Shown: piece by piece, positions 1 to 64,000 of the stretch
Position numbering within the stretch: position 1 is the first letter of the stretch
Layout of the letters: each line of letters begins with the position of its first letter
Source: Phenylobacterium montanum
GTDB taxonomy: Bacteria > Pseudomonadota > Alphaproteobacteria > Caulobacterales > Caulobacteraceae
Length of the DNA stretch: 64,000 bases
Reading direction: 5' to 3'
Assembly (NCBI RefSeq): GCF_018135625.1
Contig: NZ_CP073078.1
Span: 806,001 to 870,000 of the forward strand
Made by a program: the position numbers and the translations under genes
Notes under the pieces: generated by a model
The model's input: only the letters and a program-made list of their open reading frames with translations
Told to the model about the DNA's origin: nothing
Databases searched by the model: none

Positions 1-236
1 TCTTTGTCACGAAGCACTGGGGGTTCAGCGTCATGGGCGTGCGCGACCTTCAGTTCAGCGACTGGCGCATGCGCGACCTTGGCGTGATCTACATGGATGA
101 TTGCATCCGCGTGGAAGTCGTCTACCAGCACGAAGACACCCAGATCGGCCGCCTCGGCAAGTCGGACTCGGTCTTTGTACGCCTAAAGCTCGCCACATTG
201 GGCGATGAAGGATATAGGAATGCCGACTTCCGCTAA
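1..236 (+). CDS. lptD: LPS-assembly outer-membrane protein LptD, C-terminal end (partial)
   Basis: Open at the left edge; the frame starts with the codon at base 3 and stops with TAA at 234-236, leaving about 77 residues. The residues DDCIRVEVVYQHEDTQIG and SDSVFVRLKLATLGDEGY resemble the last beta strands of alphaproteobacterial LptD/OstA, the outer-membrane barrel that inserts lipopolysaccharide. The protein ends without a C-terminal phenylalanine (ends NADFR). The gene directly precedes surA, whose product helps fold LptD, and this lptD-surA-pdxA-rsmA order is common in Proteobacteria. The call rests on the tail and the neighbourhood, since the barrel lies outside the window. Confidence 0.8.
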   Translation, partial: FVTKHWGFSVMGVRDLQFSDWRMRDLGVIYMDDCIRVEVVYQHEDTQIGRLGKSDSVFVRLKLATLGDEGYRNADFR

Positions 237-276
237 GGCGAGCGTATCGACTGTTGGAAAGGGGACTGGCTCGTTC

Positions 277-1608
277 ATGATGCGGACGTGCAAGACGGTG
301 GCCGGATCGGCTGCCGCGTTGATTTTTGCGTGCATGGCCGGGAACGCCCTGGCCCAGGGCGCGGCGCCCGTTGCTGCGGCCCCTCAGGAGGCTGCGCCGC
401 CGCCGAACCAGTTGGCCGAAGGCGTGGCGGCCATCGTCAACGACCAGATCATCTCGACATACGATCTGCGCCAGCGCATGCGGCTCTTGATGGTCACATC
501 GGGCGTGCAGCCGACGCAGCAGGCTCTGCAGCAGCTGCAGCAGGAAGCGCTGCGCTCGCTGATCGACGAGCGGCTTGAGCTCCAGGAAATCAAGCGCGAA
601 GAAAAAGAGCAGAAATTCAAGATCGTCGCCGACGACGATGACGTGAAACATGAGATCGACCGGATCGCCTCCGGCAATCGCATGACCGGCGATCAACTGC
701 TCAAGGCCCTGGCCGGCGCCGGAGTCGGCCAGGACACCATGAAGGAGCAGATCCGCGCGCAGATGAGCTGGGCCCGCTGGATCCAGGGACGCTACGGCGG
801 CTCCCGCATGAAGGTCAGCCAGGACCAGATCAACGCCGTGCTGCGCCAATTGCAGGCCGAGGCCGCCAAGCCGCAGTTCCAGATCAGCGAAATCTTCCTC
901 GACGCCTCGCGTGTCGGCGGCCAGAACGTGGCTCAGGACGGCGCCAACCAGCTGATCGCTCAGCTGCAAAAGGGCGCGCCCTTCCCCGCCGTGGCCCGGC
1001 AGTTCTCCAGCGCCACCACCGCGGCCAATGGCGGCGACGCCGGCTGGCTGGCCGAATCCCAGCTGCAGCCGGAAGTGCGCGAGGTGGTCGAGCAGATGCG
1101 CCCCGGCCAGCTGTCGGCACCGATCCCGGTGCGCGACGGGGTCTATATCATTTACCTGCGCGACAAGCGCTCGGGCAGCGGCAGCGAGATGGTGAACCTG
1201 AAGCAGGCCGCCATCAGCCTCCCCGCCGGCGCGCCCGCCGACCAGGTCGAAGCGGCGCGGCAGAAGCTGATCGCGCTCAAGGGGCAGATCAAGAGCTGCG
1301 CCGACGTCGACGCCAAGGCCGGCAAGCTGGACGGCGTCCTGGCCGGCGACCTGGGCGAGGCCGACGTCAAGGACCTGGCGCCCGCCTTCCGCGACGCCAT
1401 TCAGGGCCTTACGCCCGGCCAGGTCAGCGACCCGATCCGCACCGAAGCGGGCCTGCACCTGATCGCCGTCTGCGGCCGCCGCCAGGGCGGACTCGAGCTG
1501 CCCTCGCGCGATGAGATCGAGAGCCGGCTGGAAGACCAGCAGCTGTCGCTGGTCTCGCGGCGCTACCTGCGTGACCTGAAGAACTCGGCCACCATCGAGT
1601 TCCCGTGA
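277..1608 (+). CDS. surA: periplasmic chaperone / peptidyl-prolyl isomerase SurA
   Basis: Chaperone for outer-membrane proteins in the periplasm. I start it at ATG 277 because GGAAAGGGG lies at 256-264 and the protein then opens with a signal peptide (MMRTCKTVAGSAAALIFACM, cleavage near ALA-QG); an in-frame ATG at 205 would overlap lptD and bury the signal. Product about 443 residues. An alanine/proline-rich stretch follows the signal. The SurA N-terminal region (AAIVNDQIISTYDLRQRMRL) comes next, then a parvulin domain at roughly residues 195-300 (FQISEIFLDA, GGDAGWL, VRDGVYIIYL), and a second, more diverged region towards the C terminus (TPGQVSDPIRTEAGLHLIAV). Lies 40 bp after lptD and overlaps pdxA. 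Confidence 0.93.
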   Translation: MMRTCKTVAGSAAALIFACMAGNALAQGAAPVAAAPQEAAPPPNQLAEGVAAIVNDQIISTYDLRQRMRLLMVTSGVQPTQQALQQLQQEALRSLIDERLELQEIKREEKEQKFKIVADDDDVKHEIDRIASGNRMTGDQLLKALAGAGVGQDTMKEQIRAQMSWARWIQGRYGGSRMKVSQDQINAVLRQLQAEAAKPQFQISEIFLDASRVGGQNVAQDGANQLIAQLQKGAPFPAVARQFSSATTAANGGDAGWLAESQLQPEVREVVEQMRPGQLSAPIPVRDGVYIIYLRDKRSGSGSEMVNLKQAAISLPAGAPADQVEAARQKLIALKGQIKSCADVDAKAGKLDGVLAGDLGEADVKDLAPAFRDAIQGLTPGQVSDPIRTEAGLHLIAVCGRRQGGLELPSRDEIESRLEDQQLSLVSRRYLRDLKNSATIEFP

Positions 1609-2612
1609 ACCCGCTTGCGCTCAGCCTGGGCGACCCCGCCGGCGTCGGGCCGGAGATCGTGGTCAAGGCCTGGCAGGCGCTAAGAGGATCCGGCCCGGCC
1701 TTCGTGGTCATCGGCGACCGCAACGTGCTGGCCGCCGCCTCGGGTTCGGGCGCCGCGATCCTGCGGCGGGTGACCCGCGCCAGCGAAGCGGCCGAGGTGT
1801 TCGCCGAGGCCCTGCCGGTGATCGACCTGAAGCTCAACGCCCACGTGGTCGCCGGCAAAGGTGACCCGGCCCACGCCGGCGCCATTATCCGCTGGATCGA
1901 GACCGGAGTGGGCCTGGCCCTGTCCGGCGAAGTCAGCGGACTGGTCACCGCCCCGATCGCCAAGGCCCCGCTCTACGCCGCCGGCTTCAAGTTCCCCGGC
2001 CACACCGAGTTCCTGGCCGAACTGGCCCCGCCCTCGCCCTACAAGGGCGCCAAAGGGCCGGTGATGATGCTGACCGCCGGCGATCTGCGTACGGCTCTGG
2101 TCACCATCCACAGTCCCTTGAGCGCCGTTGCGGCCACGGTCAGCCTGGAGCGGGTGGTCGAGGTCGGGCTAATCACGCACCAGGCGGTTCAACGCGACTT
2201 CGGCGTCGAGCGCCCCCGCATCGCCATGGCCGGCCTCAATCCCCATGCTGGCGAGGACGGCGGTATCGGCCGCGAGGAGATCGAAGTCCTGCGCCCCGCG
2301 GCCCAGCGCCTGCGCGAACTGGGCGTCGATTGCGGCGATCCCAAGCCCGCCGACAGCCTGTTCCACGCCGCCGCCCGCTCCACCTATGACGCGGTGATCT
2401 GCATGTATCACGACCAGGCCCTGATCCCGGTCAAGATGCTGGACTTCTGGGGCGGGGTGAACGTCACCCTGGGCCTGCCGATCGTGCGCACCTCGCCGGA
2501 CCACGGCGTGGCCTACGACATCGCCGGCCGCGGCCTCGCCCGCGCCGACAGCCTGGTCGCGGCCATCCGCCTGGCGGCCGAGATGGCGGAGCGGCGCGGA
2601 ACCGACCGGTGA
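1605..2612 (+). CDS. pdxA: 4-hydroxythreonine-4-phosphate dehydrogenase PdxA
   Basis: NAD-dependent oxidation of 4-phosphohydroxy-L-threonine in the DXP-dependent vitamin B6 pathway; its product is used by PdxJ, which is also encoded here (26.4-27.1 kb). Starts with GTG at 1605 inside a GTGA overlap with the surA stop, so translation is probably coupled. Family marks: LSLGDPAGVGPEIV at the N terminus, FPGHTEFLAEL, GLNPHAGEDGGIGREE and the metal-binding MYHDQALIPVKML. At 335 residues it has the usual family length. Overlaps rsmA by 4 bp in the same GTGA manner. Confidence 0.96.
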   Translation: MNPLALSLGDPAGVGPEIVVKAWQALRGSGPAFVVIGDRNVLAAASGSGAAILRRVTRASEAAEVFAEALPVIDLKLNAHVVAGKGDPAHAGAIIRWIETGVGLALSGEVSGLVTAPIAKAPLYAAGFKFPGHTEFLAELAPPSPYKGAKGPVMMLTAGDLRTALVTIHSPLSAVAATVSLERVVEVGLITHQAVQRDFGVERPRIAMAGLNPHAGEDGGIGREEIEVLRPAAQRLRELGVDCGDPKPADSLFHAAARSTYDAVICMYHDQALIPVKMLDFWGGVNVTLGLPIVRTSPDHGVAYDIAGRGLARADSLVAAIRLAAEMAERRGTDR

Positions 2613-3436
2613 GCCTGGCCGACCTTCCGCCGCTGCGCGAAAGCCTCGAGGCCCACGGCCTGTTCGCCAAGAAGGCCTTCGGCCAGCACTTCCTGCTGGA
2701 CCTCAACATCACCCGCAAGATCGCCCGCCTGGCCGCGCCGCTGGAGGACGTGCAGGTGATCGAGGTCGGCCCCGGCCCCGGCGGCCTGACCCGGGCTCTC
2801 CTGGAAGCCGGCGCCCGGGTCACGGCTGTAGAGAAGGACGCCCGCTTCCTGCCCCTGCTGCAGGAACTGGCCGAAGCTGCGGACGGGCGGCTGACCCTCA
2901 TCGAAGCCGACGCCCTGACTGTGGACGAGGACGCCCTGGCCGGCGGCGGGCCGTTCAAGGTGATCTCCAACCTGCCCTACAATGTCGGCACGCCGCTGCT
3001 GATCAAATGGCTGAGCCGGCCCGAACCGCCGGCGCAGATGGCGCTGATGTTCCAGAGGGAGGTGGCCCAGCGCATCGTCGCTCGGGTCGGCGAGGAGGCC
3101 TACGGGCGCCTCGCGGTGATCAGCCAGGCGGTCTGCGAGGCCGCCCTGGTCATGGACCTGCCCGCACGGGCCTTCACCCCGCCCCCCAAAGTGGCCTCAG
3201 CGGTCGTCCGCCTGGAGCCGCGCGCCGAACGGCCAGCGCCCGCGCTGCTGGCGTCGCTGGAGCGCATCACCGCCGCCGCCTTCGGCCAGAGGCGCAAGAT
3301 GCTGCGGTCGAGCCTCAAAGCGCTGGGCGGCGAGACCCTGTGCGAGGCAGCCGGCATAGCCGCCGACCGCCGCGCCGAGACCATCCCTGTTTCTGGGTTC
3401 CTCGATCTGGCCCAAGCCCTGCTACAAAGGGACTGA
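2609..3436 (+). CDS. rsmA: 16S rRNA (adenine1518-N6/adenine1519-N6)-dimethyltransferase
   Basis: KsgA/RsmA dimethylates two adjacent adenines near the 3' end of 16S rRNA late in 30S assembly. Seen: FGQHFLLDLNITRKIARLA at the N terminus, SAM motif I EVGPGPGGLTRALLEAG, the catalytic NLPY motif in VISNLPYNVGTPLL, and FQREVAQRIVARVG. 275 residues, normal length. GTG start at 2609 overlaps the pdxA stop (GTGA). It is the last gene of the rightward lptD-surA-pdxA-rsmA group and converges on gmk with a 10-bp gap that contains no terminator I can see. Confidence 0.96.
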   Translation: MSLADLPPLRESLEAHGLFAKKAFGQHFLLDLNITRKIARLAAPLEDVQVIEVGPGPGGLTRALLEAGARVTAVEKDARFLPLLQELAEAADGRLTLIEADALTVDEDALAGGGPFKVISNLPYNVGTPLLIKWLSRPEPPAQMALMFQREVAQRIVARVGEEAYGRLAVISQAVCEAALVMDLPARAFTPPPKVASAVVRLEPRAERPAPALLASLERITAAAFGQRRKMLRSSLKALGGETLCEAAGIAADRRAETIPVSGFLDLAQALLQRD

Positions 3437-3446
3437 GGCCCGCGCC

Positions 3447-4094
3447 TCAACTCAGTTTTTCGTCGAGCAGCTTCTGCACCAACGGTTTGAGCCAGGGGTT
3501 GCGCGCCCGCTTCAGGCGTTCGGCATGATAGATGTGTGCGAGGTCGGCATAGGCCTGATCGAAATCGTCGTTCAGGATCACGTAGTCGTACTCGGCCCAC
3601 ATGGCGATCTCGCCATAAGCGCGGCCGAGCCGGCGCTGGATCACGTCCTCGGCGTCCTGGGCCCTGGCATGCAAACGGCGGCTGAGGTCGGCCATGGACG
3701 GCGGCAGGATGAACACCCGCACCACATCGGCCGGCGCGGCCTGGGCGATGCTCATCGCCCCCTGCCAGTCGATGTCGAACAGCACGTCCCGCCCCTGCTC
3801 GAGAGCGGCCATCACCGGCGCGCGCGGGCTGCCATAGCGATGCTCGTGCACCTCAGCCCATTCCAGGAAGGCGTCCTCGCCGATCATGGCGTGGAAGCGG
3901 GCCGGATCGACGAAGTGATATTCCCGTCCGTCGTGCTCCCCGGGGCGCGGGCCGCGGGTGGTGGCGGAAATCGAGAGCTCGAGGTCCGCATGGTCCGCCA
4001 CCAGGCGCCGCGAGAGCGAGGTCTTGCCAGCGCCCGAGGGGCTGGAGATCACCAGCATCAGGCCGCGGCGTTGGCGGGGGCGGTCATTCGACAT
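3447..4094 (-). CDS. gmk: guanylate kinase
   Basis: Phosphorylates GMP to GDP with ATP. The P-loop SSPSGAGKTSLSRRL sits near residue 18, followed by the GMP-binding part STTRGPRPGEHDGREYHFVD and the DIDWQG motif (residues about 105-110). 215 residues, typical. It is the last gene of the leftward fabD-to-gmk group and overlaps the yicC 3' end by 11 bp, the yicC-gmk pairing seen in many bacteria. Confidence 0.95.
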   Translation of the reverse strand: MSNDRPRQRRGLMLVISSPSGAGKTSLSRRLVADHADLELSISATTRGPRPGEHDGREYHFVDPARFHAMIGEDAFLEWAEVHEHRYGSPRAPVMAALEQGRDVLFDIDWQGAMSIAQAAPADVVRVFILPPSMADLSRRLHARAQDAEDVIQRRLGRAYGEIAMWAEYDYVILNDDFDQAYADLAHIYHAERLKRARNPWLKPLVQKLLDEKLS

Positions 4095-4968
4095 TCTGCA
4101 CCTGCTCGCGCAACTGATCGATGGTCGCTTTCAACTCCAGCCCCACCGCGGTCAAGGCCGTGGTCGCCGATTTCGAGCAGAGGGTGTTGGCCTCGCGCAT
4201 GAATTCCTGGGTCAGGAAGTCCAGCTTGCGGCCGACGGGGTCGTCCGTCGCCAAAAGGGTGCGGGCGGCGGCCACGTGGCTTGTCAGCCGGTCCAACTCC
4301 TCGCGCACGTCGGCGCGGCTGGCGAGGGCCGCGGCCTCCTGCACGACGCGCTCCTGCAGGTCGGCTCGCTCGCCGAGCAGTTCGGCCATGCGCCGTTCGA
4401 AGCGCTCCTTGAGTACGACAGGCTGGGCCTTGGCCTCGCCCTCGGCCTGGGCGACCAGGGTCTCGATCTTGTCGGCCAAGGCCGCCAGCACCGGCGCCAG
4501 CGCGGCGCCTTCCTCAAGGCGGGCCACCTTCAGCCCATCGAGAGCCTCCGCCAGGCTCGCGGCCATGGCCGCCTCGACGGCGGCGCGGACCTCCGCATCC
4601 TCGCCCTCGTCGCTGGCCTCGATCACCCCGCGCAGGGCTAGAATGCCGTCAAAAGCCGGCGGGCTGGCCCGGCCGTCCCGCACATAGGGCTCGGCCAGGG
4701 CGAGAAAGGCCTCCAGCTGCGTGGCGTTGACGCGCACCGCGCCGAGCCCCTCGGCCCGCTTGGCCTGCAGGGCGATATTGATCTGGCCGCGCTGGAAGCG
4801 GGCCTGGGCGGCGTCGCGGGCGGCCCGGTCCAGGCTATCGAAGCCCGGCGGCCCGCGGAAGCGCGCCTCCAGGCTGCGTCCGTTGACCGAGCGCGCCTCC
4901 ACCGTCCAGCTCCAGGCGCCCTCGGCCCCATCGGCCCTGGCAAAGCCGGTCATACCAGAGATCGCCAT
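4084..4968 (-). CDS. yicC: YicC/YloC-family endoribonuclease
   Basis: Opens with MAISGMTGFARADG, the family signature (SMTGF-like), and ends with the conserved C-terminal region TLCSKSATTALTAVGLELKA. 294 residues, normal. YicC proteins are known as endoribonucleases acting on RNA, with mutants showing stationary-phase defects in E. coli; the substrate here is not predictable. The centre has long helices rich in Ala, Glu and Arg. It sits 1 bp after mltG and overlaps gmk, so it is probably co-transcribed with both. Confidence 0.93.
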   Translation of the reverse strand: MAISGMTGFARADGAEGAWSWTVEARSVNGRSLEARFRGPPGFDSLDRAARDAAQARFQRGQINIALQAKRAEGLGAVRVNATQLEAFLALAEPYVRDGRASPPAFDGILALRGVIEASDEGEDAEVRAAVEAAMAASLAEALDGLKVARLEEGAALAPVLAALADKIETLVAQAEGEAKAQPVVLKERFERRMAELLGERADLQERVVQEAAALASRADVREELDRLTSHVAAARTLLATDDPVGRKLDFLTQEFMREANTLCSKSATTALTAVGLELKATIDQLREQVQNVE

Positions 4969-4969
4969 C

Positions 4970-6031
4970 TCAGCGCCCCGCCGTCTTGGTCTGAGCGTGC
5001 TGCTGGGCGTGAATCGCCCGCCAGTGCTCCACGTTCTTGTTGTGCGCCTCGAGCGTCGAGGCGAAGGCGTGCCCGCCCGTGCCGTCGGCGACGAAATAGA
5101 GATCGTTGGAGTCCGGCGGGTCCAGCACCGCCGCCAGGGACGCCCTGCCGGGGTTGCAGATCGGCGTCGGGGGCAGGCCGTCGATATGATAGGTGTTGTA
5201 GGGCGTCACGCTGTCCAGCTCCGGCTTGGTCGGCTCTCGCGCGGGCGGCCGGCCGGGATTGACGCCATAGGTGACGGTCGGGTCGGAACCCAAGGGAATG
5301 TGCTGGCGCAGGCGGTTTTCGAACACCGCCGCCACATGGGGCCGCTCGTCCGCCACCGCGGTCTCTTTCTCCACGATCGAGGCCAGGATCACCGCCTGCT
5401 CCGGCGTCTCGACCGGCAGATTGCCCTTGCGCTGGGCCCACAGGGTGCGCAGCAGGGTGTCGCGGGCGTCCATCATCCGTTGCAGCACCGCGCCCCGGTC
5501 CTCGCCGCGGCGGACCTCGTAGGTCTCCGGTAGGATTGTCCCCTCGGCTGGCGCCGGCGCAGCCCCGGTCAGCACGGGGCTGGCCATCAGGATGTCGACC
5601 GCCTCCTCCGAGGTGAGGCCTTCGGGGATGGTGATCATGTGGTGGACGATGTCGCCGCGGCGGATCTTGTCGATCACGCTGGCGAGCGAGGCATGGGTCG
5701 GGAATTCATATTCGCCGGCCTTCAGCCGCTTGGCCGCGCCGCTGACCTGGGCGGCGGCGATGAACACCGCCGGCGAACGGATCACGCCGGCGCCGCGCAG
5801 GGTGGCGGCGATCTCGCTGATGCCGCCGCCTTGGCGCAGAACCACGGTGGTCGAGCCATCATGCGCCGCCGCCGGCCCCGGCCCCTGGTAGAGCCAGAGG
5901 CCCAGGCCCAGCATCACCACCGCCAGCACGACCAGGGTGGTCGCCGCGCTGCCGAAGGCGATGCCCAGCCGGCGCAGCAGGGGCAGGTCCGCAGACCGCT
6001 TGGCTTTGGGGGCTGGCCTCCTACCGCTCAC
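4970..6031 (-). CDS. mltG: endolytic murein transglycosylase MltG
   Basis: Inner-membrane enzyme that cleaves nascent glycan strands and helps set their length. One N-terminal transmembrane helix (AATTLVVLAVVMLGLGLWLY) follows a basic cytoplasmic tail; then a LysM-like region and the YceG domain with ILASIVEKETAVADERPHVA (catalytic Glu in the EKE motif), VFENRLRQHIPLGSDPTVTY and YNTYHIDGLPPTPICNPG. 353 residues. The GTG start overlaps the fabF stop as GTGA, so its translation is likely coupled to fabF, an arrangement found across Proteobacteria. Confidence 0.95.
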   Translation of the reverse strand: MSGRRPAPKAKRSADLPLLRRLGIAFGSAATTLVVLAVVMLGLGLWLYQGPGPAAAHDGSTTVVLRQGGGISEIAATLRGAGVIRSPAVFIAAAQVSGAAKRLKAGEYEFPTHASLASVIDKIRRGDIVHHMITIPEGLTSEEAVDILMASPVLTGAAPAPAEGTILPETYEVRRGEDRGAVLQRMMDARDTLLRTLWAQRKGNLPVETPEQAVILASIVEKETAVADERPHVAAVFENRLRQHIPLGSDPTVTYGVNPGRPPAREPTKPELDSVTPYNTYHIDGLPPTPICNPGRASLAAVLDPPDSNDLYFVADGTGGHAFASTLEAHNKNVEHWRAIHAQQHAQTKTAGR

Positions 6032-7311
6032 GAGACCTTCTTCAACACCAGGGAGGCGTTGGTGCCGCCGAACCCGAAGCTGTTGGACAGGGCGATGTCG
6101 ATCTTCATCGGCTTGGCCTTGTGCGGCACAAGGTCGATGGCGGTCTCGACGGAGGGGTTGTCGAGGTTGATGGTCGGCGGGGCGATCTGGTCGCGGATGG
6201 CGAGGACGGTGAAGGCCGCCTCGACCGCGCCTGCGGCGCCCAGCAGGTGACCAATCGCCGACTTGGTCGAGGACATGGCCACCTTGCCGGCCGCCTGGCC
6301 CAGGATGCGCTCCACCGCGCCCAGTTCGATCTCGTCGCCCAGAGGCGTCGAGGTGCCGTGGGCGTTGATGTAGTCGATGTCGGACGCATCGATCCCGGCC
6401 CGGGCGATGGCCGCCTTCATGGCGCGGAAGCCGCCGTCGCCATCCTCGGCCGGAGCGGTGATGTGATAGGCGTCGCCGGCCAGGCCGTAGCCGACCACCT
6501 CGGCATAGATCTTGGCCCCGCGCGCCTTGGCGTGCTCGTACTCTTCCAGCACCAGGACACCGGCGCCCTCGCCCATGACGAAGCCGTCGCGATCCTTATC
6601 ATAGGGACGCGAGCCTTTTTCCGGCTCGTCGTTGAAGCTGGTGGACATGGCGCGGCAGGCGATGAAGCCCGCGATGCCAATCTTGCACACCGCCGCCTCG
6701 GCGCCGCCAGCGATCATTACGTCCGCATCGTCCCACTGGATCAGCCGGGCCGCGTCGCCGATCGCGTGCGCGCCGGTGGCGCAGGCCGTGACGACGGCGT
6801 GGTTCGGCCCTTTGAAACCGTAGCGGATCGAGACCTGGCCCGAGGCCAGGTTGATCAAAGCCGAGGGAATGAAGAAGGGGCTGACCCGGCGGGGACCCTT
6901 CTGCTCCAGTTCGACCGCAGTGTCGGCGATGGCTGAGAGGCCGCCGATGCCCGAGCCGATCATCACGCCGGTGCGCTCGCGGCTCTCCTCGTCCTCGGGC
7001 ATCCAATTGGCGTCCCGCACGGCTTCGTCGGCGGCGGCCATGGCGTAGAGGATGAAATCGTCGACCCGGCGCTGATCCTTGGGCGACATGGTCTGGTCCG
7101 GATCGAAGCTGCCGGGCACGTCAGGCCCGCCGCCGCCGCGCCCGTCGACGCGCGGCACCTCGCAGGCGATCTTGCAGGCGTAGTCGGTGGGGTCGAAGGC
7201 CGAGATGCGGTTGGCGCCCGACTTGCCGGCCAGGATCGCCTGCCAGCTGACATCGACGCCGTAGCCGAGGGGGGTGATCAGGCCGAGGCCGGTGACGACG
7301 ACACGGCGCAT
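6028..7311 (-). CDS. fabF: beta-ketoacyl-ACP synthase II
   Basis: Condenses malonyl-ACP with acyl-ACP in fatty-acid elongation. Catalytic cysteine in HAVVTACATGAHAIGDAARL, the two histidines in INAHGTSTPLGD and IGHLLGAAGAVEA, and the C-terminal NSFGFGGTNASLV. 427 residues, slightly long because of an insert of about ten residues after the N-terminal part (DGRGGGGPDVPGSF). It belongs to the fabD-fabG-acpP-fabF cluster; 186 bp with a terminator-like hairpin separate it from acpP, so it may also have its own promoter. Confidence 0.96.
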   Translation of the reverse strand: MRRVVVTGLGLITPLGYGVDVSWQAILAGKSGANRISAFDPTDYACKIACEVPRVDGRGGGGPDVPGSFDPDQTMSPKDQRRVDDFILYAMAAADEAVRDANWMPEDEESRERTGVMIGSGIGGLSAIADTAVELEQKGPRRVSPFFIPSALINLASGQVSIRYGFKGPNHAVVTACATGAHAIGDAARLIQWDDADVMIAGGAEAAVCKIGIAGFIACRAMSTSFNDEPEKGSRPYDKDRDGFVMGEGAGVLVLEEYEHAKARGAKIYAEVVGYGLAGDAYHITAPAEDGDGGFRAMKAAIARAGIDASDIDYINAHGTSTPLGDEIELGAVERILGQAAGKVAMSSTKSAIGHLLGAAGAVEAAFTVLAIRDQIAPPTINLDNPSVETAIDLVPHKAKPMKIDIALSNSFGFGGTNASLVLKKVS

Positions 7312-7427
7312 GCGAGGCTCCTTACGCTGGAGCGGAACGGCGCCCAGCTACGCTGCGCCCGCGGCCCGCTCTGAACCCTTCGAAACGGCCCGCCGGGGAA
7401 TCAGTCGGGCCGACCAACAAATACATA

Positions 7428-7464
7428 AGCCGCCGCCCGCGAAATTGCGCGCGGCGCGACGGCT
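7428..7464 (-). terminator. hairpin with T-rich tail downstream of acpP
   Basis: On the minus strand, 34 bp past the acpP stop, an imperfect GC-rich hairpin (outer arms AGCCG/CGGCT, interrupted inner pairing) is followed by TTATGTATTTG. The T tract is broken, so this may be a leaky terminator that raises acpP expression relative to fabF rather than a full stop. Confidence 0.4.
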
Positions 7465-7497
7465 CATGCGAGATCGAAATTGGTTTCGGCGAGCCGA

Positions 7498-7737
7498 TCA
7501 GGCGCCCAGGCGCTCGTCGATGAACTTCACCGCATCGCCGACCGTCTGGATATGCTCGGCGGCGTCATCCGGGATTTCGATATCGAACTCTTCTTCGAAG
7601 GCCATGACCAGCTCGACGTTGTCGAGGCTGTCGGCGCCCAGGTCGTCGATGAAGGAGGCCTTTTCAGTGACCTTCTCCGGATCGGCGTCCAGGTGCTCGA
7701 TCACGATCTTACGCACGCGTTCGAGAGTGTCGGACAT
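7498..7737 (-). CDS. acpP: acyl carrier protein
   Basis: 79-residue acidic carrier protein for fatty-acid synthesis. The serine carrying 4'-phosphopantetheine is in [15 protein letters not shown]; AcpS, which attaches it, is encoded at 25.9-26.4 kb. Start at ATG 7737 ([16 protein letters not shown]) fits all ACPs and has AAGGGA upstream; the frame is open further upstream (to 7845) but that extension is not ACP-like. Lies between fabG and fabF. Confidence 0.97.
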
Positions 7738-7893
7738 ACGAAGTAATCCCTTGTTGTTCGTGGACGCGGGCGGCGACGCCGGCGCGACTTGAAGAAAACC
7801 TATTGCTCGGCCGTCGCAGTTTGACCGGAACAGCTGATCGGGCATCGCCCTAGCATGTTCCTTTAGGCCCGACTAGACGCCCCCCTAAAGCGG

Positions 7894-8634
7894 CTAGACC
7901 ATGGCCATGCCGCCGTTCACATGCAAGGTCTGGCCTGTGACATAGGCTCCCGAGGCCGCGGCCAGGTAAACACACGCAGCGGCGACATCGTCTCCGCCTC
8001 CCAGCCGGCCGGCGGGAATCTTCGACATGATTCCCTCCTTCTGCTGATCGGTCAGGGCGTCGGTCATGGGACTCGCGATAAAACCAGGCGCGACGCAATT
8101 CACAGTGACGTTACGGCTCGCCACCTCCTGGGCCAGGGACTTGGAAAAGCCGATCATGCCGGCCTTAGAGGCGGCATAGTTGGCCTGACCCGGATTGCCG
8201 GTCACGCCGACCACAGAGGTGACGCCAATGATTCGGCCCCAACGGCGCTTCATCATCCCCTTCAGCGCGGCGCGCGACAGGCGGAAATAGGATTCGAGGT
8301 TCACCCGCAGCACCGCCTCCCAGTCCTCGTCCTTCATGCGCAGGAGCAGGCCGTCCTTGGTGATCCCCGCATTGGCGACCAGGATGTCGACCTGGCCGGT
8401 CCCGGCGGCCTCGGCCGCGCCGATCAGCCCGTCGACCGCCGCCGGGTCGGAGAGGTTGCAGGCGGCGACGCTGGCGCGCTCGCCGAGTTCGGACGCCAGG
8501 CCGCCCAGCACCTCGGCGCGGGTGCCCGACAGCACCACGTGCGCGCCCTGGGCGTGGAAGGCCCGCGCGATCGCCCCGCCGATGCCGCCGGTGGCCCCGG
8601 TGACGAGCGCGGTCTTGCCGGATAGGTCGAACAT
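7894..8634 (-). CDS. fabG: 3-oxoacyl-ACP reductase
   Basis: NADPH-dependent short-chain dehydrogenase reducing beta-ketoacyl-ACP. Cofactor motif TGATGGIGGAIARAF, NAGI at about residue 90, catalytic Ser in GVTSVVGVTGN, Tyr and Lys in YAASKAG, and NVTVNCVAPGFIASPMTD. 246 residues, typical of FabG. It lies 15 bp downstream of fabD and 156 bp upstream of acpP, the standard order, which separates it from the many other SDR enzymes. Confidence 0.96.
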   Translation of the reverse strand: MFDLSGKTALVTGATGGIGGAIARAFHAQGAHVVLSGTRAEVLGGLASELGERASVAACNLSDPAAVDGLIGAAEAAGTGQVDILVANAGITKDGLLLRMKDEDWEAVLRVNLESYFRLSRAALKGMMKRRWGRIIGVTSVVGVTGNPGQANYAASKAGMIGFSKSLAQEVASRNVTVNCVAPGFIASPMTDALTDQQKEGIMSKIPAGRLGGGDDVAAACVYLAAASGAYVTGQTLHVNGGMAMV

Positions 8635-8649
8635 CAGATCCTGCTCCCC

Positions 8650-9594
8650 TCAGAGCGACTTGGCGAAAGCTTCGAGATCGGCCGGCGCGTTCAACGCCAG
8701 GGCCTCGGCGTCGGGGGCGATGCGCTTGGCCATGCCGGTCAGCACCTTGCCTGCGCCGGCCTCGGCGAAGCGGGTGACCCCGCCCTCGCCCGCCAGCCAT
8801 TCCATGCTCTCGCGCCAGCGGACGCGGCCGGTGACCTGTTCGACCAGCAGGCGGCGGATAACCTCGGCGTCCAGGGTGGGCCTGGCCAGCACATTGGCCA
8901 CCAGCGGCGCGCGCGGAGCGCTGATCCGCGCCTCGGCCAGGGCGGCGGCCATCTCGTCGGCCGCGGGCTGCATCAGGGGGCAGTGGAACGGCGCCGAGAC
9001 GTTCAGCGGGATGGCCCGCGCGCCCAGGGCCTTGGCCGCCTCGATGGCCTTGTCCACTGCCGTCTTGGCGCCGGAGATCACCACATTGCCGACATTGTTG
9101 TCGTTGGCCACGACGCAGACCCCGACCTCTGCGCCCGCCGCCGCCGCGGCCTCGGCCAGGGCGAGGTCGGTCTTGGGCCCGATCAGCGAGGCCATGGCCC
9201 CCTCGCCCACCGGAACCGCTCGCTGCATGGCCTGGCCGCGCAGTTTCAGGAGGCGCGCGGTGTCGGCCAGCGGGATCGCGCCCGCAGCGGCCAGGGCGGA
9301 ATATTCGCCCAGGCTGTGACCGGCGACGAAGGCGGCCTTGTCGATGCCGAGGCCGAACTCCTGCTCCAGGGTGCGGATCACCGCCAGGCTGACCGCCATC
9401 AGGGCCGGCTGCGCGTTCTCGGTCAGGGTCAGGTCCTCGATCGGACCCTCGCGCATCAACTTGGACAGGGACTGCTTAAGGGCCTCGTCCACCTCTTCGA
9501 ACACGGCGCGCGCCGGGGCGAAGGCCTCGGCCAGGTCGGCGCCCATGCCGACGGCCTGGCTGCCCTGGCCGGGGAAAAGAAAGGCGAGAGACAT
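8650..9594 (-). CDS. fabD: malonyl-CoA:ACP transacylase
   Basis: Loads malonate onto ACP. The nucleophile is in AGHSLGEYSALAAAG; FLFPGQGSQAVGMG opens the protein and NVSAPFHCPLM holds the catalytic His. 314 residues, usual length. ATG 9594 follows AAGGAG. It is the first gene of the leftward fab cluster; its promoter must lie in the 166-bp divergent region shared with the peroxiredoxin gene. Confidence 0.96.
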   Translation of the reverse strand: MSLAFLFPGQGSQAVGMGADLAEAFAPARAVFEEVDEALKQSLSKLMREGPIEDLTLTENAQPALMAVSLAVIRTLEQEFGLGIDKAAFVAGHSLGEYSALAAAGAIPLADTARLLKLRGQAMQRAVPVGEGAMASLIGPKTDLALAEAAAAAGAEVGVCVVANDNNVGNVVISGAKTAVDKAIEAAKALGARAIPLNVSAPFHCPLMQPAADEMAAALAEARISAPRAPLVANVLARPTLDAEVIRRLLVEQVTGRVRWRESMEWLAGEGGVTRFAEAGAGKVLTGMAKRIAPDAEALALNAPADLEAFAKSL

Positions 9595-9760
9595 GGGGCC
9601 GCTCCTTGAATGGCGGGTCGATTCAGTGGCGCGAGGGTTAGGTCAATCCAGGGCGGGCGGCAAGCGCGGGCGAAATTCCGCTGGTTTGCAGTGATCCGCT
9701 GGCGTGCCATGGTCGTAGCGCGCCCAGGTATGGTCAGCCGCAAAGGCCGGAGGAACTCCA

Positions 9761-10306
9761 ATGAAGAAGACACTGCTCGCCCTGACGCTCAGCTGCGCCC
9801 TGGCCTCGCCCGCCTTCGCCGCCCTGGCTCCAGGCGCCGCGGCCCCGGACTTCGTGGCTCCCGCCTTCCTAGCCGGCAAGCCGTTCGATTTCCATCTGAA
9901 CGACGCGCTGAAGAAAGGCCCGGTGGTCCTGTACTTCTTCCCCGCCGCCCACACCTCGGGCTGCAACCTGGAAGCCCACCTGTTCGCCGAGGCGGTAGAC
10001 CAGTTCAAGGCCCAGGGCGCGACCGTGATCGGCGTCACCGCCGGCAACACCGACCAGCTCGGCGCCTTCTCCGCCGAGACCGAGCACTGCTCGGGCAAGT
10101 TCCCGGTAGCCGCCGACGCCGACCTGAAGATCGGCAAGGAATACGATTCCAAGCTGGTGCTGCGGCCCGGTTGGACGGATCGCACGTCCTATGTGATCAC
10201 CCCCGACCACAAGGTTCTGTTCGCTTACAGCGACCTCAAGGCGGACAAGCACGTCGACGAGACGCTGGCGGCGGTGAAGGCCTGGCGAGCCAAGCATCCG
10301 GGGTAA
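9761..10306 (+). CDS. exported peroxiredoxin (BCP/PrxQ-like, AhpC/TSA family)
   Basis: 181 residues with a clear signal peptide (MKKTLLALTLSCALASPAFA), so it probably acts in the periplasm. The thioredoxin-like domain has VVLYFFPAAHTSGCNLEAH, where Cys is the peroxidatic residue; the usual BCP motif is TPGCTxE and here it reads TSGCNLE. A second Cys (TEHCSGKF), more than 40 residues on, could be the resolving one. GGAGG precedes ATG 9761. Divergent from fabD. The next gene also codes for an exported enzyme, but no shared function is evident. Confidence 0.88.
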   Translation: MKKTLLALTLSCALASPAFAALAPGAAAPDFVAPAFLAGKPFDFHLNDALKKGPVVLYFFPAAHTSGCNLEAHLFAEAVDQFKAQGATVIGVTAGNTDQLGAFSAETEHCSGKFPVAADADLKIGKEYDSKLVLRPGWTDRTSYVITPDHKVLFAYSDLKADKHVDETLAAVKAWRAKHPG

Positions 10307-10343
10307 GCTGCTCTCCTCGTCGGAATCAGCGGGTGTGGGGGAC

Positions 10344-11600
10344 ATGAAGAACAAGAAGATTGGGTGCGCGGCCGCACTCGCGTTTACCGCGGCCGTCTCC
10401 GCCTCCTCCGCCCAAGCTCAGACCCAAGCCCTCAAACCCGCCTTCGAGGCCCAGCTGAAGCAGCACGGCGTCGTCGGCGGCGGCTTGGCGTTTGTTCACG
10501 GCCCCGCCCCTGCGGCCTTGATCCTGAGCGGCGACGCCCGCACCGAGCCACGCCAGGCGATCGACGCCGAGACCGCCTACAACTGGGCCTCGATCACCAA
10601 GACCTTCACCGCCATCGCCATCCTGCAGTTGCGCGACCGGGGCCTGCTGTCGCTGGACGATCCGATCACCAAGTACGTGCCCGAGCTGCGCCAGGTCCAT
10701 GACGCCTACGGCTCGCCCGACGCCATCACCATCCGCCAGCTCCTGACCCACAGCGCCGGCTTCCGCAATCCGACCTGGCCCTGGGACTGCGACGACGCCA
10801 AGGACTGCACCTGGCAGCCCTTCGAGCCGACCCGGTGGACCCAGGTTGCGGCCATGCTGCCCTATACGCATGTCGCCTTCCCGCCCGGCAGCCGCTGGAG
10901 CTACTCCAACCCCGGCTATGTGTTCCTGGGCCAGGTGATCGAGCGGCTGAGCGGTGACGATTTCGAGGTCTATGTTGACAAGAATATCCTGAAGCCCCTC
11001 GGCATGGCCGACAGCTACTTCGACCGCGCGCCCTATTTCCTGCAGGGCCACGTCTCGGCGAGCTGGCTGCGAGCGGGATCGCGTCTGGAGGCGCAGCCGT
11101 TCGACTACGACACCGGGATCACCACCTCGAACAGCGGGCTCAAGGCCCCGCTTCCCGACATGGTCAAGTACCTGCGCTTCCTGGTCGGCGAACCAGGCAA
11201 TGCGCGCTACGAGACGGTGCTGAAGCGCAGCTCGCTGGAGGAGATGTGGCGCGGCGAGGTCCCGGTCACGGAGCCTGGCGAAGCCGCCACCGCCTATACC
11301 GAAACCTCAGGCGGCAAGCCGCCGATGATGGGCCTGGGCTTCTTTGTCATGGAGCGGAACGGCCATCGCTACATCTATCACGACGGCGACCAGGCCGGCT
11401 TTTCCTCCGAGCTCCTGGTCGATCCCGACGGCAAGAGCGCGGCCATCCTGGTGGTCAACACCACCGACACAGGGGCCGAAACACCGGCCAGCACCCACGC
11501 CATCTCCAATACCGACCCAGACCCGGCGACGGACCTGCGCAAGTCGATGCGGGCCGCGCTGGTCGACAAGGTGTTCCCTGCCGCCGCCAAGGCTCCGTGA
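10344..11600 (+). CDS. exported serine hydrolase, beta-lactamase/class C family
   Basis: Signal peptide (MKNKKIGCAAALAFTAAVSA, cleavage near AQA), then a beta-lactamase/penicillin-binding fold: SxxK motif in WASITKTFTAIAI, YxN in WSYSNPGYVFLG, and a C-terminal YHDGDQAGF in the place of the KTG box. 418 residues. This broad family (EstB, DD-peptidases, esterases) cannot be assigned a substrate from sequence; without a KTG motif I would not call it a resistance enzyme. ATG 10344 was chosen over GTG 10335 because GGGGG lies just upstream of it. Confidence 0.85.
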   Translation: MKNKKIGCAAALAFTAAVSASSAQAQTQALKPAFEAQLKQHGVVGGGLAFVHGPAPAALILSGDARTEPRQAIDAETAYNWASITKTFTAIAILQLRDRGLLSLDDPITKYVPELRQVHDAYGSPDAITIRQLLTHSAGFRNPTWPWDCDDAKDCTWQPFEPTRWTQVAAMLPYTHVAFPPGSRWSYSNPGYVFLGQVIERLSGDDFEVYVDKNILKPLGMADSYFDRAPYFLQGHVSASWLRAGSRLEAQPFDYDTGITTSNSGLKAPLPDMVKYLRFLVGEPGNARYETVLKRSSLEEMWRGEVPVTEPGEAATAYTETSGGKPPMMGLGFFVMERNGHRYIYHDGDQAGFSSELLVDPDGKSAAILVVNTTDTGAETPASTHAISNTDPDPATDLRKSMRAALVDKVFPAAAKAP

Positions 11601-11607
11601 ACAGCCC

Positions 11608-11636
11608 TTGCAAAAACCCGCGTATTCCCGTATTAG
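11608..11636 (+). promoter_or_regulatory. candidate promoter of the rpsF-rpsR-rplI operon
   Basis: TTGCAA at 11608-11613 and TATTAG at 11631-11636 with a 17-bp spacer form a sigma-70-like pair. It starts 8 bp after the serine hydrolase stop and would give an untranslated leader of about 135 nt before rpsF, long enough for leader regulation. Confidence 0.45.
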
Positions 11637-11777
11637 CGCGCCCTCTCCGGAAGGCGGTCTTTCGCGGTTCTTCCAGTTTTCGGGCGTTCGGCCCGGAACG
11701 CCGCGACAAGAGCCATCGTATCCCAGCCAGCTTCCGAGGCTAGGACGCGCCGCCTTCCACAGCGGAAGAAGGACATC

Positions 11778-12179
11778 ATGGCTTTCTACGAGCACGTGGT
11801 CATTGCGCGGCAGGACATCTCCCCGCAACAGGCCGAAGCGCTGAACGATCAGCTGAAGCACCTCATCGAAGAGGGCGGCGGCCACATCGCCAAGATCGAA
11901 TACTGGGGTCTGCGCAACCTCACCTACCGCATCAAGAAGAACCGGAAGGGTCACTACTCCCTCCTGGCCATCGACGCCCCTGCGGCGGCGGTGAAGGAGA
12001 TGGAGCGCCAGCTGTCGATCAACGAAGACGTGCTGCGCTACATGACCGTGCGGGTCGAAGAACTGGACCTGGAGCTGTCGCCGGTCCTGGCGCGTCGCGA
12101 CCGTGATCGCGGCGAGCGGGGCGACCGCGAGGGCGGCGAGCGCCCCCCGCGTCGTGAATTCGAAGACGTTCCGGCCTAA
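11778..12179 (+). CDS. rpsF: 30S ribosomal protein S6
   Basis: [20 protein letters not shown] opens like other alphaproteobacterial S6 proteins, followed by [19 protein letters not shown]. At 133 residues it has a charged C-terminal tail of Arg, Asp, Glu and Gly ([19 protein letters not shown]) as in related species. S6 pairs with S18 on the 30S platform; their genes are adjacent here. Preceded by GGAAGAAGGA. First gene of the three-gene ribosomal operon. Confidence 0.97.
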
Positions 12180-12191
12180 AGGACACAGATC

Positions 12192-12458
12192 ATGACCGAT
12201 GTTGCTCCCGAAGCCGGCGCGCCCGCCGGCGGCGCCCGTCGCCCCTTCTTCCGCCGCCGCAAGGTGTGCCCGTTCTCCGGCGCCAACGCCCCGAAGATCG
12301 ACTACAAGGACGTCAAGCTCCTGCAGCGCTACGTCTCCGAGCGCGGCAAGATCGTGCCGTCGCGCATCACCGCGGTCTCGGCCAAGAAGCAGCGCGAACT
12401 GGCCAAGGCCATCAAGCGCGCCCGCTTCCTCGCCCTGCTCCCCTACGTCGTGAAGTAA
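12192..12458 (+). CDS. rpsR: 30S ribosomal protein S18
   Basis: 88 residues, with an N-terminal Ala/Gly-rich extension, [20 protein letters not shown], then [19 protein letters not shown] and [20 protein letters not shown], the S18 core. Binds S6 and 16S rRNA on the platform. 12 bp after rpsF with AAAGGA in the gap. A single cysteine (KVCPF) is present in place of the zinc motif of some S18 paralogues. Confidence 0.97.
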
Positions 12459-12471
12459 GGAGCGGACACCC

Positions 12472-13056
12472 ATGAAAGTCATTCTGCTCGAACGCGTCGA
12501 GCGCCTGGGTCACCTGGGCGACGTGGTCAATGTGAAGGACGGCTTCGCCCGTAACTTCCTGTTGCCCCGTTCCAAGGCCCTGCGCGCAACCTCGGCGAAC
12601 ATGAAGGTCTTCGAAGGCCAGCGCGCCGACATCGAAGCCCGCAACCAGAAGGCTCGCGACGCGGCCTCGAACGCCGGCGAAAAGCTGGACGGGACCTCAT
12701 ATGTCCTGATCCGCCAGGCGGGCGAGAGCGGCCAGCTCTACGGCTCGGTCTCGGGCCGCGACGTGGCCGACGCGGTCAACGCCGAAGGCGGCAAGATCGA
12801 CCGCTCGATGGTCTCGCTGGACAAGCCGATCAAGACCCTGGGCGTGCACCAGGTGAAGGTGAAGCTGCACGCGGAGGTCACCGTTACGGTCAGCATCAAC
12901 ATCGCGCGCAGCCAGGACGAAGCCGAGCGTCAGGCGCGCGGCGAGAACGTCATCGCCGCGGCCTTCGAAGAAGAGGCTCGCCTCGACGCCGAAGCCGCTG
13001 CGGACATGCTGGAAGGCGGCGCCGGACAGCTGGGCGAAGACCGCGACTTCGCCTGA
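12472..13056 (+). CDS. rplI: 50S ribosomal protein L9
   Basis: N-terminal rRNA-binding domain [19 protein letters not shown] plus [20 protein letters not shown], then a connecting helix and the C-terminal domain ([17 protein letters not shown]). 194 residues; longer than the E. coli protein because of an acidic alanine-rich C-terminal tail ([20 protein letters not shown]). Last gene of the operon, followed directly by an intrinsic terminator. Confidence 0.97.
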
Positions 13057-13078
13057 AGCGCGACCTGACCCACAGATC

Positions 13079-13108
13079 AAGGCGGCTCCGCAAGGGGCCG
13101 CCTTTTTT
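13079..13108 (+). terminator. intrinsic terminator of rpsF-rpsR-rplI
   Basis: Arms AAGGCGGC (13079-13086) and GCCGCCTT (13097-13104) pair over 8 bp with a 10-nt loop and run into TTTTTT (13103-13108), 22 bp after the rplI stop. Confidence 0.9.
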
Positions 13109-13224
13109 GTTCTTGCCGCCGGCAACAAGCTGAGCGTTGATATCAGTCCACAGCCGCCATGATCGCTGGGGATATCCCAACGACGAACCTCCGTCGCTCC
13201 TGCCTCATACGTTAACGTCCACAG

Positions 13225-14706
13225 ATGGCTCTCGCACCAGCTCTCGAACTGCACTCCGTGACGGACGACGCGGGGATTTCCCACATCCCCCACAACATCG
13301 ACGCCGAACAGGCGCTGCTGGGCTCGCTGCTGTTCGACAATGCGGTGTTCGAGAAGCTGAGCGACCAGCTGCAGCCGCGGCATTTCTACGAGCCGTTCCA
13401 CGCCCGTCTGTTCGCGGCGATCGAAGAATATATCAAGCGCGGTCAGCTGGCCGAGCCGATCATGCTGATGGAGCGCTTCCGCCAGGATGCGGCCTTCAAC
13501 GAACTGGGCGGCCTGCGCTACCTGGCCGACCTCGTCGACCGGGCCCCGCCGGGGGCCAATGCGCCGGAATATGCGCGGCTGATCTACGACCTGGCCCTGC
13601 GCCGCGACCTGATCCGCATCGGCGGCGAGATCGCCGCCGACGCCACCAGCGACCGGCCGGCCCGCGACCAGATCGAATCCGCCGAACAGCAGCTCTACAG
13701 CCTGGCCGAAACCGGCGCGACATCGCAGGGCTTCGTGCCGTTCAGCGACGCCCTGCGGGGCGCGGTGGAGATGGCGGCCGAGGCCTTTGGCCGCGATGGA
13801 GGCCTGGCCGGCCTTTCGACCGGCCTGATCGACCTGGACCAGAAGCTGGGCGGCCTGCACCCCTCGGACCTGATCATCCTGGCCGCCCGCCCCTCCATGG
13901 GCAAAACCGCCCTGGCGGTGAACATCGCCTTCAACGTGGCCCGCAACTACGCCTGGGAGCCGCAGCCCGACGGCGGGCGCAAGACCGTCAATGGCGGCAT
14001 CGTGGCCTTCTATTCGCTGGAAATGTCCGCCGAGCAGCTGGCCATGCGTATCCTCGCCGACGCTTCAGGTGTCTCCTCGGACCGCCTGCGAAAGGGCGAG
14101 ATCGACGCCTCGGAGTTCGGCCGGGTGCGCGATGCGGCCTTCGAAATCGGAAGCTCGCCCCTGCATATCGACGCCACCGGCGGCCTGGCGCTGGCCAAGC
14201 TCGCCGCCCGCGCACGGCGCCTGAAGCGCCAGGCCGGCCTGGACCTTCTGATCGTCGACTACCTGCAGCTGATCACCCTGGGCGACGCCAGCCTGGCCAA
14301 CAACCGGGTGCAGGAAGTCAGCCAGATCACCATGGGCCTCAAGGCCCTGGCCAAGGAGCTGTCGGTGCCGATCATCGCGCTGTCGCAGCTGTCGCGCCAG
14401 GTCGAGAGCCGCGAGGACAAGCGGCCCCAGCTCTCCGACCTGCGCGAATCCGGCTCGATCGAGCAGGACGCCGACGTGGTCATGTTCATCTATCGAGAGA
14501 GCTACTACAAAGGCCGCGCCGAGCCGCGCGAGGGCACGCCCGAGCACCTGGCCTGGCAGGAAGAGATGGACCATATCCGTGGCGTCGCCGAGGTGATCAT
14601 CGGCAAGCAGCGCCACGGCCCGATCGGCACCGTCAAGCTGCACTACCACGAAGACACCACCCGCTTCGGCAACCTTGCCCGCGAGGGGCGGTTCGATCCG
14701 CGGTAG
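13225..14706 (+). CDS. dnaB: replicative DNA helicase
   Basis: Ring helicase of the replication fork. N-terminal DnaB domain (HNIDAEQALLGSLLFDN), then the RecA-like domain: Walker A AARPSMGKTALAVNIAFN, Walker B LLIVDYLQLI, and ALSQLSRQVESREDKRPQLS. 493 residues. No intein interrupts it. An insert after Walker A (EPQPDGGRKTVNGG) is of the kind seen in other alphaproteobacterial DnaB. It has its own upstream gap of about 115 bp after the rplI terminator, so it is probably transcribed separately. Confidence 0.97.
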   Translation: MALAPALELHSVTDDAGISHIPHNIDAEQALLGSLLFDNAVFEKLSDQLQPRHFYEPFHARLFAAIEEYIKRGQLAEPIMLMERFRQDAAFNELGGLRYLADLVDRAPPGANAPEYARLIYDLALRRDLIRIGGEIAADATSDRPARDQIESAEQQLYSLAETGATSQGFVPFSDALRGAVEMAAEAFGRDGGLAGLSTGLIDLDQKLGGLHPSDLIILAARPSMGKTALAVNIAFNVARNYAWEPQPDGGRKTVNGGIVAFYSLEMSAEQLAMRILADASGVSSDRLRKGEIDASEFGRVRDAAFEIGSSPLHIDATGGLALAKLAARARRLKRQAGLDLLIVDYLQLITLGDASLANNRVQEVSQITMGLKALAKELSVPIIALSQLSRQVESREDKRPQLSDLRESGSIEQDADVVMFIYRESYYKGRAEPREGTPEHLAWQEEMDHIRGVAEVIIGKQRHGPIGTVKLHYHEDTTRFGNLAREGRFDPR

Positions 14707-14730
14707 GGCTTGGTCGCAATCACAAACCAT

Positions 14731-14833
14731 CCTCATGCTGAGGTGCTCGCCGCAAAGCGGCGGGCCTCGAAGCACGCAGCGGCAGCGCCAATGCGTCCTT
14801 CGAGGCCCGCTTCGCGGGCGCCTCAGGATAAGG
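14731..14833. repeat. palindromic intergenic element between convergent genes
   Basis: 103 bp. Ends CCTCATGCTGAGG and CCTCAGGATAAGG are near-perfect reverse complements, and inside them GGGCCTCGAAG (14762-14772) matches CTTCGAGGCCC (14798-14808) exactly. It lies between the 3' ends of dnaB and the exported methyltransferase gene. Resembles the small palindromic elements scattered between genes in many alphaproteobacteria. Confidence 0.7.
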
Positions 14834-14854
14834 AACTACAGTTAAATCTGGTGC

Positions 14855-15595
14855 TTACCCCGGCTTCTTGAACCGCAGCATGAACTGGTCCGTCTTGCCG
14901 CGGATCGAGGCGTCGAACACCAGGGCGGTGTGCGGATCGGCCGGGTTGCGCAGGGCGTCGCTCTCGCCGTCGAGCACGAAGCCGGCGCTCTCCACCTCCT
15001 GCTTGACCACCGCTTCGTCGATCCGGTGCAGCTTGTCCGGGTCGCGCAGGCCCGAGCCGGCCTCGGCGGCATGGTCGACGATCACCAGATAGCCGCCCGG
15101 TTTGATCGCCGCGAACAGGGCCTTGTCGTAGGCCGGCACGTCCAGCTTCAGCCGGGCCAGGTGCAGATCGTGATAGTTCTGGGCGGTCCAGATGATGTCG
15201 ACCGGCCCCGCGCTGGCCAGGCCCGGCGGAGTGGCGTCGACCAAGCTGACATTGGCGTAGTGCGGGTCGGCGGCGATCTTGGCCGCCGCTGGCTCGGCGT
15301 CCGCCGATTTGGCGGGGGGCGTGGCGGCAAAGACATGGCCGCTAGGGCCCACCGCGACGCTGAAGATGCGGGTGAAGTAGCCGCCGCCCGGGATCAGGTC
15401 GACCACTTTGTCGCCGGGCTTGACCTGGGCGAAGGCCATCATCTCCGCCGGCTTGCGCGCCGCGTCGCGGGCGGTGTCGGCCGCCGGCCGGGCGCTGTCG
15501 GAGACCGCTGCGGCGTAGGACGAGGCCGGCATGTCGGCGGCCGCCGGAGCGGCCAGGGCCAGGCCGGAAGCGGCCAGGAGCCAAACGAACTTCAT
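14855..15595 (-). CDS. class I SAM-methyltransferase-like protein with signal peptide
   Basis: 246 residues. Starts at ATG 15595 after GGGAGG; opens with MKFVWLLAASGLALAAPAAA, a convincing Sec signal. The mature part has KPGDKVVDLIPGGGYFTRIF, a glycine-rich motif I, VDIIWTAQNYHDLH and IKPGGYLVIVDHAAEAGSG, as in the predicted methyltransferases of COG4798. Exported location is odd because SAM is cytoplasmic. Either the leader is a membrane anchor, or the fold binds something else. Convergent with dnaB. Confidence 0.75.
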   Translation of the reverse strand: MKFVWLLAASGLALAAPAAADMPASSYAAAVSDSARPAADTARDAARKPAEMMAFAQVKPGDKVVDLIPGGGYFTRIFSVAVGPSGHVFAATPPAKSADAEPAAAKIAADPHYANVSLVDATPPGLASAGPVDIIWTAQNYHDLHLARLKLDVPAYDKALFAAIKPGGYLVIVDHAAEAGSGLRDPDKLHRIDEAVVKQEVESAGFVLDGESDALRNPADPHTALVFDASIRGKTDQFMLRFKKPG

Positions 15596-15738
15596 CGCGA
15601 ACCCTCCCGAGGTCGTGTTTGCGAACTGATAGCAGATCGGCCCCATGGCCCACATTAAGGTTGAGCAATGTTCCGCGATGGAGCAGAATCTGCGAATCCG
15701 CGGCCGGCTCAGACCGGCGCCTGGAGTGAAGCGTCTCC

Positions 15739-16218
15739 ATGACCACCGCCTCGGAGATCAGGCGGCCCGCCAACGCGGCGGATGTCGATCGCAACATCGC
15801 CATGCTGGGCTACGGCCTGCTCTTCTTCGCCATCTTCTTCGCCGGTGCGCCGGCCCTGATCGCCGTCGCGATCGCCTATGCCCGACGGCGGGACGTGAAC
15901 TGCACCGTCGCCAGCCATCACCGGTTTCAAATCTACATCTTCTGGGTCGGCTTCGCCCTGACGCTTCTGATGGCGCTGTCGGGCCTCGCCGCCCTGCTCT
16001 CGATCATCGGCGACCTTCTGGGCGTGGTCAGCCAGGTGCGCTGGAACGGCTGGGACACGGTGCAGACCACCAGCCTGCATGTGGGACGGCCGTTCTTCAT
16101 CTTCGCCACCGCCGCGGCGGGCCTCGGGGTGGTTACTGGCCTCTGGCTGATGGTCACCGCCGGCTACGGCTTCATTCGGCTTGCATACTCCCACGCGATC
16201 CCTCAGACCGCGCGCTGA
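15739..16218 (+). CDS. small membrane protein resembling the DUF4870 family
   Basis: 159 residues with about three hydrophobic segments: LGYGLLFFAIFFAGAPALIA, a second after SHHRFQIYIFWVGF, and one near the C terminus (AAAGLGVVTGLWLMVTAGYG). The pattern of a first helix, IAYARRRD, then HHRFQI..FWVG is what I know from DUF4870-type proteins, whose function is unknown. Between helices two and three there is an extra stretch WNGWDTVQTTSLHVG. Lies 35 bp upstream of hemB on the same strand. Confidence 0.6.
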   Translation: MTTASEIRRPANAADVDRNIAMLGYGLLFFAIFFAGAPALIAVAIAYARRRDVNCTVASHHRFQIYIFWVGFALTLLMALSGLAALLSIIGDLLGVVSQVRWNGWDTVQTTSLHVGRPFFIFATAAAGLGVVTGLWLMVTAGYGFIRLAYSHAIPQTAR

Positions 16219-16253
16219 AGCCCTCGCACTGAAGGTCTGAAGGAGTTCCGCGC

Positions 16254-17273
16254 ATGACCCGCGCCCCGCTCGCGCCCTACCCTGCCCTGCGCCCGCGCCG
16301 GCTGCGCCAGGCGCCCTGGATCCGGAGCCTGGTGCGCGAGACCACCCTTTCGCCCAGCGACCTGATCTGGTCGATGGTGGTGCATGACGGGCCGGAGGAC
16401 TTCATCAACGTCCCCTCCATGCCCGGGGTCCAGCGCCTGTCGGTGCGCGAGGCGGCCAAGGCGGCGGTGCGGGCGCGGGCGCTGGGCATCCCGGCTATAG
16501 CCGTATTTCCGCACATCGACGGGGCCAAGAAGGACGCCCACGGCAGCGAGGCCGCCAACCCGGACGGCCTGATCGCCCAGGCGGTCAAGGCGATGAAGGA
16601 CGCCGCGCCCGAGGTCGGGATCATGTGCGACGTGGCCCTGGATCCCTTCACCGACCACGGCCATGACGGCCTGGTGGACCGCGGCCGCATCCTGAACGAC
16701 GCCACCATCGAGCGGTTGGTGGAACAGGGCCTGATGCAGGCCAGGGCCGGCGCCGACATCCTGGCCCCCTCGGACATGATGGATGGCCGAGTGGGGGCCC
16801 TGCGCACAGCCTTGGAGGGCGCGGGCCTTCAGGACGTGATGATCATGTCCTATGCGGCGAAATACGCCTCGGCCTTCTACGGTCCCTATCGCGACGCCAT
16901 CGGTTCGGGGAAGCTGGGCACGGGCTCGATCGACAACCCGGGCGACAAGAAGACCTACCAGATGGACCCCGGCAACACCGACGAGGCCCTGCGCGAGGTG
17001 GCGCTAGACATCGCCGAAGGAGCCGACATGGTCATGGTCAAGCCGGGCATGCCCTATCTCGATATCGTCCGCCGGGTGGTCGAAGCCTTCGCCCTGCCGA
17101 CCTTCGCCTTCCAGGTCTCGGGCGAGTACGCCATGATCATGGCCGCCGCGGGCAATGGCTGGATCGACGAGGAGCGCGCGATCCTGGAGAGCCTGGGGGC
17201 GTTCAAACGCGCCGGCGCGGCAGGGGTGATCACCTATTTCGCCGAGCGGGCGGCGGGGATGCTGGGGGCGTAG
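16254..17273 (+). CDS. hemB: delta-aminolevulinic acid dehydratase (porphobilinogen synthase)
   Basis: Condenses two 5-aminolevulinate molecules in haem synthesis. Active-site lysines are in MSYAAKYASAFYGPYRDA and MVMVKPGMPYLDIV. The metal region reads CDVALDPFTDHGHDG, with Asp and Ala in place of the cysteines of zinc enzymes, so this is the magnesium-dependent type common in alphaproteobacteria. 339 residues, usual length. AGGAG precedes ATG 16254. A 119-bp palindromic repeat follows the gene. Confidence 0.96.
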   Translation: MTRAPLAPYPALRPRRLRQAPWIRSLVRETTLSPSDLIWSMVVHDGPEDFINVPSMPGVQRLSVREAAKAAVRARALGIPAIAVFPHIDGAKKDAHGSEAANPDGLIAQAVKAMKDAAPEVGIMCDVALDPFTDHGHDGLVDRGRILNDATIERLVEQGLMQARAGADILAPSDMMDGRVGALRTALEGAGLQDVMIMSYAAKYASAFYGPYRDAIGSGKLGTGSIDNPGDKKTYQMDPGNTDEALREVALDIAEGADMVMVKPGMPYLDIVRRVVEAFALPTFAFQVSGEYAMIMAAAGNGWIDEERAILESLGAFKRAGAAGVITYFAERAAGMLGA

Positions 17274-17284
17274 GGGCTCGGTTC

Positions 17285-17403
17285 GTGCGTGGTTCGAGAC
17301 GCGATCCTGATGGATCGCTCCTCACCATGACGAAGTCTCTTGAAGTCCACTTTCCAAAGTCATGGTGAGGAGGCCGCGCGAGCGGCCGTCTCGAACCACG
17401 CAC
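17285..17403. repeat. 119-bp palindromic repeat, family A copy 1
   Basis: Perfect 17-bp terminal inverted repeats (17285-17301 and 17387-17403; core GGTTCGAGACG / CGTCTCGAACC). A nested inverted repeat CTCCTCACCATGAC (17318-17331) pairs with GTCATGGTGAGGAG (17359-17372). Located between the convergent 3' ends of hemB and the dehydrogenase gene. Two other copies in the window: 20227-20276 (short) and 56048-56166 (same length). Confidence 0.85.
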
Positions 17404-17410
17404 CGTCCTG

Positions 17411-18265
17411 CTATCGCTCCAGCCGCGCCGCCAGACTCGACGTATCCCACCGCCGCCCGCCCATCGACTGCACCTCGGCGTAGAACTGGTCGACCAGCGC
17501 GGTGACCTCCAGCCGCGCGCCGTTCGAGCGGGCCTCGTCCAGCACCAGGCCCAGGTCCTTCCTCATCCAGTCGACGGCGAAGCCGAACTCGAACTGGCCC
17601 TGGACCATGGTCTTCCAGCGGTTCTCCATCTGCCAGGACTGGGCGGCGCCCTTGGAGACGGCCTCCAGCACCAGATCGGTGTCGATGCCGGCGGTCTTGG
17701 CGAAGTGGACGGCCTCGGCCAGGCCCTGGACCACGCCGGCGATGCAGATCTGGTTGACCATCTTGCAGAGCTGCCCGGCGCCCGGCCCACCGATGCGGCG
17801 GATGGCCTTGGCGTAGGCGGCGATCACCGGCTCAGCCTTCGCAAAACCCTCCTCGTCGCCGCCGCACATGATCGACAGCTGGCCGGCCTCGGCGCCCGCC
17901 TGGCCGCCGGAGACGGGGGCGTCGACGAACCAGGCGCCGGTGATGCGCGCTTCCGCCGCCGCCTCGCGCGCGATCTTGGCCGAGGTGGTGGTGTGGTCGA
18001 CCACGACCCCGCCCGGCGCGATCACCGGCAGGATCTTGCCCAGGCATTCACGCACGTCGTCGTCGTTGCCGACACAGAGCGCCACCAGCTCGCAGCCCCT
18101 GACCGCCTCGGCCAGGGTCTCGGCGGTCGAGCCGCCCACTTCGGCGACAAATCGGCGCGCCTTTTCCGGGCTGCGGTTGTAGACGCTGACCTCGTGGCCC
18201 GCGGACTTGAGGTGGCGCGCCATGGGAAAGCCCATCACGCCGAGGCCGACGAACGCCGTCTTCAT
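17411..18265 (-). CDS. NAD(P)-dependent oxidoreductase, beta-hydroxyacid dehydrogenase family
   Basis: 284 residues. Rossmann motif GLGVMGFPMARHLKSAGHEV at the N terminus, substrate-binding VDAPVSGGQAGAEAGQLSI, and GPGAGQLCKMVNQICIAG with the catalytic lysine. This is the 3-hydroxyisobutyrate / tartronate semialdehyde / glyoxylate-succinic semialdehyde reductase family; the substrate is not clear from sequence. AAGGAG precedes ATG 18265. Divergent from motB with about 100 bp between them. Confidence 0.85.
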   Translation of the reverse strand: MKTAFVGLGVMGFPMARHLKSAGHEVSVYNRSPEKARRFVAEVGGSTAETLAEAVRGCELVALCVGNDDDVRECLGKILPVIAPGGVVVDHTTTSAKIAREAAAEARITGAWFVDAPVSGGQAGAEAGQLSIMCGGDEEGFAKAEPVIAAYAKAIRRIGGPGAGQLCKMVNQICIAGVVQGLAEAVHFAKTAGIDTDLVLEAVSKGAAQSWQMENRWKTMVQGQFEFGFAVDWMRKDLGLVLDEARSNGARLEVTALVDQFYAEVQSMGGRRWDTSSLAARLER

Positions 18266-18366
18266 CTTGCAACTCCTTGTCGCAACCGCCTTGCGGCAAC
18301 CGCATCTTAACGCCCACCCGTCACCTTGGCCGACGATCGCAAAATGCGTGACCAGGGGTGAAAGCC

Positions 18367-19272
18367 ATGTCTGTCAGCGACAGACCCGTGATGATCAAAA
18401 AGGTCAAGAAGGTCGTTGGCGGCGGGCACCACGGCGGCGCCTGGAAGGTCGCCTACGCCGACTTCGTCACCGCCATGATGGCGTTCTTCCTCTTGATGTG
18501 GCTGATCAATACGACGAGCCCGCAGCAAAAGCGCGGCATCGCCGACTATTTCGCCCCGGCCAGCGTCTCGCAGTCCACCTCCGGCTCCGGCGGCATCCTG
18601 GCCGGCACCGCGCTCGGCGACGACGGGGTCAAGTCCAACGGCTCGGCCAGCGCCATCGACCAGCTGGCCCCCCAGGCCCCGCCCAATCCCAAGGAGAACG
18701 GCCAGTCCAGCACCCAGGCCGGCGGTTCGGGCGCCTCGGCGGACCAGGCGGCCCGGGACGCCCTGACCAAGCACGAGGACGCCGAACTGCAGAGCGCGGC
18801 CCAGTCCCTGCGCCAGGCCATGCAGCAGATGCCGGAACTGGCCGAGCTGTCCAAGCAGGTGCTGATCGACCAGACGCCCGAGGGCCTGCGCATACAGCTG
18901 ATCGACCAGGAAGGCCGCTCGATGTTCGAGCCCGGCGCCAGCCGGCCCAACGACCGCGCCAAGCTGCTCCTGCGCGCGGTGGCCAAGATCGCCGCCCAGC
19001 TGCCCAACCGTATCACCATCGCCGGCCACACCAGCGCCAGCGCCACCGGGGTCAAGGCCGCCGGCGACTGGTCCCTGTCCTCGTCCCGCGCCGACGCCTC
19101 GCGCGAAGTGCTGCAGCAGGCCGGCATCGACGCCGACCGGATCTATCAGGTCTCGGGCAAGGCGGCGTCCGACCCGCTGTTCCCGGACGATCCCACCCTG
19201 CCCGGGAACCGCCGCATCACCATCGTGCTGCTGCACGAGTCGCCGGTGCTGCCGCCCGGGCAGCATCCATAA
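18367..19272 (+). CDS. motB: flagellar motor stator protein MotB
   Basis: Stator subunit anchored to peptidoglycan. The single transmembrane segment with the proton-carrying Asp is in AYADFVTAMMAFFLLMWLIN; the following KRGIADYFAP is the plug-like region. A low-complexity periplasmic linker (residues about 70-150) leads to the OmpA/MotB domain with IDQEGRSMFEPG, ITIAGHTSA and GNRRITIVL. 301 residues from ATG 18367, which follows AGGGGTG; an in-frame GTG at 18358 is part of that site. No motA is adjacent, as in Caulobacter, where motA and motB are separate. Confidence 0.94.
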   Translation: MSVSDRPVMIKKVKKVVGGGHHGGAWKVAYADFVTAMMAFFLLMWLINTTSPQQKRGIADYFAPASVSQSTSGSGGILAGTALGDDGVKSNGSASAIDQLAPQAPPNPKENGQSSTQAGGSGASADQAARDALTKHEDAELQSAAQSLRQAMQQMPELAELSKQVLIDQTPEGLRIQLIDQEGRSMFEPGASRPNDRAKLLLRAVAKIAAQLPNRITIAGHTSASATGVKAAGDWSLSSSRADASREVLQQAGIDADRIYQVSGKAASDPLFPDDPTLPGNRRITIVLLHESPVLPPGQHP

Positions 19273-19455
19273 GGAAACGCCGACCAGGCGAATAATTCGC
19301 CTGTGACGTCTTATCCATGCACGTCACCGCAAGGATAGGCCGCGGCGCGACGTCGCAACGATCACGAAGTTGCAATGTGCGTCGCACTCGCTCTTGCGGG
19401 CGTCGCCAGCTTTTGTCCTAATCGCAGTCTAGACTCAAAAAGGCTGCGCTATTCG

Positions 19456-20217
19456 GTGACCCACCATTTTGCGACGCGACAGCTTCGGTTCTTCCTGACG
19501 GCGCCGTCGCCGTGCCCCTATCTGCCCGACCGCGAAGAACGCAAGGTCTTCGCCCATCTGCCGCTGTCTGACGGCGCCACCATCAACGACGCCCTGACCC
19601 AGATCGGCTTCCGTCGCTCGCAGAATATCGCCTATCGCCCCGCCTGCGAGCGCTGCGACGCCTGCGTCTCGGCGCGGATCCCGGCGTTCGACTACATCTT
19701 CTCCAAGTCCGAGCGGCGGGTGCTGGACCGAAACCGCGACCTGAAGCGGCACCTGGTCGAGGCCGAGGCGACGCTGGAGCAGTTCGACCTTCTGCGCCGC
19801 TACCTCCTCGCCCGCCACGCCGAGGGCGGCATGGCCGACATGACCTGGCCCGACTATGTGGCCATGGTCGAGGACACCGCCGCCCGCACCCACCTGATCG
19901 AATACCGCCTGGCCTCCGGCGATGGCGGCCCGGGCGACCTCATCGGCTGCGTGCTGATCGACGTGCTGTCTGACGGCCTTTCCATGGTCTACAGCTTCTA
20001 CGATCCCGACATGGCCAAGCGCAGCCTGGGCTCGTTCATCATCCTGGACCATGTGATCCAGGCCTGCGGCGCCGATCTGCCCTACGTCTATCTGGGCTAC
20101 TGGGTGAACGGCAGCCCCAAGATGGCCTACAAGGCCCGCTTCCAGCCGATCGAGGTGCTGCGCGCGGGGGGTTGGACGCTGATGCAACAGCAGCCGGCGG
20201 TGAGCGAGAAGCGGTAG
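19456..20217 (+). CDS. bpt: aspartate/glutamate leucyltransferase (N-end rule), Bpt
   Basis: Transfers leucine from tRNA to proteins with N-terminal Asp or Glu, marking them for ClpS/ClpAP. Begins at GTG 19456 (VTHHFATRQLRFFLTAPSPC), which fits the family start; the frame is open upstream to 19375 but that part is not conserved. Seen: PCPYLPDREERKVF, the CERCDACVSARIP cysteine cluster, and YLGYWVNGSPKMAYKARFQP. 253 residues. Convergent with parC, with a repeat in the 64-bp gap. Confidence 0.9.
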   Translation: MTHHFATRQLRFFLTAPSPCPYLPDREERKVFAHLPLSDGATINDALTQIGFRRSQNIAYRPACERCDACVSARIPAFDYIFSKSERRVLDRNRDLKRHLVEAEATLEQFDLLRRYLLARHAEGGMADMTWPDYVAMVEDTAARTHLIEYRLASGDGGPGDLIGCVLIDVLSDGLSMVYSFYDPDMAKRSLGSFIILDHVIQACGADLPYVYLGYWVNGSPKMAYKARFQPIEVLRAGGWTLMQQQPAVSEKR

Positions 20218-20226
20218 TAGGGCTTC

Positions 20227-20276
20227 GTGCGCGGCTCGAGACGCGGTCCTGCCGGACCGCTCCTCGAACCACGCAC
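20227..20276. repeat. 50-bp palindromic repeat, family A short copy
   Basis: Starts GTGCGCGGCTCGAGACG and ends GAACCACGCAC, matching the ends of the 119-bp copies, but the central module is missing and only the small hairpin CGGTCC (20244-20249) / GGACCG (20254-20259) remains. It fills the gap between the convergent 3' ends of bpt and parC. Confidence 0.8.
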
Positions 20277-20281
20277 AGCGA

Positions 20282-22525
20282 TTACTTCGGCCGGAATCGC
20301 TTGCTCGCAGGGAAGCCCTTGGGCGCCAGGCGGCCAGCGGCGGCTCTGCGGCCGGACCATTCGCTCCACTCTGCCCAGACGCGGGTGCGGCCGGCGCTGT
20401 CGATCCAGGCGGCGCCGGCCTCGGCGTTGAACACCAGGGCGTCGCGCAGGCCGCCTTCGCGGTAGCTCTGCAGCTTGACGCCCTTGCCGCGGGGCATTTC
20501 CGGCAGTTCGTCGGCGCCGAAGATCAGGATCTTGCCGTTGTCGCCGACCACCGCCACCCGGTCGCCAGCCATTTCCAGCGAGATCAGGGCCACGCCGTTC
20601 AAGACCTGCTTGCCGGCGCGGCGCAGGGCCACCGCCTCGTCCTCGGGCAGGATGAAGCCGTAGCCGTCCTTTGAGGCGATGAAGCGCTTGCGGCCCGGCT
20701 TGTGCGGGAAGACGTCGACGAACGAGACCTTGTCGTCCAGGTCCAGCATCAGCCTGACCGGCTCGCCATGGCCGCGGGCGGACGGAAGCTTGTCGCACGG
20801 CAGGGTGAAGAAGCGGCCGTCCGAGGCGAAGATCATCAGCTTGTCGGTGGTCTCTGCCGCGACCAGGAAGGCCAGCTTGTCGCCCTCCTTGAACTTCAGC
20901 TCGGAGGGGTCCTCGACCTTGCCCTTGGCCGCGCGGATCCAGCCGCGCTCGGACAGGATCACGGTGATCGCCTCGCGCGGGATCATGGCCTCGATGGCGC
21001 TGGCGGCGTCGATCTGCGGCGCGTCGGCGAAGACCGAGCGGCGCTTGCCGACCGCCGTGGCCGGGCCCAGCACCTTCAAGACCTCCTTCAGCCCCTCGCC
21101 CACCAGCCGCCATTGCAGCTTGTCCGAGGCCAGCATGGCGTTCAGGCCGTCGCGTTCCTCCGACAGCTCGGCGTGCTCGCGACGGATCTCCATCTCCTCC
21201 AGCCGGGCCAATTGGCGCAGGCGGGTGTTGAGGATGGCTTCGGCCTGCAGCTCGGAGAGCGCGAAGGCGGCGATCAGCTTGGCCTTCGGCTCGTCCTCGT
21301 AGCGGACGATGCGGATCACCTCATCGAGATTGAGGTAGGCGATCAGCATCCCGTCCAGGATGTGCAGCCGCGCCTCGATCTTGCCCAGGCGGAAGCGGGC
21401 GCGGCGGACGATCACCTCGCGGCGGTGGTCGAGGAAGGCCTTCAGCGCTGGCTTCAGGCCCATGACGCCGGGCGAGCCCTTGGCGTCCAACACGTTCATG
21501 TTGACCGAGAAACGGCTTTCCAGGGCGGAGAGCTTGAACAGGCTCTCCATCAGCACCTCGGCCTCGATGTTGCGCGACTTGGGCTCGATGACGATGCGCA
21601 CGTCCTCGGCCGACTCGTCGCGCACGTCGCCCAGCAGCGGGGCCTTCTTGGTCTCAATCAGGTCGGCCAGCTGCTCGATCAGGTCAGCCTTCTTCACCTG
21701 GTAGGGGATCTCGGTGACGATAATCCGGTAGCCGCCGCGCGGCAGCGGTTCCTCGGTCCAAAGGGCGCGCACCCGCACCCCGCCGCGGCCGGTCTCGTAG
21801 GTTTCCAGGAGCGAGGCGGCCGGCTCGACGATCACCCCGCCGGTCGGGAAATCCGGCCCGCCCACGACCTGCATCAGCTCGGTGGTGGTGGCCTCGGGCT
21901 TGTCGAGCAGGATCTGGCAGGCGGCGACCAGCTCGCCGACATTGTGCGGCGGGATCGAGGTGGCCATGCCGACGGCGATGCCGGCCGAGCCGTTGGCCAA
22001 CAGGTTGGGGAAACCGGCCGGCAGCACCACCGGCTCTTCTTCTTCGCCGTCGTAAGTTGCGCGGAAGTCGACCGCGTCTTCGTCGATGCCGTCCAGCAAC
22101 AGGGCGGCGGCGTCAGTCATGCGGCATTCGGTGTAGCGCATGGCCGCGGCGTTATCGCCATCGATATTGCCGAAGTTGCCCTGGCCGTCGACCAACGGGT
22201 AACGCTGGGCGAAGTCCTGGGCTAGGCGCACCAGCGCGTCATAGACGGCGGTGTCGCCGTGCGGGTGGTACTTACCGATCACGTCGCCGACGACGCGGGC
22301 GCATTTCTTGGCGGTGGTCTGCGGGTCCAGCCTGAGTTGGCGCATGGCGTAGAGCAGACGCCGGTGCACGGGCTTCAGTCCGTCGCGCACGTCCGGCAGG
22401 GCCCGCGAGGTGATGGTCGAGAGCGCATAGGCCAGGTAGCGCCGCGAGAGCGCCTCGGTCAGTGGCTCGTCGACGATGCGGTCGTCGCCGCCGTCTCCGT
22501 CGTCGGGGTTGAAAGGCTTGGTCAT
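20282..22525 (-). CDS. parC: DNA topoisomerase IV subunit A
   Basis: Cuts and rejoins DNA to separate daughter chromosomes. The catalytic tyrosine is in [16 protein letters not shown]; the N terminus has [20 protein letters not shown] and the winged-helix region [20 protein letters not shown]. 747 residues and the C-terminal half ([40 protein letters not shown]) has ParC-type rather than GyrA-type repeats. Residues GDTAVYD cover the quinolone region, with Asp at the Ser83-equivalent plus one position. End of the long leftward gene run. Confidence 0.95.
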
Positions 22526-22593
22526 GCGGGAGTCGAATCGATCATGGCGGTCCAGGACCAGGAATTATCGCTCCGCCCGGTCAGGCGAAAGCT

Positions 22594-23325
22594 CTAAAGC
22601 CGCCCTGCGTCCTTGAGGCGGTCGACCAGCCACATCCGGGCCGGCGGCAGGGGCCGGTTCATGACCGCGAACACGAAGGCGTCGAGAAAGTGGGCGGTGA
22701 GGTCGAGGCCCGCGCCGATGTCGCCTTCGCCCAGGCCGCCCTGAGAGGAAAGCAGGAACGGCGGCAGCTTCAGGAGGCGCTCTGCATAGGGCGCGCCGGC
22801 CTCGCGGCTGACGGCGCGGCCGGTGCGTGGGCTGACATAGATGAGGTCGTCCAACGAGCCGGTGACGGCGCATTTGGAGAGATCGAGGCCGAAGCCCAGC
22901 TCCTGCAACAGGCCCGCCTCGAAGCGCACATAGACCGCCGGCCAGATCTCGGCCAGGGCCAGGACCTCGGTCAGGGCCTCGAAGGCGAAGAAGGCGCCGG
23001 GATGCGGCTCCCGCTCCGGCAAGGCGCCCGCGGCGACGGCCGCGGCGGCGGCGAGGCCGGCCAGGGCCAGGGGATCGTCGAACAGGGCCGCGGGCCCCTC
23101 GCCTACCGGCTCCAGGCTGGCCGAGCCCAGCTGTTCGGCCACGCGCGCGCGATAGCTGACGATCACCCGCGCCCCGGGCTGCAGGAACGGCCGCATCCGC
23201 CGAGAGCCGCCGCCGGCCACATGAGCGACATAGCGGCCGTGGGCCGAGGTCAGAAGCTCGACGATCGCCCCGGATTCGCCGTGGGCGCGGGCGGCCAGGA
23301 CATAGGCGTCGTCTTCAAAGTCCAT
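22594..23325 (-). CDS. recO: DNA repair protein RecO
   Basis: Loads RecA on SSB-coated DNA with RecR. 243 residues; N-terminal OB fold MDFEDDAYVLAARAHGESGA then AHGRYVAHVAGGGSRRMRPF, and a C-terminal helical region (FVFAVMNRPLPPARMWLVDR). The CxxC zinc motif of some RecO proteins is not seen. It lies 17 bp downstream of era, the usual rnc-era-recO order, which supports the call for this fast-evolving family. Confidence 0.92.
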   Translation of the reverse strand: MDFEDDAYVLAARAHGESGAIVELLTSAHGRYVAHVAGGGSRRMRPFLQPGARVIVSYRARVAEQLGSASLEPVGEGPAALFDDPLALAGLAAAAAVAAGALPEREPHPGAFFAFEALTEVLALAEIWPAVYVRFEAGLLQELGFGLDLSKCAVTGSLDDLIYVSPRTGRAVSREAGAPYAERLLKLPPFLLSSQGGLGEGDIGAGLDLTAHFLDAFVFAVMNRPLPPARMWLVDRLKDAGRL

Positions 23326-23342
23326 GATTTGAAGCTAGAGCT

Positions 23343-24287
23343 TCAGACGTCGAAATCCAGCCCCAGCCCGGTGAAGAACTCCCGCTCCTCGGCCCAGGTC
23401 TCGCGGACCTTGACCGTGAGGAACAGGTGCACCGGGCGATCCAGGATCTGGATCAGGTCCTCGCGGGCGTGCTGGCCGATCCATTTCAGGGTCTGGCCGT
23501 TCTTGCCCAGCACGATCGGGCGCTGGCTTTCGCGCTCGACATAGATGGTCTGCTCGATGCGGGCGCCGCCGTCCTTGGCCTCGGTGAAGGCTGTGGTCTC
23601 CACCGCCGCCGCATAGGGCAGCTCCTCGTGGACCCGCAGGTAGAGCTTCTCGCGGGTGATCTCGGCGGCCAGAAGGCGCGCCGGCAGGTCAGCGGTCTGA
23701 TCTTCGGGATAGAGCCACGGCCCTTCTGGCATCAGTTCCGCCAGGCGGGTCCTGAGGTCCTCGACCCCGGAGCCGTTGGCGGCCGAGATCATGAACACCT
23801 CGTCGTAGACGCCCTCGCCGAACAGCTTCTGCGACAGGCCGAGGAGCTGGTCACGCTTGACCAGATCGATCTTGTTGATGGCCAGGATCGCCTTGCGGCC
23901 GGCCGATTTCATGCCGGCGATGATGGTTTCGACATCCTGGGCGGCCTTCTTATCGGCCGCCTTGCCGCCGCCTAAGGCGACCGCGATCTCGGCATTGGCG
24001 TCCACCAGATGCACGACGGCGTCGGCGTCCTCGGCCCCGGCCCAGGCCGAGCGCACCATGGCCCGGTCGAGCCGGCGGCGCGGGTTGAAAATGCCGGGGG
24101 TGTCGACCAGCACGATCTGGGCCGCACCGGCCATGGCCACGCCCTTGACTGGAAAGCGGGTGGTCTGGACCTTCTGGGTCACGATCGAGACCTTGGCCCC
24201 GACCAGGCGGTTGACCAGGGTGGACTTGCCGGCGTTGGGGGCGCCGATGACGGCCGCGAACCCGGCTTTGGTCTTGGTGTCGCTCAT
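23343..24287 (-). CDS. era: GTPase Era
   Basis: Binds the 3' end of 16S rRNA during 30S maturation. G1 GAPNAGKSTLVNRL, G3 LVDTPGIFNP, G4 AINKIDLV, and a C-terminal KH domain with IVLGKNGQTLKWIGQHARED. 314 residues from ATG 24287, which overlaps the rnc stop (TAATG). The frame continues open upstream inside rnc, but the ATG at the overlap gives the standard N terminus ([20 protein letters not shown]). Confidence 0.96.
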   Translation of the reverse strand: MSDTKTKAGFAAVIGAPNAGKSTLVNRLVGAKVSIVTQKVQTTRFPVKGVAMAGAAQIVLVDTPGIFNPRRRLDRAMVRSAWAGAEDADAVVHLVDANAEIAVALGGGKAADKKAAQDVETIIAGMKSAGRKAILAINKIDLVKRDQLLGLSQKLFGEGVYDEVFMISAANGSGVEDLRTRLAELMPEGPWLYPEDQTADLPARLLAAEITREKLYLRVHEELPYAAAVETTAFTEAKDGGARIEQTIYVERESQRPIVLGKNGQTLKWIGQHAREDLIQILDRPVHLFLTVKVRETWAEEREFFTGLGLDFDV

Positions 24288-24979
24288 TATTGGCCTTCGC
24301 GTTCGAGCAGCTGGGCGGCGGCGGCTTTTTCCGCCTCCTGCCGCGAACGGCCTTGTGCGCTCATTGGGATGAGGCCCGCAACCTCCACCGAGACGGTGAA
24401 GACCGGGGCGTGGTCGGGGCCGGTACGGTCGGTGACCGAATAGGTCGGCAGGGGCTTGCCGCGGCCTTGCGCCCACTCCTGCAGCGCAGTCTTGGGATCG
24501 CGTGGGCGCGGCTGGCCGAGGGTGTCGAACGCCTCGGACCACAGGTCGAGAAACACCCGCCGGGCCACATCGACGCCGCCGTCATAATAGACCGCCGCCA
24601 TCACCGCCTCGCAGGCGCCGGCCAGGATGGAATCCTTGTCCCGCCCGCCGGTCTTGGTCTCGGACGGCGCAAGGCGCAGGGCGGGCCCCAGTCCCATCCG
24701 TCGCGCGACCCTGGCGCAGGCCTCGCGGCTGACCACGGCGTTGAGCCGGGGGGCCAGGTCGCCCTCCGGGGATTTGGGATAGAGCTCGGCCAGGCGCTCG
24801 GCGGCGAAGAGGCCGATCACCCGATCGCCGATGAATTCCAGGACCTCGTTGTCGCGCTGCTTGGCGGCGACGCCGGTGACGCTGGCGTGGGTCAGGGCGC
24901 GCTCCAGGAGGCTGGGGTCACTGAAGGCATGGCCGAGCCGGCCCGCCAGAGCCTCGACCGCCTGGGCGCGCGCGTTCAC
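24287..24979 (-). CDS. rnc: ribonuclease III
   Basis: Cleaves double-stranded RNA in rRNA processing and mRNA decay. The nuclease signature is [20 protein letters not shown], a second acidic site is in [14 protein letters not shown], and the C terminus is a double-stranded RNA-binding domain ([20 protein letters not shown] to [17 protein letters not shown]). 230 residues. Sits between lepB and era, with a TAATG overlap with era. Confidence 0.95.
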
Positions 24980-24989
24980 TTGAGCCCGG

Positions 24990-25838
24990 TCACTTGAGAA
25001 CGTGGAAGAAGCGGCTGGGCCGCGCGTTCAGCACCCAGGTCCACGGCTTGAACAGCGAGGCGCCGCGCTTCCATGACAGCAGGATGATCTGGGCCCGGCC
25101 TTCCAGGTTTTCTTCCGGCACGAAGCCCACCCCCTTCTCGTCAGGCACGTAGGGGTCGACCGAGGGGTCCCAGCCGCAATTGGACGGACCCACGGCGTCG
25201 AAAGGCATGCCCGGGTCGAAGCGGCTGTCCAGCGAGTTGTCGCGGTTGTCGCCCATCATGAAGTAGCAATGCGGCGGCACCACATAGACCCCGGTGTTTT
25301 CCGAGACCTGGTTCTTGCCGTAGGAATTGGTCAGGTAGCTGCGGCCCTCGGGCGTGGTCTCCTTGAACACGTCGATCGGGAAGGTCATGCCGTCGCCGTT
25401 GTCTTCCATGCCGGCGCCGACGCGGGTGCGGTCCATGGGCCGGCCGTTGACGAACACCACCCCCGACTTGACCTGGATCTTGTCGCCCGGCAGGCCGACC
25501 AGCCGCTTGATGTAGTCGACGTTCGGCTCGCGCGGCAGCTTGAAGACGATGATGTCGCCGCGCTTGGGCGAGGTGTTGAAGATGCGGCCGTGGAACAGCG
25601 GCGGGCTGAACGGGATCGAGTGCTTGGAATAGCCGTAGCTGTATTTCGAGACGATGATGTAGTCGCCCTCGTAGAGGTTCGGCTCCATCGAGGCCGAAGG
25701 GATCGTATAGGGCTGGAACAGCAGCACCCTCAGGACCAGGGCGATCAGCAGCGCATAGACGATGGTCTTGACGATCTCGATCGCCTCGTTCGCCGCGCCG
25801 CCTTTGCCGTCGGTCGGCCCCTCTGCGTCAGAACTCAT
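24990..25838 (-). CDS. lepB: signal peptidase I
   Basis: Inner-membrane serine/lysine protease that removes Sec signal peptides. One N-terminal transmembrane segment ([20 protein letters not shown]), the catalytic Ser in [20 protein letters not shown], the catalytic Lys in [15 protein letters not shown], and [14 protein letters not shown]. 282 residues, somewhat longer than many relatives owing to inserts near [21 protein letters not shown] 96-bp gap separates it from acpS upstream, so it may have its own promoter. Confidence 0.95.
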
Positions 25839-25934
25839 GGAGGATGGGTCTCTTTTTTGGGGCCGTTCGCGGCGAAGTCGCCTTGCTAGACAATCGATAA
25901 GCCAGGAGCAAGCCGCACGCCCGTTAACTCGCCG

Positions 25935-26354
25935 TCATGGCGTCGCAGCGCCGGGGTCCAGGGGCAAGGCCTCGATGATCACGAAGGCCTGGGCGTAGGG
26001 GTGGTCGTCGGTCATGGTCAGATGCACCACCGGCCGCATGCCCGGGGGCGTGATGCGGGCCAGGCGCTCGCCGGCGCCGCCGGTCAGGACCATGGTCGGC
26101 TGGCCCGACTTGAGGTTGGCCACGCCCATGTCACGCCAGAACACTCCACCACGGATACCTGTGCCCAGCGCCTTGGAGCAGGCCTCCTTGGCGGCGAAAC
26201 GCTTGGCGTAGCTGGCGGCGCGGTCGGGTTTGCGCTCGGAGCGGGCGCGCTCGATCTCGGTGAACAGGCGATTGGTGAAGCGCTCGCCGAAGTTCTGCAG
26301 CGTGTCCTCGATGCGGCGGATGTCGCAGAGGTCCGATCCGAGGCCAATGATCAA
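25935..26354 (-). CDS. acpS: holo-[acyl-carrier-protein] synthase
   Basis: Transfers 4'-phosphopantetheine from CoA to the ACP serine. 139 residues: [16 protein letters not shown] with the metal-binding Asp, then [20 protein letters not shown] with the second acidic motif, and [20 protein letters not shown]. Overlaps the pdxJ stop by 4 bp (ATGA), so it is co-translated with pdxJ. Confidence 0.96.
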
Positions 26355-27136
26355 GCCGCGGTTCCCTCTGCCTGAACCTGGGGGGCGTGGGTGCGGGCGT
26401 GGTCCATCAGGGCGCGCATGCGGCGAATGGCGGGGTCGAGGCCGGTGAAGATGGCCTCCCCGATCAGGAAATGCCCGATGTTCAGCTCGACGATCTCGGG
26501 GATGGCGGCGACCGGCCCCACGGTCTCGTAGTCCAGGCCATGCCCGGCGTGGACCTCCAGCCCAAGCGAGGCGGCCAGGGCCGCGGCCTTCTGAAGGGCT
26601 TCGAGATAGCCGGCGGCCTCGGGCCGATGCTCGCGCACCGCGTCGCTATAGGCGCCGGTGTGCAGTTCGACCACCTGGGCGCCCACGTCGGCGGCGGCCT
26701 GCACCTGGACCGGACTGGCCTCGATGAACAGCGAGACTCGGATGCCGACCTCTTTCAGAGCGCGCACGACCGGATCGATGGTGTTGCGGCCCTTGGCGAC
26801 GTCGAGGCCGCCTTCGGTGGTGATTTCCTCGCGGCGCTCGGGCACCAGGCAGGCGGCGTGCGGGCGATGACGCAGGGCGATGGCCTGCATCTCGTCGGTC
26901 ACCGCCATCTCGAAGTTCAGCGGCCTGCCCCGACGGCGGGTCAGCTGGGCCAAGTGCTCGATATCGGTGTCCGAGATGTGCCGGCGATCCTCGCGCAAAT
27001 GGGCGGTGATGCCGTCGGCGCCGGCGGCCATGGCGATCTCGGCGGCGCGCGAGGGGTCCGGCGCGTGGCCGCCACGGGCGTTCCGGATGGTCGCCACATG
27101 GTCGATATTGACCCCAAGACGCAGCCTCGCGCTCAT
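26351..27136 (-). CDS. pdxJ: pyridoxine 5'-phosphate synthase
   Basis: Joins DXP with the PdxA product to make pyridoxine phosphate. TIM barrel beginning [19 protein letters not shown], then [47 protein letters not shown] and [20 protein letters not shown]. 261 residues. Located between pyrE and acpS with 4-bp overlaps at both ends; pdxJ-acpS pairing is frequent in Proteobacteria. With pdxA at 1.6-2.6 kb, two late steps of the pathway are in the window. Confidence 0.96.
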
Positions 27137-27717
27137 TTGCCCAGTCTCCGGCTGCCGGGGTCCTCGGTCGGGATCGCCGCCAGCTCCGGCGGCAGGGCGT
27201 CGGCGGGATAGGCCGGCACGTCCAGGGTCGCCAGCGCCACCAGAGGGACGCCGACATCAGCGCGGCCGCCCGATCGGTCGACGATGCAGGCGGCGCAGAC
27301 CACCTCGGCGCCCGCGGCCTGGATCGCGGCGATGCATTCGCGGGAGGACAGGCCCGTGGTGACGATGTCCTCGACCATGGCCACCCGTGCGCCGGGCGCG
27401 ACGTGGAAGCCACGGCGGAACTTGAACTCGCCGCCCTCGCGCTCGACATAGATCGAGGGGGCGTTCAGATGGCGAGAGGTCTCATAGCCGGGGATGATGC
27501 CGCCGACGGCCGGCGAGACCACCACGTCGACCTTGCCGACCTTCTCCGTGATCTTTTGGGCCAGGGCCTTGCACAGGCGCTCGCAGCGATCCGGGTGCAT
27601 GAACACCAGGTTCTTCTGCAGGAAAACCGGACTGTGCAGCCCCGAGGACAGCACGAAATGGCCTTCCCGCAGGGCTCCCGCCGCGCGGAACTCGTCGATC
27701 ACATCGTCATTGGTCAT
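27133..27717 (-). CDS. pyrE: orotate phosphoribosyltransferase
   Basis: Makes orotidine monophosphate from orotate and PRPP. The PRPP-binding motif is [20 protein letters not shown]; other marks are [17 protein letters not shown] and [19 protein letters not shown]. 194 residues and the ending ([12 protein letters not shown]) match the longer alphaproteobacterial form. No strong Shine-Dalgarno sequence precedes ATG 27717. 47 bp after the PH/SHOCT gene; overlaps pdxJ by 4 bp. Confidence 0.95.
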
Positions 27718-27764
27718 GACGCAGGAGATAGCGCTTTCGGCCGCGCTGGAAAAGGCGCCGGCGA

Positions 27765-28436
27765 CTAAAGCGCCCCGATGATCTTAGCTTTGATCGCCTC
27801 GAACTCGGCGTCGGTGATCAGGCCCTGGGCCAGCATCGACTTGGCGCGGGCAAGGCGCTGGGCGGGATCCTCAGCGCCAGATTGCGCAGGCTGGGCCTCG
27901 ATGGTCCGGCCGGCGTCGACCGCGCCGCCCCGCCCTTGCGGATAGACGCCGGTCGCGATCTGCACCCCGCCGGCCTGGGCGCGCATTTCCTCGATCGAGC
28001 GCATCCGCCGCTTCTCGCGCCAGGCTTGAACCTGGGCCTGGCATTCGCGGTAGAGGGCCTGGGCCTGGGGGATCTTCAGGCCGGTGACCTCGATCTCTCC
28101 TGCCCCGCGCTCGCCCGCGGCGGTGTCGGACAGGTTGGCGCTGAATTCGATCCGCACATTGGCGCCGAACAGGCCGACCTTGAGATGCGCCTCTTTCATA
28201 TCCTGCCAACGCACGTCGACCGGGTCGTAGCCGCCCAGCAGGCGCCGGCTCAGATAGATGAAGCGGCCCGAGGTCGCCGCCGCCGCGATCCGGCGATGGG
28301 TCAGGGCGAACAGGCGATGCTGCAGAGCGACCGCGATCAGGCTCTCGCCGGCGATGAGCAGGCTGCGCAGCTGTTCGGTGGCGGTCTCCTCGCCCCGGTC
28401 GCCGGATCCGCCCTGATAGCCGATGACCTCGGTCAT
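27765..28436 (-). CDS. PH-like and SHOCT domain protein
   Basis: 223 residues with no signal peptide. Residues about 25-130 ([20 protein letters not shown] to [12 protein letters not shown]) have the beta pattern of a bacterial PH-like domain, and the last 30 residues ([20 protein letters not shown] then [14 protein letters not shown]) are a clear SHOCT motif, a short segment usually attached to other domains and of uncertain role in oligomerisation. A variable linker lies between. Flanked by spoT and pyrE on the same strand. Function not known. Confidence 0.75.
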
Positions 28437-28488
28437 GCCGCCCCTCGTTCGCTGCTAGCGCGCCTAGTAGCGATTCCGCGGCCCCAAG

Positions 28489-30798
28489 TCAGCCCCGCGC
28501 CCGCTCCACCGTCTCAACTGGCGGGCAGGCGCGCAGGGCGGCGGCGATGTTGGTCAGGTGGCGGGCGTCGCGCACCTCGATGTCGAAATCGACGTCGAAG
28601 AAGTCGGCCTGGCGGTGATGCATGCGCATGCCGACGATGTTGCCGCCGGCCTGGCCGATGATGGTGCAGGTCTGGCCGAGCACGCCCGGCGCGTCACGGA
28701 TGGTGGCCTTGAGCTTGGCCTGGGAGATGGTGTTGCGTTCGGCCTCGGGCGTCCATTGCAGGTCGCGCCAGAGGTCGTCACGGTCCTCGTATTCAGCCAG
28801 CTTCTGGCAGTCGATGGCGTGTACGGTCAGGCCGCCGCCATCGGGCTCCAGGATGCCGACGATGCGGTCGCCGGGCACCGGGTTGCAGCAGGTCCCGAAG
28901 TGCAGGCTCACGCCAGGCGTAAGGCCGCCGCCGCGGACGAACAGGCGCGCGCCCTTGCCGCCCTCGATCTTGCGCCGGGCCGCCGCAGCGGCCTTCTCGG
29001 TCTCCTTCAGGCCCGGGAACAGCACTTCCAGCACCTGGGCCGGCGAGATGCGCCCGCGGCCGACGGCCTCGTAGAGCTCCTCCTCGGTGGGGGCGGTGAA
29101 CCGTTCCAGGGCGGGGCGTAGCGAGACCTCGGCGCGCGTCTTGCCGGCGCGCTCGATGGTCTGGTCGATCGAGGCGCGACCGAGGCGGATGAACTCGTCC
29201 TTTTCGGTCTGGCGCATGTGCCGGCGGATGGCCGAGCGCGCGCGGCCGGTGATCGACAGCGACTGCCATTCGGGGTGGGCGACCGCCTTGGCTCCACGGA
29301 TCACCTCGACCACGTCGCCATTGGTCAGAGGGGTGCGCAGGGGGCGAAGCTCGCCGTTGATCTTCACGCCCACCGCGGTGTCGCCCACGTCCGAGTGGAC
29401 CGCGTAGGCGAAGTCCAGCGGCATGGCGCCCCTGGGCAGGCTGATCAGCTGGCCCTTGGGGGTGAAGACGAACACCTGGTCGAGGAACATCTCCAGCTTG
29501 GCGTGCTCGACTAGGTCCTCGGCGTCGCCGCCGTGCTCCAGCACCTGGACCAGGTGGCGCAGGTTGACCAGGGGGTCGCGCCCGCCCGCCGCCTGCTGCG
29601 CCTCGGCGTCGAAGCCGTAGCTTTCGTCCTTGTAGCGCCAGTGGGCCGCCACCCCGTCCTCGGCGACCCGGTTCATCGCCTCGGTGCGGATCTGCATCTC
29701 GATCTTCATGCCCTTGGGGCCGACGACCGTGGTGTGCAGCGAGCGATAGTTGTTGCGCTTGGGGGTGGAGATGAAGTCCTTGAACCGCTCCGGCACCATG
29801 GGCCAGGCGCGGTGGATCACACCGAGGGCCTGGTAGCAGGCCTCCTCCGACTCCACGATCACGCGGAAGGCGTAGATGTCGGAGAGCTGGGAGAAGCCGA
29901 TGGATTTGCGCTGCAGCTTGCGCCAGATCGAATAGGGATGCTTTTCGCGGCCGAACACGCGGCTCTTGATTCCCGCCGCCTCGAGCTTGGCCGAGATTTC
30001 GCCGCTGACCACCGCCACGGTGCTGCTCTGCTCGGCGCGCAAGACCTCCAGCCGCCGCACGATCGCATCGCGCGCCACCTTGTTCAGGTGGGTGAAGGCC
30101 AGCTCCTCCAGTTCGGTGCAGATCCGATGGCAGCCGATCGAGCGGGCCAGGGGCGCATAGATGTCCAGGGTCTCGCGAGCGATGCGCTCGCGCTTTTCCT
30201 GCCGCGGAATGAACTCCAGCGTGCGCATGTTGTGCAGCCGGTCGGCCAGTTTGACCATCAAGACGCGCACGTCTCGGGAAATGGCCAGGATGAACTTGCG
30301 GAGGTTCTCCGCCTGGCGAGTGTGCTCGGCCTGCAGTTCCAGACGCGACAGCTTGGTCACGCCTTCCACCAGTTCGCCGATCAGGGGGCCGAAAAGCTGG
30401 TCGATATCGGCGCGGGTGACCGGGGTGTCCTCGATCACGTCGTGCAGCAGGGCGGTGACGATGGTCGCCGTGTCCAGCCTATAGTCGGTCAGGATGCCGG
30501 CCACCTCGATCGGGTGGGCGAAATAGGGATCGCCCGAGGCCCGGGTCTGGGAGCCGTGCATGCGCATGGCGTAGACATAGGCGCGGTTGAGCAGGTCCTC
30601 GTCCGCGGTCGGGTCGTAGCTCTTGACCTTGTCGATCAGCTCGTACTGGCGCAGGAACTTGGGCCGGGCCTTGGCGGCCGGCTTGGATTCAGCTGCGGAT
30701 ATAGCGTCTGCGGCCGTCGCCAATACGTCGGCCGGAGGGATTTCGGCGGATTTTTGAGCCGCCGACAGCGTGCCTGTGTCTGGCGCCGGGGCGCTCAG
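28489..30798 (-). CDS. spoT: bifunctional (p)ppGpp synthetase/hydrolase, RelA/SpoT family
   Basis: Single RSH enzyme for the stringent response. Order: HD hydrolase ([29 protein letters not shown]), synthetase ([38 protein letters not shown]), TGS ([16 protein letters not shown]) and a C-terminal ACT domain ([20 protein letters not shown]). Both catalytic halves look intact. There is no ATG or GTG in frame between the rpoZ stop and the HD domain. I place the start at CTG 30798, which overlaps the rpoZ stop as CTGA and has AAGAGGAG 5 nt upstream (769 residues); TTG 30723 is the alternative but lacks a binding site. The Ala/Pro-rich first 45 residues look unstructured. Confidence 0.93.
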
Positions 30799-31154
30799 TA
30801 CCGCTCCTCTTGACCGCCGTCGCGGTCGCTCTGAAGGGCGCGGACCAGTTCCTGCTCGCTCATGTGCTGGTGCTGCGGATCGGCCAGCAGGGCCAGGGTC
30901 TCGGCCTCTTCCTCGGCGTCGGCGCGTTCGTCGACCCGCTGCAGGCTGGTGATCAGGCTCTCGCGCAGGCCTTCGGCGTCGAGCACGTCGTCGGCGATCT
31001 CGCGCAGGGCGCAGACCGGATTCTTGTCGTTGTCGCGGTCGACGAGCAGCGGCGAGCCGGCGGAGATCGCCCGGGCGCGATGAGCCGACAACAGCACCAG
31101 GCTGAAGCGGTTCGGGACTTTCTCGACGCAATCTTCGACGGTGACGCGAGCCAT
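30795..31154 (-). CDS. rpoZ: RNA polymerase omega subunit
   Basis: 119 residues starting [20 protein letters not shown], followed by [20 protein letters not shown] and [14 protein letters not shown], the omega core. The C-terminal tail is acidic. It binds the beta' subunit and in E. coli forms part of a ppGpp site, which fits its place directly upstream of the (p)ppGpp enzyme; rpoZ-spoT adjacency is widespread. ATG 31154 is preceded by GAGGTTTCC, a weak site. First gene of the long leftward run. Confidence 0.95.
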
Positions 31155-31364
31155 GGAAACCTCAGTTCGGGGAGTAGAACCGGGGAAAATAGAGACTTTG
31201 GCCTTGTGATGCAATGCCGCCGCGCGCCAGCCCCACGCCTGCGCCCGCACGACGGAATGTCGCAGGTCGAATAGGTTCCTGGAAACCAAACCTTGACTTA
31301 CTCGCAGACAAAGAGGCGCCGGCGTAAGATGCGCCGCAAAAGGATCGAGCAACAGACAACCTGA

Positions 31365-31586
31365 ATGTCCGACCTTCTCGACCCATCCGCCGTCGAAGCC
31401 CTGGCCCGGGAGCTCTGTGAAGCCGAGGGCTGGGATCCGGACGAGCGGATCGATTGCGAGCCCTGGGAAGCCATCCGCCCCGAGCCCAACGGCGCCGGGG
31501 GTCATGCCTGCGCCCGGTGGGAGCCCTACGCCCAGGCGGCGCGGAAGATGATCGCGGCCAGGGCGGACGATTGGGACACTTTCTGA
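31365..31586 (+). CDS. small hypothetical protein
   Basis: 73 residues, acidic, with four cysteines absent from motif spacing except two (ELCEAE, IDCEPW, HACARW give three in total). [20 protein letters not shown] is probably helical, and the end is [15 protein letters not shown]. Codon use fits the neighbours (third positions mostly G or C), which favours a real gene. Divergent from rpoZ across 210 bp and 10 bp from the folK 3' end. I do not recognise the family. Confidence 0.6.
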
Positions 31587-31596
31587 GCCGACCGCC

Positions 31597-32106
31597 TCAA
31601 ACCCGCAGGGGCCGCGCGTCTCGGCCGACGCTCGCCGTCAGCGCTAGCGCTGACGCGGTCTTTCCCAGCACCGGATGCACCCAGTCCGGAGCGACCTCCG
31701 CCAGGGGCCCCATGACGAACAGTCGCTCCGCCGCCCGGGGATGCGGCAGGATCGGCGCGTCTTGCGAAACCAGCCGGCCGTAGGCGATCAGGTCGAGATC
31801 GAGGGTCCTGGGCGCGTTCTGGCGCTCTCGCTCGCGCCCGAAGCGGCGTTCGATACCGTGCAGCGCCTCCAGCGCCGCGGCAGGCCCCAGCCGCGTCTCG
31901 ACAATCGCGACGGCGTTGAGGTAGTCAGGGTCCTCAAGGTTTGGCCACGCCGCCGATCGCCACCACTTGGACCGGACAAGGAGCGTCAGCCCCGCCCCCG
32001 CGAACTCATCGAGCGCCGCTTCCAGCAGGGCCTGAACGGAGCCGAAGCCGCCCTTCAGATTGCCGCCCAAAGCGACTAGAACGGCGCTATCGAATCGAGA
32101 CCCCAT
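31597..32106 (-). CDS. folK: HPPK: 2-amino-4-hydroxy-6-hydroxymethyldihydropteridine diphosphokinase
   Basis: Pyrophosphorylates the pterin precursor of folate. 169 residues: [44 protein letters not shown], and the signature [18 protein letters not shown] with [16 protein letters not shown]. Usual family length. No folB or folP is adjacent. Start at ATG 32106 lies 22 bp from the divergent NYN gene start, so promoters overlap or are very short. Confidence 0.94.
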
Positions 32107-32128
32107 TTCAATCAGGACATTTCGCCGT

Positions 32129-32728
32129 ATGACTTTTTACCCCAACGATCGTATCGCCCTGTTTATCGACGGCGCCAATCTCTATTCCTCGTCAAAGAGC
32201 CTCGGCTTCGACATCGACTACAAGAAGCTTCTGGAAGAGTTCCGCAAGCGCGGCATGCTGACCCGCGCCTATTACTATACCGCCCTGGTGGAAGATCAGG
32301 ACTATTCGCCGATCCGCCCGCTGGTCGACTGGCTGGACTACAACGGCTACGCCCTGGTGACCAAGACCGCCCGCGAATACACCGACAGCCAGGGCCGCCG
32401 ACGCTGGCGCGGCGACATGGACATCGAGATCGCGGTCGACATGATGGAGATGGCTCCGCACATCGACCACGCGGTGTTGTTCTCCGGCGACGGCGACTTC
32501 CGCCGCCTGGTGCAGGCGGTGCAGCAGAAGGGCGTGCGCGTGACCGTGGTCTCGACCATGAAATCGCAGCCGCCCATGGCCTCCGACGACCTGCGCCGCC
32601 AGGCCGACAGCTTCGTCGATCTGGCCGACCTGTCGGGCATCATCGGCCGCCCTGCCCGCTCGCCCCTGCCCCGCTTCATCCAGGGCGACGCCGCCGAGCA
32701 AGAGCGCGAGGCGAATGCCGACAGCTGA
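32129..32728 (+). CDS. NYN-domain (LabA/DUF88) family putative ribonuclease
   Basis: 199 residues. PIN-like NYN fold with the three acidic patches expected for metal-dependent nuclease activity: RIALFIDGANLYSSSKSLGF, RGDMDIEIAVDMMEMAP and HAVLFSGDGDFRRLVQAVQQ. MVSTMK-like ending VTVVSTMKSQPPMASDDLRR and a basic tail follow. ATG 32129 (MTFYPNDRIAL) was chosen because the open frame upstream runs into folK. RNA substrate unknown; LabA-like proteins are linked to RNA regulation. Its 3' end overlaps the DNA glycosylase gene by 14 bp. Confidence 0.88.
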   Translation: MTFYPNDRIALFIDGANLYSSSKSLGFDIDYKKLLEEFRKRGMLTRAYYYTALVEDQDYSPIRPLVDWLDYNGYALVTKTAREYTDSQGRRRWRGDMDIEIAVDMMEMAPHIDHAVLFSGDGDFRRLVQAVQQKGVRVTVVSTMKSQPPMASDDLRRQADSFVDLADLSGIIGRPARSPLPRFIQGDAAEQEREANADS

Positions 32729-33362
32729 CGCCGCGGCCGAACCCGCCCGCGACTGCCCGCTCTGCCCGCGCCTGGTGGACTACCGCCGGGCCAACCAGGC
32801 CGGCAATCCCGACTGGTTCAACGGACCGGCGCCCTCGTTCGGCGACCCGGACGCGCGACTGCTGGTCGTGGGCCTGGCCCCCGGGCGGACCGGCGCCAAC
32901 CGCACGGGCCGGCCGTTCACCGGCGACCATGCCGGCTGGCTGCTCTACGGCACCCTGATCAAGCTCGGCTTCGCCCGAGGGGTCTACGACGCCCGCCCCG
33001 ACGATGGGCTGGAGTTGGTCGACTGCATGATCACCAACGCGGTCCGTTGCGCCCCGCCCGGCAACAAGCCGCTGCCGGCGGAGGAGGCCCAATGCCGCCC
33101 GTTCCTCGCCGCGCGGCTGAAGGCCCTGCCCCGGCTGAAGGCCATCGTCACCCTGGGCGATGTCTCCCGCCGCAGCGTGCTGCGCGCCCTGGGCGCCAAG
33201 GCCAGCGCCACCGAAGCCGGCCACGGGACCGAGACCGACGTGGCCGGTTATCGCCTCTTCAACAGCTATCATTGCTCGCGCCTGAACACGAACACGGGCC
33301 GCCTGACGCCGGCCATGTTCGAAGACGTATTTCGCAGCGTGCAAGCCTATCTGCGCACCTGA
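32715..33362 (+). CDS. uracil-DNA glycosylase, family 5 (UdgB-like)
   Basis: 215 residues. Cysteines for an iron-sulfur cluster begin in DCPLCPRLVDYRR and continue in VDCMITNAVRCAPPGNKPLP. GLAPGRTGANRTGRPFTGDH lacks the catalytic Asp of family 1 and 4 glycosylases, as expected for family 5, and the C-terminal loop NSYHCSRLNTNTGRLT is typical. These enzymes remove uracil, hypoxanthine and other damaged bases. The gene overlaps the NYN gene by 14 bp, which implies co-transcription. Confidence 0.9.
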   Translation: MPTADAAAEPARDCPLCPRLVDYRRANQAGNPDWFNGPAPSFGDPDARLLVVGLAPGRTGANRTGRPFTGDHAGWLLYGTLIKLGFARGVYDARPDDGLELVDCMITNAVRCAPPGNKPLPAEEAQCRPFLAARLKALPRLKAIVTLGDVSRRSVLRALGAKASATEAGHGTETDVAGYRLFNSYHCSRLNTNTGRLTPAMFEDVFRSVQAYLRT

Positions 33363-33515
33363 ACAGATTACATTTCTAAAACTGGCTTTGCTGCAGCCGA
33401 TCGATGACAGGTCGGCGATGGTGGATTAATAACGCAGCACTCAAAGCAGTAGTCGTTTGTGCTGAATCGCCAATCGGCGGGGGCGCGATGCACGCAAATG
33501 GCCAAGGGATTTCCC

Positions 33516-34397
33516 ATGGCTATCGAATTCGACGCTTCTCTCGACAAAATTCTCGACGCCAGTTTCAAAATCGACGCCCCGCGGTACTGCAAGGTCTGTG
33601 ACGCTGAGGCGCTCTATTTCGACAAGGTCGACCTCGGACGTTCGTGCCATGACGAGCCCTATCCGCTCGGCCGCTACGGCATCGACATCCCCTACTACCA
33701 ATGCCTCGAGTGTCGCTTCACCTTCACAACCGCCTTCGACCGCTTCAGCACCGAACAGTGGCGGCGGTTCATCTACAACCGTGACTATGTGAAGGTGGAC
33801 CCAGCTTTCGTGGAGGAACGGCCCAGCGCCAACGCCATCGTGACCGAGGCCTACCTGCGCGCGGTCGGGGGCAAGCCGGTCGGGCTGGATTTCGGTGGCG
33901 GCGACGGCCTGACCGCCTCGATCCTGCGCAGTCGCGGCTGGACCTATGACAGCGTCGACCCGTTCAACGGCCAGGACCATGTCAGCCCGCACAGGCCATA
34001 CGATTTCTGCACCGCCTTCGAGGTGTTCGAGCACATCGTCCATCCGCGCGACGCCCTGGCCGACCTGCGCCGGCGGTGTTCGGCCGAGCGGGTGCTGGTG
34101 CTGATCGGCACCAACATTCTGGACGGCATGATTTCGCATCAGACCGGCCTGGACTGGTGGTACGCCGGCCCGCGCAATGGCCACATCTCGCTCTACTCGC
34201 GCGCCGCCCTGAAGCGTCTCGCAGCGGACGCGGGGCTCCACTATCTCAGCCTTGGCCGCAACCTTCACTTCCTCTCGCACGGCTATGCCGTCGAGGAGGT
34301 GATCCGCATCGCCGTCGAGGGCAAGCTGAGGCGCGTCATGGCCGGGTCGCACGCCGTCAGGCCGGCGTCAGGGCCTGGCGCTCGTAATACCGCATGA
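33516..34397 (+). CDS. class I SAM-dependent methyltransferase with N-terminal zinc ribbon
   Basis: 293 residues from ATG 33516, which follows AAGGGA; the frame is open from 33459 but without a better site. Two CxxC pairs (YCKVCDAE and YQCLECRFTF, about 40 residues apart) form a probable zinc ribbon. The catalytic part has PVGLDFGGGDGLTASILRSR, CTAFEVFEHIVHPRDALADL and HISLYSRAALKRLAADAG. No signal. Substrate unknown; relatives act on sugars or small molecules. Its last 41 bp overlap the convergent MFS gene. Confidence 0.82.
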   Translation: MAIEFDASLDKILDASFKIDAPRYCKVCDAEALYFDKVDLGRSCHDEPYPLGRYGIDIPYYQCLECRFTFTTAFDRFSTEQWRRFIYNRDYVKVDPAFVEERPSANAIVTEAYLRAVGGKPVGLDFGGGDGLTASILRSRGWTYDSVDPFNGQDHVSPHRPYDFCTAFEVFEHIVHPRDALADLRRRCSAERVLVLIGTNILDGMISHQTGLDWWYAGPRNGHISLYSRAALKRLAADAGLHYLSLGRNLHFLSHGYAVEEVIRIAVEGKLRRVMAGSHAVRPASGPGARNTA

Positions 34398-35508
34398 GCA
34401 GGACGGCCACGCTGGCGGCGCCGATCAGGGCCAGCAGCACCCCGACCGAGAACGGCGCGCCGGCCCAAAGCAAGCCCGCCGCGATCAGGCAGCCGCTGGA
34501 AGCGCCGGCGTCCCAACCGCCCTCGGTGGCGATATGGAAGCGGAGGGCGCAGGGCGACTTCTGGGCCAGGTTGTAGACTGCGGTCATCAGGGTCGGCTGA
34601 TAGAGGGTCGGCACCAGGGCGCCCAGCGCGTTGGCGGCCACGGCCATGGCGGGGTTCCCGTAGCTGGCGGCCCTGAGACAGACCACCACGGCGATCACCC
34701 CAGCCGCGAGCCAGACCGCTCGCCGGCCATGACCTGCGTCGATGAAGCGGCCCAGAAACAGGCCGCTCGCCGCGCCGACGACCGCCGCCAGCGCCATGGC
34801 GCCGCCGAAGATGGTGAAGTCCTGGCCCAGCGAAATGAACAGGGCGATCTGCCAGACGAACACGTAACTGGCGGCGATCCAGCCATCGGAGACGAACATC
34901 AGCATGCCGGCGAAGGCGGCCTTGAAGGCGCCGGGGGCATATTGAGGCACAGGCACGTTGCGGGCGTAGAAGATCGGGATCGCGGCCAGCAGCAGCACCG
35001 CCGCCGTGGCCCAGAAAGCCACATGCGGGCCGAACCGGGTCAGGGCCCAGCCGGTGGCCAGGGGACCGACGATGCCGATCAGGGCCGCCAGGGCCTCACG
35101 CGCGCCGATCTGATGCCCCCGATGCCCGGCATCGCCCAGCGAGGCGAAATAGGCGTGATAGGAGGTCCAATAGACCGTGTCGCCCACCGAGGAGACCGCA
35201 CAGAGCGCCAGCAACGGCCAGCCTACCCCATGCACCTCGGCCAGCAGGGGATATTGAAGGCCAGTCAGCACCGTTCCGGCGATCACCAGCGGCTTCAGCC
35301 CGAAGCGGCGGGCCGGAGCGAGCACTAAAGGCCGGATTACGAACCGACCGGCCAGGATCAGGGCCAGCGAGGCCAGCACCATCGGCGCCGGCACGCCCGC
35401 ATGCAGCAGGAAGGCGGCGAAGAAGGCGCCACCACCGCTAAGCGCCAGCGAGTGGATGGCGTAGTGAAGATTGAGGAGGTTGACCGTGTCGTTGCGGAAG
35501 AAGGCCAT
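34357..35508 (-). CDS. major facilitator superfamily transporter
   Basis: 383 residues with about eleven or twelve hydrophobic segments, e.g. IHSLALSGGGAFFAAFLLHA, GPLATGWALTRFGPHVAFWA and MALAAVVGAASGLFLGRFID. The loop motif after helix two reads RFVIRPLVLAPARRFGLK, a weak form of the MFS signature. Substrate not predictable. The 3' end overlaps the convergent methyltransferase by 41 bp. The start at ATG 35508 leads into a hydrophilic stretch of only about 15 residues before the first helix. Confidence 0.85.
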   Translation of the reverse strand: MAFFRNDTVNLLNLHYAIHSLALSGGGAFFAAFLLHAGVPAPMVLASLALILAGRFVIRPLVLAPARRFGLKPLVIAGTVLTGLQYPLLAEVHGVGWPLLALCAVSSVGDTVYWTSYHAYFASLGDAGHRGHQIGAREALAALIGIVGPLATGWALTRFGPHVAFWATAAVLLLAAIPIFYARNVPVPQYAPGAFKAAFAGMLMFVSDGWIAASYVFVWQIALFISLGQDFTIFGGAMALAAVVGAASGLFLGRFIDAGHGRRAVWLAAGVIAVVVCLRAASYGNPAMAVAANALGALVPTLYQPTLMTAVYNLAQKSPCALRFHIATEGGWDAGASSGCLIAAGLLWAGAPFSVGVLLALIGAASVAVLLMRYYERQALTPA

Positions 35509-35701
35509 GAAGGCGGTCCTGGAACAGGCGATGGCTCGGAGGGGCGAGGACGCGCCTCAGTCAATGCGGCGCGCGACATGTCCGAGGGATCAACCGGCCA
35601 ACGGGACTGCCTTCTTCTGAACGGCCCTGAGAGAAGCGCGACCGAAGCTATCGCGGGCGCAGGCCGGCGGCAACGGCCGATCCGGCGAGACGGCGCTTGT
35701 T

Positions 35702-37699
35702 CTATTGGCCTTCGATCCGCACCAGCCTGCTGGCCCGGCCCGGATCGCGACCCGCCCGGGTCCAGTCGGCGACCTTGCGCATCAGGTCCCTCAGCACGAT
35801 CGGTTTGGCCAGGTGATCATCCATGCCGGCGTCCAGGCAGGTTGCGACCTGGGCCGCGAGGACGTTCGCCGTCAGGGCGATGATCGGGGTGCGGGCGTTC
35901 AACGGCGAGGAGGCGCGGATCGCTCGGGTCGCCGCAAGGCCGTCCATGCCCGGCATCTGCATGTCCATCAGAATCAGGTCGAACGAGGACCTCATGGCGG
36001 CCTGGACCGCCTCGGCCCCGCCCGAGGCCTCGACGCACCGATGGCCGAACGCCTGCAACATGGTGCGGATCACCTCGCGATTGGGCTCGGCGTCGTCCAC
36101 GACCAGGATATGGGCCGAGCGCGCCGGGGTCGCAGCGGCGTCGGCCAGGCTGAGCCCTGCCGCAGCCCGATCCGCAATCGGAGCCTTGATCGTGAACCAG
36201 AAGGTCGAACCGACGCCCTCCTCGCTCTCCACGCCGATCTCCCCGCCCATCAGCCCGACCAGACTGCGGCAGATGGCGAGCCCCAAGCCCGTACCGCCAT
36301 GACGCCGGTTGATCGACGCGTCGCCCTGGGAGAAGCGCTGGAACAGCCGGCTCCGCGCCGCATCGGGGATCCCCGCGCCGGTGTCGGCCACGGCGATACG
36401 GAGAACGCCGCCATCCTTGTCCAGATAGGCCGCCCGGACCACGACCCCGCCCTCGGCGGTGAACTTGATCGCATTGGTCAGGAGGTTCAGCAGCACCTGG
36501 CGCAGGCGCGCGCTGTCCGCGTCGACGAAGGCCGGCAGTCCCGGATCGGCGATGTCGAAGCTGAGCGACAGCTTCTTCAGGGCGGCCAGTTCGGCGACCA
36601 GGTCCAGGGTCTCCTGGATGAAGCCGGCGGGATCGAAGGTGTGTGCATCGAGCTCGATCTGGCCCGCCTCGAGTTTGGAGAAGTCCAGTATGTCGTTGAC
36701 CACCGACAGCAAGGTGCGGCCGGCCGTGGAGATACGCTGCGCGTAGCGGCGCTGGCGCTCGCTGAGGCCCTTTTCGGCGTCCAGCAAATCCGAAAAGCCG
36801 ATCACGCCGGTCAGCGGGGTGCGGATCTCGTGGCTCATATTGGCCAGAAACTCGGCCTTGACCGCCGATGCGGCCTCGGCCCGCTCCTTAGCCTCGGCCA
36901 GCTGGCGGCTCATGCGGGTCAGGACGGCCTGCACCCGCCAGCCGACTAGGACGCCAGTCACGCAGACCAAGAGACTGAGCCCGGCCACGGCGGCGTAGGC
37001 CAGCCCGGTCGCCAGGCGCGCCACATGGCCCATCTGCTTGGAGAACTGCTGTTCGTCGGCCGTGGCGTTGCGGTCCAGCTGCTCGGCCTGGTCCAGCAAT
37101 TGCTCCGTCCGGGCGCCGGGCGGCGTCGTGCGGATCTGCGGAGCCAGCCGCTCCAGGGCGATGAACTGCTCGTCGGCGGCGCGCCAGTCGCGCACGGCCT
37201 GGTCGAACGGCGGCCATCGATGGAACAGGCGAAAGCCGGTGATCAGGGTCGGCACGTCGGCCGGGGCGTTGCGCCCCTGCAGGAAGCCGCGCTCGGCGGC
37301 GGCCAGGTCCGGCCTCGGCGCCTCGAGCGCTTGGCGCGCGGCGCGATCGCCCTTGAGCACGGCAAGCGAAGCGGTGAACTGGTCGTAGTCGGCCGGTGCG
37401 CGGCCGCGGGCGTAGCGCATCAGGGCGATCACCGCCTCCTTCTGCGCCTTGGAATATTGCGCCTCGCCGGTGACGTAGGTGCGGGCGATGTTGCTGACGC
37501 TCATGCCGCCAAAGCCCAGCAGCACCACAAGGGCCTGGGCGATGATGAACACCACCGCGCTGACCAGCAGCAGCTTGCGGCCCAGGCGTGCGACGACGCT
37601 GGACGCCTCGCGCCCGTCCTTCAGCCTGGCGGCGTTTGATTGGACGCCGCGGGCGTCATCGTCCAAGTTATCGCGAGCGCCCACGGGAGCCTCAAACAA
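35702..37699 (-). CDS. hybrid sensor histidine kinase/response regulator
   Basis: 665 residues. Two transmembrane helices ([20 protein letters not shown] and [20 protein letters not shown]) flank a periplasmic sensor of about 170 helical residues. Then HisKA with [20 protein letters not shown], a HATPase domain ([41 protein letters not shown]) and a receiver with phospho-acceptor Asp in [20 protein letters not shown] and Lys in HLAKPI. No Hpt domain and no adjacent regulator gene, so the output partner is elsewhere. Last residues [11 protein letters not shown]. Confidence 0.93.
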
Positions 37700-37775
37700 G
37701 GAGCTTCAATTCATAACGCAGAACGCAAGCAACCTGACTTGAAATACCGGACGCTGTTCATTCGCAGTTCGCCCC

Positions 37776-37799
37776 AATATACGCCGCCATGGTTGTCAA
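37776..37799 (-). promoter_or_regulatory. candidate promoter upstream of the hybrid kinase
   Basis: On the minus strand TTGACA (37799-37794) and TATATT (37781-37776) are separated by 12 bp, close to the spacing of the Caulobacter housekeeping consensus. It lies in an unusually AT-rich 270-bp gap about 77 bp upstream of the kinase start, with GANTC methylation sites at 37804-37808 and 37850-37854. Nothing else coding is seen in that gap. Confidence 0.35.
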
Positions 37800-37969
37800 A
37801 ACGGAATCAGACGGCTCGGAACTGCGGAAAAATATTCTTTAATTCAAACGATTCCGCTTCGGCAGCATCCCATTGCGCCGAATTCATTGGTATGAAAATA
37901 CCACCGCAGGTCAAGCGACGCGTCGGACCTGCGACACAAGACCACGATCTGGAAAAATTACGCCGCCCG

Positions 37970-39499
37970 TCAGCGGGCGCCGTAGACCGCCATCACGTCC
38001 CTGCGCAGGCCGGCTTGGCTGTCGGGGCGGGAATAGAACATGTGGCCGCCGGGATAGACCTTCACCTGCAGGCGGTCGGCCGCGCCCATGGTCGGGATCT
38101 GCGACACGATCATCTTGGACTCGAAATAGGGGCAGGACAGGTCGTTGTAGCCGTGGACGATCAGGGCCTTCATCTTCGGGTCGATGGCCAGGGCCTGACG
38201 CAGGTCCGAGGCGGACTCGATGCTGGTGAACCAGTTCTTCTCCCAGCGCTGGTTCACCTCCGGGTTCAGCGCCTCGTAGTGGGCGTCGAGCTTCCAGCCG
38301 ACTTCGCGCTGGACGAAGTCGACCATGGCCGAGGTGGTTGGGGCCAGGATGCCTTCCAGGATCGGGTCGCCGGTCTCCTGGTCGGGCGCCCACGGATAGG
38401 GATCGAAGGCGGTGACGTTGCTGTCGTACCAGCTGCCCAGCTTGCCCTGGTCACGATAGAGGGCGCGCAGGAAGGCGCGGCTCTCGATGCGGCCGCCCAT
38501 GTGGCGCACATCTTCGGGATTGAGCCCGGTATAGGCGGTGACCTTGGCCACGATCCGGTCCACCGCCGCCTGGTCCTGGCGGCCGCGCAGCAGGTCGGTC
38601 ATGAAATCGGTGCGGGCGTAGTTTTCCACCTCCGCCATTTGCTCGGGCGAGAGGGTCTTGCCCTGGCGCTCGTAGTTGGCGGCGGCCATGGACGGCAGGG
38701 TTTCCATCCACGACATGGGCGAGGTGTCAGGATCGGCGGCGCTGCGGCCGTCGAGGGCCGGCGAGACCATCACCACGCCGGAGACGCCGACGCCCATCGA
38801 GGTCTGCAGGTAGTGGGTGATCGCCGGGGCGCGGTAGCCGCCGTAGCTTTCGCCGACCACGTATTTCGGCGAGGCCATCCGGCCGTTCTTGCTCAGCCAG
38901 TCGTAGACGATGCGCGAGAGGTAGGCGATGTCGGTCTTGACGGTGAAGAACTTCTTGTCGGTCTCGTCGGGCTTGAGCAGCGAGCGTGAATAGCCGGTCC
39001 CGACCGGATCGATGAACACGAGGTCGGTGAAGTCGAGCCAGGTTCCGGGGTTGTCGCGCAGCACCGCGGGATCGGAGGGGCTGTCGCCCTGGGCGCCGAA
39101 CTGGATGCGCTTGGGCCCGATGGCGCCGAGGTTCAGATAGACCGAGGCTGCGCCCGGGCCGCCGTTGAAGGCGAAGGTGACAGGGCGGTTCGGATCGCGC
39201 GGGCCGTCCAGGGTGTAGGCGGTGAAGACGATTTCGGCGATCTTCTTGCCGTCGGCGTCGCGCACCGGCAGCGAGCCGACCGTGGCCGTGTAGTTCAAGG
39301 TCTTGCCGGCGACGTGGGTCACCTGCTTGACGCTGGCGTCAGCGGGGAAGGCCGGCAGGTCGGGCTTGTCTGCGTCCTTCTTGTCCGCCGCCTCAGGCTT
39401 GGGCGCTTCGGCGGCGATCGCGGGGGCGGCGAAGGCGAGCACGGAGGCCGAAGCCAGCGCGATCCAGGCGGAACGGCCAAATTGTTGCGATCGAGACAT
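37970..39499 (-). CDS. exported serine carboxypeptidase, peptidase S10 family
   Basis: 509 residues, signal peptide near residues 10-30 (SAWIALASASVLAFAAPAIA), then a charged low-complexity linker. Peptidase S10 marks: FAFNGGPGAASVYLNLGAIG (oxyanion hole), FIDPVGTGYSR, nucleophile Ser in YVVGESYGGYRAPAITHY, Asp in IVHGYNDLSCPYFE and His in YPGGHMFYS. Probably removes C-terminal residues in the periplasm. Convergent with nothing; it is followed leftwards by an AT-rich gap. Confidence 0.9.
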   Translation of the reverse strand: MSRSQQFGRSAWIALASASVLAFAAPAIAAEAPKPEAADKKDADKPDLPAFPADASVKQVTHVAGKTLNYTATVGSLPVRDADGKKIAEIVFTAYTLDGPRDPNRPVTFAFNGGPGAASVYLNLGAIGPKRIQFGAQGDSPSDPAVLRDNPGTWLDFTDLVFIDPVGTGYSRSLLKPDETDKKFFTVKTDIAYLSRIVYDWLSKNGRMASPKYVVGESYGGYRAPAITHYLQTSMGVGVSGVVMVSPALDGRSAADPDTSPMSWMETLPSMAAANYERQGKTLSPEQMAEVENYARTDFMTDLLRGRQDQAAVDRIVAKVTAYTGLNPEDVRHMGGRIESRAFLRALYRDQGKLGSWYDSNVTAFDPYPWAPDQETGDPILEGILAPTTSAMVDFVQREVGWKLDAHYEALNPEVNQRWEKNWFTSIESASDLRQALAIDPKMKALIVHGYNDLSCPYFESKMIVSQIPTMGAADRLQVKVYPGGHMFYSRPDSQAGLRRDVMAVYGAR

Positions 39500-39563
39500 G
39501 CGATTCCCCCGGGTTCGACGCTATTTCCTGCCCTATGCCATCAAACTTGGCCGGAAACAGGGC

Positions 39564-40013
39564 TTATCCCTTCTCCCGCATCAGCCGCCCCTGTTCGCGC
39601 TTCCAGTCGCGGTCGGCCTCGGTTTCGCGCTTGTCGTGCAGCTTCTTGCCCTTGGCCAGGGCCAGCTCCAGCTTCACCCGGCCCTTGTCGTTAAAATAGA
39701 GCCTGGTCGGGATCAGGGTGCGCCCTTCCCGCTGGACGGCGCCCAGCAGGCGGTCGATCTCCTTGCGGTGAAGCAGCAGTTTCCGCGGCCGCCGTGGCTC
39801 GTGGTTGAACCGGTTGGCCGGGCCGTATTCGGGGATATAGGCGTTGACCAGGACGATCTCGTTCCCCTCGGTCGCGGCATAGGACTCGGCGATGTTGGCC
39901 CGCCCCTCGCGCAGGGCCTTGACCTCGGTGCCGGTCAGCGACAGGCCGGCCTCGAAGGTCTGGTCCAGGAAATAGTCGAACCGCGCCCGCCGGTTCTCGG
40001 CGATCAGCTTCAT
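39564..40013 (-). CDS. smpB: SsrA-binding protein SmpB
   Basis: 149 residues starting [20 protein letters not shown]; contains [40 protein letters not shown] and the C-terminal [20 protein letters not shown] tail, all typical. Partner of tmRNA in ribosome rescue. ATG 40013 overlaps the dapA stop (ATGA), so the frame open further upstream (inside dapA) is not used. No ssrA gene is seen in the window. In Caulobacter SmpB and tmRNA are tied to cell-cycle timing. Confidence 0.96.
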
Positions 40014-40897
40014 TCGAGCACGCCGGCCTCGGCCATGGCCTCCAGGATCGCCGGCTTGACCGCATCGCTGCAGGGCGCGATCGGCAAGCGAACCTCGTCG
40101 GTGCAGAGGCCCAGGTGCGCCAGGGCGAACTTGGTCGGCGAAGGCGAGGAATCCAGGAACAGCGCCTTGTGCAGCCGGACCAGCTTGTCCTGCCGCGCCC
40201 GGGCGGCGTCGAAGTCGCCCTGCAGGCAGGCGTTGTAGAAGTCGGCGCAGGCCTTGGGCGCCACATTGGCGGTGACCGAGATGCAGCCGTGGCCGCCATG
40301 GGCCATGTAGCCCAGGCCGGTCGGATCGTCGCCCGACAGCATCACCCAGTCCGGCCCGCACATCAGCCGCTGGAAGCTGGTGCGGGTCATATCGCCGGTG
40401 GCGTCCTTGATGCCGACGATGTTGGGCAGCCTGGAAAGCCGCTCCAGGGTCTCGTTGGTCACGTCGCTCGAGGTCCGCGAGGGCACGTTGTAGACGATGA
40501 CCGGCAGCTGGACCGCATCGTTGATCGCCGCGTAGTGGCGGTAGATGCCCTCCTGGCTCGGCCGATTGTAATAGGGCGTCACCACCAGAGCCGCATCGGC
40601 GCCGACCGCCTTGGCGTGGCCCACGAGCTCGATCGCCTCATGGGTCGAGTTGGAGCCCGCGCCGGCGATCACGGGCACACGGCCGCGCGCGGTTTGGACG
40701 CATAGTTCGACGACTCGTCTATGCTCATCATGGCTGAGAGTCGCGGTCTCGCCGGTGGTGCCCACCGGCACCAGGCCGTGGACCCCTCCAGCGATCTGCC
40801 GTTCGACCAGGGCGACGAAGGCTTTCTCGTCCAGCTGGCCGTCACGAAAGGGCGTGATCAAGGCGGGGAAGACGCCCCGGAAGAGAGGAAGGGTCAT
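40010..40897 (-). CDS. dapA: 4-hydroxy-tetrahydrodipicolinate synthase
   Basis: Condenses pyruvate with aspartate semialdehyde in lysine and diaminopimelate synthesis. 295-residue TIM barrel: [59 protein letters not shown] (catalytic Tyr), [18 protein letters not shown] (Schiff-base Lys). Usual length. The gene is divergent from the lytic transglycosylase, so diaminopimelate supply and peptidoglycan turnover share a 118-bp promoter region. Confidence 0.95.
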
Positions 40898-41015
40898 GAT
40901 TTACGCAAATTGCCGTGAGAGGGAGGCGACCGTGCTTGCGGCCGTTTTCGCCGCGGACAATATGGCCCCGGGCCCCGTCGCTGCAACCGCCCAGTCGGGC
41001 GGAATTTCGGAGTAG

Positions 41016-43156
41016 ATGATTTTGTCGGTGTCCCTGCTTCGCGCCCTTTCCGCGCTGGCGATGATCGGGCTCTTGGAAACCTCCGCCAACGCCCAGATTT
41101 CCGGCGCGCCCGCGACCGCTCCTGAAGAAGACGCCCAGACCCAGCTTCAATTCCCGCTGATCGCCCAGGCCTCGCCCTTGAGCGAATCGGACCGCAGCGC
41201 GCTCTTGACCGCCCTGCATGCGGCCAGGCGGGGAGAAGGCGCCGCGGCCCAGACGGCCATGGCCTCGATCAGCGACCCGGTGGCGCGCAAGCTGGCCCTG
41301 TGGGCCACCATCGACGCCACGGGCGAGCAGCTCTCTTTCCTGCAGCTCGACCAGGCGCGCCGCGACCTCGCCGGCTGGCCCCGGGCCCAGCGGCGCCAGC
41401 AGGCGGCGGAAAAGGTTCTGGAGACTTCCGGCCAGGGGCCTGCGGCCACCATCGCCTGGTTCGGCGGCTCCGAGCCGGTCTCGGCCATGGGCGCCATGGC
41501 CCTGGCCACGGCCTATCAGCAACTCAACCGCCAGGCCGACGCCGAGGCGCTGATCCGGCGCTGGTGGCGCAACCACGAGCTGGACCTGGAAACCCAGCAC
41601 CAGATGTACAACCGCTTCGGCGCCATGCTGACGGTCGACGACCACATCAAGCGCGCCGACACCCTGCTCTACGGCCCGCAGGGCCAGTCCCTGCGCGACA
41701 TGCTGCCGTTGCTTCCGCCCGACCAGAAGGCCCTGGCCGAGGCGCGCATGGCTCTGCGTGAGGACAGCTATCGCGCCCCCGGCCTGGTCGCGGCCCTGCC
41801 GGCCTCGGTGGCCGATGATCCCGGCCTGGCCATCGAGCGCGCCCGCTACCTGCACAACCGCGGCCTGGACATGGAAGCCCTGCCGCTGGTGGCCCACTTC
41901 CCCACCGACGCGCCCAATGACGACGCCGCCAGCCGCAACTGGACCGTCCGCCGGCAGATGATCAACGCGGCCCTGAAGATCGGCGACTACAAGACCGCCT
42001 ATGCCGCCGCCGCCCACACGGGCCTGGCCAACGGCGAGGACTTCACCGCCGCCGAGTTCTACGCGGGCTGGATCGCCCTGGCCAAGCTGCACGACCCAGT
42101 CACGGCCGACCAGTATTTCGGCGAGATTCAAAGGGTGGGCCTGGCCCCCATCACCCAATCGCGCGCCCTCTACTGGCGCGGCCGGGCGGCCCAGGCTATG
42201 GGCGAGGACGAGGTCGCCGCCGCCTTCTTCCAGGCCGGCGCCCAGTACACCACCACCTTCTACGGCCAGCTGGCGGCCGAGCGGGCCGGCCAGACCGAGC
42301 TGGTGCTGGGCCACGACCCCAACCCCACCCCCGCCGACCGCGCCCGCTTCGACGGCCGCGAGCTGATCCGGGCCACGCGCATGCTGGGCGACCTGGACGA
42401 GCGCGACCTGTTCCGCACCTTCGTCCTGTCGGTGGACGAGACCCTGCCCGGCGGGGCCGAGAGCGCGCTGCTCATCGACCTCGCCCGTTCCTATGGCGAC
42501 CAGGACCTGGCGATGAAGGTGGTGCGTAAGGCGGCGCACAACGGCCATGTGCTGCCTGAGCGCGGCTATCCGGTGCGCATGGCCCCCAGCGGCGGCGAGG
42601 CGCCCGAGCCGGCGATCGTGTTCGGCATCACCCGCCAGGAGAGCGGCTTCGACCCGCACGTGCGCTCCGGCGTCGGGGCGCGGGGCATGATGCAGCTGAT
42701 GCCCGAGACCGCCCACGCCGTGGCCCGCCGCATCGGCGAGCCCTATTCGCCGAGCCGGCTGGACGAGGCCGACTACAACATGCGCCTGGGCGCAGCCTAT
42801 CTGGGCCACATGATCAACGACTTCTCCGGCTCCTACGTGCTGGCGGCGGCGGCCTACAACGCCGGGCCGGGCAGGCCGGCGGAGTGGGTCACCTATTGCG
42901 GCGACCCGCGCACCTCGAGCGTCGACCCGGTGGATTTCGTCGAGTGCATCCCCTTCTCCGAGACCCGCAACTACGTCATGCGGGTGCTGGAGGCGACGGA
43001 GGTCTATCGCGCGCGGATGAACAGCGGCATCGCGCCCCTGACCCTGTCGGCGGACCTGAAGCGCGGCGGCTACACCACCTATGCCCAGAGCCTGAGCCCG
43101 GCGACCACCACATCATCGTCCGCCGAGACCCTGATCCCGTCCTCGACCACCAACCG

Positions 43157-43160
<4 letters not shown>
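41016..43160 (+). CDS. soluble lytic murein transglycosylase
   Basis: 714 residues. Signal peptide MILSVSLLRALSALAMIGLL to ANA; a long alpha-helical superhelix with tetratricopeptide-like repeats (about residues 60-480); then an SLT domain with catalytic Glu in FGITRQESGFDPHVRSGVGA, GMMQLMPETAHAVARRIGEP and AAAAYNAGPGRPAEW. Similar in plan to E. coli Slt70. GGAG lies just upstream of ATG 41016. It ends with a Ser/Thr-rich tail and overlaps the convergent ABC ATPase gene by 4 bp. Confidence 0.93.
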
Positions 43161-43923
<763 letters not shown>

Positions 43924-43927
<4 letters not shown>

Positions 43928-44910
43928 CCGCGCCAGCTCCGCGCCGCGCGCCAGGCGATGGCGGCGAACAGGGGGGCGCCGAACAGGGCCGTGACGACGC
44001 CCAGCCTAAGCTCAACCTCGGTCGGCAGGATTCGGGCCACCAAGTCCGCGCCGACCAACAGCATGGCTCCGGCCAGGGCGGAGGGCGCCAGGATCGCGGC
44101 CGGGTCGTTGCGCGCGCCGCCGCGGACCAGGTGCGGCGCGGCGAGGCCGACAAAGCCGATCACGCCCGAGATCGCCACCGCCGCTCCGGTCAGCAGCGCT
44201 GCGCCGGCGACGGCTGCGGCTCTTAAGCGCGCCATGGGCAGGCCGGACAGGGCCGCGGTCTCCTCGCCGAGGGTCATCATCAGAAGGCCGGGCCGGGCGT
44301 AGAGGCAAAGGCCGAGGCCCGCCAGCATGGCCGGCGCGGCCCACAGGGCGTCGGACCAGTCGCGATTGGCCACCGAGCCCATCAGCCAGGCCATCACCTC
44401 GGCCGTGGTCACCGGCGAAGGCGAGAAGTTGAACACCAGCGCGGTCAGGGCGCCGCCGAAGGCCGAGAGCGCCACGCCCATCAGGATCAGGGTCTCGGGC
44501 TCGCGGAAGCGCGCCGCGGCCAGCACCACCAGCCCCCCCGCCGCCAGGGCCCCGCCCAGCGCTGCGAACTGCACCGCGCCCGGCAGGGCCGAGAGGCCGA
44601 AGGCGATGGCCGTGGCCGCGCCGAGCCCGCCGCCAGCGGAGACGCCGAGCACGCCGGGCTCGGCCAGGGGGTTGCGGAGCAGGCCCTGCATCACTGCGCC
44701 CGAGAGGCCGAGCGCGGCGCCGACCAGGGCGGCGACACAGACCCGCGGCGCGCGCAGACTCCAAAGAATCTCGGCCGCGGGCGAGCCGGGACGGGTCAGG
44801 GCGTCACGATACTGGGCGGCGCTGAGCGCGGTTTCGCCCAGGGTGACCGCCAAGCCGGCCACCACCAGCAGACCGAGGGCGAGCAGGACGGTCTGGCGGG
44901 TCGGCCTCAT
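43924..44910 (-). CDS. ABC transporter permease, FecCD/BtuC family
   Basis: 328 residues, about ten membrane segments. Marks: LWSLRAPRVCVAALVGAALG, SGAVMQGLLRNPLAEPGVLG, VSAGGGLGAATAIAFGLSAL, and GVIGFVGLAAPHLVRGGARN (the cytoplasmic loop contacting the ATPase). Start at ATG 44910 overlaps the binding-protein stop as ATGA; the open frame running further upstream to 45618 is antisense-like noise. Middle gene of the three-gene importer. Confidence 0.92.
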
Positions 44911-45761
44911 CGCGGCGCCCGCTGCGCCAGGGCTTCGACCCCGTCGCCGATGAACCAGGCGGGGCAGCCGAGAATGCTGCCCGGCAGGCTGGCGGCGGTG
45001 CGGCCGGCGGCGAGCTTGCGCAGCACGCTCTGCCGGCCCGGCCCCCAGGCGGCGGAGCGCGCAGCAGGTCCGTCGAAGAAGCCCAGCACCATGCGGTCGG
45101 GCGGGTTCAGCACCAGCTTTTCCGTGGGCGCCGCGGCATAGCCGGGGGCGGCGGCGCCCGTCAGGCCCGCGCCGGCGAGCATGGCGTCGATCAGGGTTCC
45201 CTTGCCGGCGGTGAAGCCGCCAGGGGTGAGGTAGAAGCCGCTGCGGCCGCCCCAGGTCCCCCGCCCCGCCTTCAGCTGGGCGTCCAGGCGCGCGATCAGA
45301 GCCTCGCCCCGCGGCGCCTGGCCCAGCGCCGTCGCCACGCGCCGGAGGTTGGCGCGTACGCCGTCGAAGCCCTCCGCCTCCTCGATGCGTACGACCTTGA
45401 CCCGACGCTTGGCCAGGACCGCGTCCAGCCGGGCGTCGCCGCCCCAGTAGCGCACGACGAGATCGGGCAGGGCCGCCAGGACGGACTCGGCCGTCGCGCG
45501 ACGCCGCGGCAAACCGGCGGCCCGGGCCCTGAGATAAGAATCCGCGTCCCCGACGCGCGGCGAGACGCCGACGATCGAGCTGCGCGGCGCAAGCGCGATC
45601 ACATACTGATCGGCGCACTGGTCGAGCGAAAATACACGCGGCGTCAACGCCCGCGCCGGACTGCTCAAGCTAACAACGATCAGGCCAAGCGCCGCCAGAC
45701 CGCCCAGGGCGGGACGAGAAAAAGTGCGAAGCGGTTTTTCGCCCGCGTCCCGCTCAACCAT
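44907..45761 (-). CDS. ABC transporter periplasmic binding protein, BtuF/FecB type
   Basis: 284 residues from ATG 45761. After 17 charged residues comes a hydrophobic signal segment (ALGGLAALGLIVVSLSSPAR), then FSLDQCADQYVIALAPRSSI, VGVSPRV and VVRIEEAEGFDGVRANLRRV, as in class III binding proteins for cobalamin, haem or ferric siderophores. The first 17 codons lie within a dispersed palindromic repeat (45711-45752), so the N terminus is repeat-derived; a GTG at 45776 is also in frame. Ligand not predictable; no TonB receptor is nearby. Confidence 0.85.
   Translation of the reverse strand: MVERDAGEKPLRTFSRPALGGLAALGLIVVSLSSPARALTPRVFSLDQCADQYVIALAPRSSIVGVSPRVGDADSYLRARAAGLPRRRATAESVLAALPDLVVRYWGGDARLDAVLAKRRVKVVRIEEAEGFDGVRANLRRVATALGQAPRGEALIARLDAQLKAGRGTWGGRSGFYLTPGGFTAGKGTLIDAMLAGAGLTGAAAPGYAAAPTEKLVLNPPDRMVLGFFDGPAARSAAWGPGRQSVLRKLAAGRTAASLPGSILGCPAWFIGDGVEALAQRAPR
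45711..45752. repeat. palindromic repeat, family B hairpin module (inside ABC binding-protein gene)
   Basis: Outer arms GGGACG (45711-45716) and CGTCCC (45746-45751), inner arms GCGAA and TTCGC around a T-rich loop. The core AAAGTGCGAAGCGGTTTT is shared, on the opposite strand, with 50562-50612. It covers the first codons of the binding-protein gene. Confidence 0.65.
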
Positions 45762-45770
45762 TTCAGACTC

Positions 45771-45815
45771 GATCACGTCGATTTCGGATCACGTCGATCC
45801 GAAATCGACGTGATC
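45771..45815. repeat. perfect 20-bp inverted repeat, family B module
   Basis: Arms at 45771-45790 (starts GATCACGTCG, ends TTCGGATC) and 45796-45815 are exact reverse complements around a 5-bp spacer. The plan GATCACG...GGATC-N5-GATCC...CGTGATC recurs at 50500-50548. Sits between the TetR gene and the binding-protein gene; could form a cruciform or RNA hairpin. Confidence 0.75.
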
Positions 45816-45831
45816 AGGCGGGCGCATGGCG

Positions 45832-46503
45832 TCAGCGGGTCAGGAGGCCGTCGAAGATGCCGTCCAGCATCGTCGACATCAGGACCTCGTTGTCCTCCCA
45901 GGCCAGCTGCGTGCGGGTGATGCGCAGGGCCACCAGGCCGTGGCAGGCGCTCCAGAGCACGTGGGCGGCGATGTCGCTCTTGCCGACCCCGAGCCGACCG
46001 TCCGCCTCGATTTCGGCCACGGCGCCGTGGAAGGCCTCGTAGCAGCGCGCCGAGATGTCGGTCAGCCGCTCGTTCTGCGGGCCGCCCTCCTCGTCCGACT
46101 TCGCCAGATAGACCAGGCGATAGGCGTTGGGGTTCTCCAGGCCGAAGCGCATGTAGGCGGCCAGCATCAGCCGCACCTTGGTCACCGCGTCCAGCGGCCG
46201 GCCGGCGATCTCGGTGTTGCTGGCCAACAGCTGGCCGACCATGGTCTCGGCGATCTCGAGAAGGATCTCGTCCTTGTCGCGGAAGTGCATGTAGAGGGCG
46301 GTCGAAGACACCCCGACCTCGTCGGCGATCTTGCGGATGGTCGCGCCCTGATAGCCATCGCGCACGAAGATGGTCTCGGCCGCGCGCAAGATCTCCGCCC
46401 GGCGCAGGTGGCCGTCCCCCTTGGCCTTGCGGGCGGACTTGACGGGCTGAACGGCGGTGAGCGTCACGATCGGCGGGTCCCCACGAGAGTTAGTCTGATT
46501 CAC
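45832..46503 (-). CDS. TetR/AcrR family transcriptional regulator
   Basis: 223 residues. The N-terminal HTH is ATIRKIADEVGVSSTALYMH after EILRAAETIFVRDGYQG. The C-terminal part (LMLAAYMRFGLENPNAYRLV then FHGAVAEIEADGRLGVGKSD) resembles the WHG-type ligand domain. It lies on the same strand upstream of the ABC importer, with a perfect inverted repeat between them, so it could control the importer, though the repeat family membership of that sequence argues against it being the operator. Confidence 0.9.
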   Translation of the reverse strand: MNQTNSRGDPPIVTLTAVQPVKSARKAKGDGHLRRAEILRAAETIFVRDGYQGATIRKIADEVGVSSTALYMHFRDKDEILLEIAETMVGQLLASNTEIAGRPLDAVTKVRLMLAAYMRFGLENPNAYRLVYLAKSDEEGGPQNERLTDISARCYEAFHGAVAEIEADGRLGVGKSDIAAHVLWSACHGLVALRITRTQLAWEDNEVLMSTMLDGIFDGLLTR

Positions 46504-46606
46504 ATAGCGAAAATCCCACTGTTACCGCAAGGGAACTCCGTTTCAAGCGCAGTCAACGAACGGGCGATACTGGACGGGCCGGCCTTTCGCCGCGTAATCG
46601 GGGGCG

Positions 46607-47524
46607 ATGAAGCTTGCTGATCCCGAAATCGCCCCCGCGCCCATCGTGATGCGCACCACCGGCTGGCGCGACTATGGCCTGGTCGACAGCGGTGGCGGGC
46701 GCAAACTGGAACGCTACGGCCCCTACAGGGTGGTGCGGCCGGAACCCCAATGCCTGTGGGCGCCGCGGCTCAGCCAAGGTGAATGGGACGCCGCCGACGC
46801 GGTGTTCGACCCGGCCGACGAGGACGAGGCCGGGCGCTGGCGCTTCAAGGCCCAGCCCAAGGACACCTGGCCGCTGGCCTGGCGGGAGATCCGCTTCAAG
46901 GGCCGCTTCACCGCCTTCCGCCACCTGGCCTTCTTTCCCGAGCAGGCGGCCAACTGGGAGTGGCTGGACGGCGCGGTCCGGGCGGGGCCGGGCAAGGTGT
47001 TGAACCTGTTCGGCTATACCGGCGTCGCCAGCCTGGTGATGGCTGCCGCCGGGGCGCAGGTGACCCATGTGGACGCCTCGAAGAAGGCGATCGGCTGGGC
47101 GCGGGAGAACGCCGAACTGTCAGGCCTGGCCGACCGGCCGATCCGCTGGATCTGCGAGGACGCCCGCCGCTATGTACAGCGCGAGGTGCGGCGCGGGGCG
47201 CAGTACGACGGCATCGTCCTGGACCCGCCGAAATACGGCCGCGGCCCCGGGGGCGAGGTCTGGCGGCTGTTCGAGGACCTGCCGGGCCTCCTGGCCGACT
47301 GCGTGCAGCTGCTCTCGCCGGATGCGTCCTTCCTCTTGCTGAACGGCTATGCCGAACGGATCTCCGGCCTGTCCCTGGCTGGGCTCACGGCCGAGGCCAT
47401 GGCCGGACGTGGCGGGCGGATCGACTGGGGCGAATTGGCCCTGATGGAGGAGGTCCGCAATCCCTCCCAGGCGGCGCGGGGCGTGGGCCTGTCCTTCTTC
47501 GCCCGCTGGAGCCGCGAGCCATGA
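46607..47524 (+). CDS. RlmI/RlmK-like class I SAM-dependent RNA methyltransferase
   Basis: 305 residues. N-terminal part GRKLERYGPYRVVRPEPQCL, then VLNLFGYTGVASLVMAAAGA (SAM motif I), VTHVDASKKAIGWARENAEL and the catalytic-pocket motif YDGIVLDPPKYGRGPGGEVW. These match the Methyltrans_SAM family that modifies 23S rRNA cytosines, but no PUA domain precedes it, so the exact target is open. ATG 46607 follows GGGGGCG. Overlaps the TrmH-family gene by 4 bp (ATGA). Confidence 0.85.
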   Translation: MKLADPEIAPAPIVMRTTGWRDYGLVDSGGGRKLERYGPYRVVRPEPQCLWAPRLSQGEWDAADAVFDPADEDEAGRWRFKAQPKDTWPLAWREIRFKGRFTAFRHLAFFPEQAANWEWLDGAVRAGPGKVLNLFGYTGVASLVMAAAGAQVTHVDASKKAIGWARENAELSGLADRPIRWICEDARRYVQREVRRGAQYDGIVLDPPKYGRGPGGEVWRLFEDLPGLLADCVQLLSPDASFLLLNGYAERISGLSLAGLTAEAMAGRGGRIDWGELALMEEVRNPSQAARGVGLSFFARWSREP

Positions 47525-48312
47525 GCGCGCGCCAAGTCACCTCCCTGACCAACCCCACGGTCAAGGCTGTGCGCGCCCTGCATATGCGCAAGGAGCGCGA
47601 GGAATCGGGCCTGTTCCTGGCCGAGGGGCTGAAGCTGGTCGGCGAGGCGGTCGACCAGGGGCGCACACCGCGCATCCTGCTCTATGGCCCGGAGGCGGCC
47701 GGCATGCCGGTGCTGCGGCGCGTGGCCGAGGCCACCGAAAAGGCCGGCGGCGACGTGGTCGAGGTCAATCGCGAGATCCTGGAAAAGGTTTCCCGCCGCG
47801 ATAACCCCCAGACGGTGATCGCGGTGTTTCCGCAGCTGTTCCATGACCTCATGGCGCTGAAGCCGAAGGCGGCGCGGTGCTGGGTGGCGCTGCAGGCGGT
47901 GCGCGATCCGGGCAATCTGGGCACCATCGTGCGCACGGCCGACGCCGCGGGCTGCGGCGGGGTGATCCTGGTCGGCGACTGCTGCGATCCCTATTCGGTG
48001 GAGGCGGTGCGGGCGACCATGGGCTCGATCTTCGCCGTGCCGCTGTACAAGGCGACCGTTGCCGAGTTCCTGGCCTGGCGCGCGCATTGGCCGGGCTCGG
48101 TGGTGGGCACGCTTCTGACCGCCACGATCGACCATCGCCAGGCCCGCTACGAGGACCCGACCCTGATCCTGATGGGCAATGAGCAAGCCGGCCTGCCGCC
48201 CGAGCTGGCGGCGGCCTGCGACGTCAACGTCAAGATCCCCATGCGCGGCCGCGCCGACAGCCTGAACCTGTCGGTGGCCACCGGCATCATGATCTACGCG
48301 GCGACGCCGTAG
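47521..48312 (+). CDS. TrmH (SpoU) family RNA 2'-O-methyltransferase
   Basis: 263 residues: N-terminal substrate-binding domain (RKEREESGLFLAEGLKLVGE) and a knotted SPOUT domain with motifs 1-3: ALQAVRDPGNLGTIVRTADA, LILMGNEQAGLPPEL and RADSLNLSVATGIMIYAA. Catalytic Arg and Asn present. Likely methylates the ribose of an rRNA or tRNA nucleotide. Start ATG 47521 overlaps the previous methyltransferase stop, so two RNA-modifying enzymes are made from one message. Confidence 0.92.
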   Translation: MSARQVTSLTNPTVKAVRALHMRKEREESGLFLAEGLKLVGEAVDQGRTPRILLYGPEAAGMPVLRRVAEATEKAGGDVVEVNREILEKVSRRDNPQTVIAVFPQLFHDLMALKPKAARCWVALQAVRDPGNLGTIVRTADAAGCGGVILVGDCCDPYSVEAVRATMGSIFAVPLYKATVAEFLAWRAHWPGSVVGTLLTATIDHRQARYEDPTLILMGNEQAGLPPELAAACDVNVKIPMRGRADSLNLSVATGIMIYAATP

Positions 48313-48329
48313 GGCGGCTTCGCCCAACC

Positions 48330-48587
48330 TCAGACCGGATTGTCGCTCTCGGTCGAATGCGCCAGGAAACTGCGCATGGCCCACACGCCGATGGCGAACA
48401 CCACAATCCCGCACAGGGTCCCCAGCCAGAAGCCGCCGGCGGTGGCGAAGGTGATCGTCGACCAGGTGAGGAACGCGGCCAGGAAGACCAGCACCCATTT
48501 CACGCCGAGCATGAAGCGGTGATAGGCCATCGCGTGGGCGGCGAGTTCCGGTTCGGTTGTGGAAGGATGGACGGCGCTTGCGGCCAT
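48330..48587 (-). CDS. small two-helix membrane protein, possibly aa3 oxidase subunit IV type
   Basis: 85 residues: hydrophilic N terminus with ELAAHAMAYHRFMLGVKW, then two hydrophobic segments (VLVFLAAFLTWSTITFATAG and WLGTLCGIVVFAIGVWAMRS). The motif of a His-containing helix before the first membrane segment recalls the small subunit IV of alphaproteobacterial aa3 cytochrome oxidases, but the match is by eye and weak. GGAGCAG precedes ATG 48587. No oxidase genes nearby. Confidence 0.7.
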   Translation of the reverse strand: MAASAVHPSTTEPELAAHAMAYHRFMLGVKWVLVFLAAFLTWSTITFATAGGFWLGTLCGIVVFAIGVWAMRSFLAHSTESDNPV

Positions 48588-48686
48588 AGTACTGCTCCGG
48601 TTGTTATCGTGAGCCGTTGAGCGAGCTTAGCACAGGCCCGGGGCTTGGCTATCTGGCCGGTCATCACGAATAGCTGAGCAGTATTG

Positions 48687-48718
48687 AAAACGGGGTCCGA
48701 GCAGCGGCCCGGACCCCG
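48687..48718 (-). terminator. intrinsic terminator of the amino-acid permease gene
   Basis: On the minus strand a 9-bp perfect stem (CGGGGTCCG / CGGACCCCG, 48691-48699 and 48710-48718) with a 10-nt loop is followed by TTTT, 15 bp past the permease stop. Confidence 0.75.
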
Positions 48719-48732
48719 CAATCAGGAAGCGA

Positions 48733-50337
48733 TTACTCGCCCGTATGAGGCAGTTCCATCGGGGTCGCCTCGTGGCCCATGACCAGCTCGCCCTTGCCGA
48801 GCTTGGAGTTCCACAGGCCGAAGACGAAGTAGATGACGATGCCGCCGGCCAGATAGATGAGGAAGAAGTTCCGGGTCGCGGCGGTGGACATCAGGCTCAT
48901 CAGCAAGACCGCGCACATGACTGCGCCAAGGATCGGCACCCAGGGGAACAACGGAGTCCTGAACGGCCGCTCCAGATCCGGGTGCGAGACGCGAAGGTAG
49001 AAGACCGTCACGCAGACCAGGGCGAAGGCCGCCAGCGAGCCGACGTTTGAGAGATCCGACAGGGCGTCCAGCGACAGCAGGCCCGACGCGCCGGCGGCGG
49101 CGATGCCGACGATGATGGTGTTGATCCAGGGCGTCTTGAACTTCTTGTGCACGGTGGCCAGCGAGGCCGGCAGCAGGCCGTCCTTGGACATGGTGTAGAA
49201 GATGCGGGTCTGGCCGTAGAGCAGCACCAGCATGACGCTGGAAAGGCCGGCGATGGCGCCGATCTTCACCAGGATGGCGAACCACGGCATGCCGATCTGG
49301 TTCACCGCGGTGGCGATCGGGGCGGGATTGTCCAGCGAGGCGTAGGGCACGATGCCCACCAGCACGCCGGAGGTGAGGATGTAGAGGATGGTGCAGATGA
49401 CCAGGGCGCCCAGGATGCCGATCGGCATGTCGCGGGACGGGTTGCGCGCCTCGGCCCCGGCGGTGGAGACCGCCTCGAAGCCCAGGTAGGCGAAGAAGAT
49501 CACGGCGGCGGCGTGGATCACCCCGCCGACGCCATAGCGCGAATGGCTGTTGCCGGTGATCACGTCGCCCAGGGCGCGGAAGATCTGGTGGCCCATGTCC
49601 ATGGGGGTGCCCGGGGGCGGCGCCGGAACCTGGGCCGGGATCAGCGGCGACCAGTTGGAGGGATGCACGAAGCGCGAGCCGATGACGATGAAGGCGATGA
49701 CCACGGTCAGCTTGATGAACACGACGATGTTGTTGACCGTCGCCGATTCCGACACGCCCGCTACGAGCAGGCAGGTGACGGCGCCGATAACCAGCGCAGC
49801 CGGCAGGTTCATGACGCCCGTGCCGATCACATGGCCCCCCGCGTCGGTCACAGAAACCCCGGGGGCCGCTGTGAGCGCTGGCGGTATGTGTACGCCCACG
49901 TCCTGCAAGAGGCTGACGGCGTAGCCCGACCAGCCCACCGCCACGGTCGAGGCCGCCAGGCCGTATTCGAGCAGCAGCAAAAGGCCCATCACCCAGGCCA
50001 CCACCTCGCCCATCGAGGCGTAGGTGTAGGAATAGGCTGAACCTGAGACCGGCAGGGCCGAAGCCAGTTCGGCGTAGCAGAGCGCGACGAAGGCGCAGAG
50101 TATGCCGGTGATGACGAACGAGATCATGATGCCGGGGCCGGCGAACTGAGCCGCAGCACGACCGGTCAGAACGAAGATACCGGTGCCGATCACGCAGCCG
50201 ATGCCGAGAAGAACCAGATTGAGCGCGCCCAGGGACCGCTTCAGTTCGCCGTGTTCGTGTTCGGCCTGAATCTGTGCGACCGATTTTCGTAAGAATATGC
50301 GCCCGATGCCTCGGCCGGGGGCTGCAACATTCGCCAT
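48733..50337 (-). CDS. amino acid permease, APC superfamily
   Basis: 534 residues with about twelve to fourteen membrane segments. Typical of the cationic amino-acid transporter group: GALNLVLLGIGCVIGTGIFV, CYAELASALPVSGSAYSYTY, YASMGEVVAWVMGLLLLLEY, and the middle motif FFAYLGFEAVSTAGAEARNP followed by RDMPIGI. The C terminus is cytoplasmic and short. Substrate not assignable. Has its own terminator, and a 260-bp upstream region shared with repeats before hrpB. Confidence 0.92.
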   Translation of the reverse strand: MANVAAPGRGIGRIFLRKSVAQIQAEHEHGELKRSLGALNLVLLGIGCVIGTGIFVLTGRAAAQFAGPGIMISFVITGILCAFVALCYAELASALPVSGSAYSYTYASMGEVVAWVMGLLLLLEYGLAASTVAVGWSGYAVSLLQDVGVHIPPALTAAPGVSVTDAGGHVIGTGVMNLPAALVIGAVTCLLVAGVSESATVNNIVVFIKLTVVIAFIVIGSRFVHPSNWSPLIPAQVPAPPPGTPMDMGHQIFRALGDVITGNSHSRYGVGGVIHAAAVIFFAYLGFEAVSTAGAEARNPSRDMPIGILGALVICTILYILTSGVLVGIVPYASLDNPAPIATAVNQIGMPWFAILVKIGAIAGLSSVMLVLLYGQTRIFYTMSKDGLLPASLATVHKKFKTPWINTIIVGIAAAGASGLLSLDALSDLSNVGSLAAFALVCVTVFYLRVSHPDLERPFRTPLFPWVPILGAVMCAVLLMSLMSTAATRNFFLIYLAGGIVIYFVFGLWNSKLGKGELVMGHEATPMELPHTGE

Positions 50338-50489
50338 CTGGTTGTCCCTGTATTCCCTATTTAGCCCGGTGCGTATGCCGAGGAAGGGCGCAAGCTAGCG
50401 AGGTCGATGCGTTCGGGCAATCTCGCACCGCAACATGATCGCCGCTCACCCCTTCATGCCGCTGAGACGCGGATTGGTGCAAGAATATG

Positions 50490-50558
50490 CCTAGGCCACG
50501 ATCACGCCGGCTTTGGATCGAGACGATCCAAAGCCGAAAAGCGTGATCGATTCCTAGG
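50490..50558. repeat. palindromic repeat, family B second copy
   Basis: CCTAGG (50490-50495) and CCTAGG (50553-50558) enclose GATCACG (50500-50506) / CGTGATC (50542-50548) and GGCTTTGGATC (50509-50519) / GATCCAAAGCC (50525-50535) around loop GAGAC. Same plan as 45771-45815, with 5-bp loops in both. Lies 150 bp upstream of the permease start and just beyond the hrpB stop. Confidence 0.75.
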
Positions 50559-50561
50559 ACT

Positions 50562-50612
50562 AGGGCGGGGTGCGAGCGGAAAACCGCTTCGCACTTTTCC
50601 TCACCCCGCCCT
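50562..50612. repeat. hairpin repeat, family B module overlapping hrpB 3' end
   Basis: Perfect 11-bp arms AGGGCGGGGTG (50562-50572) and CACCCCGCCCT (50602-50612), with inner near-palindrome TGCGAGCGG / CCGCTTCGCA. Shares CCGCTTCGCACTTTT with the repeat at 45711-45752. The hrpB stop codon (50601-50603) lies inside it. Confidence 0.75.
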
Positions 50613-53075
50613 CGGCTTAGCTCTCAAGGTCGGCGCCGCGGCGGCGGGGTCTTCGGGCCAGACGTGCTTGGGATAGCGCCCCCGCATGTCCTTGCGCACA
50701 TCGCTCCACGAGCCGCGCCAGAAGCCCGGCAGGTCCTTGGTCAGCTGGATCGGGCGGTGGGCCGGCGAAAGCAGGGCCAGGGTCAGCGGGACGCTGCGGC
50801 CGACTGTGGGATGGACGTTGAGCCCAAACAGCTCCTGCACTCGGATGTCGACCCTGGGCCCACCCTCGGCGGCGTAATCAATGGCGTGGGTGGTTCCGGT
50901 CGGGGCCGTCCAGCGCACCGGAGCCTCCGCGTCGAGGCGGCGCAGGACATCCCAGGGCGCGAGGCCGCGCAGGGCTTCCAGGAGGTCCGAATCAGCAAGG
51001 CCGTTCAGCGACGTGCGGCCCGCCAGCAAAGGCCCTAGCCAGGCCTCGAGGTCCGCCAGCAGCGCTTCGTCCGAGAAGTCGGGCGCCTCGCCCCCGCTGG
51101 CCCGCACGAAGGCGGCGCGCTCGCGCAAGGAGCGACTGGCGGCGCCCCAGGGCAGGGCCTCGAGCCCACGCCGGCGGACCTCGTCCAGCAGGGCGGCGCG
51201 AATCAGGGCGGGGTCCGGGTCGGTGATCAGGCGCTCCTCGACCGCGAGCCGGCCCAGCCACAGGGTTTCCTTGGCTCGAAGGCGCCCGTTCGGCGACGCC
51301 TCCAGCCGCTCTTCGCGCACCAGCCGATCGGCGAACGCGACCCTCAGCGCCGTCTCGTCGAGGCGGGCGGCCAGCAGGATTCGGTCGCGGGCCTCGCCGG
51401 CGCCCAGTTCGGCCACCGCCAGCCAGGGCTCGCGGGCCAGCGAATCGGCGGGATCGAGGGTCACGCCGCGGCCGTTGGCGAGCTGGTATTCGCCGGGCTT
51501 GCCGCGGGCCTTGGCGATCCGCTCGGGAAAGGCCTCGGCCACCAGCAGGCCGTCGTCAATTTCGCCTTTGGAATCACCGCCGCCCGCAAGCCGCGCCCAG
51601 CGATCGGCCAGGGCGGCGGCGCCCTTGGCCCGGGGGCCGGAATCGCGCGCAAAGCCTTCCAGGCGCGTGGCGATGTCGGCCGAGCGGCCGCCGAGGCCGC
51701 GCTCGGTCAGCAGGGCGGCGATGCGGGCCGCACGGCGGCCGGCGCCCCTCGCCGCCCCCGCCATGACCATGTGCGCCAGGCGCGGGGCCAAGGGCAGCTC
51801 GCCCATGGCTCGCCCGTGGGCCGTGAGCGCGCCGGCCGCATCCAGGGCGCCCAGGCGGGTCAGCAGGGCCCGCGCCTCGGCCAGGGCCGCCGCGGGCGGC
51901 CGGTCGAGCAGGCTGAGCTCGTCGGCGTCCCGTGCGCCCCAGCGGGCCAGGTCCAGGGCCAGGCGCGAGAGGTCGGTCTCCAGGATCTCTGGCCGCTCGA
52001 AAGCGATCAGGGAGCGGGTCTCGGGCTCATCCCACAGGCGGTAGCAGACCCCAGGGGCGGTGCGCCCCGCCCGCCCCCGCCGCTGGTCGGCCGAGGCGCG
52101 GGAGACGCGCACGGTCTCCAGGCGGGTCAGGCCGCTGGCCGGATCGAAGCGGGGGACACGGGCCAGGCCGGCGTCGATCACGACGCGGACGCCTTCGAGG
52201 GTCAGGCTGGTCTCGGCGATGGCGGTGGCGAGCACCACCTTGCGCCGGCCTGGGGGCGACGGAGCGATGGCCCGGTCCTGGTCCTTGGGCTCGAGGGCGC
52301 CGTAGAGCGGGGCGATGTCGATGTTGGAGCCTTCGAAGCGCGCGGCCAGCCGCTCGGCGGTGCGCAGGATCTCGCCCTGGCCCGGCAGGAAGACGAGGAC
52401 GCCGCCCTCCGCTTCCGCCAGCGCCTTGCGCACCGCCCGCTCGGCCTGGTCCTCGATCCGGGCCGCGGGATCGCGGCCGAGGTAGCGGGTCTCGACCGGA
52501 TAGGCGCGCCCCTGGCTCTCGATCACCGGGGCGCCGTCCAAAAGCCGCGCCACCGCCGCGCCGTCCAGGGTCGCGGACATGACCACCAGCCTCAGATCGG
52601 GGCGAAGCAGGCCCTGGCTGTCGCGGGCGAAGGCGAGACCCAGGTCGGCGTCGAGGCTGCGCTCGTGGAATTCGTCGAACAGCACCGCGGCCACCCCGTC
52701 GAGGCCGGGGTCGGCGGTGATCATGCGGGTGAAGACGCCCTCGGTGACCACCTCGATCCGGGTGCGGGCCGAAACCCTGGATTCCAGCCGCACGCGGAAG
52801 CCGACGGTCTCGCCGACAGGCTCGCCCAGGCTCTGGGCCATGCGCGCCGCCGCGGCCCGCGCCGCCAGCCGCCGCGGCTCCAGGACGATCAGCTTGCCCC
52901 CGGCTACCCAGGGCTCGTCCTTCAGGGCCAGGGGCGCGACCGTGGTCTTGCCGGCGCCCGGCGGGGCCACCACCACGGCGCAGCTGCGCTCGGCGAGGGC
53001 GGCCTTCAGGGCCGGAAGGGCGTCGTGGATCGGCAGCATCGCGCCTGCCATAGCCGCGAGCGCCGCCCGCGTCAT
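50601..53075 (-). CDS. hrpB: ATP-dependent helicase HrpB
   Basis: 824-residue DEAH-box protein: motif I VVVAPPGAGKTTVAPLALKD, VTEGVFTRMITADPGLDGVA, DEFHERSLDADLGLAFARDS, MSATLDG, VLVFLPGQGEILRTAERLAA, and motif VI RRGRAGRTAPGVCYRLWDE, followed by the HrpB-specific C-terminal domain (LPGFWRGSWSDVRKDMRGRY then PKHVWPEDP). Cellular role in most bacteria is unclear. ATG 53075 has no good binding site; MLPIHDALPALKAAL from ATG 53039 fits the usual family start. Last codons come from a repeat. Confidence 0.93.
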   Translation of the reverse strand: MTRAALAAMAGAMLPIHDALPALKAALAERSCAVVVAPPGAGKTTVAPLALKDEPWVAGGKLIVLEPRRLAARAAAARMAQSLGEPVGETVGFRVRLESRVSARTRIEVVTEGVFTRMITADPGLDGVAAVLFDEFHERSLDADLGLAFARDSQGLLRPDLRLVVMSATLDGAAVARLLDGAPVIESQGRAYPVETRYLGRDPAARIEDQAERAVRKALAEAEGGVLVFLPGQGEILRTAERLAARFEGSNIDIAPLYGALEPKDQDRAIAPSPPGRRKVVLATAIAETSLTLEGVRVVIDAGLARVPRFDPASGLTRLETVRVSRASADQRRGRAGRTAPGVCYRLWDEPETRSLIAFERPEILETDLSRLALDLARWGARDADELSLLDRPPAAALAEARALLTRLGALDAAGALTAHGRAMGELPLAPRLAHMVMAGAARGAGRRAARIAALLTERGLGGRSADIATRLEGFARDSGPRAKGAAALADRWARLAGGGDSKGEIDDGLLVAEAFPERIAKARGKPGEYQLANGRGVTLDPADSLAREPWLAVAELGAGEARDRILLAARLDETALRVAFADRLVREERLEASPNGRLRAKETLWLGRLAVEERLITDPDPALIRAALLDEVRRRGLEALPWGAASRSLRERAAFVRASGGEAPDFSDEALLADLEAWLGPLLAGRTSLNGLADSDLLEALRGLAPWDVLRRLDAEAPVRWTAPTGTTHAIDYAAEGGPRVDIRVQELFGLNVHPTVGRSVPLTLALLSPAHRPIQLTKDLPGFWRGSWSDVRKDMRGRYPKHVWPEDPAAAAPTLRAKPRAG

Positions 53076-53157
53076 CCGGGCGCGGCGTTTCGCGAGGGAT
53101 TGGTGATCGGCGATCAGGCCCCTATTCTAGGCTTAGCCCCCGCCGCTTGGATGTTCG

Positions 53158-53853
53158 ATGAGCGATACCCAGACCGCCCCCCTACCGATCAAGGCCGTGA
53201 TCGCCCCGGTCACGCCGCTGCAGCAGAACTGCACCATCGTCTGGTGCGTGAAGACGAAGAAGGCGGCGGTGATCGACCCGGGCGGCGAGGTCCAGCGGCT
53301 GCTGCACGCCATCGACGACCAGGGCCTGACGCTGGAAAAGATCTGGATCACCCACGGCCACCTGGACCATGCCGGCGCCGCCTCGGCGCTGAAGGCGGCC
53401 ACCGGGGTTCCGATCGAGGGGCCGCACAAGGACGACCAGTTCTGGATCGACCAGATCGAAGCCAGCGGCCAGCGCTATGGCATGCCCGACGCGCGCGGCT
53501 TCACCCCCGACCGCTGGCTGGACGACGGCGACGTGGTCACCCTGGGCGAGACCGAGTTCGAAGTCTATCACACCCCCGGACACACGCCGGGGCACATCGT
53601 CTTCTTCCATCGCCAGGCCATGTTCGCCCAGGTCGGCGACGTGCTGTTCCAGGGCTCGATCGGCCGCACCGACTTCCCGCGCGGCGACTATCGCCAGCTG
53701 ATCGAGTCCATCACCGGCAAATTGTGGCCGCTGGGCGACCAGGTGCGCTTCGTGCCGGGCCATGGACCCATGTCGACCTTTGGCGCGGAGCGGCGGATCA
53801 ACCCCTTCGTTTCCGACGAAGCCCTTGAAATCGATCGTGAACTGAGGGGCTGA
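53158..53853 (+). CDS. metallo-beta-lactamase fold hydrolase, glyoxalase II-like (YcbL type)
   Basis: 231 residues. Metal site WITHGHLDHAGAASALKA, then EVYHTPGHTPGHIVFFHRQA, VGDVLFQGSIGRTDFPRGDY and VPGHGPMSTFGAERRINPF, giving all the His and Asp ligands of a two-metal site. The family includes YcbL and small glyoxalase II enzymes that hydrolyse thioesters; the exact substrate is open. Divergent from hrpB. Confidence 0.88.
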   Translation: MSDTQTAPLPIKAVIAPVTPLQQNCTIVWCVKTKKAAVIDPGGEVQRLLHAIDDQGLTLEKIWITHGHLDHAGAASALKAATGVPIEGPHKDDQFWIDQIEASGQRYGMPDARGFTPDRWLDDGDVVTLGETEFEVYHTPGHTPGHIVFFHRQAMFAQVGDVLFQGSIGRTDFPRGDYRQLIESITGKLWPLGDQVRFVPGHGPMSTFGAERRINPFVSDEALEIDRELRG

Positions 53854-53909
53854 CGGCGGGGTTTCACCGGTGAAATCTGTATGCCATCACCCTTTGGGAT
53901 AAAAGGGGC

Positions 53910-54668
53910 ATGGAAACCGACATGCAAGACGCCCAAGGCCGCACCGAACAGGATCCGCTGGCCCATGTGCTGATGGTCGACGATGATCCCGGGATCCGCG
54001 ACGCGGTCTCCGATTTCCTGCGGCGGCACGGCTATGCGGTGGAGACCGCGGCCGACGGGCAGGAGATGGAGGCGATGCTGAGCCGCGGCAGCATCGACCT
54101 GATCGTGCTCGACATCATGCTCCCCGGCGAGGACGGCCTGGCCATCTGTCGGCGCATGGCGGGCGGAGAGGCGCCGGCCATCATCATGCTGAGCGCCATG
54201 GGCGACGAGACCGACCGCATCATCGGCCTGGAGCTGGGCGCCGACGACTATCTGCCCAAGCCCTGCAATCCGCGCGAGTTGCTGGCCCGCATCCGGGCGG
54301 TGCTGCGCCGACGGCAGGAGCCGCGGGCGTCGAGCGACCCGCCGCTGGGCGCCGGCTGCAGCTTCGCCGGCTGGCGGCTGGACCTGGTCCGACGCGAGCT
54401 GCGTTCGCCCCAGGGGGTGATCGTCAACCTGTCGAGCGGCGAGTTCACCCTGCTGCAGGCGTTCATCGAGCGGCCGCAGCGGGTGCTGACCCGCGACCGC
54501 CTGCTGGACCTGGCCCGCGGCCCGGACAGCGACGCCTATGACCGGGCGATCGACGTGCAGATCAGCCGCCTGCGCCGCAAGCTGGATGACGGCGTCGGCG
54601 GCCAGGAACTGATCCGCACCGTGCGCAACGAGGGCTATGTGTTTACGGCCCGCGTCACCCGGACATGA
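53910..54668 (+). CDS. response regulator, OmpR/PhoB family
   Basis: 252 residues. Receiver domain with HVLMVDDDPGIRDAVSDFLR, phospho-Asp in LIVLDIMLPGEDGLAICRRM and Lys in GADDYLPKPCNPRELLARIR; then a winged-helix DNA-binding domain (VNLSSGEFTLLQAFIERPQR, VLTRDRLLDLARGPDSDAYD, IRTVRNEGYVFTARV). Pairs with the kinase that follows, which it overlaps by 4 bp (ATGA). An in-frame ATG at 53922 could also be the start. Closest in style to OmpR partners of EnvZ-like kinases. Confidence 0.92.
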   Translation: METDMQDAQGRTEQDPLAHVLMVDDDPGIRDAVSDFLRRHGYAVETAADGQEMEAMLSRGSIDLIVLDIMLPGEDGLAICRRMAGGEAPAIIMLSAMGDETDRIIGLELGADDYLPKPCNPRELLARIRAVLRRRQEPRASSDPPLGAGCSFAGWRLDLVRRELRSPQGVIVNLSSGEFTLLQAFIERPQRVLTRDRLLDLARGPDSDAYDRAIDVQISRLRRKLDDGVGGQELIRTVRNEGYVFTARVTRT

Positions 54669-56041
54669 CGACGGCGGAGGCCCAGCCCAGCGCCCGGCGG
54701 CGCGCCGCCGCCCCCCTGTTCCTGCAGGCCCTGGCGCTCAGCGTGCTGAGCCTTCTGGCGGCGATCGCCATCAACCTCTTGGTGATCTTCAACCTGCCGG
54801 CGCCCCTGCCCTATTTCTACCGGGTCAGCGAGATCGCCCAGCTGATCAGAACCGGCAAGGCCGCGGTTGAGAAGGATCGGCCGATCCTGACCGCCCACTA
54901 TGCCGACAGGCCGGACAAGGGGGCGGACTTCGACCGGCGCGACATGCCGCTGCACCGCAAGGAGTTGGGCGACCTGATCGGCGTCGATCCCAGCCGGATC
55001 GCCTTCCTGGTCGAATTCTCGCGCTATCCCGACCGGCGGGCCATCCGCCTGATCCGCAGCCAGATGGCGCATGACGGGCGCCTGGCCGACGACCATTTCG
55101 TCATCGCCCCGTTCAGCGTCTCGGTGCAGCAGCCGGACGGGCGCTGGCTGATCGTCGAACCCAAGCACACCCTTCAGCCCTCGCCCTGGCAGCGGCGGCT
55201 TTTGCTGTGGCTGGGCCTGAGCCTGGTGGCGCTGATCCCGCTGGCCTACATCTTTTCGCGCCGCCTCGCCGCGCCGATCGTGGCCTTCGCCAAGGCCGCC
55301 GAGCGCCTGGGCCGCGACCCCCATGCCGAGCCCCTGGCCTTGCGCGGCCCGGCCGAGGTCGGGGTAGCGGTCAGCGCCTTCAACGAGATGCAGGAGCGCC
55401 TCTCCCGCTATGTCGGCGACCGCACCGCCATGGTCGGGGCCATCGCCCACGACCTGAGGACGCCCCTGACCCGAATCCGCTTCCGCCTGGAGGAGGCGCC
55501 CGAGCCGTTGCGCGAGAAGATGGTCGCAGACATCGCCGAGATGGAGGCGATGATTTCGGGCACCCTGGCCTTCGTGCGCGACGCCTCCAAGCGCGCCGAC
55601 CGCTCCAAGCTGGAGCTGTCCTCGCTGCTGGAAAGCCTGGCTGACGAGATGAGCGAGACGGGCCTTGATGTCTCGGTCGCCCATGCCGAGCGGGTGGTGG
55701 TCGAGGGCGATCCGATCGACCTCAAGCGCCTGTTCAACAACCTGCTGGAAAACGCCATCAAGTTCGGCGGCTCGGCCAGGGTCGGGGTCAGCGCCGCGGG
55801 CGACGCCGCCGTGGTCGAAATCGACGACAAGGGACCCGGCATTCCCGAGACAGAGCTGGAGCGGGTCTTTGAGCCTTTCTATAGGCGCGAGGGCTCCAGG
55901 TCGCGGGACACGGGCGGTATCGGCCTGGGCCTTCCGGTGGTGCGCTCGATCGCCAGGGCTCACGGCGGAGATGCTACGTTGCACAACCGGCCAGGGGGTG
56001 GCCTGACCGCGCGAGTGCTCCTTCCGCTCGGGGCCGTGTGA
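54665..56041 (+). CDS. sensor histidine kinase, EnvZ-like
   Basis: 458 residues: transmembrane helix 1 (ALSVLSLLAAIAINLLVIFN), periplasmic sensor of about 130 residues, transmembrane helix 2 (LLLWLGLSLVALIPLAYIFS), HAMP (RRLAAPIVAFAKAAERLGRD), HisKA with VGAIAHDLRTPLTRIRFRLE, and HATPase (NLLENAIKFGG, IDDKGPGIPETELERVFEPF, TGGIGLGLPVVRSIARAHGG). Signal unknown. Translationally coupled to the regulator upstream; a 119-bp repeat begins 7 bp after its stop. Confidence 0.93.
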   Translation: MTTAEAQPSARRRAAAPLFLQALALSVLSLLAAIAINLLVIFNLPAPLPYFYRVSEIAQLIRTGKAAVEKDRPILTAHYADRPDKGADFDRRDMPLHRKELGDLIGVDPSRIAFLVEFSRYPDRRAIRLIRSQMAHDGRLADDHFVIAPFSVSVQQPDGRWLIVEPKHTLQPSPWQRRLLLWLGLSLVALIPLAYIFSRRLAAPIVAFAKAAERLGRDPHAEPLALRGPAEVGVAVSAFNEMQERLSRYVGDRTAMVGAIAHDLRTPLTRIRFRLEEAPEPLREKMVADIAEMEAMISGTLAFVRDASKRADRSKLELSSLLESLADEMSETGLDVSVAHAERVVVEGDPIDLKRLFNNLLENAIKFGGSARVGVSAAGDAAVVEIDDKGPGIPETELERVFEPFYRREGSRSRDTGGIGLGLPVVRSIARAHGGDATLHNRPGGGLTARVLLPLGAV

Positions 56042-56047
56042 GTTTTT

Positions 56048-56166
56048 GTGCGGGGTTCGAGACGCGTCCCTGACGGGCCGCTCCTCGCCATGACTAAGTT
56101 TGGGCGCCCTTCGCAAAACCCCTCATAGTGGGGAGCCCGCACCAGCGGGCGTCTCGAACCACGCGC
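56048..56166. repeat. 119-bp palindromic repeat, family A copy 2
   Basis: Ends GTGCGGGGTTCGAGACG (56048-56064) and CGTCTCGAACCACGCGC (56150-56166) pair with two mismatches, and CTCCTCGCCATGACTAAG matches the middle of the 17285-17403 copy before diverging. Exactly the same length as that copy. It lies 7 bp after a kinase stop and 120 bp before cysD, so it may end the two-component transcript. Confidence 0.85.
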
Positions 56167-56286
56167 AGCCCTGTTAGCTTCTCTATCCGCCGCCAAAGAT
56201 AAGATGCGCTGCGGAGCGCGGCTTCAGGCTGTAATTGATCTCCCGTCCCGCGCCATGGCCGGCGCGCGGAAGGGAGCTTTTGTCCG

Positions 56287-57228
56287 ATGTCCGCAGTCCT
56301 GGGCCTGCCCGCCGCCACCGAGCGCCGCCCGCTTTCCGCGCACCTGAGGCGGCTTGAATCCGAGTCGATCGAAATCATTCGCGAGGTCGCCGCGGCGTTC
56401 GACAACCCGGTGATGCTCTATTCGATCGGCAAGGATTCCGGGGTAATGCTGCACCTGGCGGCCAAAGCCTTCTATCCGTCCAAGCCGCCGTTCCCGCTGC
56501 TGCATGTCGACACCACCTGGAAGTTCCGCGACATGATCCGCCACCGCGATACGGTGGCCGAGCGCTATGGCGTGCGCCTGCTGGTCCACACCAACGAGGA
56601 AGGCCTGGCGCGCGGGATCAACCCGATCGCCTCCGGCTCGTCCCTGCACACCCAGGTGATGAAGACCGAGGCCCTGAAACAGGCTCTGGACAAGTACGAC
56701 TTCGACGCGGCCTTCGGCGGCGCGCGGCGCGACGAGGAGAAGAGCCGGGCCAAGGAGCGGGTGTTCTCGTTCCGCTCGGCCGGCCACGTCTGGGACCCGC
56801 GCAACCAGCGGCCGGAGCTCTGGCGGCTCTACAACACCCGGATCAACAAGGGCGAGACCATTCGCGTCTTCCCCCTGTCCAACTGGACCGAGCTCGACAT
56901 CTGGGAATACACGCGCAGCGAAAACATCCCCGTGGTGCCGCTCTATTTCGCCGCCCCGCGGCCGGTGGTGAAGCGCGACGGCATGCTGATCATGCGCGAC
57001 GACGAGCGCATGCCGCTCCTCCCCGACGAGGTCCCCGAGACCCGCTGGGTGCGGTTCCGCTCGCTGGGCTGCTATCCGCTGAGCGCGGCGGTGGAGTCCC
57101 GGGCCGACAGCCTGGAGGACATCATCGCCGAGATGCGCGCCTCCCGCAGTTCCGAGCGCGAGGGGCGGCTGATCGATTCCGACGAGTCGGCCTCGATGGA
57201 GAAGAAGAAGCGCGAGGGCTATTTCTGA
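56287..57228 (+). CDS. cysD: sulfate adenylyltransferase subunit 2
   Basis: Makes APS from sulfate and ATP together with CysN. 313 residues. PP-loop ATPase motif [20 protein letters not shown], then [36 protein letters not shown] and [20 protein letters not shown]. Stop overlaps the cysNC start by one base (TGATG). No cysH, cysI or sulfate transporter genes are adjacent, so the reductive half is elsewhere or the APS serves sulfation. Confidence 0.96.
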
Positions 57229-59126
57229 TGGACGGCGCGCAATCCCCCCTGACCGAACTGTCGGTCGAGATCCCCGTCGAGACCGCCGAGCGCGGCCTGC
57301 TGCGTTTTCTGACCTGCGGCTCGGTGGACGACGGCAAGTCGACCCTGATCGGACGGCTGCTCTATGACTCCAAGTTGATCCTGGACGACCAGTTGGCCGC
57401 CCTGGAGCGCGACAGCCGCCGGCATGGGACCGCGGGCGAGGACATCGACCTGGCGCTGCTGGTCGACGGCCTAGAGGCCGAGCGGCAGCAGGGCATCACT
57501 ATCGATGTGGCCTATCGCTTCTTCACCACCGACCGGCGCAGCTTCATCGTCGCCGACACGCCTGGGCACGAACAGTACACCCGCAACATGGCCACCGGCG
57601 CCTCGGGTGCGGACCTGGCGGTGATCCTGGTCGATGCGCGAAAGGGGCTGCTGACTCAGACCCGGCGGCACAGCTACATCTGTTCGCTGCTGGGCGTGCG
57701 CCATGTGGTGCTGGCGGTGAACAAGATCGACCTGGTGGACTACGACCAGGCGGTGTTCGACCGGATCGTCGCCGACTATGCGGCTTTCGCCGAGGGCCTC
57801 GGCTTCTGCTCGATCACCCCGATCCCGATGTCGGCCCGCCACGGCGACAACGTCACCCGGGCCTCCAGCAACACCCCCTGGCATCGCGGGCCGACGCTGG
57901 TCGAGCATCTGGAGACCATCGACGTCGTTTCCGATGCGGCGGCCAAGCCGTTCCGCTTCCCGGTGCAATGGGTCAATCGGCCGGACCTGGATTTCCGTGG
58001 CTTTTCCGGCACGGTCGCCTCGGGTGTGGTTCGCCCCGGAGACCGGGTCACAGTGGCCGCCTCGGGCCGCGAGAGCACCGTCCGCAGGATCGTCACCTAT
58101 GACGGCGACCTGGCCGAGGCCCGGGCCGGCGACGCCGTGACCCTGACCCTGGCCGACGAGGTGGATATCGCCCGCGGCGACCTTTTGGCGCCCGCCACCG
58201 CGCGGCCCGAGGTCGCCGACCAGTTCGCCGCCCATGTCCTTTGGATGGGCGACGAGCCCCTGCTGCCCGGCCGCCCCTATCTGATGCGCATCGGCGCGCG
58301 GCACGTCCCGGTCAAGGTCACGGCGCTCAAGCATCGCATCGACGTCGACACCCAGGAGCACCTGGCCGGCCGCAGCCTGGCCCTGAACGAGATCGGGGTC
58401 TGCAACCTGTCGACCAGCGCGCCGATCGCCTTCGACGCCTATGCCGACAACCGCGAGACCGGCGCCTTCATCCTGATCGACCGCTACACCAACGCCACGG
58501 TGGGCGCAGGCATGATCGACTTCGCCCTGCGCCGGGCGGGCAACATCCATCGTCAGGCCCTGCTGGTCAGCCGTGAGGATCGCCAGCGCCTGAACGGCCA
58601 CGGGGCGGCGGCCCTTTGGTTCACCGGCCTCTCGGGCTCGGGCAAGTCGACCATCGCCAACCTGGTCGAGCGCGCCCTGCACGAGCGCGGTGTGCGCACC
58701 TTCCTCCTGGACGGCGACAATGTCCGCCACGGCCTGAACCGCGACCTGGGCTTCTCCGACGCCGAGCGGGTGGAGAACGTCCGCCGGGTCGGCGAGGTGG
58801 CCAAGCTGTTCGTCGAGGCCGGGACCATCGTCCTCTGCTCGTTCATCTCGCCCTTCCGCGCCGAGCGGCGGATGGTGCGCGAGTTGTTCGAGGCCGGCGA
58901 GTTCCTGGAGATCTTCGTCGACACCCCGCTGGAAGCCTGCATCGCCCGCGACCCCAAGGGGCTCTACGCCAAGGCCCTGGACGGCCAGATCGCCAACTTC
59001 ACCGGCGTCTCCTCGCCCTATGAGGCGCCGGAGGCGGCCGAGATCGTGGTGGCGACCGAGGACCTGAGCGCCCAGGAGGCGGCGGATCGCATCGTCGAGG
59101 CATTGGAGCGGGCCGGTCGGATCTGA
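57228..59126 (+). CDS. cysNC: bifunctional sulfate adenylyltransferase subunit 1 / APS kinase (CysNC fusion)
   Basis: 632 residues. CysN GTPase part: [58 protein letters not shown], and two beta-barrel domains to about residue 440. C-terminal APS kinase: [54 protein letters not shown]. It thus makes PAPS from APS in one polypeptide. CysNC fusions are known in rhizobia (NodQ) and other Proteobacteria. Coupled to cysD by TGATG. Confidence 0.96.
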
Positions 59127-59215
59127 CCTGTAGGCGCTATTGTGACCTCTGACGCGATCCCCTAACCTGCCCCGTCGTCCGCGGTCGGCGTGGAGTTACA
59201 GGATTTGGCTCGTCT

Positions 59216-59632
59216 ATGCAGACCTCCGGCTCAGGTATTTTAGTGAGCGTACAGACCTCGTTCGAGGTCCTGCTGGTCGAAGACGAGCCCCTGGTGGCCA
59301 TCGTCGCGGAAGAATGCCTCAGATCGATCGGCTATGAGCCGATCGTGGCCCATAGCGCCCAGGAGGCCCGCGACGCGATCGAAGGTGGCCTGCGTCCGGC
59401 CCTGGCCGTGATCGACGTCGGCCTGCCCGATGGCCGGGGCGACGAGCTGGTCACACAGCTTCGACGCCGCCATCCGGAGCTGCGCGTGGTGGTGGTCAGC
59501 GGCTATGAGGAAGACGAGCTGCGCGCCCAGTTCCAGGGCGATCGCGGCGTCACTGTGGTCGCCAAGCCCTACACCGAGCTGGACCTGGCCCGCGCCACCG
59601 AAAGCCTGGGGCTGGAACTGCGCGAGGGCTGA
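59216..59632 (+). CDS. single-domain response regulator
   Basis: 138 residues forming only a receiver: EVLLVEDEPLVAIVAEECLR, phospho-Asp in ALAVIDVGLPDGRGDELVTQ, Thr/Ser in VVVVSGYEEDELRA and Lys in VVAKPYTELDLARATESL. No output domain, so it probably acts by protein contact or phosphate transfer. The first 14 residues are loosely conserved; GTG 59243 is an alternative start. Convergent with the DUF1345 gene, no kinase adjacent. Confidence 0.9.
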   Translation: MQTSGSGILVSVQTSFEVLLVEDEPLVAIVAEECLRSIGYEPIVAHSAQEARDAIEGGLRPALAVIDVGLPDGRGDELVTQLRRRHPELRVVVVSGYEEDELRAQFQGDRGVTVVAKPYTELDLARATESLGLELREG

Positions 59633-59642
59633 TCCTACCCCG

Positions 59643-60323
59643 TCAGTGCCCGATCAGGCTGGACAGCAGGTTGATGCCCAGGGCCAGGATCGCGGTGTTG
59701 TAAAGATAGGCCACCGCGCCATGGGCGGTGATCAGGTTGCGCAGGCTGGCGCGCTCGACATTTGTGTCCGAGACCTGGAAGGTCGCGCCCATGCAGAACG
59801 AGAGGTAGGCGAAGTCCAGATAGGTTTCCGGCGGATCGCCCGGGAACTTGAAGCCGCCGACGATTTCACCGTCCTCGCCGGTCTCGCCGAAATGGCGATG
59901 GGCGTAGTGAAGCGTGAAGATGGTCTGCAGCATCAGCCAAGAGACCACCAGGGTCGCTGCGGCCAATCCCGCCACAAGGTTTTGCTCGAATGGCGAGCCA
60001 TGCTTGCTTTCGATCATGGCCAGCACGATGCCTACGAGGCTGGCGAGGATGGCGCTGACCACCAGGGTCAGAAGGCCCCATGGCGTCTCGTCCTCGTTGC
60101 ACGCGCGGCACCGCACCTCTTCGGTGGTGGCGGTGACGAACAGCCGCCAGGTCAGGACCAGATAGAGCGCCGCTCCCCCGTTCCAGGCGATCAGGATGCG
60201 GCTAGCGGGCGGGGCGCCCAGCAATGGGCTTGCGACCAAAAGCAAAATACCGAACACGGCCCCGACCGCGAGCCGCCAATGGTGCGGGGCGTATCTTTTG
60301 GTGCTCATTTCCTGGTCGGACAC
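59643..60323 (-). CDS. DUF1345 family membrane protein
   Basis: 226 residues with five or six hydrophobic segments, including GLLTLVVSAILASLVGIVLA and AGLAAATLVVSWLMLQTIFT. TIFTLHYAHRHFGETGE, YLDFAYLSFCMGATFQVSDT and NVERASLRNLITAHGAVAYL are the conserved features of DUF1345, whose function is unknown. Ends 10 bp from the receiver gene stop and diverges from the KGG gene. Confidence 0.88.
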   Translation of the reverse strand: MSDQEMSTKRYAPHHWRLAVGAVFGILLLVASPLLGAPPASRILIAWNGGAALYLVLTWRLFVTATTEEVRCRACNEDETPWGLLTLVVSAILASLVGIVLAMIESKHGSPFEQNLVAGLAAATLVVSWLMLQTIFTLHYAHRHFGETGEDGEIVGGFKFPGDPPETYLDFAYLSFCMGATFQVSDTNVERASLRNLITAHGAVAYLYNTAILALGINLLSSLIGH

Positions 60324-60386
60324 GGCTGACGCTCCTCACTTCCGCGTGAAGCATGGCCCGATTCCAACATTTCCGCGCCATTCGGG

Positions 60387-60412
60387 CGAACCTTTGGCTT
60401 AAATGAAGCGTT
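60387..60412 (+). promoter_or_regulatory. candidate general-stress (EcfG/sigma-T type) promoter
   Basis: CGAAC (60387-60391) and CGTT (60409-60412) with a 17-bp spacer differ by one base from the GGAAC-N16/17-CGTT pattern of alphaproteobacterial EcfG promoters. It lies about 118 bp upstream of the KGG stress-protein gene. Single-mismatch matches occur by chance, so this is tentative. Confidence 0.35.
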
Positions 60413-60529
60413 GCCACTGACGCGGGTCCGGACCTGGCCCCACTTAGGCCGAGCCGCGGATCGCTTGTTCGAGACCGCTCCCCCCGACCGGGCGTTGCTC
60501 ATCGCGCCCTCAGTGAACAGGAAGTACCG

Positions 60530-60769
60530 ATGACTGAGCCAACCACCCCCCAAACCAAGCCGGCGCATCGCGGATTCGCCGCCATGGACAAGGCCCGCCA
60601 GCGGGAAATCGCGCGCAAGGGCGGCGCCAGCGTGCCGGACGAAAAGCGCAGCTTCTCACAGGATCGCGACCTGGCCGCGGCGGCGGGACGCAAGGGCGGC
60701 GAAGCCTCGCACGGTGGCGGACGCCGGCGGGCCGACGCCTCCACCCAGCCGGCCAACACGCGCTCCTGA
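60530..60769 (+). CDS. KGG-repeat stress-type small protein
   Basis: 79 hydrophilic residues with two KGG units: REIARKGGASVPDEKRSFSQ and LAAAAGRKGGEASHGGG. This repeat occurs in bacterial stress-induced proteins such as GsiB and YciG/con-10-like proteins. It has Lys/Arg/Gly/Ser/Ala-rich composition and no cysteine or tryptophan, as expected for an unstructured hydration-type protein. AGGAAG precedes ATG 60530. A hairpin lies just beyond its stop. Confidence 0.85.
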   Translation: MTEPTTPQTKPAHRGFAAMDKARQREIARKGGASVPDEKRSFSQDRDLAAAAGRKGGEASHGGGRRRADASTQPANTRS

Positions 60770-60795
60770 CCCGTTCCGCTTGAACGGCGAAAGCC

Positions 60796-60825
60796 GCCCG
60801 CTCCGGTCCCCCTCTCGGAGCGGGC
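60796..60825. terminator. hairpin between convergent genes
   Basis: Perfect 10-bp stem GCCCGCTCCG (60796-60805) / CGGAGCGGGC (60816-60825) with a 10-nt loop, 26 bp after the KGG stop and 18 bp from the egtBD stop. No T tract follows on either strand, so termination is only likely, not shown. Confidence 0.4.
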
Positions 60826-60843
60826 GCATTCGCCTGTATACGG

Positions 60844-63024
60844 CTATTCCTGCAACAGGAAGATCGCGAAGGCTGGGTCGGGGCTGATCCAGCGCGCGGC
60901 TAAGCGCCAGCCGCCCCGGGCGGCCAGGGCCTCGAACGCCTCGACCGTGTATTTATGGGAATTCTCCGTGTGGATGGTCTCGCCCGCCCGCATCGAAAAC
61001 TCGCGCCCGGCCACCTCGAACACCTGATCCTCCGTGCTGAGCAGATGCATTTCGATCCGGCTATCCCGCGCGTTCCAGACCGCGCGGTGGGCGAACTTGC
61101 CGAGATCAATGTCGGCGTCCAGTTCGCGGTCGATCCGGGCTAGCAAGTTGAAGTTGAAGGCCGCGGTGACGCCTTGCGCGTCGTCATAGGCGCGGATCAG
61201 CACGCCCTCGTCCTTGACCAGGTCGGCGCCGACGATCATGCGCCCGCCGGCGCCCAGGAGCTTACGCGCCTCAGCGAGAAAGCGTGCGGCTTCGTCGGCT
61301 TCGAAATTGCCGATGGTCGAGCCGGGGAAGAACCCGACCCTGGGCCGGCCCTCGGCGACGGCCGGCAGGGCGAAGGCCTGGGTGAAGTCCGCCGCTACCG
61401 GTTCGACCAGGAGGCGCGGGTAGAGCCTGCGGATCGCCTCGGCCGCTTCGAGCAGGGCCTCGGTCGAGATATCAACCGGCGTATAGGCCGCGATCTGGGG
61501 CGCGGCGTCCAGGAGGCGACGCGTCTTCAGGCTGGCGCCGCTGCCGTATTCGATCAGGGCGGCGCCGTCGGGGATGTGGGCCGCAATCTCGCCGGCCACG
61601 TGGTCCAGCAGGGCCATCTCGGTACGGGTCGGATAGTATTCCGGCAGGCGGCAGATCTCTTCGAACAGGGCTGCGCCGCGGGCGTCATAGAAGTACTTGC
61701 TGGGCAGGCGCTTCCGCGGCTGCGAGAGGCCCGCCACCACGTCCTGGCGGAAGGCGTCGATGTCGGCTTCCGCCGCCGCCTGATCCTCCGCCAGACGCAC
61801 GCCGCTGAACATCCACCGTTGATGCGGCTGGAAGAAGTTGCGGTAGCTGGGCCGCACGTGGCCTTCGGGCGTGGCCGAACAGCCGCCGCGCAGCACCATC
61901 TGGCCAATCATGAACTTGCCATTGTACTCGCCGACCGCGCCGGCGGCGGGGCGGAAGCCCGGATAGCCGAGATAGGCGCTGGCGGTCCATTGCCAGAGCT
62001 CGTCCGAAGCCTGGCGCAGCTCGCCGCCCTCGCCCTGGCGACGCACGGCGTGCTCCCACTCCGCCTCGGTCGGCAGGCGCTTGCCGCGCCAGTGGGCGTA
62101 GGCGTCGGCCTCGTAGTAGCTGACATGGGCGACCGGGGCGTGAGGGTCGAGCGGAACCGCCCCGGCCAGGGTCATTTCCCACCAGCCTCCGGCGTGGTCG
62201 AGCCGCCAGTAGAGGGGATGACTCCAACCCTCGCGCTGGATCAGCGCCCAACCGTCGGAGAGCCAGAGGTCGGCCTTGCGATAGCCGTCGTCCTCAATGA
62301 ACTCGAGCCACTCGCCATTGGTGACCAGCCGATCGGCCAGGCCGTAGGGTTCCAGCCATACGTCATGGCGAGGCCCCTCGTTGTCGAAGGCGAAGCCGCC
62401 GCCGCTGTGGCCGACCGGGACCAGGCCGCCGGCGAAGCGCAGGAATCGGGCCGGGCCGGGATCGTCGCGGCGAGCCGGCGGCGGGCCCTGATAGACCGGA
62501 TCGCCCGGCATCTGGGCGAACAGGTGCAGCACGTCCATCAGGATCAGCTCCTGGTGCTGCTCCTCGTGCGCCAGGCCCAGTTCGACCAGAGCCTGGACCT
62601 CGCGCCGCTCGGCCGCAGGGCCGGCCAGGAAGTCAGCCATGGCCAGGTCGACGTGGCGGCGATAGGCGCGCACCTCGCTGAGCGAGGGACGGGTGATCAG
62701 GCCCCGCTCCGGCCGGGGACGGCGGGGGCCGACGGCTTCGTAGTAGGAGTTGAACAGATAGGCGTATCCCGGATCGAACACCTGGTAGTCGGGGTCGAAG
62801 GCCTGCAGCAGGAAGGTCTCGAAGAACCAGGTGGTGTGGGCCTGGTGCCATTTGACCGGGCTGGCGTCGGGCATCGACTGGACCACCTGGTCCTCGGCCG
62901 AGAGCGGCAGGGTCAGGGCGGCGGTGTGGGACCGGACGCTGTGGTAGCGGGCCAGGAGCGGGGTTTCGACGCTGGGCGAACTCGTATCGCGCTGGGCCGG
63001 GCGCGCGCCGTCAGCGGGACTCAC
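60844..63024 (-). CDS. EgtB-EgtD fusion: ergothioneine synthesis sulfoxide synthase and histidine N-methyltransferase
   Basis: 726 residues from GTG 63024, which has AGGAG 7 nt upstream; the frame is open for 58 further codons but that part has no EgtB features. EgtB half (about 20-410): DQVVQSMPDASPVKWHQAHT, iron-ligand motif HEEQHQELILMDVLH, then an FGE-sulfatase fold with LRGGCSATPEGHVRPSYRNF. EgtD half (about 435-726): YFYDARGAALFEEICRLPEY, YPTRTE, LIEYGSGASLKTRRLLDA, GFFPGSTIGNFEADE, DDAQGVTAAFNFNLLARIDR, AGETIHTENSHKY. Makes trimethylated histidine and joins it to a thiol. No EgtA, EgtC or EgtE gene is nearby. Confidence 0.93.
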   Translation of the reverse strand: MSPADGARPAQRDTSSPSVETPLLARYHSVRSHTAALTLPLSAEDQVVQSMPDASPVKWHQAHTTWFFETFLLQAFDPDYQVFDPGYAYLFNSYYEAVGPRRPRPERGLITRPSLSEVRAYRRHVDLAMADFLAGPAAERREVQALVELGLAHEEQHQELILMDVLHLFAQMPGDPVYQGPPPARRDDPGPARFLRFAGGLVPVGHSGGGFAFDNEGPRHDVWLEPYGLADRLVTNGEWLEFIEDDGYRKADLWLSDGWALIQREGWSHPLYWRLDHAGGWWEMTLAGAVPLDPHAPVAHVSYYEADAYAHWRGKRLPTEAEWEHAVRRQGEGGELRQASDELWQWTASAYLGYPGFRPAAGAVGEYNGKFMIGQMVLRGGCSATPEGHVRPSYRNFFQPHQRWMFSGVRLAEDQAAAEADIDAFRQDVVAGLSQPRKRLPSKYFYDARGAALFEEICRLPEYYPTRTEMALLDHVAGEIAAHIPDGAALIEYGSGASLKTRRLLDAAPQIAAYTPVDISTEALLEAAEAIRRLYPRLLVEPVAADFTQAFALPAVAEGRPRVGFFPGSTIGNFEADEAARFLAEARKLLGAGGRMIVGADLVKDEGVLIRAYDDAQGVTAAFNFNLLARIDRELDADIDLGKFAHRAVWNARDSRIEMHLLSTEDQVFEVAGREFSMRAGETIHTENSHKYTVEAFEALAARGGWRLAARWISPDPAFAIFLLQE

Positions 63025-63230
63025 GCGGCCGCTCCTCGTGCGGCCTTCGAGCGTCGGATAGCCATCGGTTCTCTCCCTGGCGTGGCGGCCTGCGTCGCCC
63101 TGCCGAGGGCCGCAGATCAAACCGTGAACGGCATCTTGACGCCAATATGGTGGACCCACTCGGCGAGGCAAGAGGCATGACCCTGGAGAACAACGCACAA
63201 CGGCTGCCTACTGACACCTTGGCCGTAGAC

Positions 63231-63264
63231 AAAAAACGCCGCCCCGGCGCAAACCGGGGCGGCG
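63231..63264 (-). terminator. intrinsic terminator of tsf
   Basis: On the minus strand an 11-bp perfect GC stem (63237-63247 and 63254-63264, loop of 6) runs into TTTTTT, 36 bp past the tsf stop. The rest of the gap 63025-63299 is the egtBD upstream region and holds no gene I can see. Confidence 0.9.
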
Positions 63265-63299
63265 CTGATCTCAATCCAGACTGATCTGGCGGGCGACGA

Positions 63300-64000
63300 T
63301 CAGCCCTGGCCGGTCACCGCGGCGACTTCCGCAGCGAAGTCTTCCTGCTTCTTCTCGACGCCTTCGCCGAGGGCCAGACGCACGAAGCCCTTCACCTTGA
63401 CCGGCGAGCCCAGGGTCTTGCCGGCTTCGGCCACCAGCTGCTCGATGGTCTGGTCGGGGTTCATGACGAAGGCCTGCTTCAACAGCACGACTTCCTCGAA
63501 GAACTTGCGGATGCGGCCTTCGACCATCTTCTCGACCACAGCGGCGGGCTTGCCCGACTCCAGGGCCTGTTCGGTGAAGATGGCGCGCTCGCGCTCCACC
63601 GCTTCCGGGTCCAGGTCGTCGGTCGACAGCGACAGAGGGGCGGTGGCCGCCACGTGCATGGCGATCTTCTTGCCCAGGTCCTGCAGCGCGGCCTGGTCGC
63701 CAGCGCCTTCCAGGGCCACCAACACGCCGATGCGGCCAAGGTCCGGGGCGGTGGCGTTGTGCACATAGGCCGCCACGGCGCCTTCGGCCACGTCGAAGCG
63801 GGCCGCGCGGCGCAGCAGCATGTTCTCGCCGATGGTGGCGATCAGGTTGGTGATCGATTCCGCCACCGTCTCGCCGTCGGCGGTCTTGGCCGCGCCGATA
63901 GCGTCCACCGAGCCGTCGGTGTCCAAGGCGATCTGGGCGGTCTTGCGCGCCGCGACCTGGAACAGCTCGTTGCGGGCGACGAAGTCGGTTTCGGCGTTCA
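63300..64000 (-). CDS. tsf: translation elongation factor Ts (5' end cut off)
   Basis: Runs off the right edge; at least 233 residues are present. [20 protein letters not shown] near the edge is the dimerisation-domain signature of EF-Ts, the nucleotide exchange factor of EF-Tu. Then [60 protein letters not shown] and [20 protein letters not shown] at the C terminus. TTG at 63926 is not the start; the frame continues upstream. Expected rpsB partner lies beyond the window. Confidence 0.95.

Follow-up and report, generated by a model that had tools for sequence, protein, structure and literature searches.

Our comparison of the rpoZ-spoT junction across related genomes gives good support to the view that spoT, in the Phenylobacterium montanum DNA studied here, starts at a CTG codon overlapping the stop codon of rpoZ, and this start appears to be shared by most of the Caulobacteraceae. 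We propose, with a probability of roughly 0.68, that spoT is translated by hairpin-gated termination-reinitiation from rpoZ onto this weak CUG start. No description of a CTG start of spoT was found in the titles and abstract openings listed for the open-licence papers searched, and what is new here is the predicted RNA hairpin containing the CUG start itself.

The window, i.e. the whole stretch of 64,000 nucleotides that was analysed, carries both genes on the minus strand: rpoZ (30795..31154), encoding the 119-aa RNA polymerase omega subunit as judged from its translation and the Pfam family RNA_pol_Rpb6, and, downstream in a different frame, spoT/rsh (28489..30798), encoding 769 aa when read from the CTG, with HD, RelA_SpoT, TGS, AH/RIS and ACT domains (Pfam), a domain content suggesting a bifunctional (p)ppGpp synthetase-hydrolase. 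The 3' end of rpoZ reads CAA GAG GAG CGG TAC TGA, and its last five codons hold a Shine-Dalgarno (SD)-like sequence, AAGAGGAG (30804..30811, minus strand; CAGGAGGAG in most coupled relatives), placed 5 nt from the CTG (30798-30796), which overlaps the TGA (30797-30795) as CTGA (30795..30798, minus strand). The sequence-only reading had pointed to this CTG and its upstream SD-like sequence, and to a frame devoid of ATG and GTG between the rpoZ stop and the HD domain, and the coordinates are confirmed on both counts: TTG 30723-30721 (codon 26) is the sole ATG, GTG or TTG codon of the spoT frame from the CTG to the HD domain, and the first ATG lies at residue 78, within the HD_4 match (Pfam, 73-222). 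Upstream of the CTG, the spoT frame stays open through rpoZ, with a TTG at 31131. Taken in this single sequence, the overlap is within chance, because a mechanical scan of the window, which scores open frames and not verified genes, lists 70 places where frames overlap as NTGA, 25 of them CTGA; the GTGA overlaps cited in the sequence-only reading appear among them. It is the conservation of CTGA in 131 of the 132 coupled Caulobacteraceae loci (leaving out L122, from another family) that lifts it above chance. The neighbours at 31597-33362 encode an HPPK (folK-like), an NYN-domain protein and a uracil-DNA glycosylase family protein.

For this comparison, the spoT protein was searched in 198 related genomes (match in 197), in 142 genomes of the class (match in 132) and in a named genome collection, from which the best 80 loci were used; the relatives among these best 80 belong to Caulobacter, Phenylobacterium, Brevundimonas, Asticcacaulis and further Caulobacteraceae. 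The 210 loci gave 171 junctions upon removal of 29 duplicates, nine loci without rpoZ in reach (Asticcacaulis L102 and L104 among them) and one without the SpoT N-terminus, the 171 being made up of 131 loci with CTGA, L052, 15 from Asticcacaulis (L096-L101, L103, L105-L108, L110, L198, L199 and L201), L109 (G020), L122 and 22 from other families. The 131, the 15 and L052 constitute the 147 distinct Caulobacteraceae junctions, with the divergent G020 excluded; L122 has CTGA followed at a short distance by an in-frame ATG. Families were assigned by family label for L001-L110 and by title or similarity for L131-L207. Family genomes with a match that were left out are G047, G060, G062, G068, G072, G089, G109 and G118, and G064 gave no match; 20 of 79 genomes from other families of the order were taken in, and at class level 28 new loci outside the family (L212-L239) were read from the genomes with a match. 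One locus, L154, comes from a record titled Arachidicoccus, a Bacteroidota genus, and carries a Caulobacteraceae-like spoT (78% identical); it is probably a mislabelled or mixed assembly.

In-frame CTGA is found at 131 of the 147 distinct Caulobacteraceae junctions, the remainder being the 15 Asticcacaulis loci, where the genes lie apart, and one locus (L052/G015) whose CTG frame begins LTPPGVEPL like its relatives and slips later, out of frame with spoT. This slip is possibly an indel error, because the same contig is found again under L174, a single 'quiver' assembly. The CTG is separated from the conserved core (RQYEL) by a linker rich in Ala and Pro, 22 to 71 codons long (30658..30795, minus strand, in the window). 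Across 81 cluster representatives, this linker contains no stop in 3431 codons of the CTG frame, as opposed to 40 stops in 3350 codons and 76 in 3350 in the two alternative frames. Because this one frame is always open despite 30 distinct linker lengths among the 81 representatives, the linker is very probably translated. Furthermore, 36 of 80 scorable representatives (50 of 128 loci) offer no ATG, GTG or TTG anywhere between the in-frame stop upstream and the core. On DNA comparison, a start other than these three codons is conserved across species. A start further upstream in rpoZ was considered and is ruled out by 25 of 130 loci, in which an in-frame stop precedes the CTG by seven codons and none of which has ATG, GTG or TTG in between; a conserved upstream ATG in relatives, which according to the sequence-only reading would have pointed to an error in this sequence, was looked for and not found. 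Codon choice at the end of rpoZ tells in the same direction. The rpoZ stop is TGA in 131/131 coupled loci versus 0/15 in Asticcacaulis (spoT's own stop is TGA in 27 of 64), and 77 of 82 coupled representatives use GAG for the first Glu codon of the SD, versus one of 15 in Asticcacaulis, the GAG:GAA ratio elsewhere in rpoZ of the coupled genomes being 955:780. An Arg-codon comparison was only suggestive.

Asticcacaulis provides a natural control, the uncoupled state for comparison. All 15 of its loci end rpoZ with TAA or TAG, at a distance of 210 to 599 nt from a reference point close to the spoT core, and 14 of them have GAA as the first SD Glu codon. The last rpoZ codon in this genus is TAC in 15/15, though spoT there uses 69 TAT and 37 TAC. 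The nearly invariant last Tyr codon of the CTGA loci (TAC in 131 of 132 with L122 included, TTC in one) had been considered as evidence for CTG over TTG and was dropped, as TAC is the codon of Asticcacaulis too. In other families of the order, ATG, GTG or TTG is available within 18 nt of the rpoZ stop in 18 of 20 loci (all except L128 and L129). Altogether, the junctions in related genomes, whose comparison the sequence-only reading had proposed, argue strongly for its choice of start codon and for its tie between spoT and rpoZ.

Beyond that reading, the family-wide conservation is accompanied by a candidate structure at the start codon. Hairpin I (predicted; 30780..30798, minus strand) pairs the CUG with a CAG at 30782-30780 around an inner GCGC/GCGC stem, with 13 nt separating the CUG from the CAG. 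At 94 of 131 loci (53 of 82 representatives), the third base of codon 6 is A, where codon usage would predict 3.0 such loci, although the residue itself varies (Ala 66, Thr 17, Val 15, Pro 12, Ser 10) and GCA makes up 2% of Ala codons in the spoT genes examined; a codon 6 ending in A thereby makes a CAG available to pair with the CUG. Predicted pairing of the start codon with bases downstream of it averages 0.78 as opposed to 0.43 in synonymous recodings of codons 2-16 (82 cluster representatives), or 0.83 versus 0.44 over all 131 loci, and ten control sites within spoT (n = 82 at five sites, 32-34 at the other five) gave differences of -0.11 to +0.04, compared with +0.34 at the start. The share of representatives with p ≤0.125, a value that, like those of the swap tests, is not to be taken literally and for which clustering controls relatedness in part, was 61% at the start versus 9-19% at the control sites. 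The 32 representatives without the CAG show a smaller excess (0.60 versus 0.37), pairing of the start falls below 0.3 in 11 of the 82, four of them CAG-bearing, and pairing of the SD is barely above that of the recodings (0.65 versus 0.56). Hairpins with halves swapped between species fold worse (-16.4 versus -18.9 kcal/mol), mainly in the non-CAG class; in the CAG class the swap gave a nominal p = 0.017 for the whole, and neither the inner hairpin (p = 0.56) nor the rpoZ end against the spoT codons (p = 0.15) reached significance. Together, these data support a nucleotide-level constraint that would let the start codon pair.

In the window, the probability of hairpin I changes with the stretch folded (0.02, 0.87, 0.50 and 0.97), a 69-nt stretch folding differently from it, and divergent lineages are predicted to have other stems at the start, e.g. 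an 8-bp stem in L066 and an extended one in L035. Folding energy just after the start is unremarkable, with a mean z of -0.62 at 0..30 versus -0.55 and -0.65 inside spoT. Fixed-column covariation is modest in a set of 85 of the 125 distinct stretches, chosen for a CAG at codons 6-7 and with these columns hence invariant by choice, and slid controls score near or above the observed value. A second predicted hairpin, hairpin II (UCGGCGG-CUCAAAAAU-CCGCCGA; 30743..30765, minus strand), lies within codons 12-19; a similar G+C-rich hairpin is predicted near the same place in many relatives, and fixed-column counts, with 37.6% of cells paired, lend it no support. The structure is predicted to mask the downstream initiation site, and hairpin I may form in the cell and sequester the start codon.

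Several other explanations have to be weighed against this proposal. SpoT might use TTG 30723 or a codon close to the conserved core as its start, leaving the stretch after the CTG untranslated. This would agree with the class-level loci, where ATG or GTG is available at the start of the core in 28/28, with the 28 and 13 of 129 Caulobacteraceae loci that have ATG and GTG, respectively, two codons before RQYEL, and with published residue numbers for C. crescentus that imply a start fitting an internal one. On the other hand, the linker is stop-free and shares the frame of the CTG at 131 of 132 coupled loci, ATG, GTG and TTG are all absent there from 36 of the 80 scorable representatives, the internal starts differ among the six loci compared, and TTG at codon 26 occurs in one of 131 coupled loci, that one being the window itself; we therefore reject TTG 30723 and regard an internal start in general as very improbable. 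As for the numbering, published C. crescentus SpoT residues include D81 and Y323 (PMC4848567). In the Caulobacter vibrioides DSM 9893 locus (L025), the Tyr of YRSLHT, which we take to be this Y323, is residue 358 counted from the CTG and 323 counted from a TTG at codon 36, and another Caulobacter-like locus, L028, has no TTG at codon 36. The published start is likely a mis-annotation placed about 35 codons too far downstream, as judged through DSM 9893 and not from the NA1000 sequence itself. Ribosome profiling and peptides assigned a CTG start to 0.7% of mapped genes in C. crescentus (Schrader 2014, PMC4117421), the main text of that paper not naming spoT.

An RpoZ-SpoT fusion made by -1 frameshifting at the rpoZ stop, with help from the SD and the hairpins, appears even less probable. 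Known frameshift sites are stimulated by an upstream SD and nearby structure, which this junction resembles; however, with a last rpoZ codon of TAC (131 of 132) or TTC (one), tRNA-Tyr would have to re-pair from UAC to GUA, no slippery heptamer was seen when the junction was read by eye, and the predicted hairpin covers the shift site rather than following it. A more serious contender, although still unlikely, is that the CTG is indeed the start but that the hairpin serves mRNA processing, attenuation, a binding site or slight tuning. The nucleotide-level constraint, which is clear whatever its purpose, and the presence of hairpin II further inside spoT would fit such roles; against them, it is the start codon itself on which the pairing centres, no U-run follows hairpin I in the window, and no Rfam family reaches the gathering score in 30550-30950, the sole listed match scoring 16.6 bits with a cut-off of 58.

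We therefore favor termination-reinitiation gated by the hairpin. An mRNA hairpin at which free 30S subunits seldom initiate would enclose the start codon and, in many cases, some of the SD; a ribosome translating rpoZ would open the hairpin and halt at the UGA with the SD adjacent, and a small fraction of the terminating ribosomes would restart at the overlapping CUG with fMet. SpoT would probably be made only as a by-product of rpoZ translation, and its synthesis, given the weak CUG and the hairpin, would be a small fraction of that of omega. Sequence comparison supports the start site, translation of the linker and the constraint on the SD, and from there we infer reinitiation, gating, low output and regulation. 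According to figures given in PMC11497404, CUG makes up 0.024% of starts in bacteria and supports initiation at 0.86% of the AUG level, which makes it plausible that, as the sequence-only reading held, the codon keeps the level of SpoT low; as a whole, that interpretation is partly supported.

The junction can be compared with known systems. In E. coli, rpoZ also directly precedes spoT, whose annotated start is a weak TTG, but 18 nt separate the rpoZ TAA from the spoT start there and the two do not overlap. infC and pcnB have conserved weak AUU starts, and the spoT start resembles these as an inefficient near-cognate start long conserved in a regulatory gene, but differs in being CUG, in overlapping a stop codon and in lying within a predicted hairpin, with no link to IF3 known here. 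A review of translational coupling describes both RNA unfolding and reinitiation, e.g. in rpmI-rplT and in phage MS2 coat-lysis (PMC12548453). Like the systems in that review, the junction has an overlapping stop and start, an SD in the upstream gene and a predicted structure at the downstream start, and so appears to have the parts for both modes; unlike them, its start is CUG, its hairpin pairs with the start codon, and coupling is proposed here from sequence. The same review reports that structure just downstream of a stop can also lower coupling (PMC12548453), which counts against our proposal.

If SpoT starts at the CTG, a protein begun where the published numbering implies is short of about 35 residues, and constructs designed accordingly would be without the native start. 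From a broader point of view, a CUG start kept in most of the family, with a predicted hairpin on the codon, offers a clean natural case for why so weak a start is kept. One rather speculative reading is that the CUG and the hairpin act as a translation sensor, so that SpoT synthesis would track the state of the translation machinery, because initiation would rely on terminating ribosomes as well as on the initiation factors that select against CUG. If true, this would mean that most Caulobacteraceae have kept a feedback linking ribosome activity to the (p)ppGpp enzyme.
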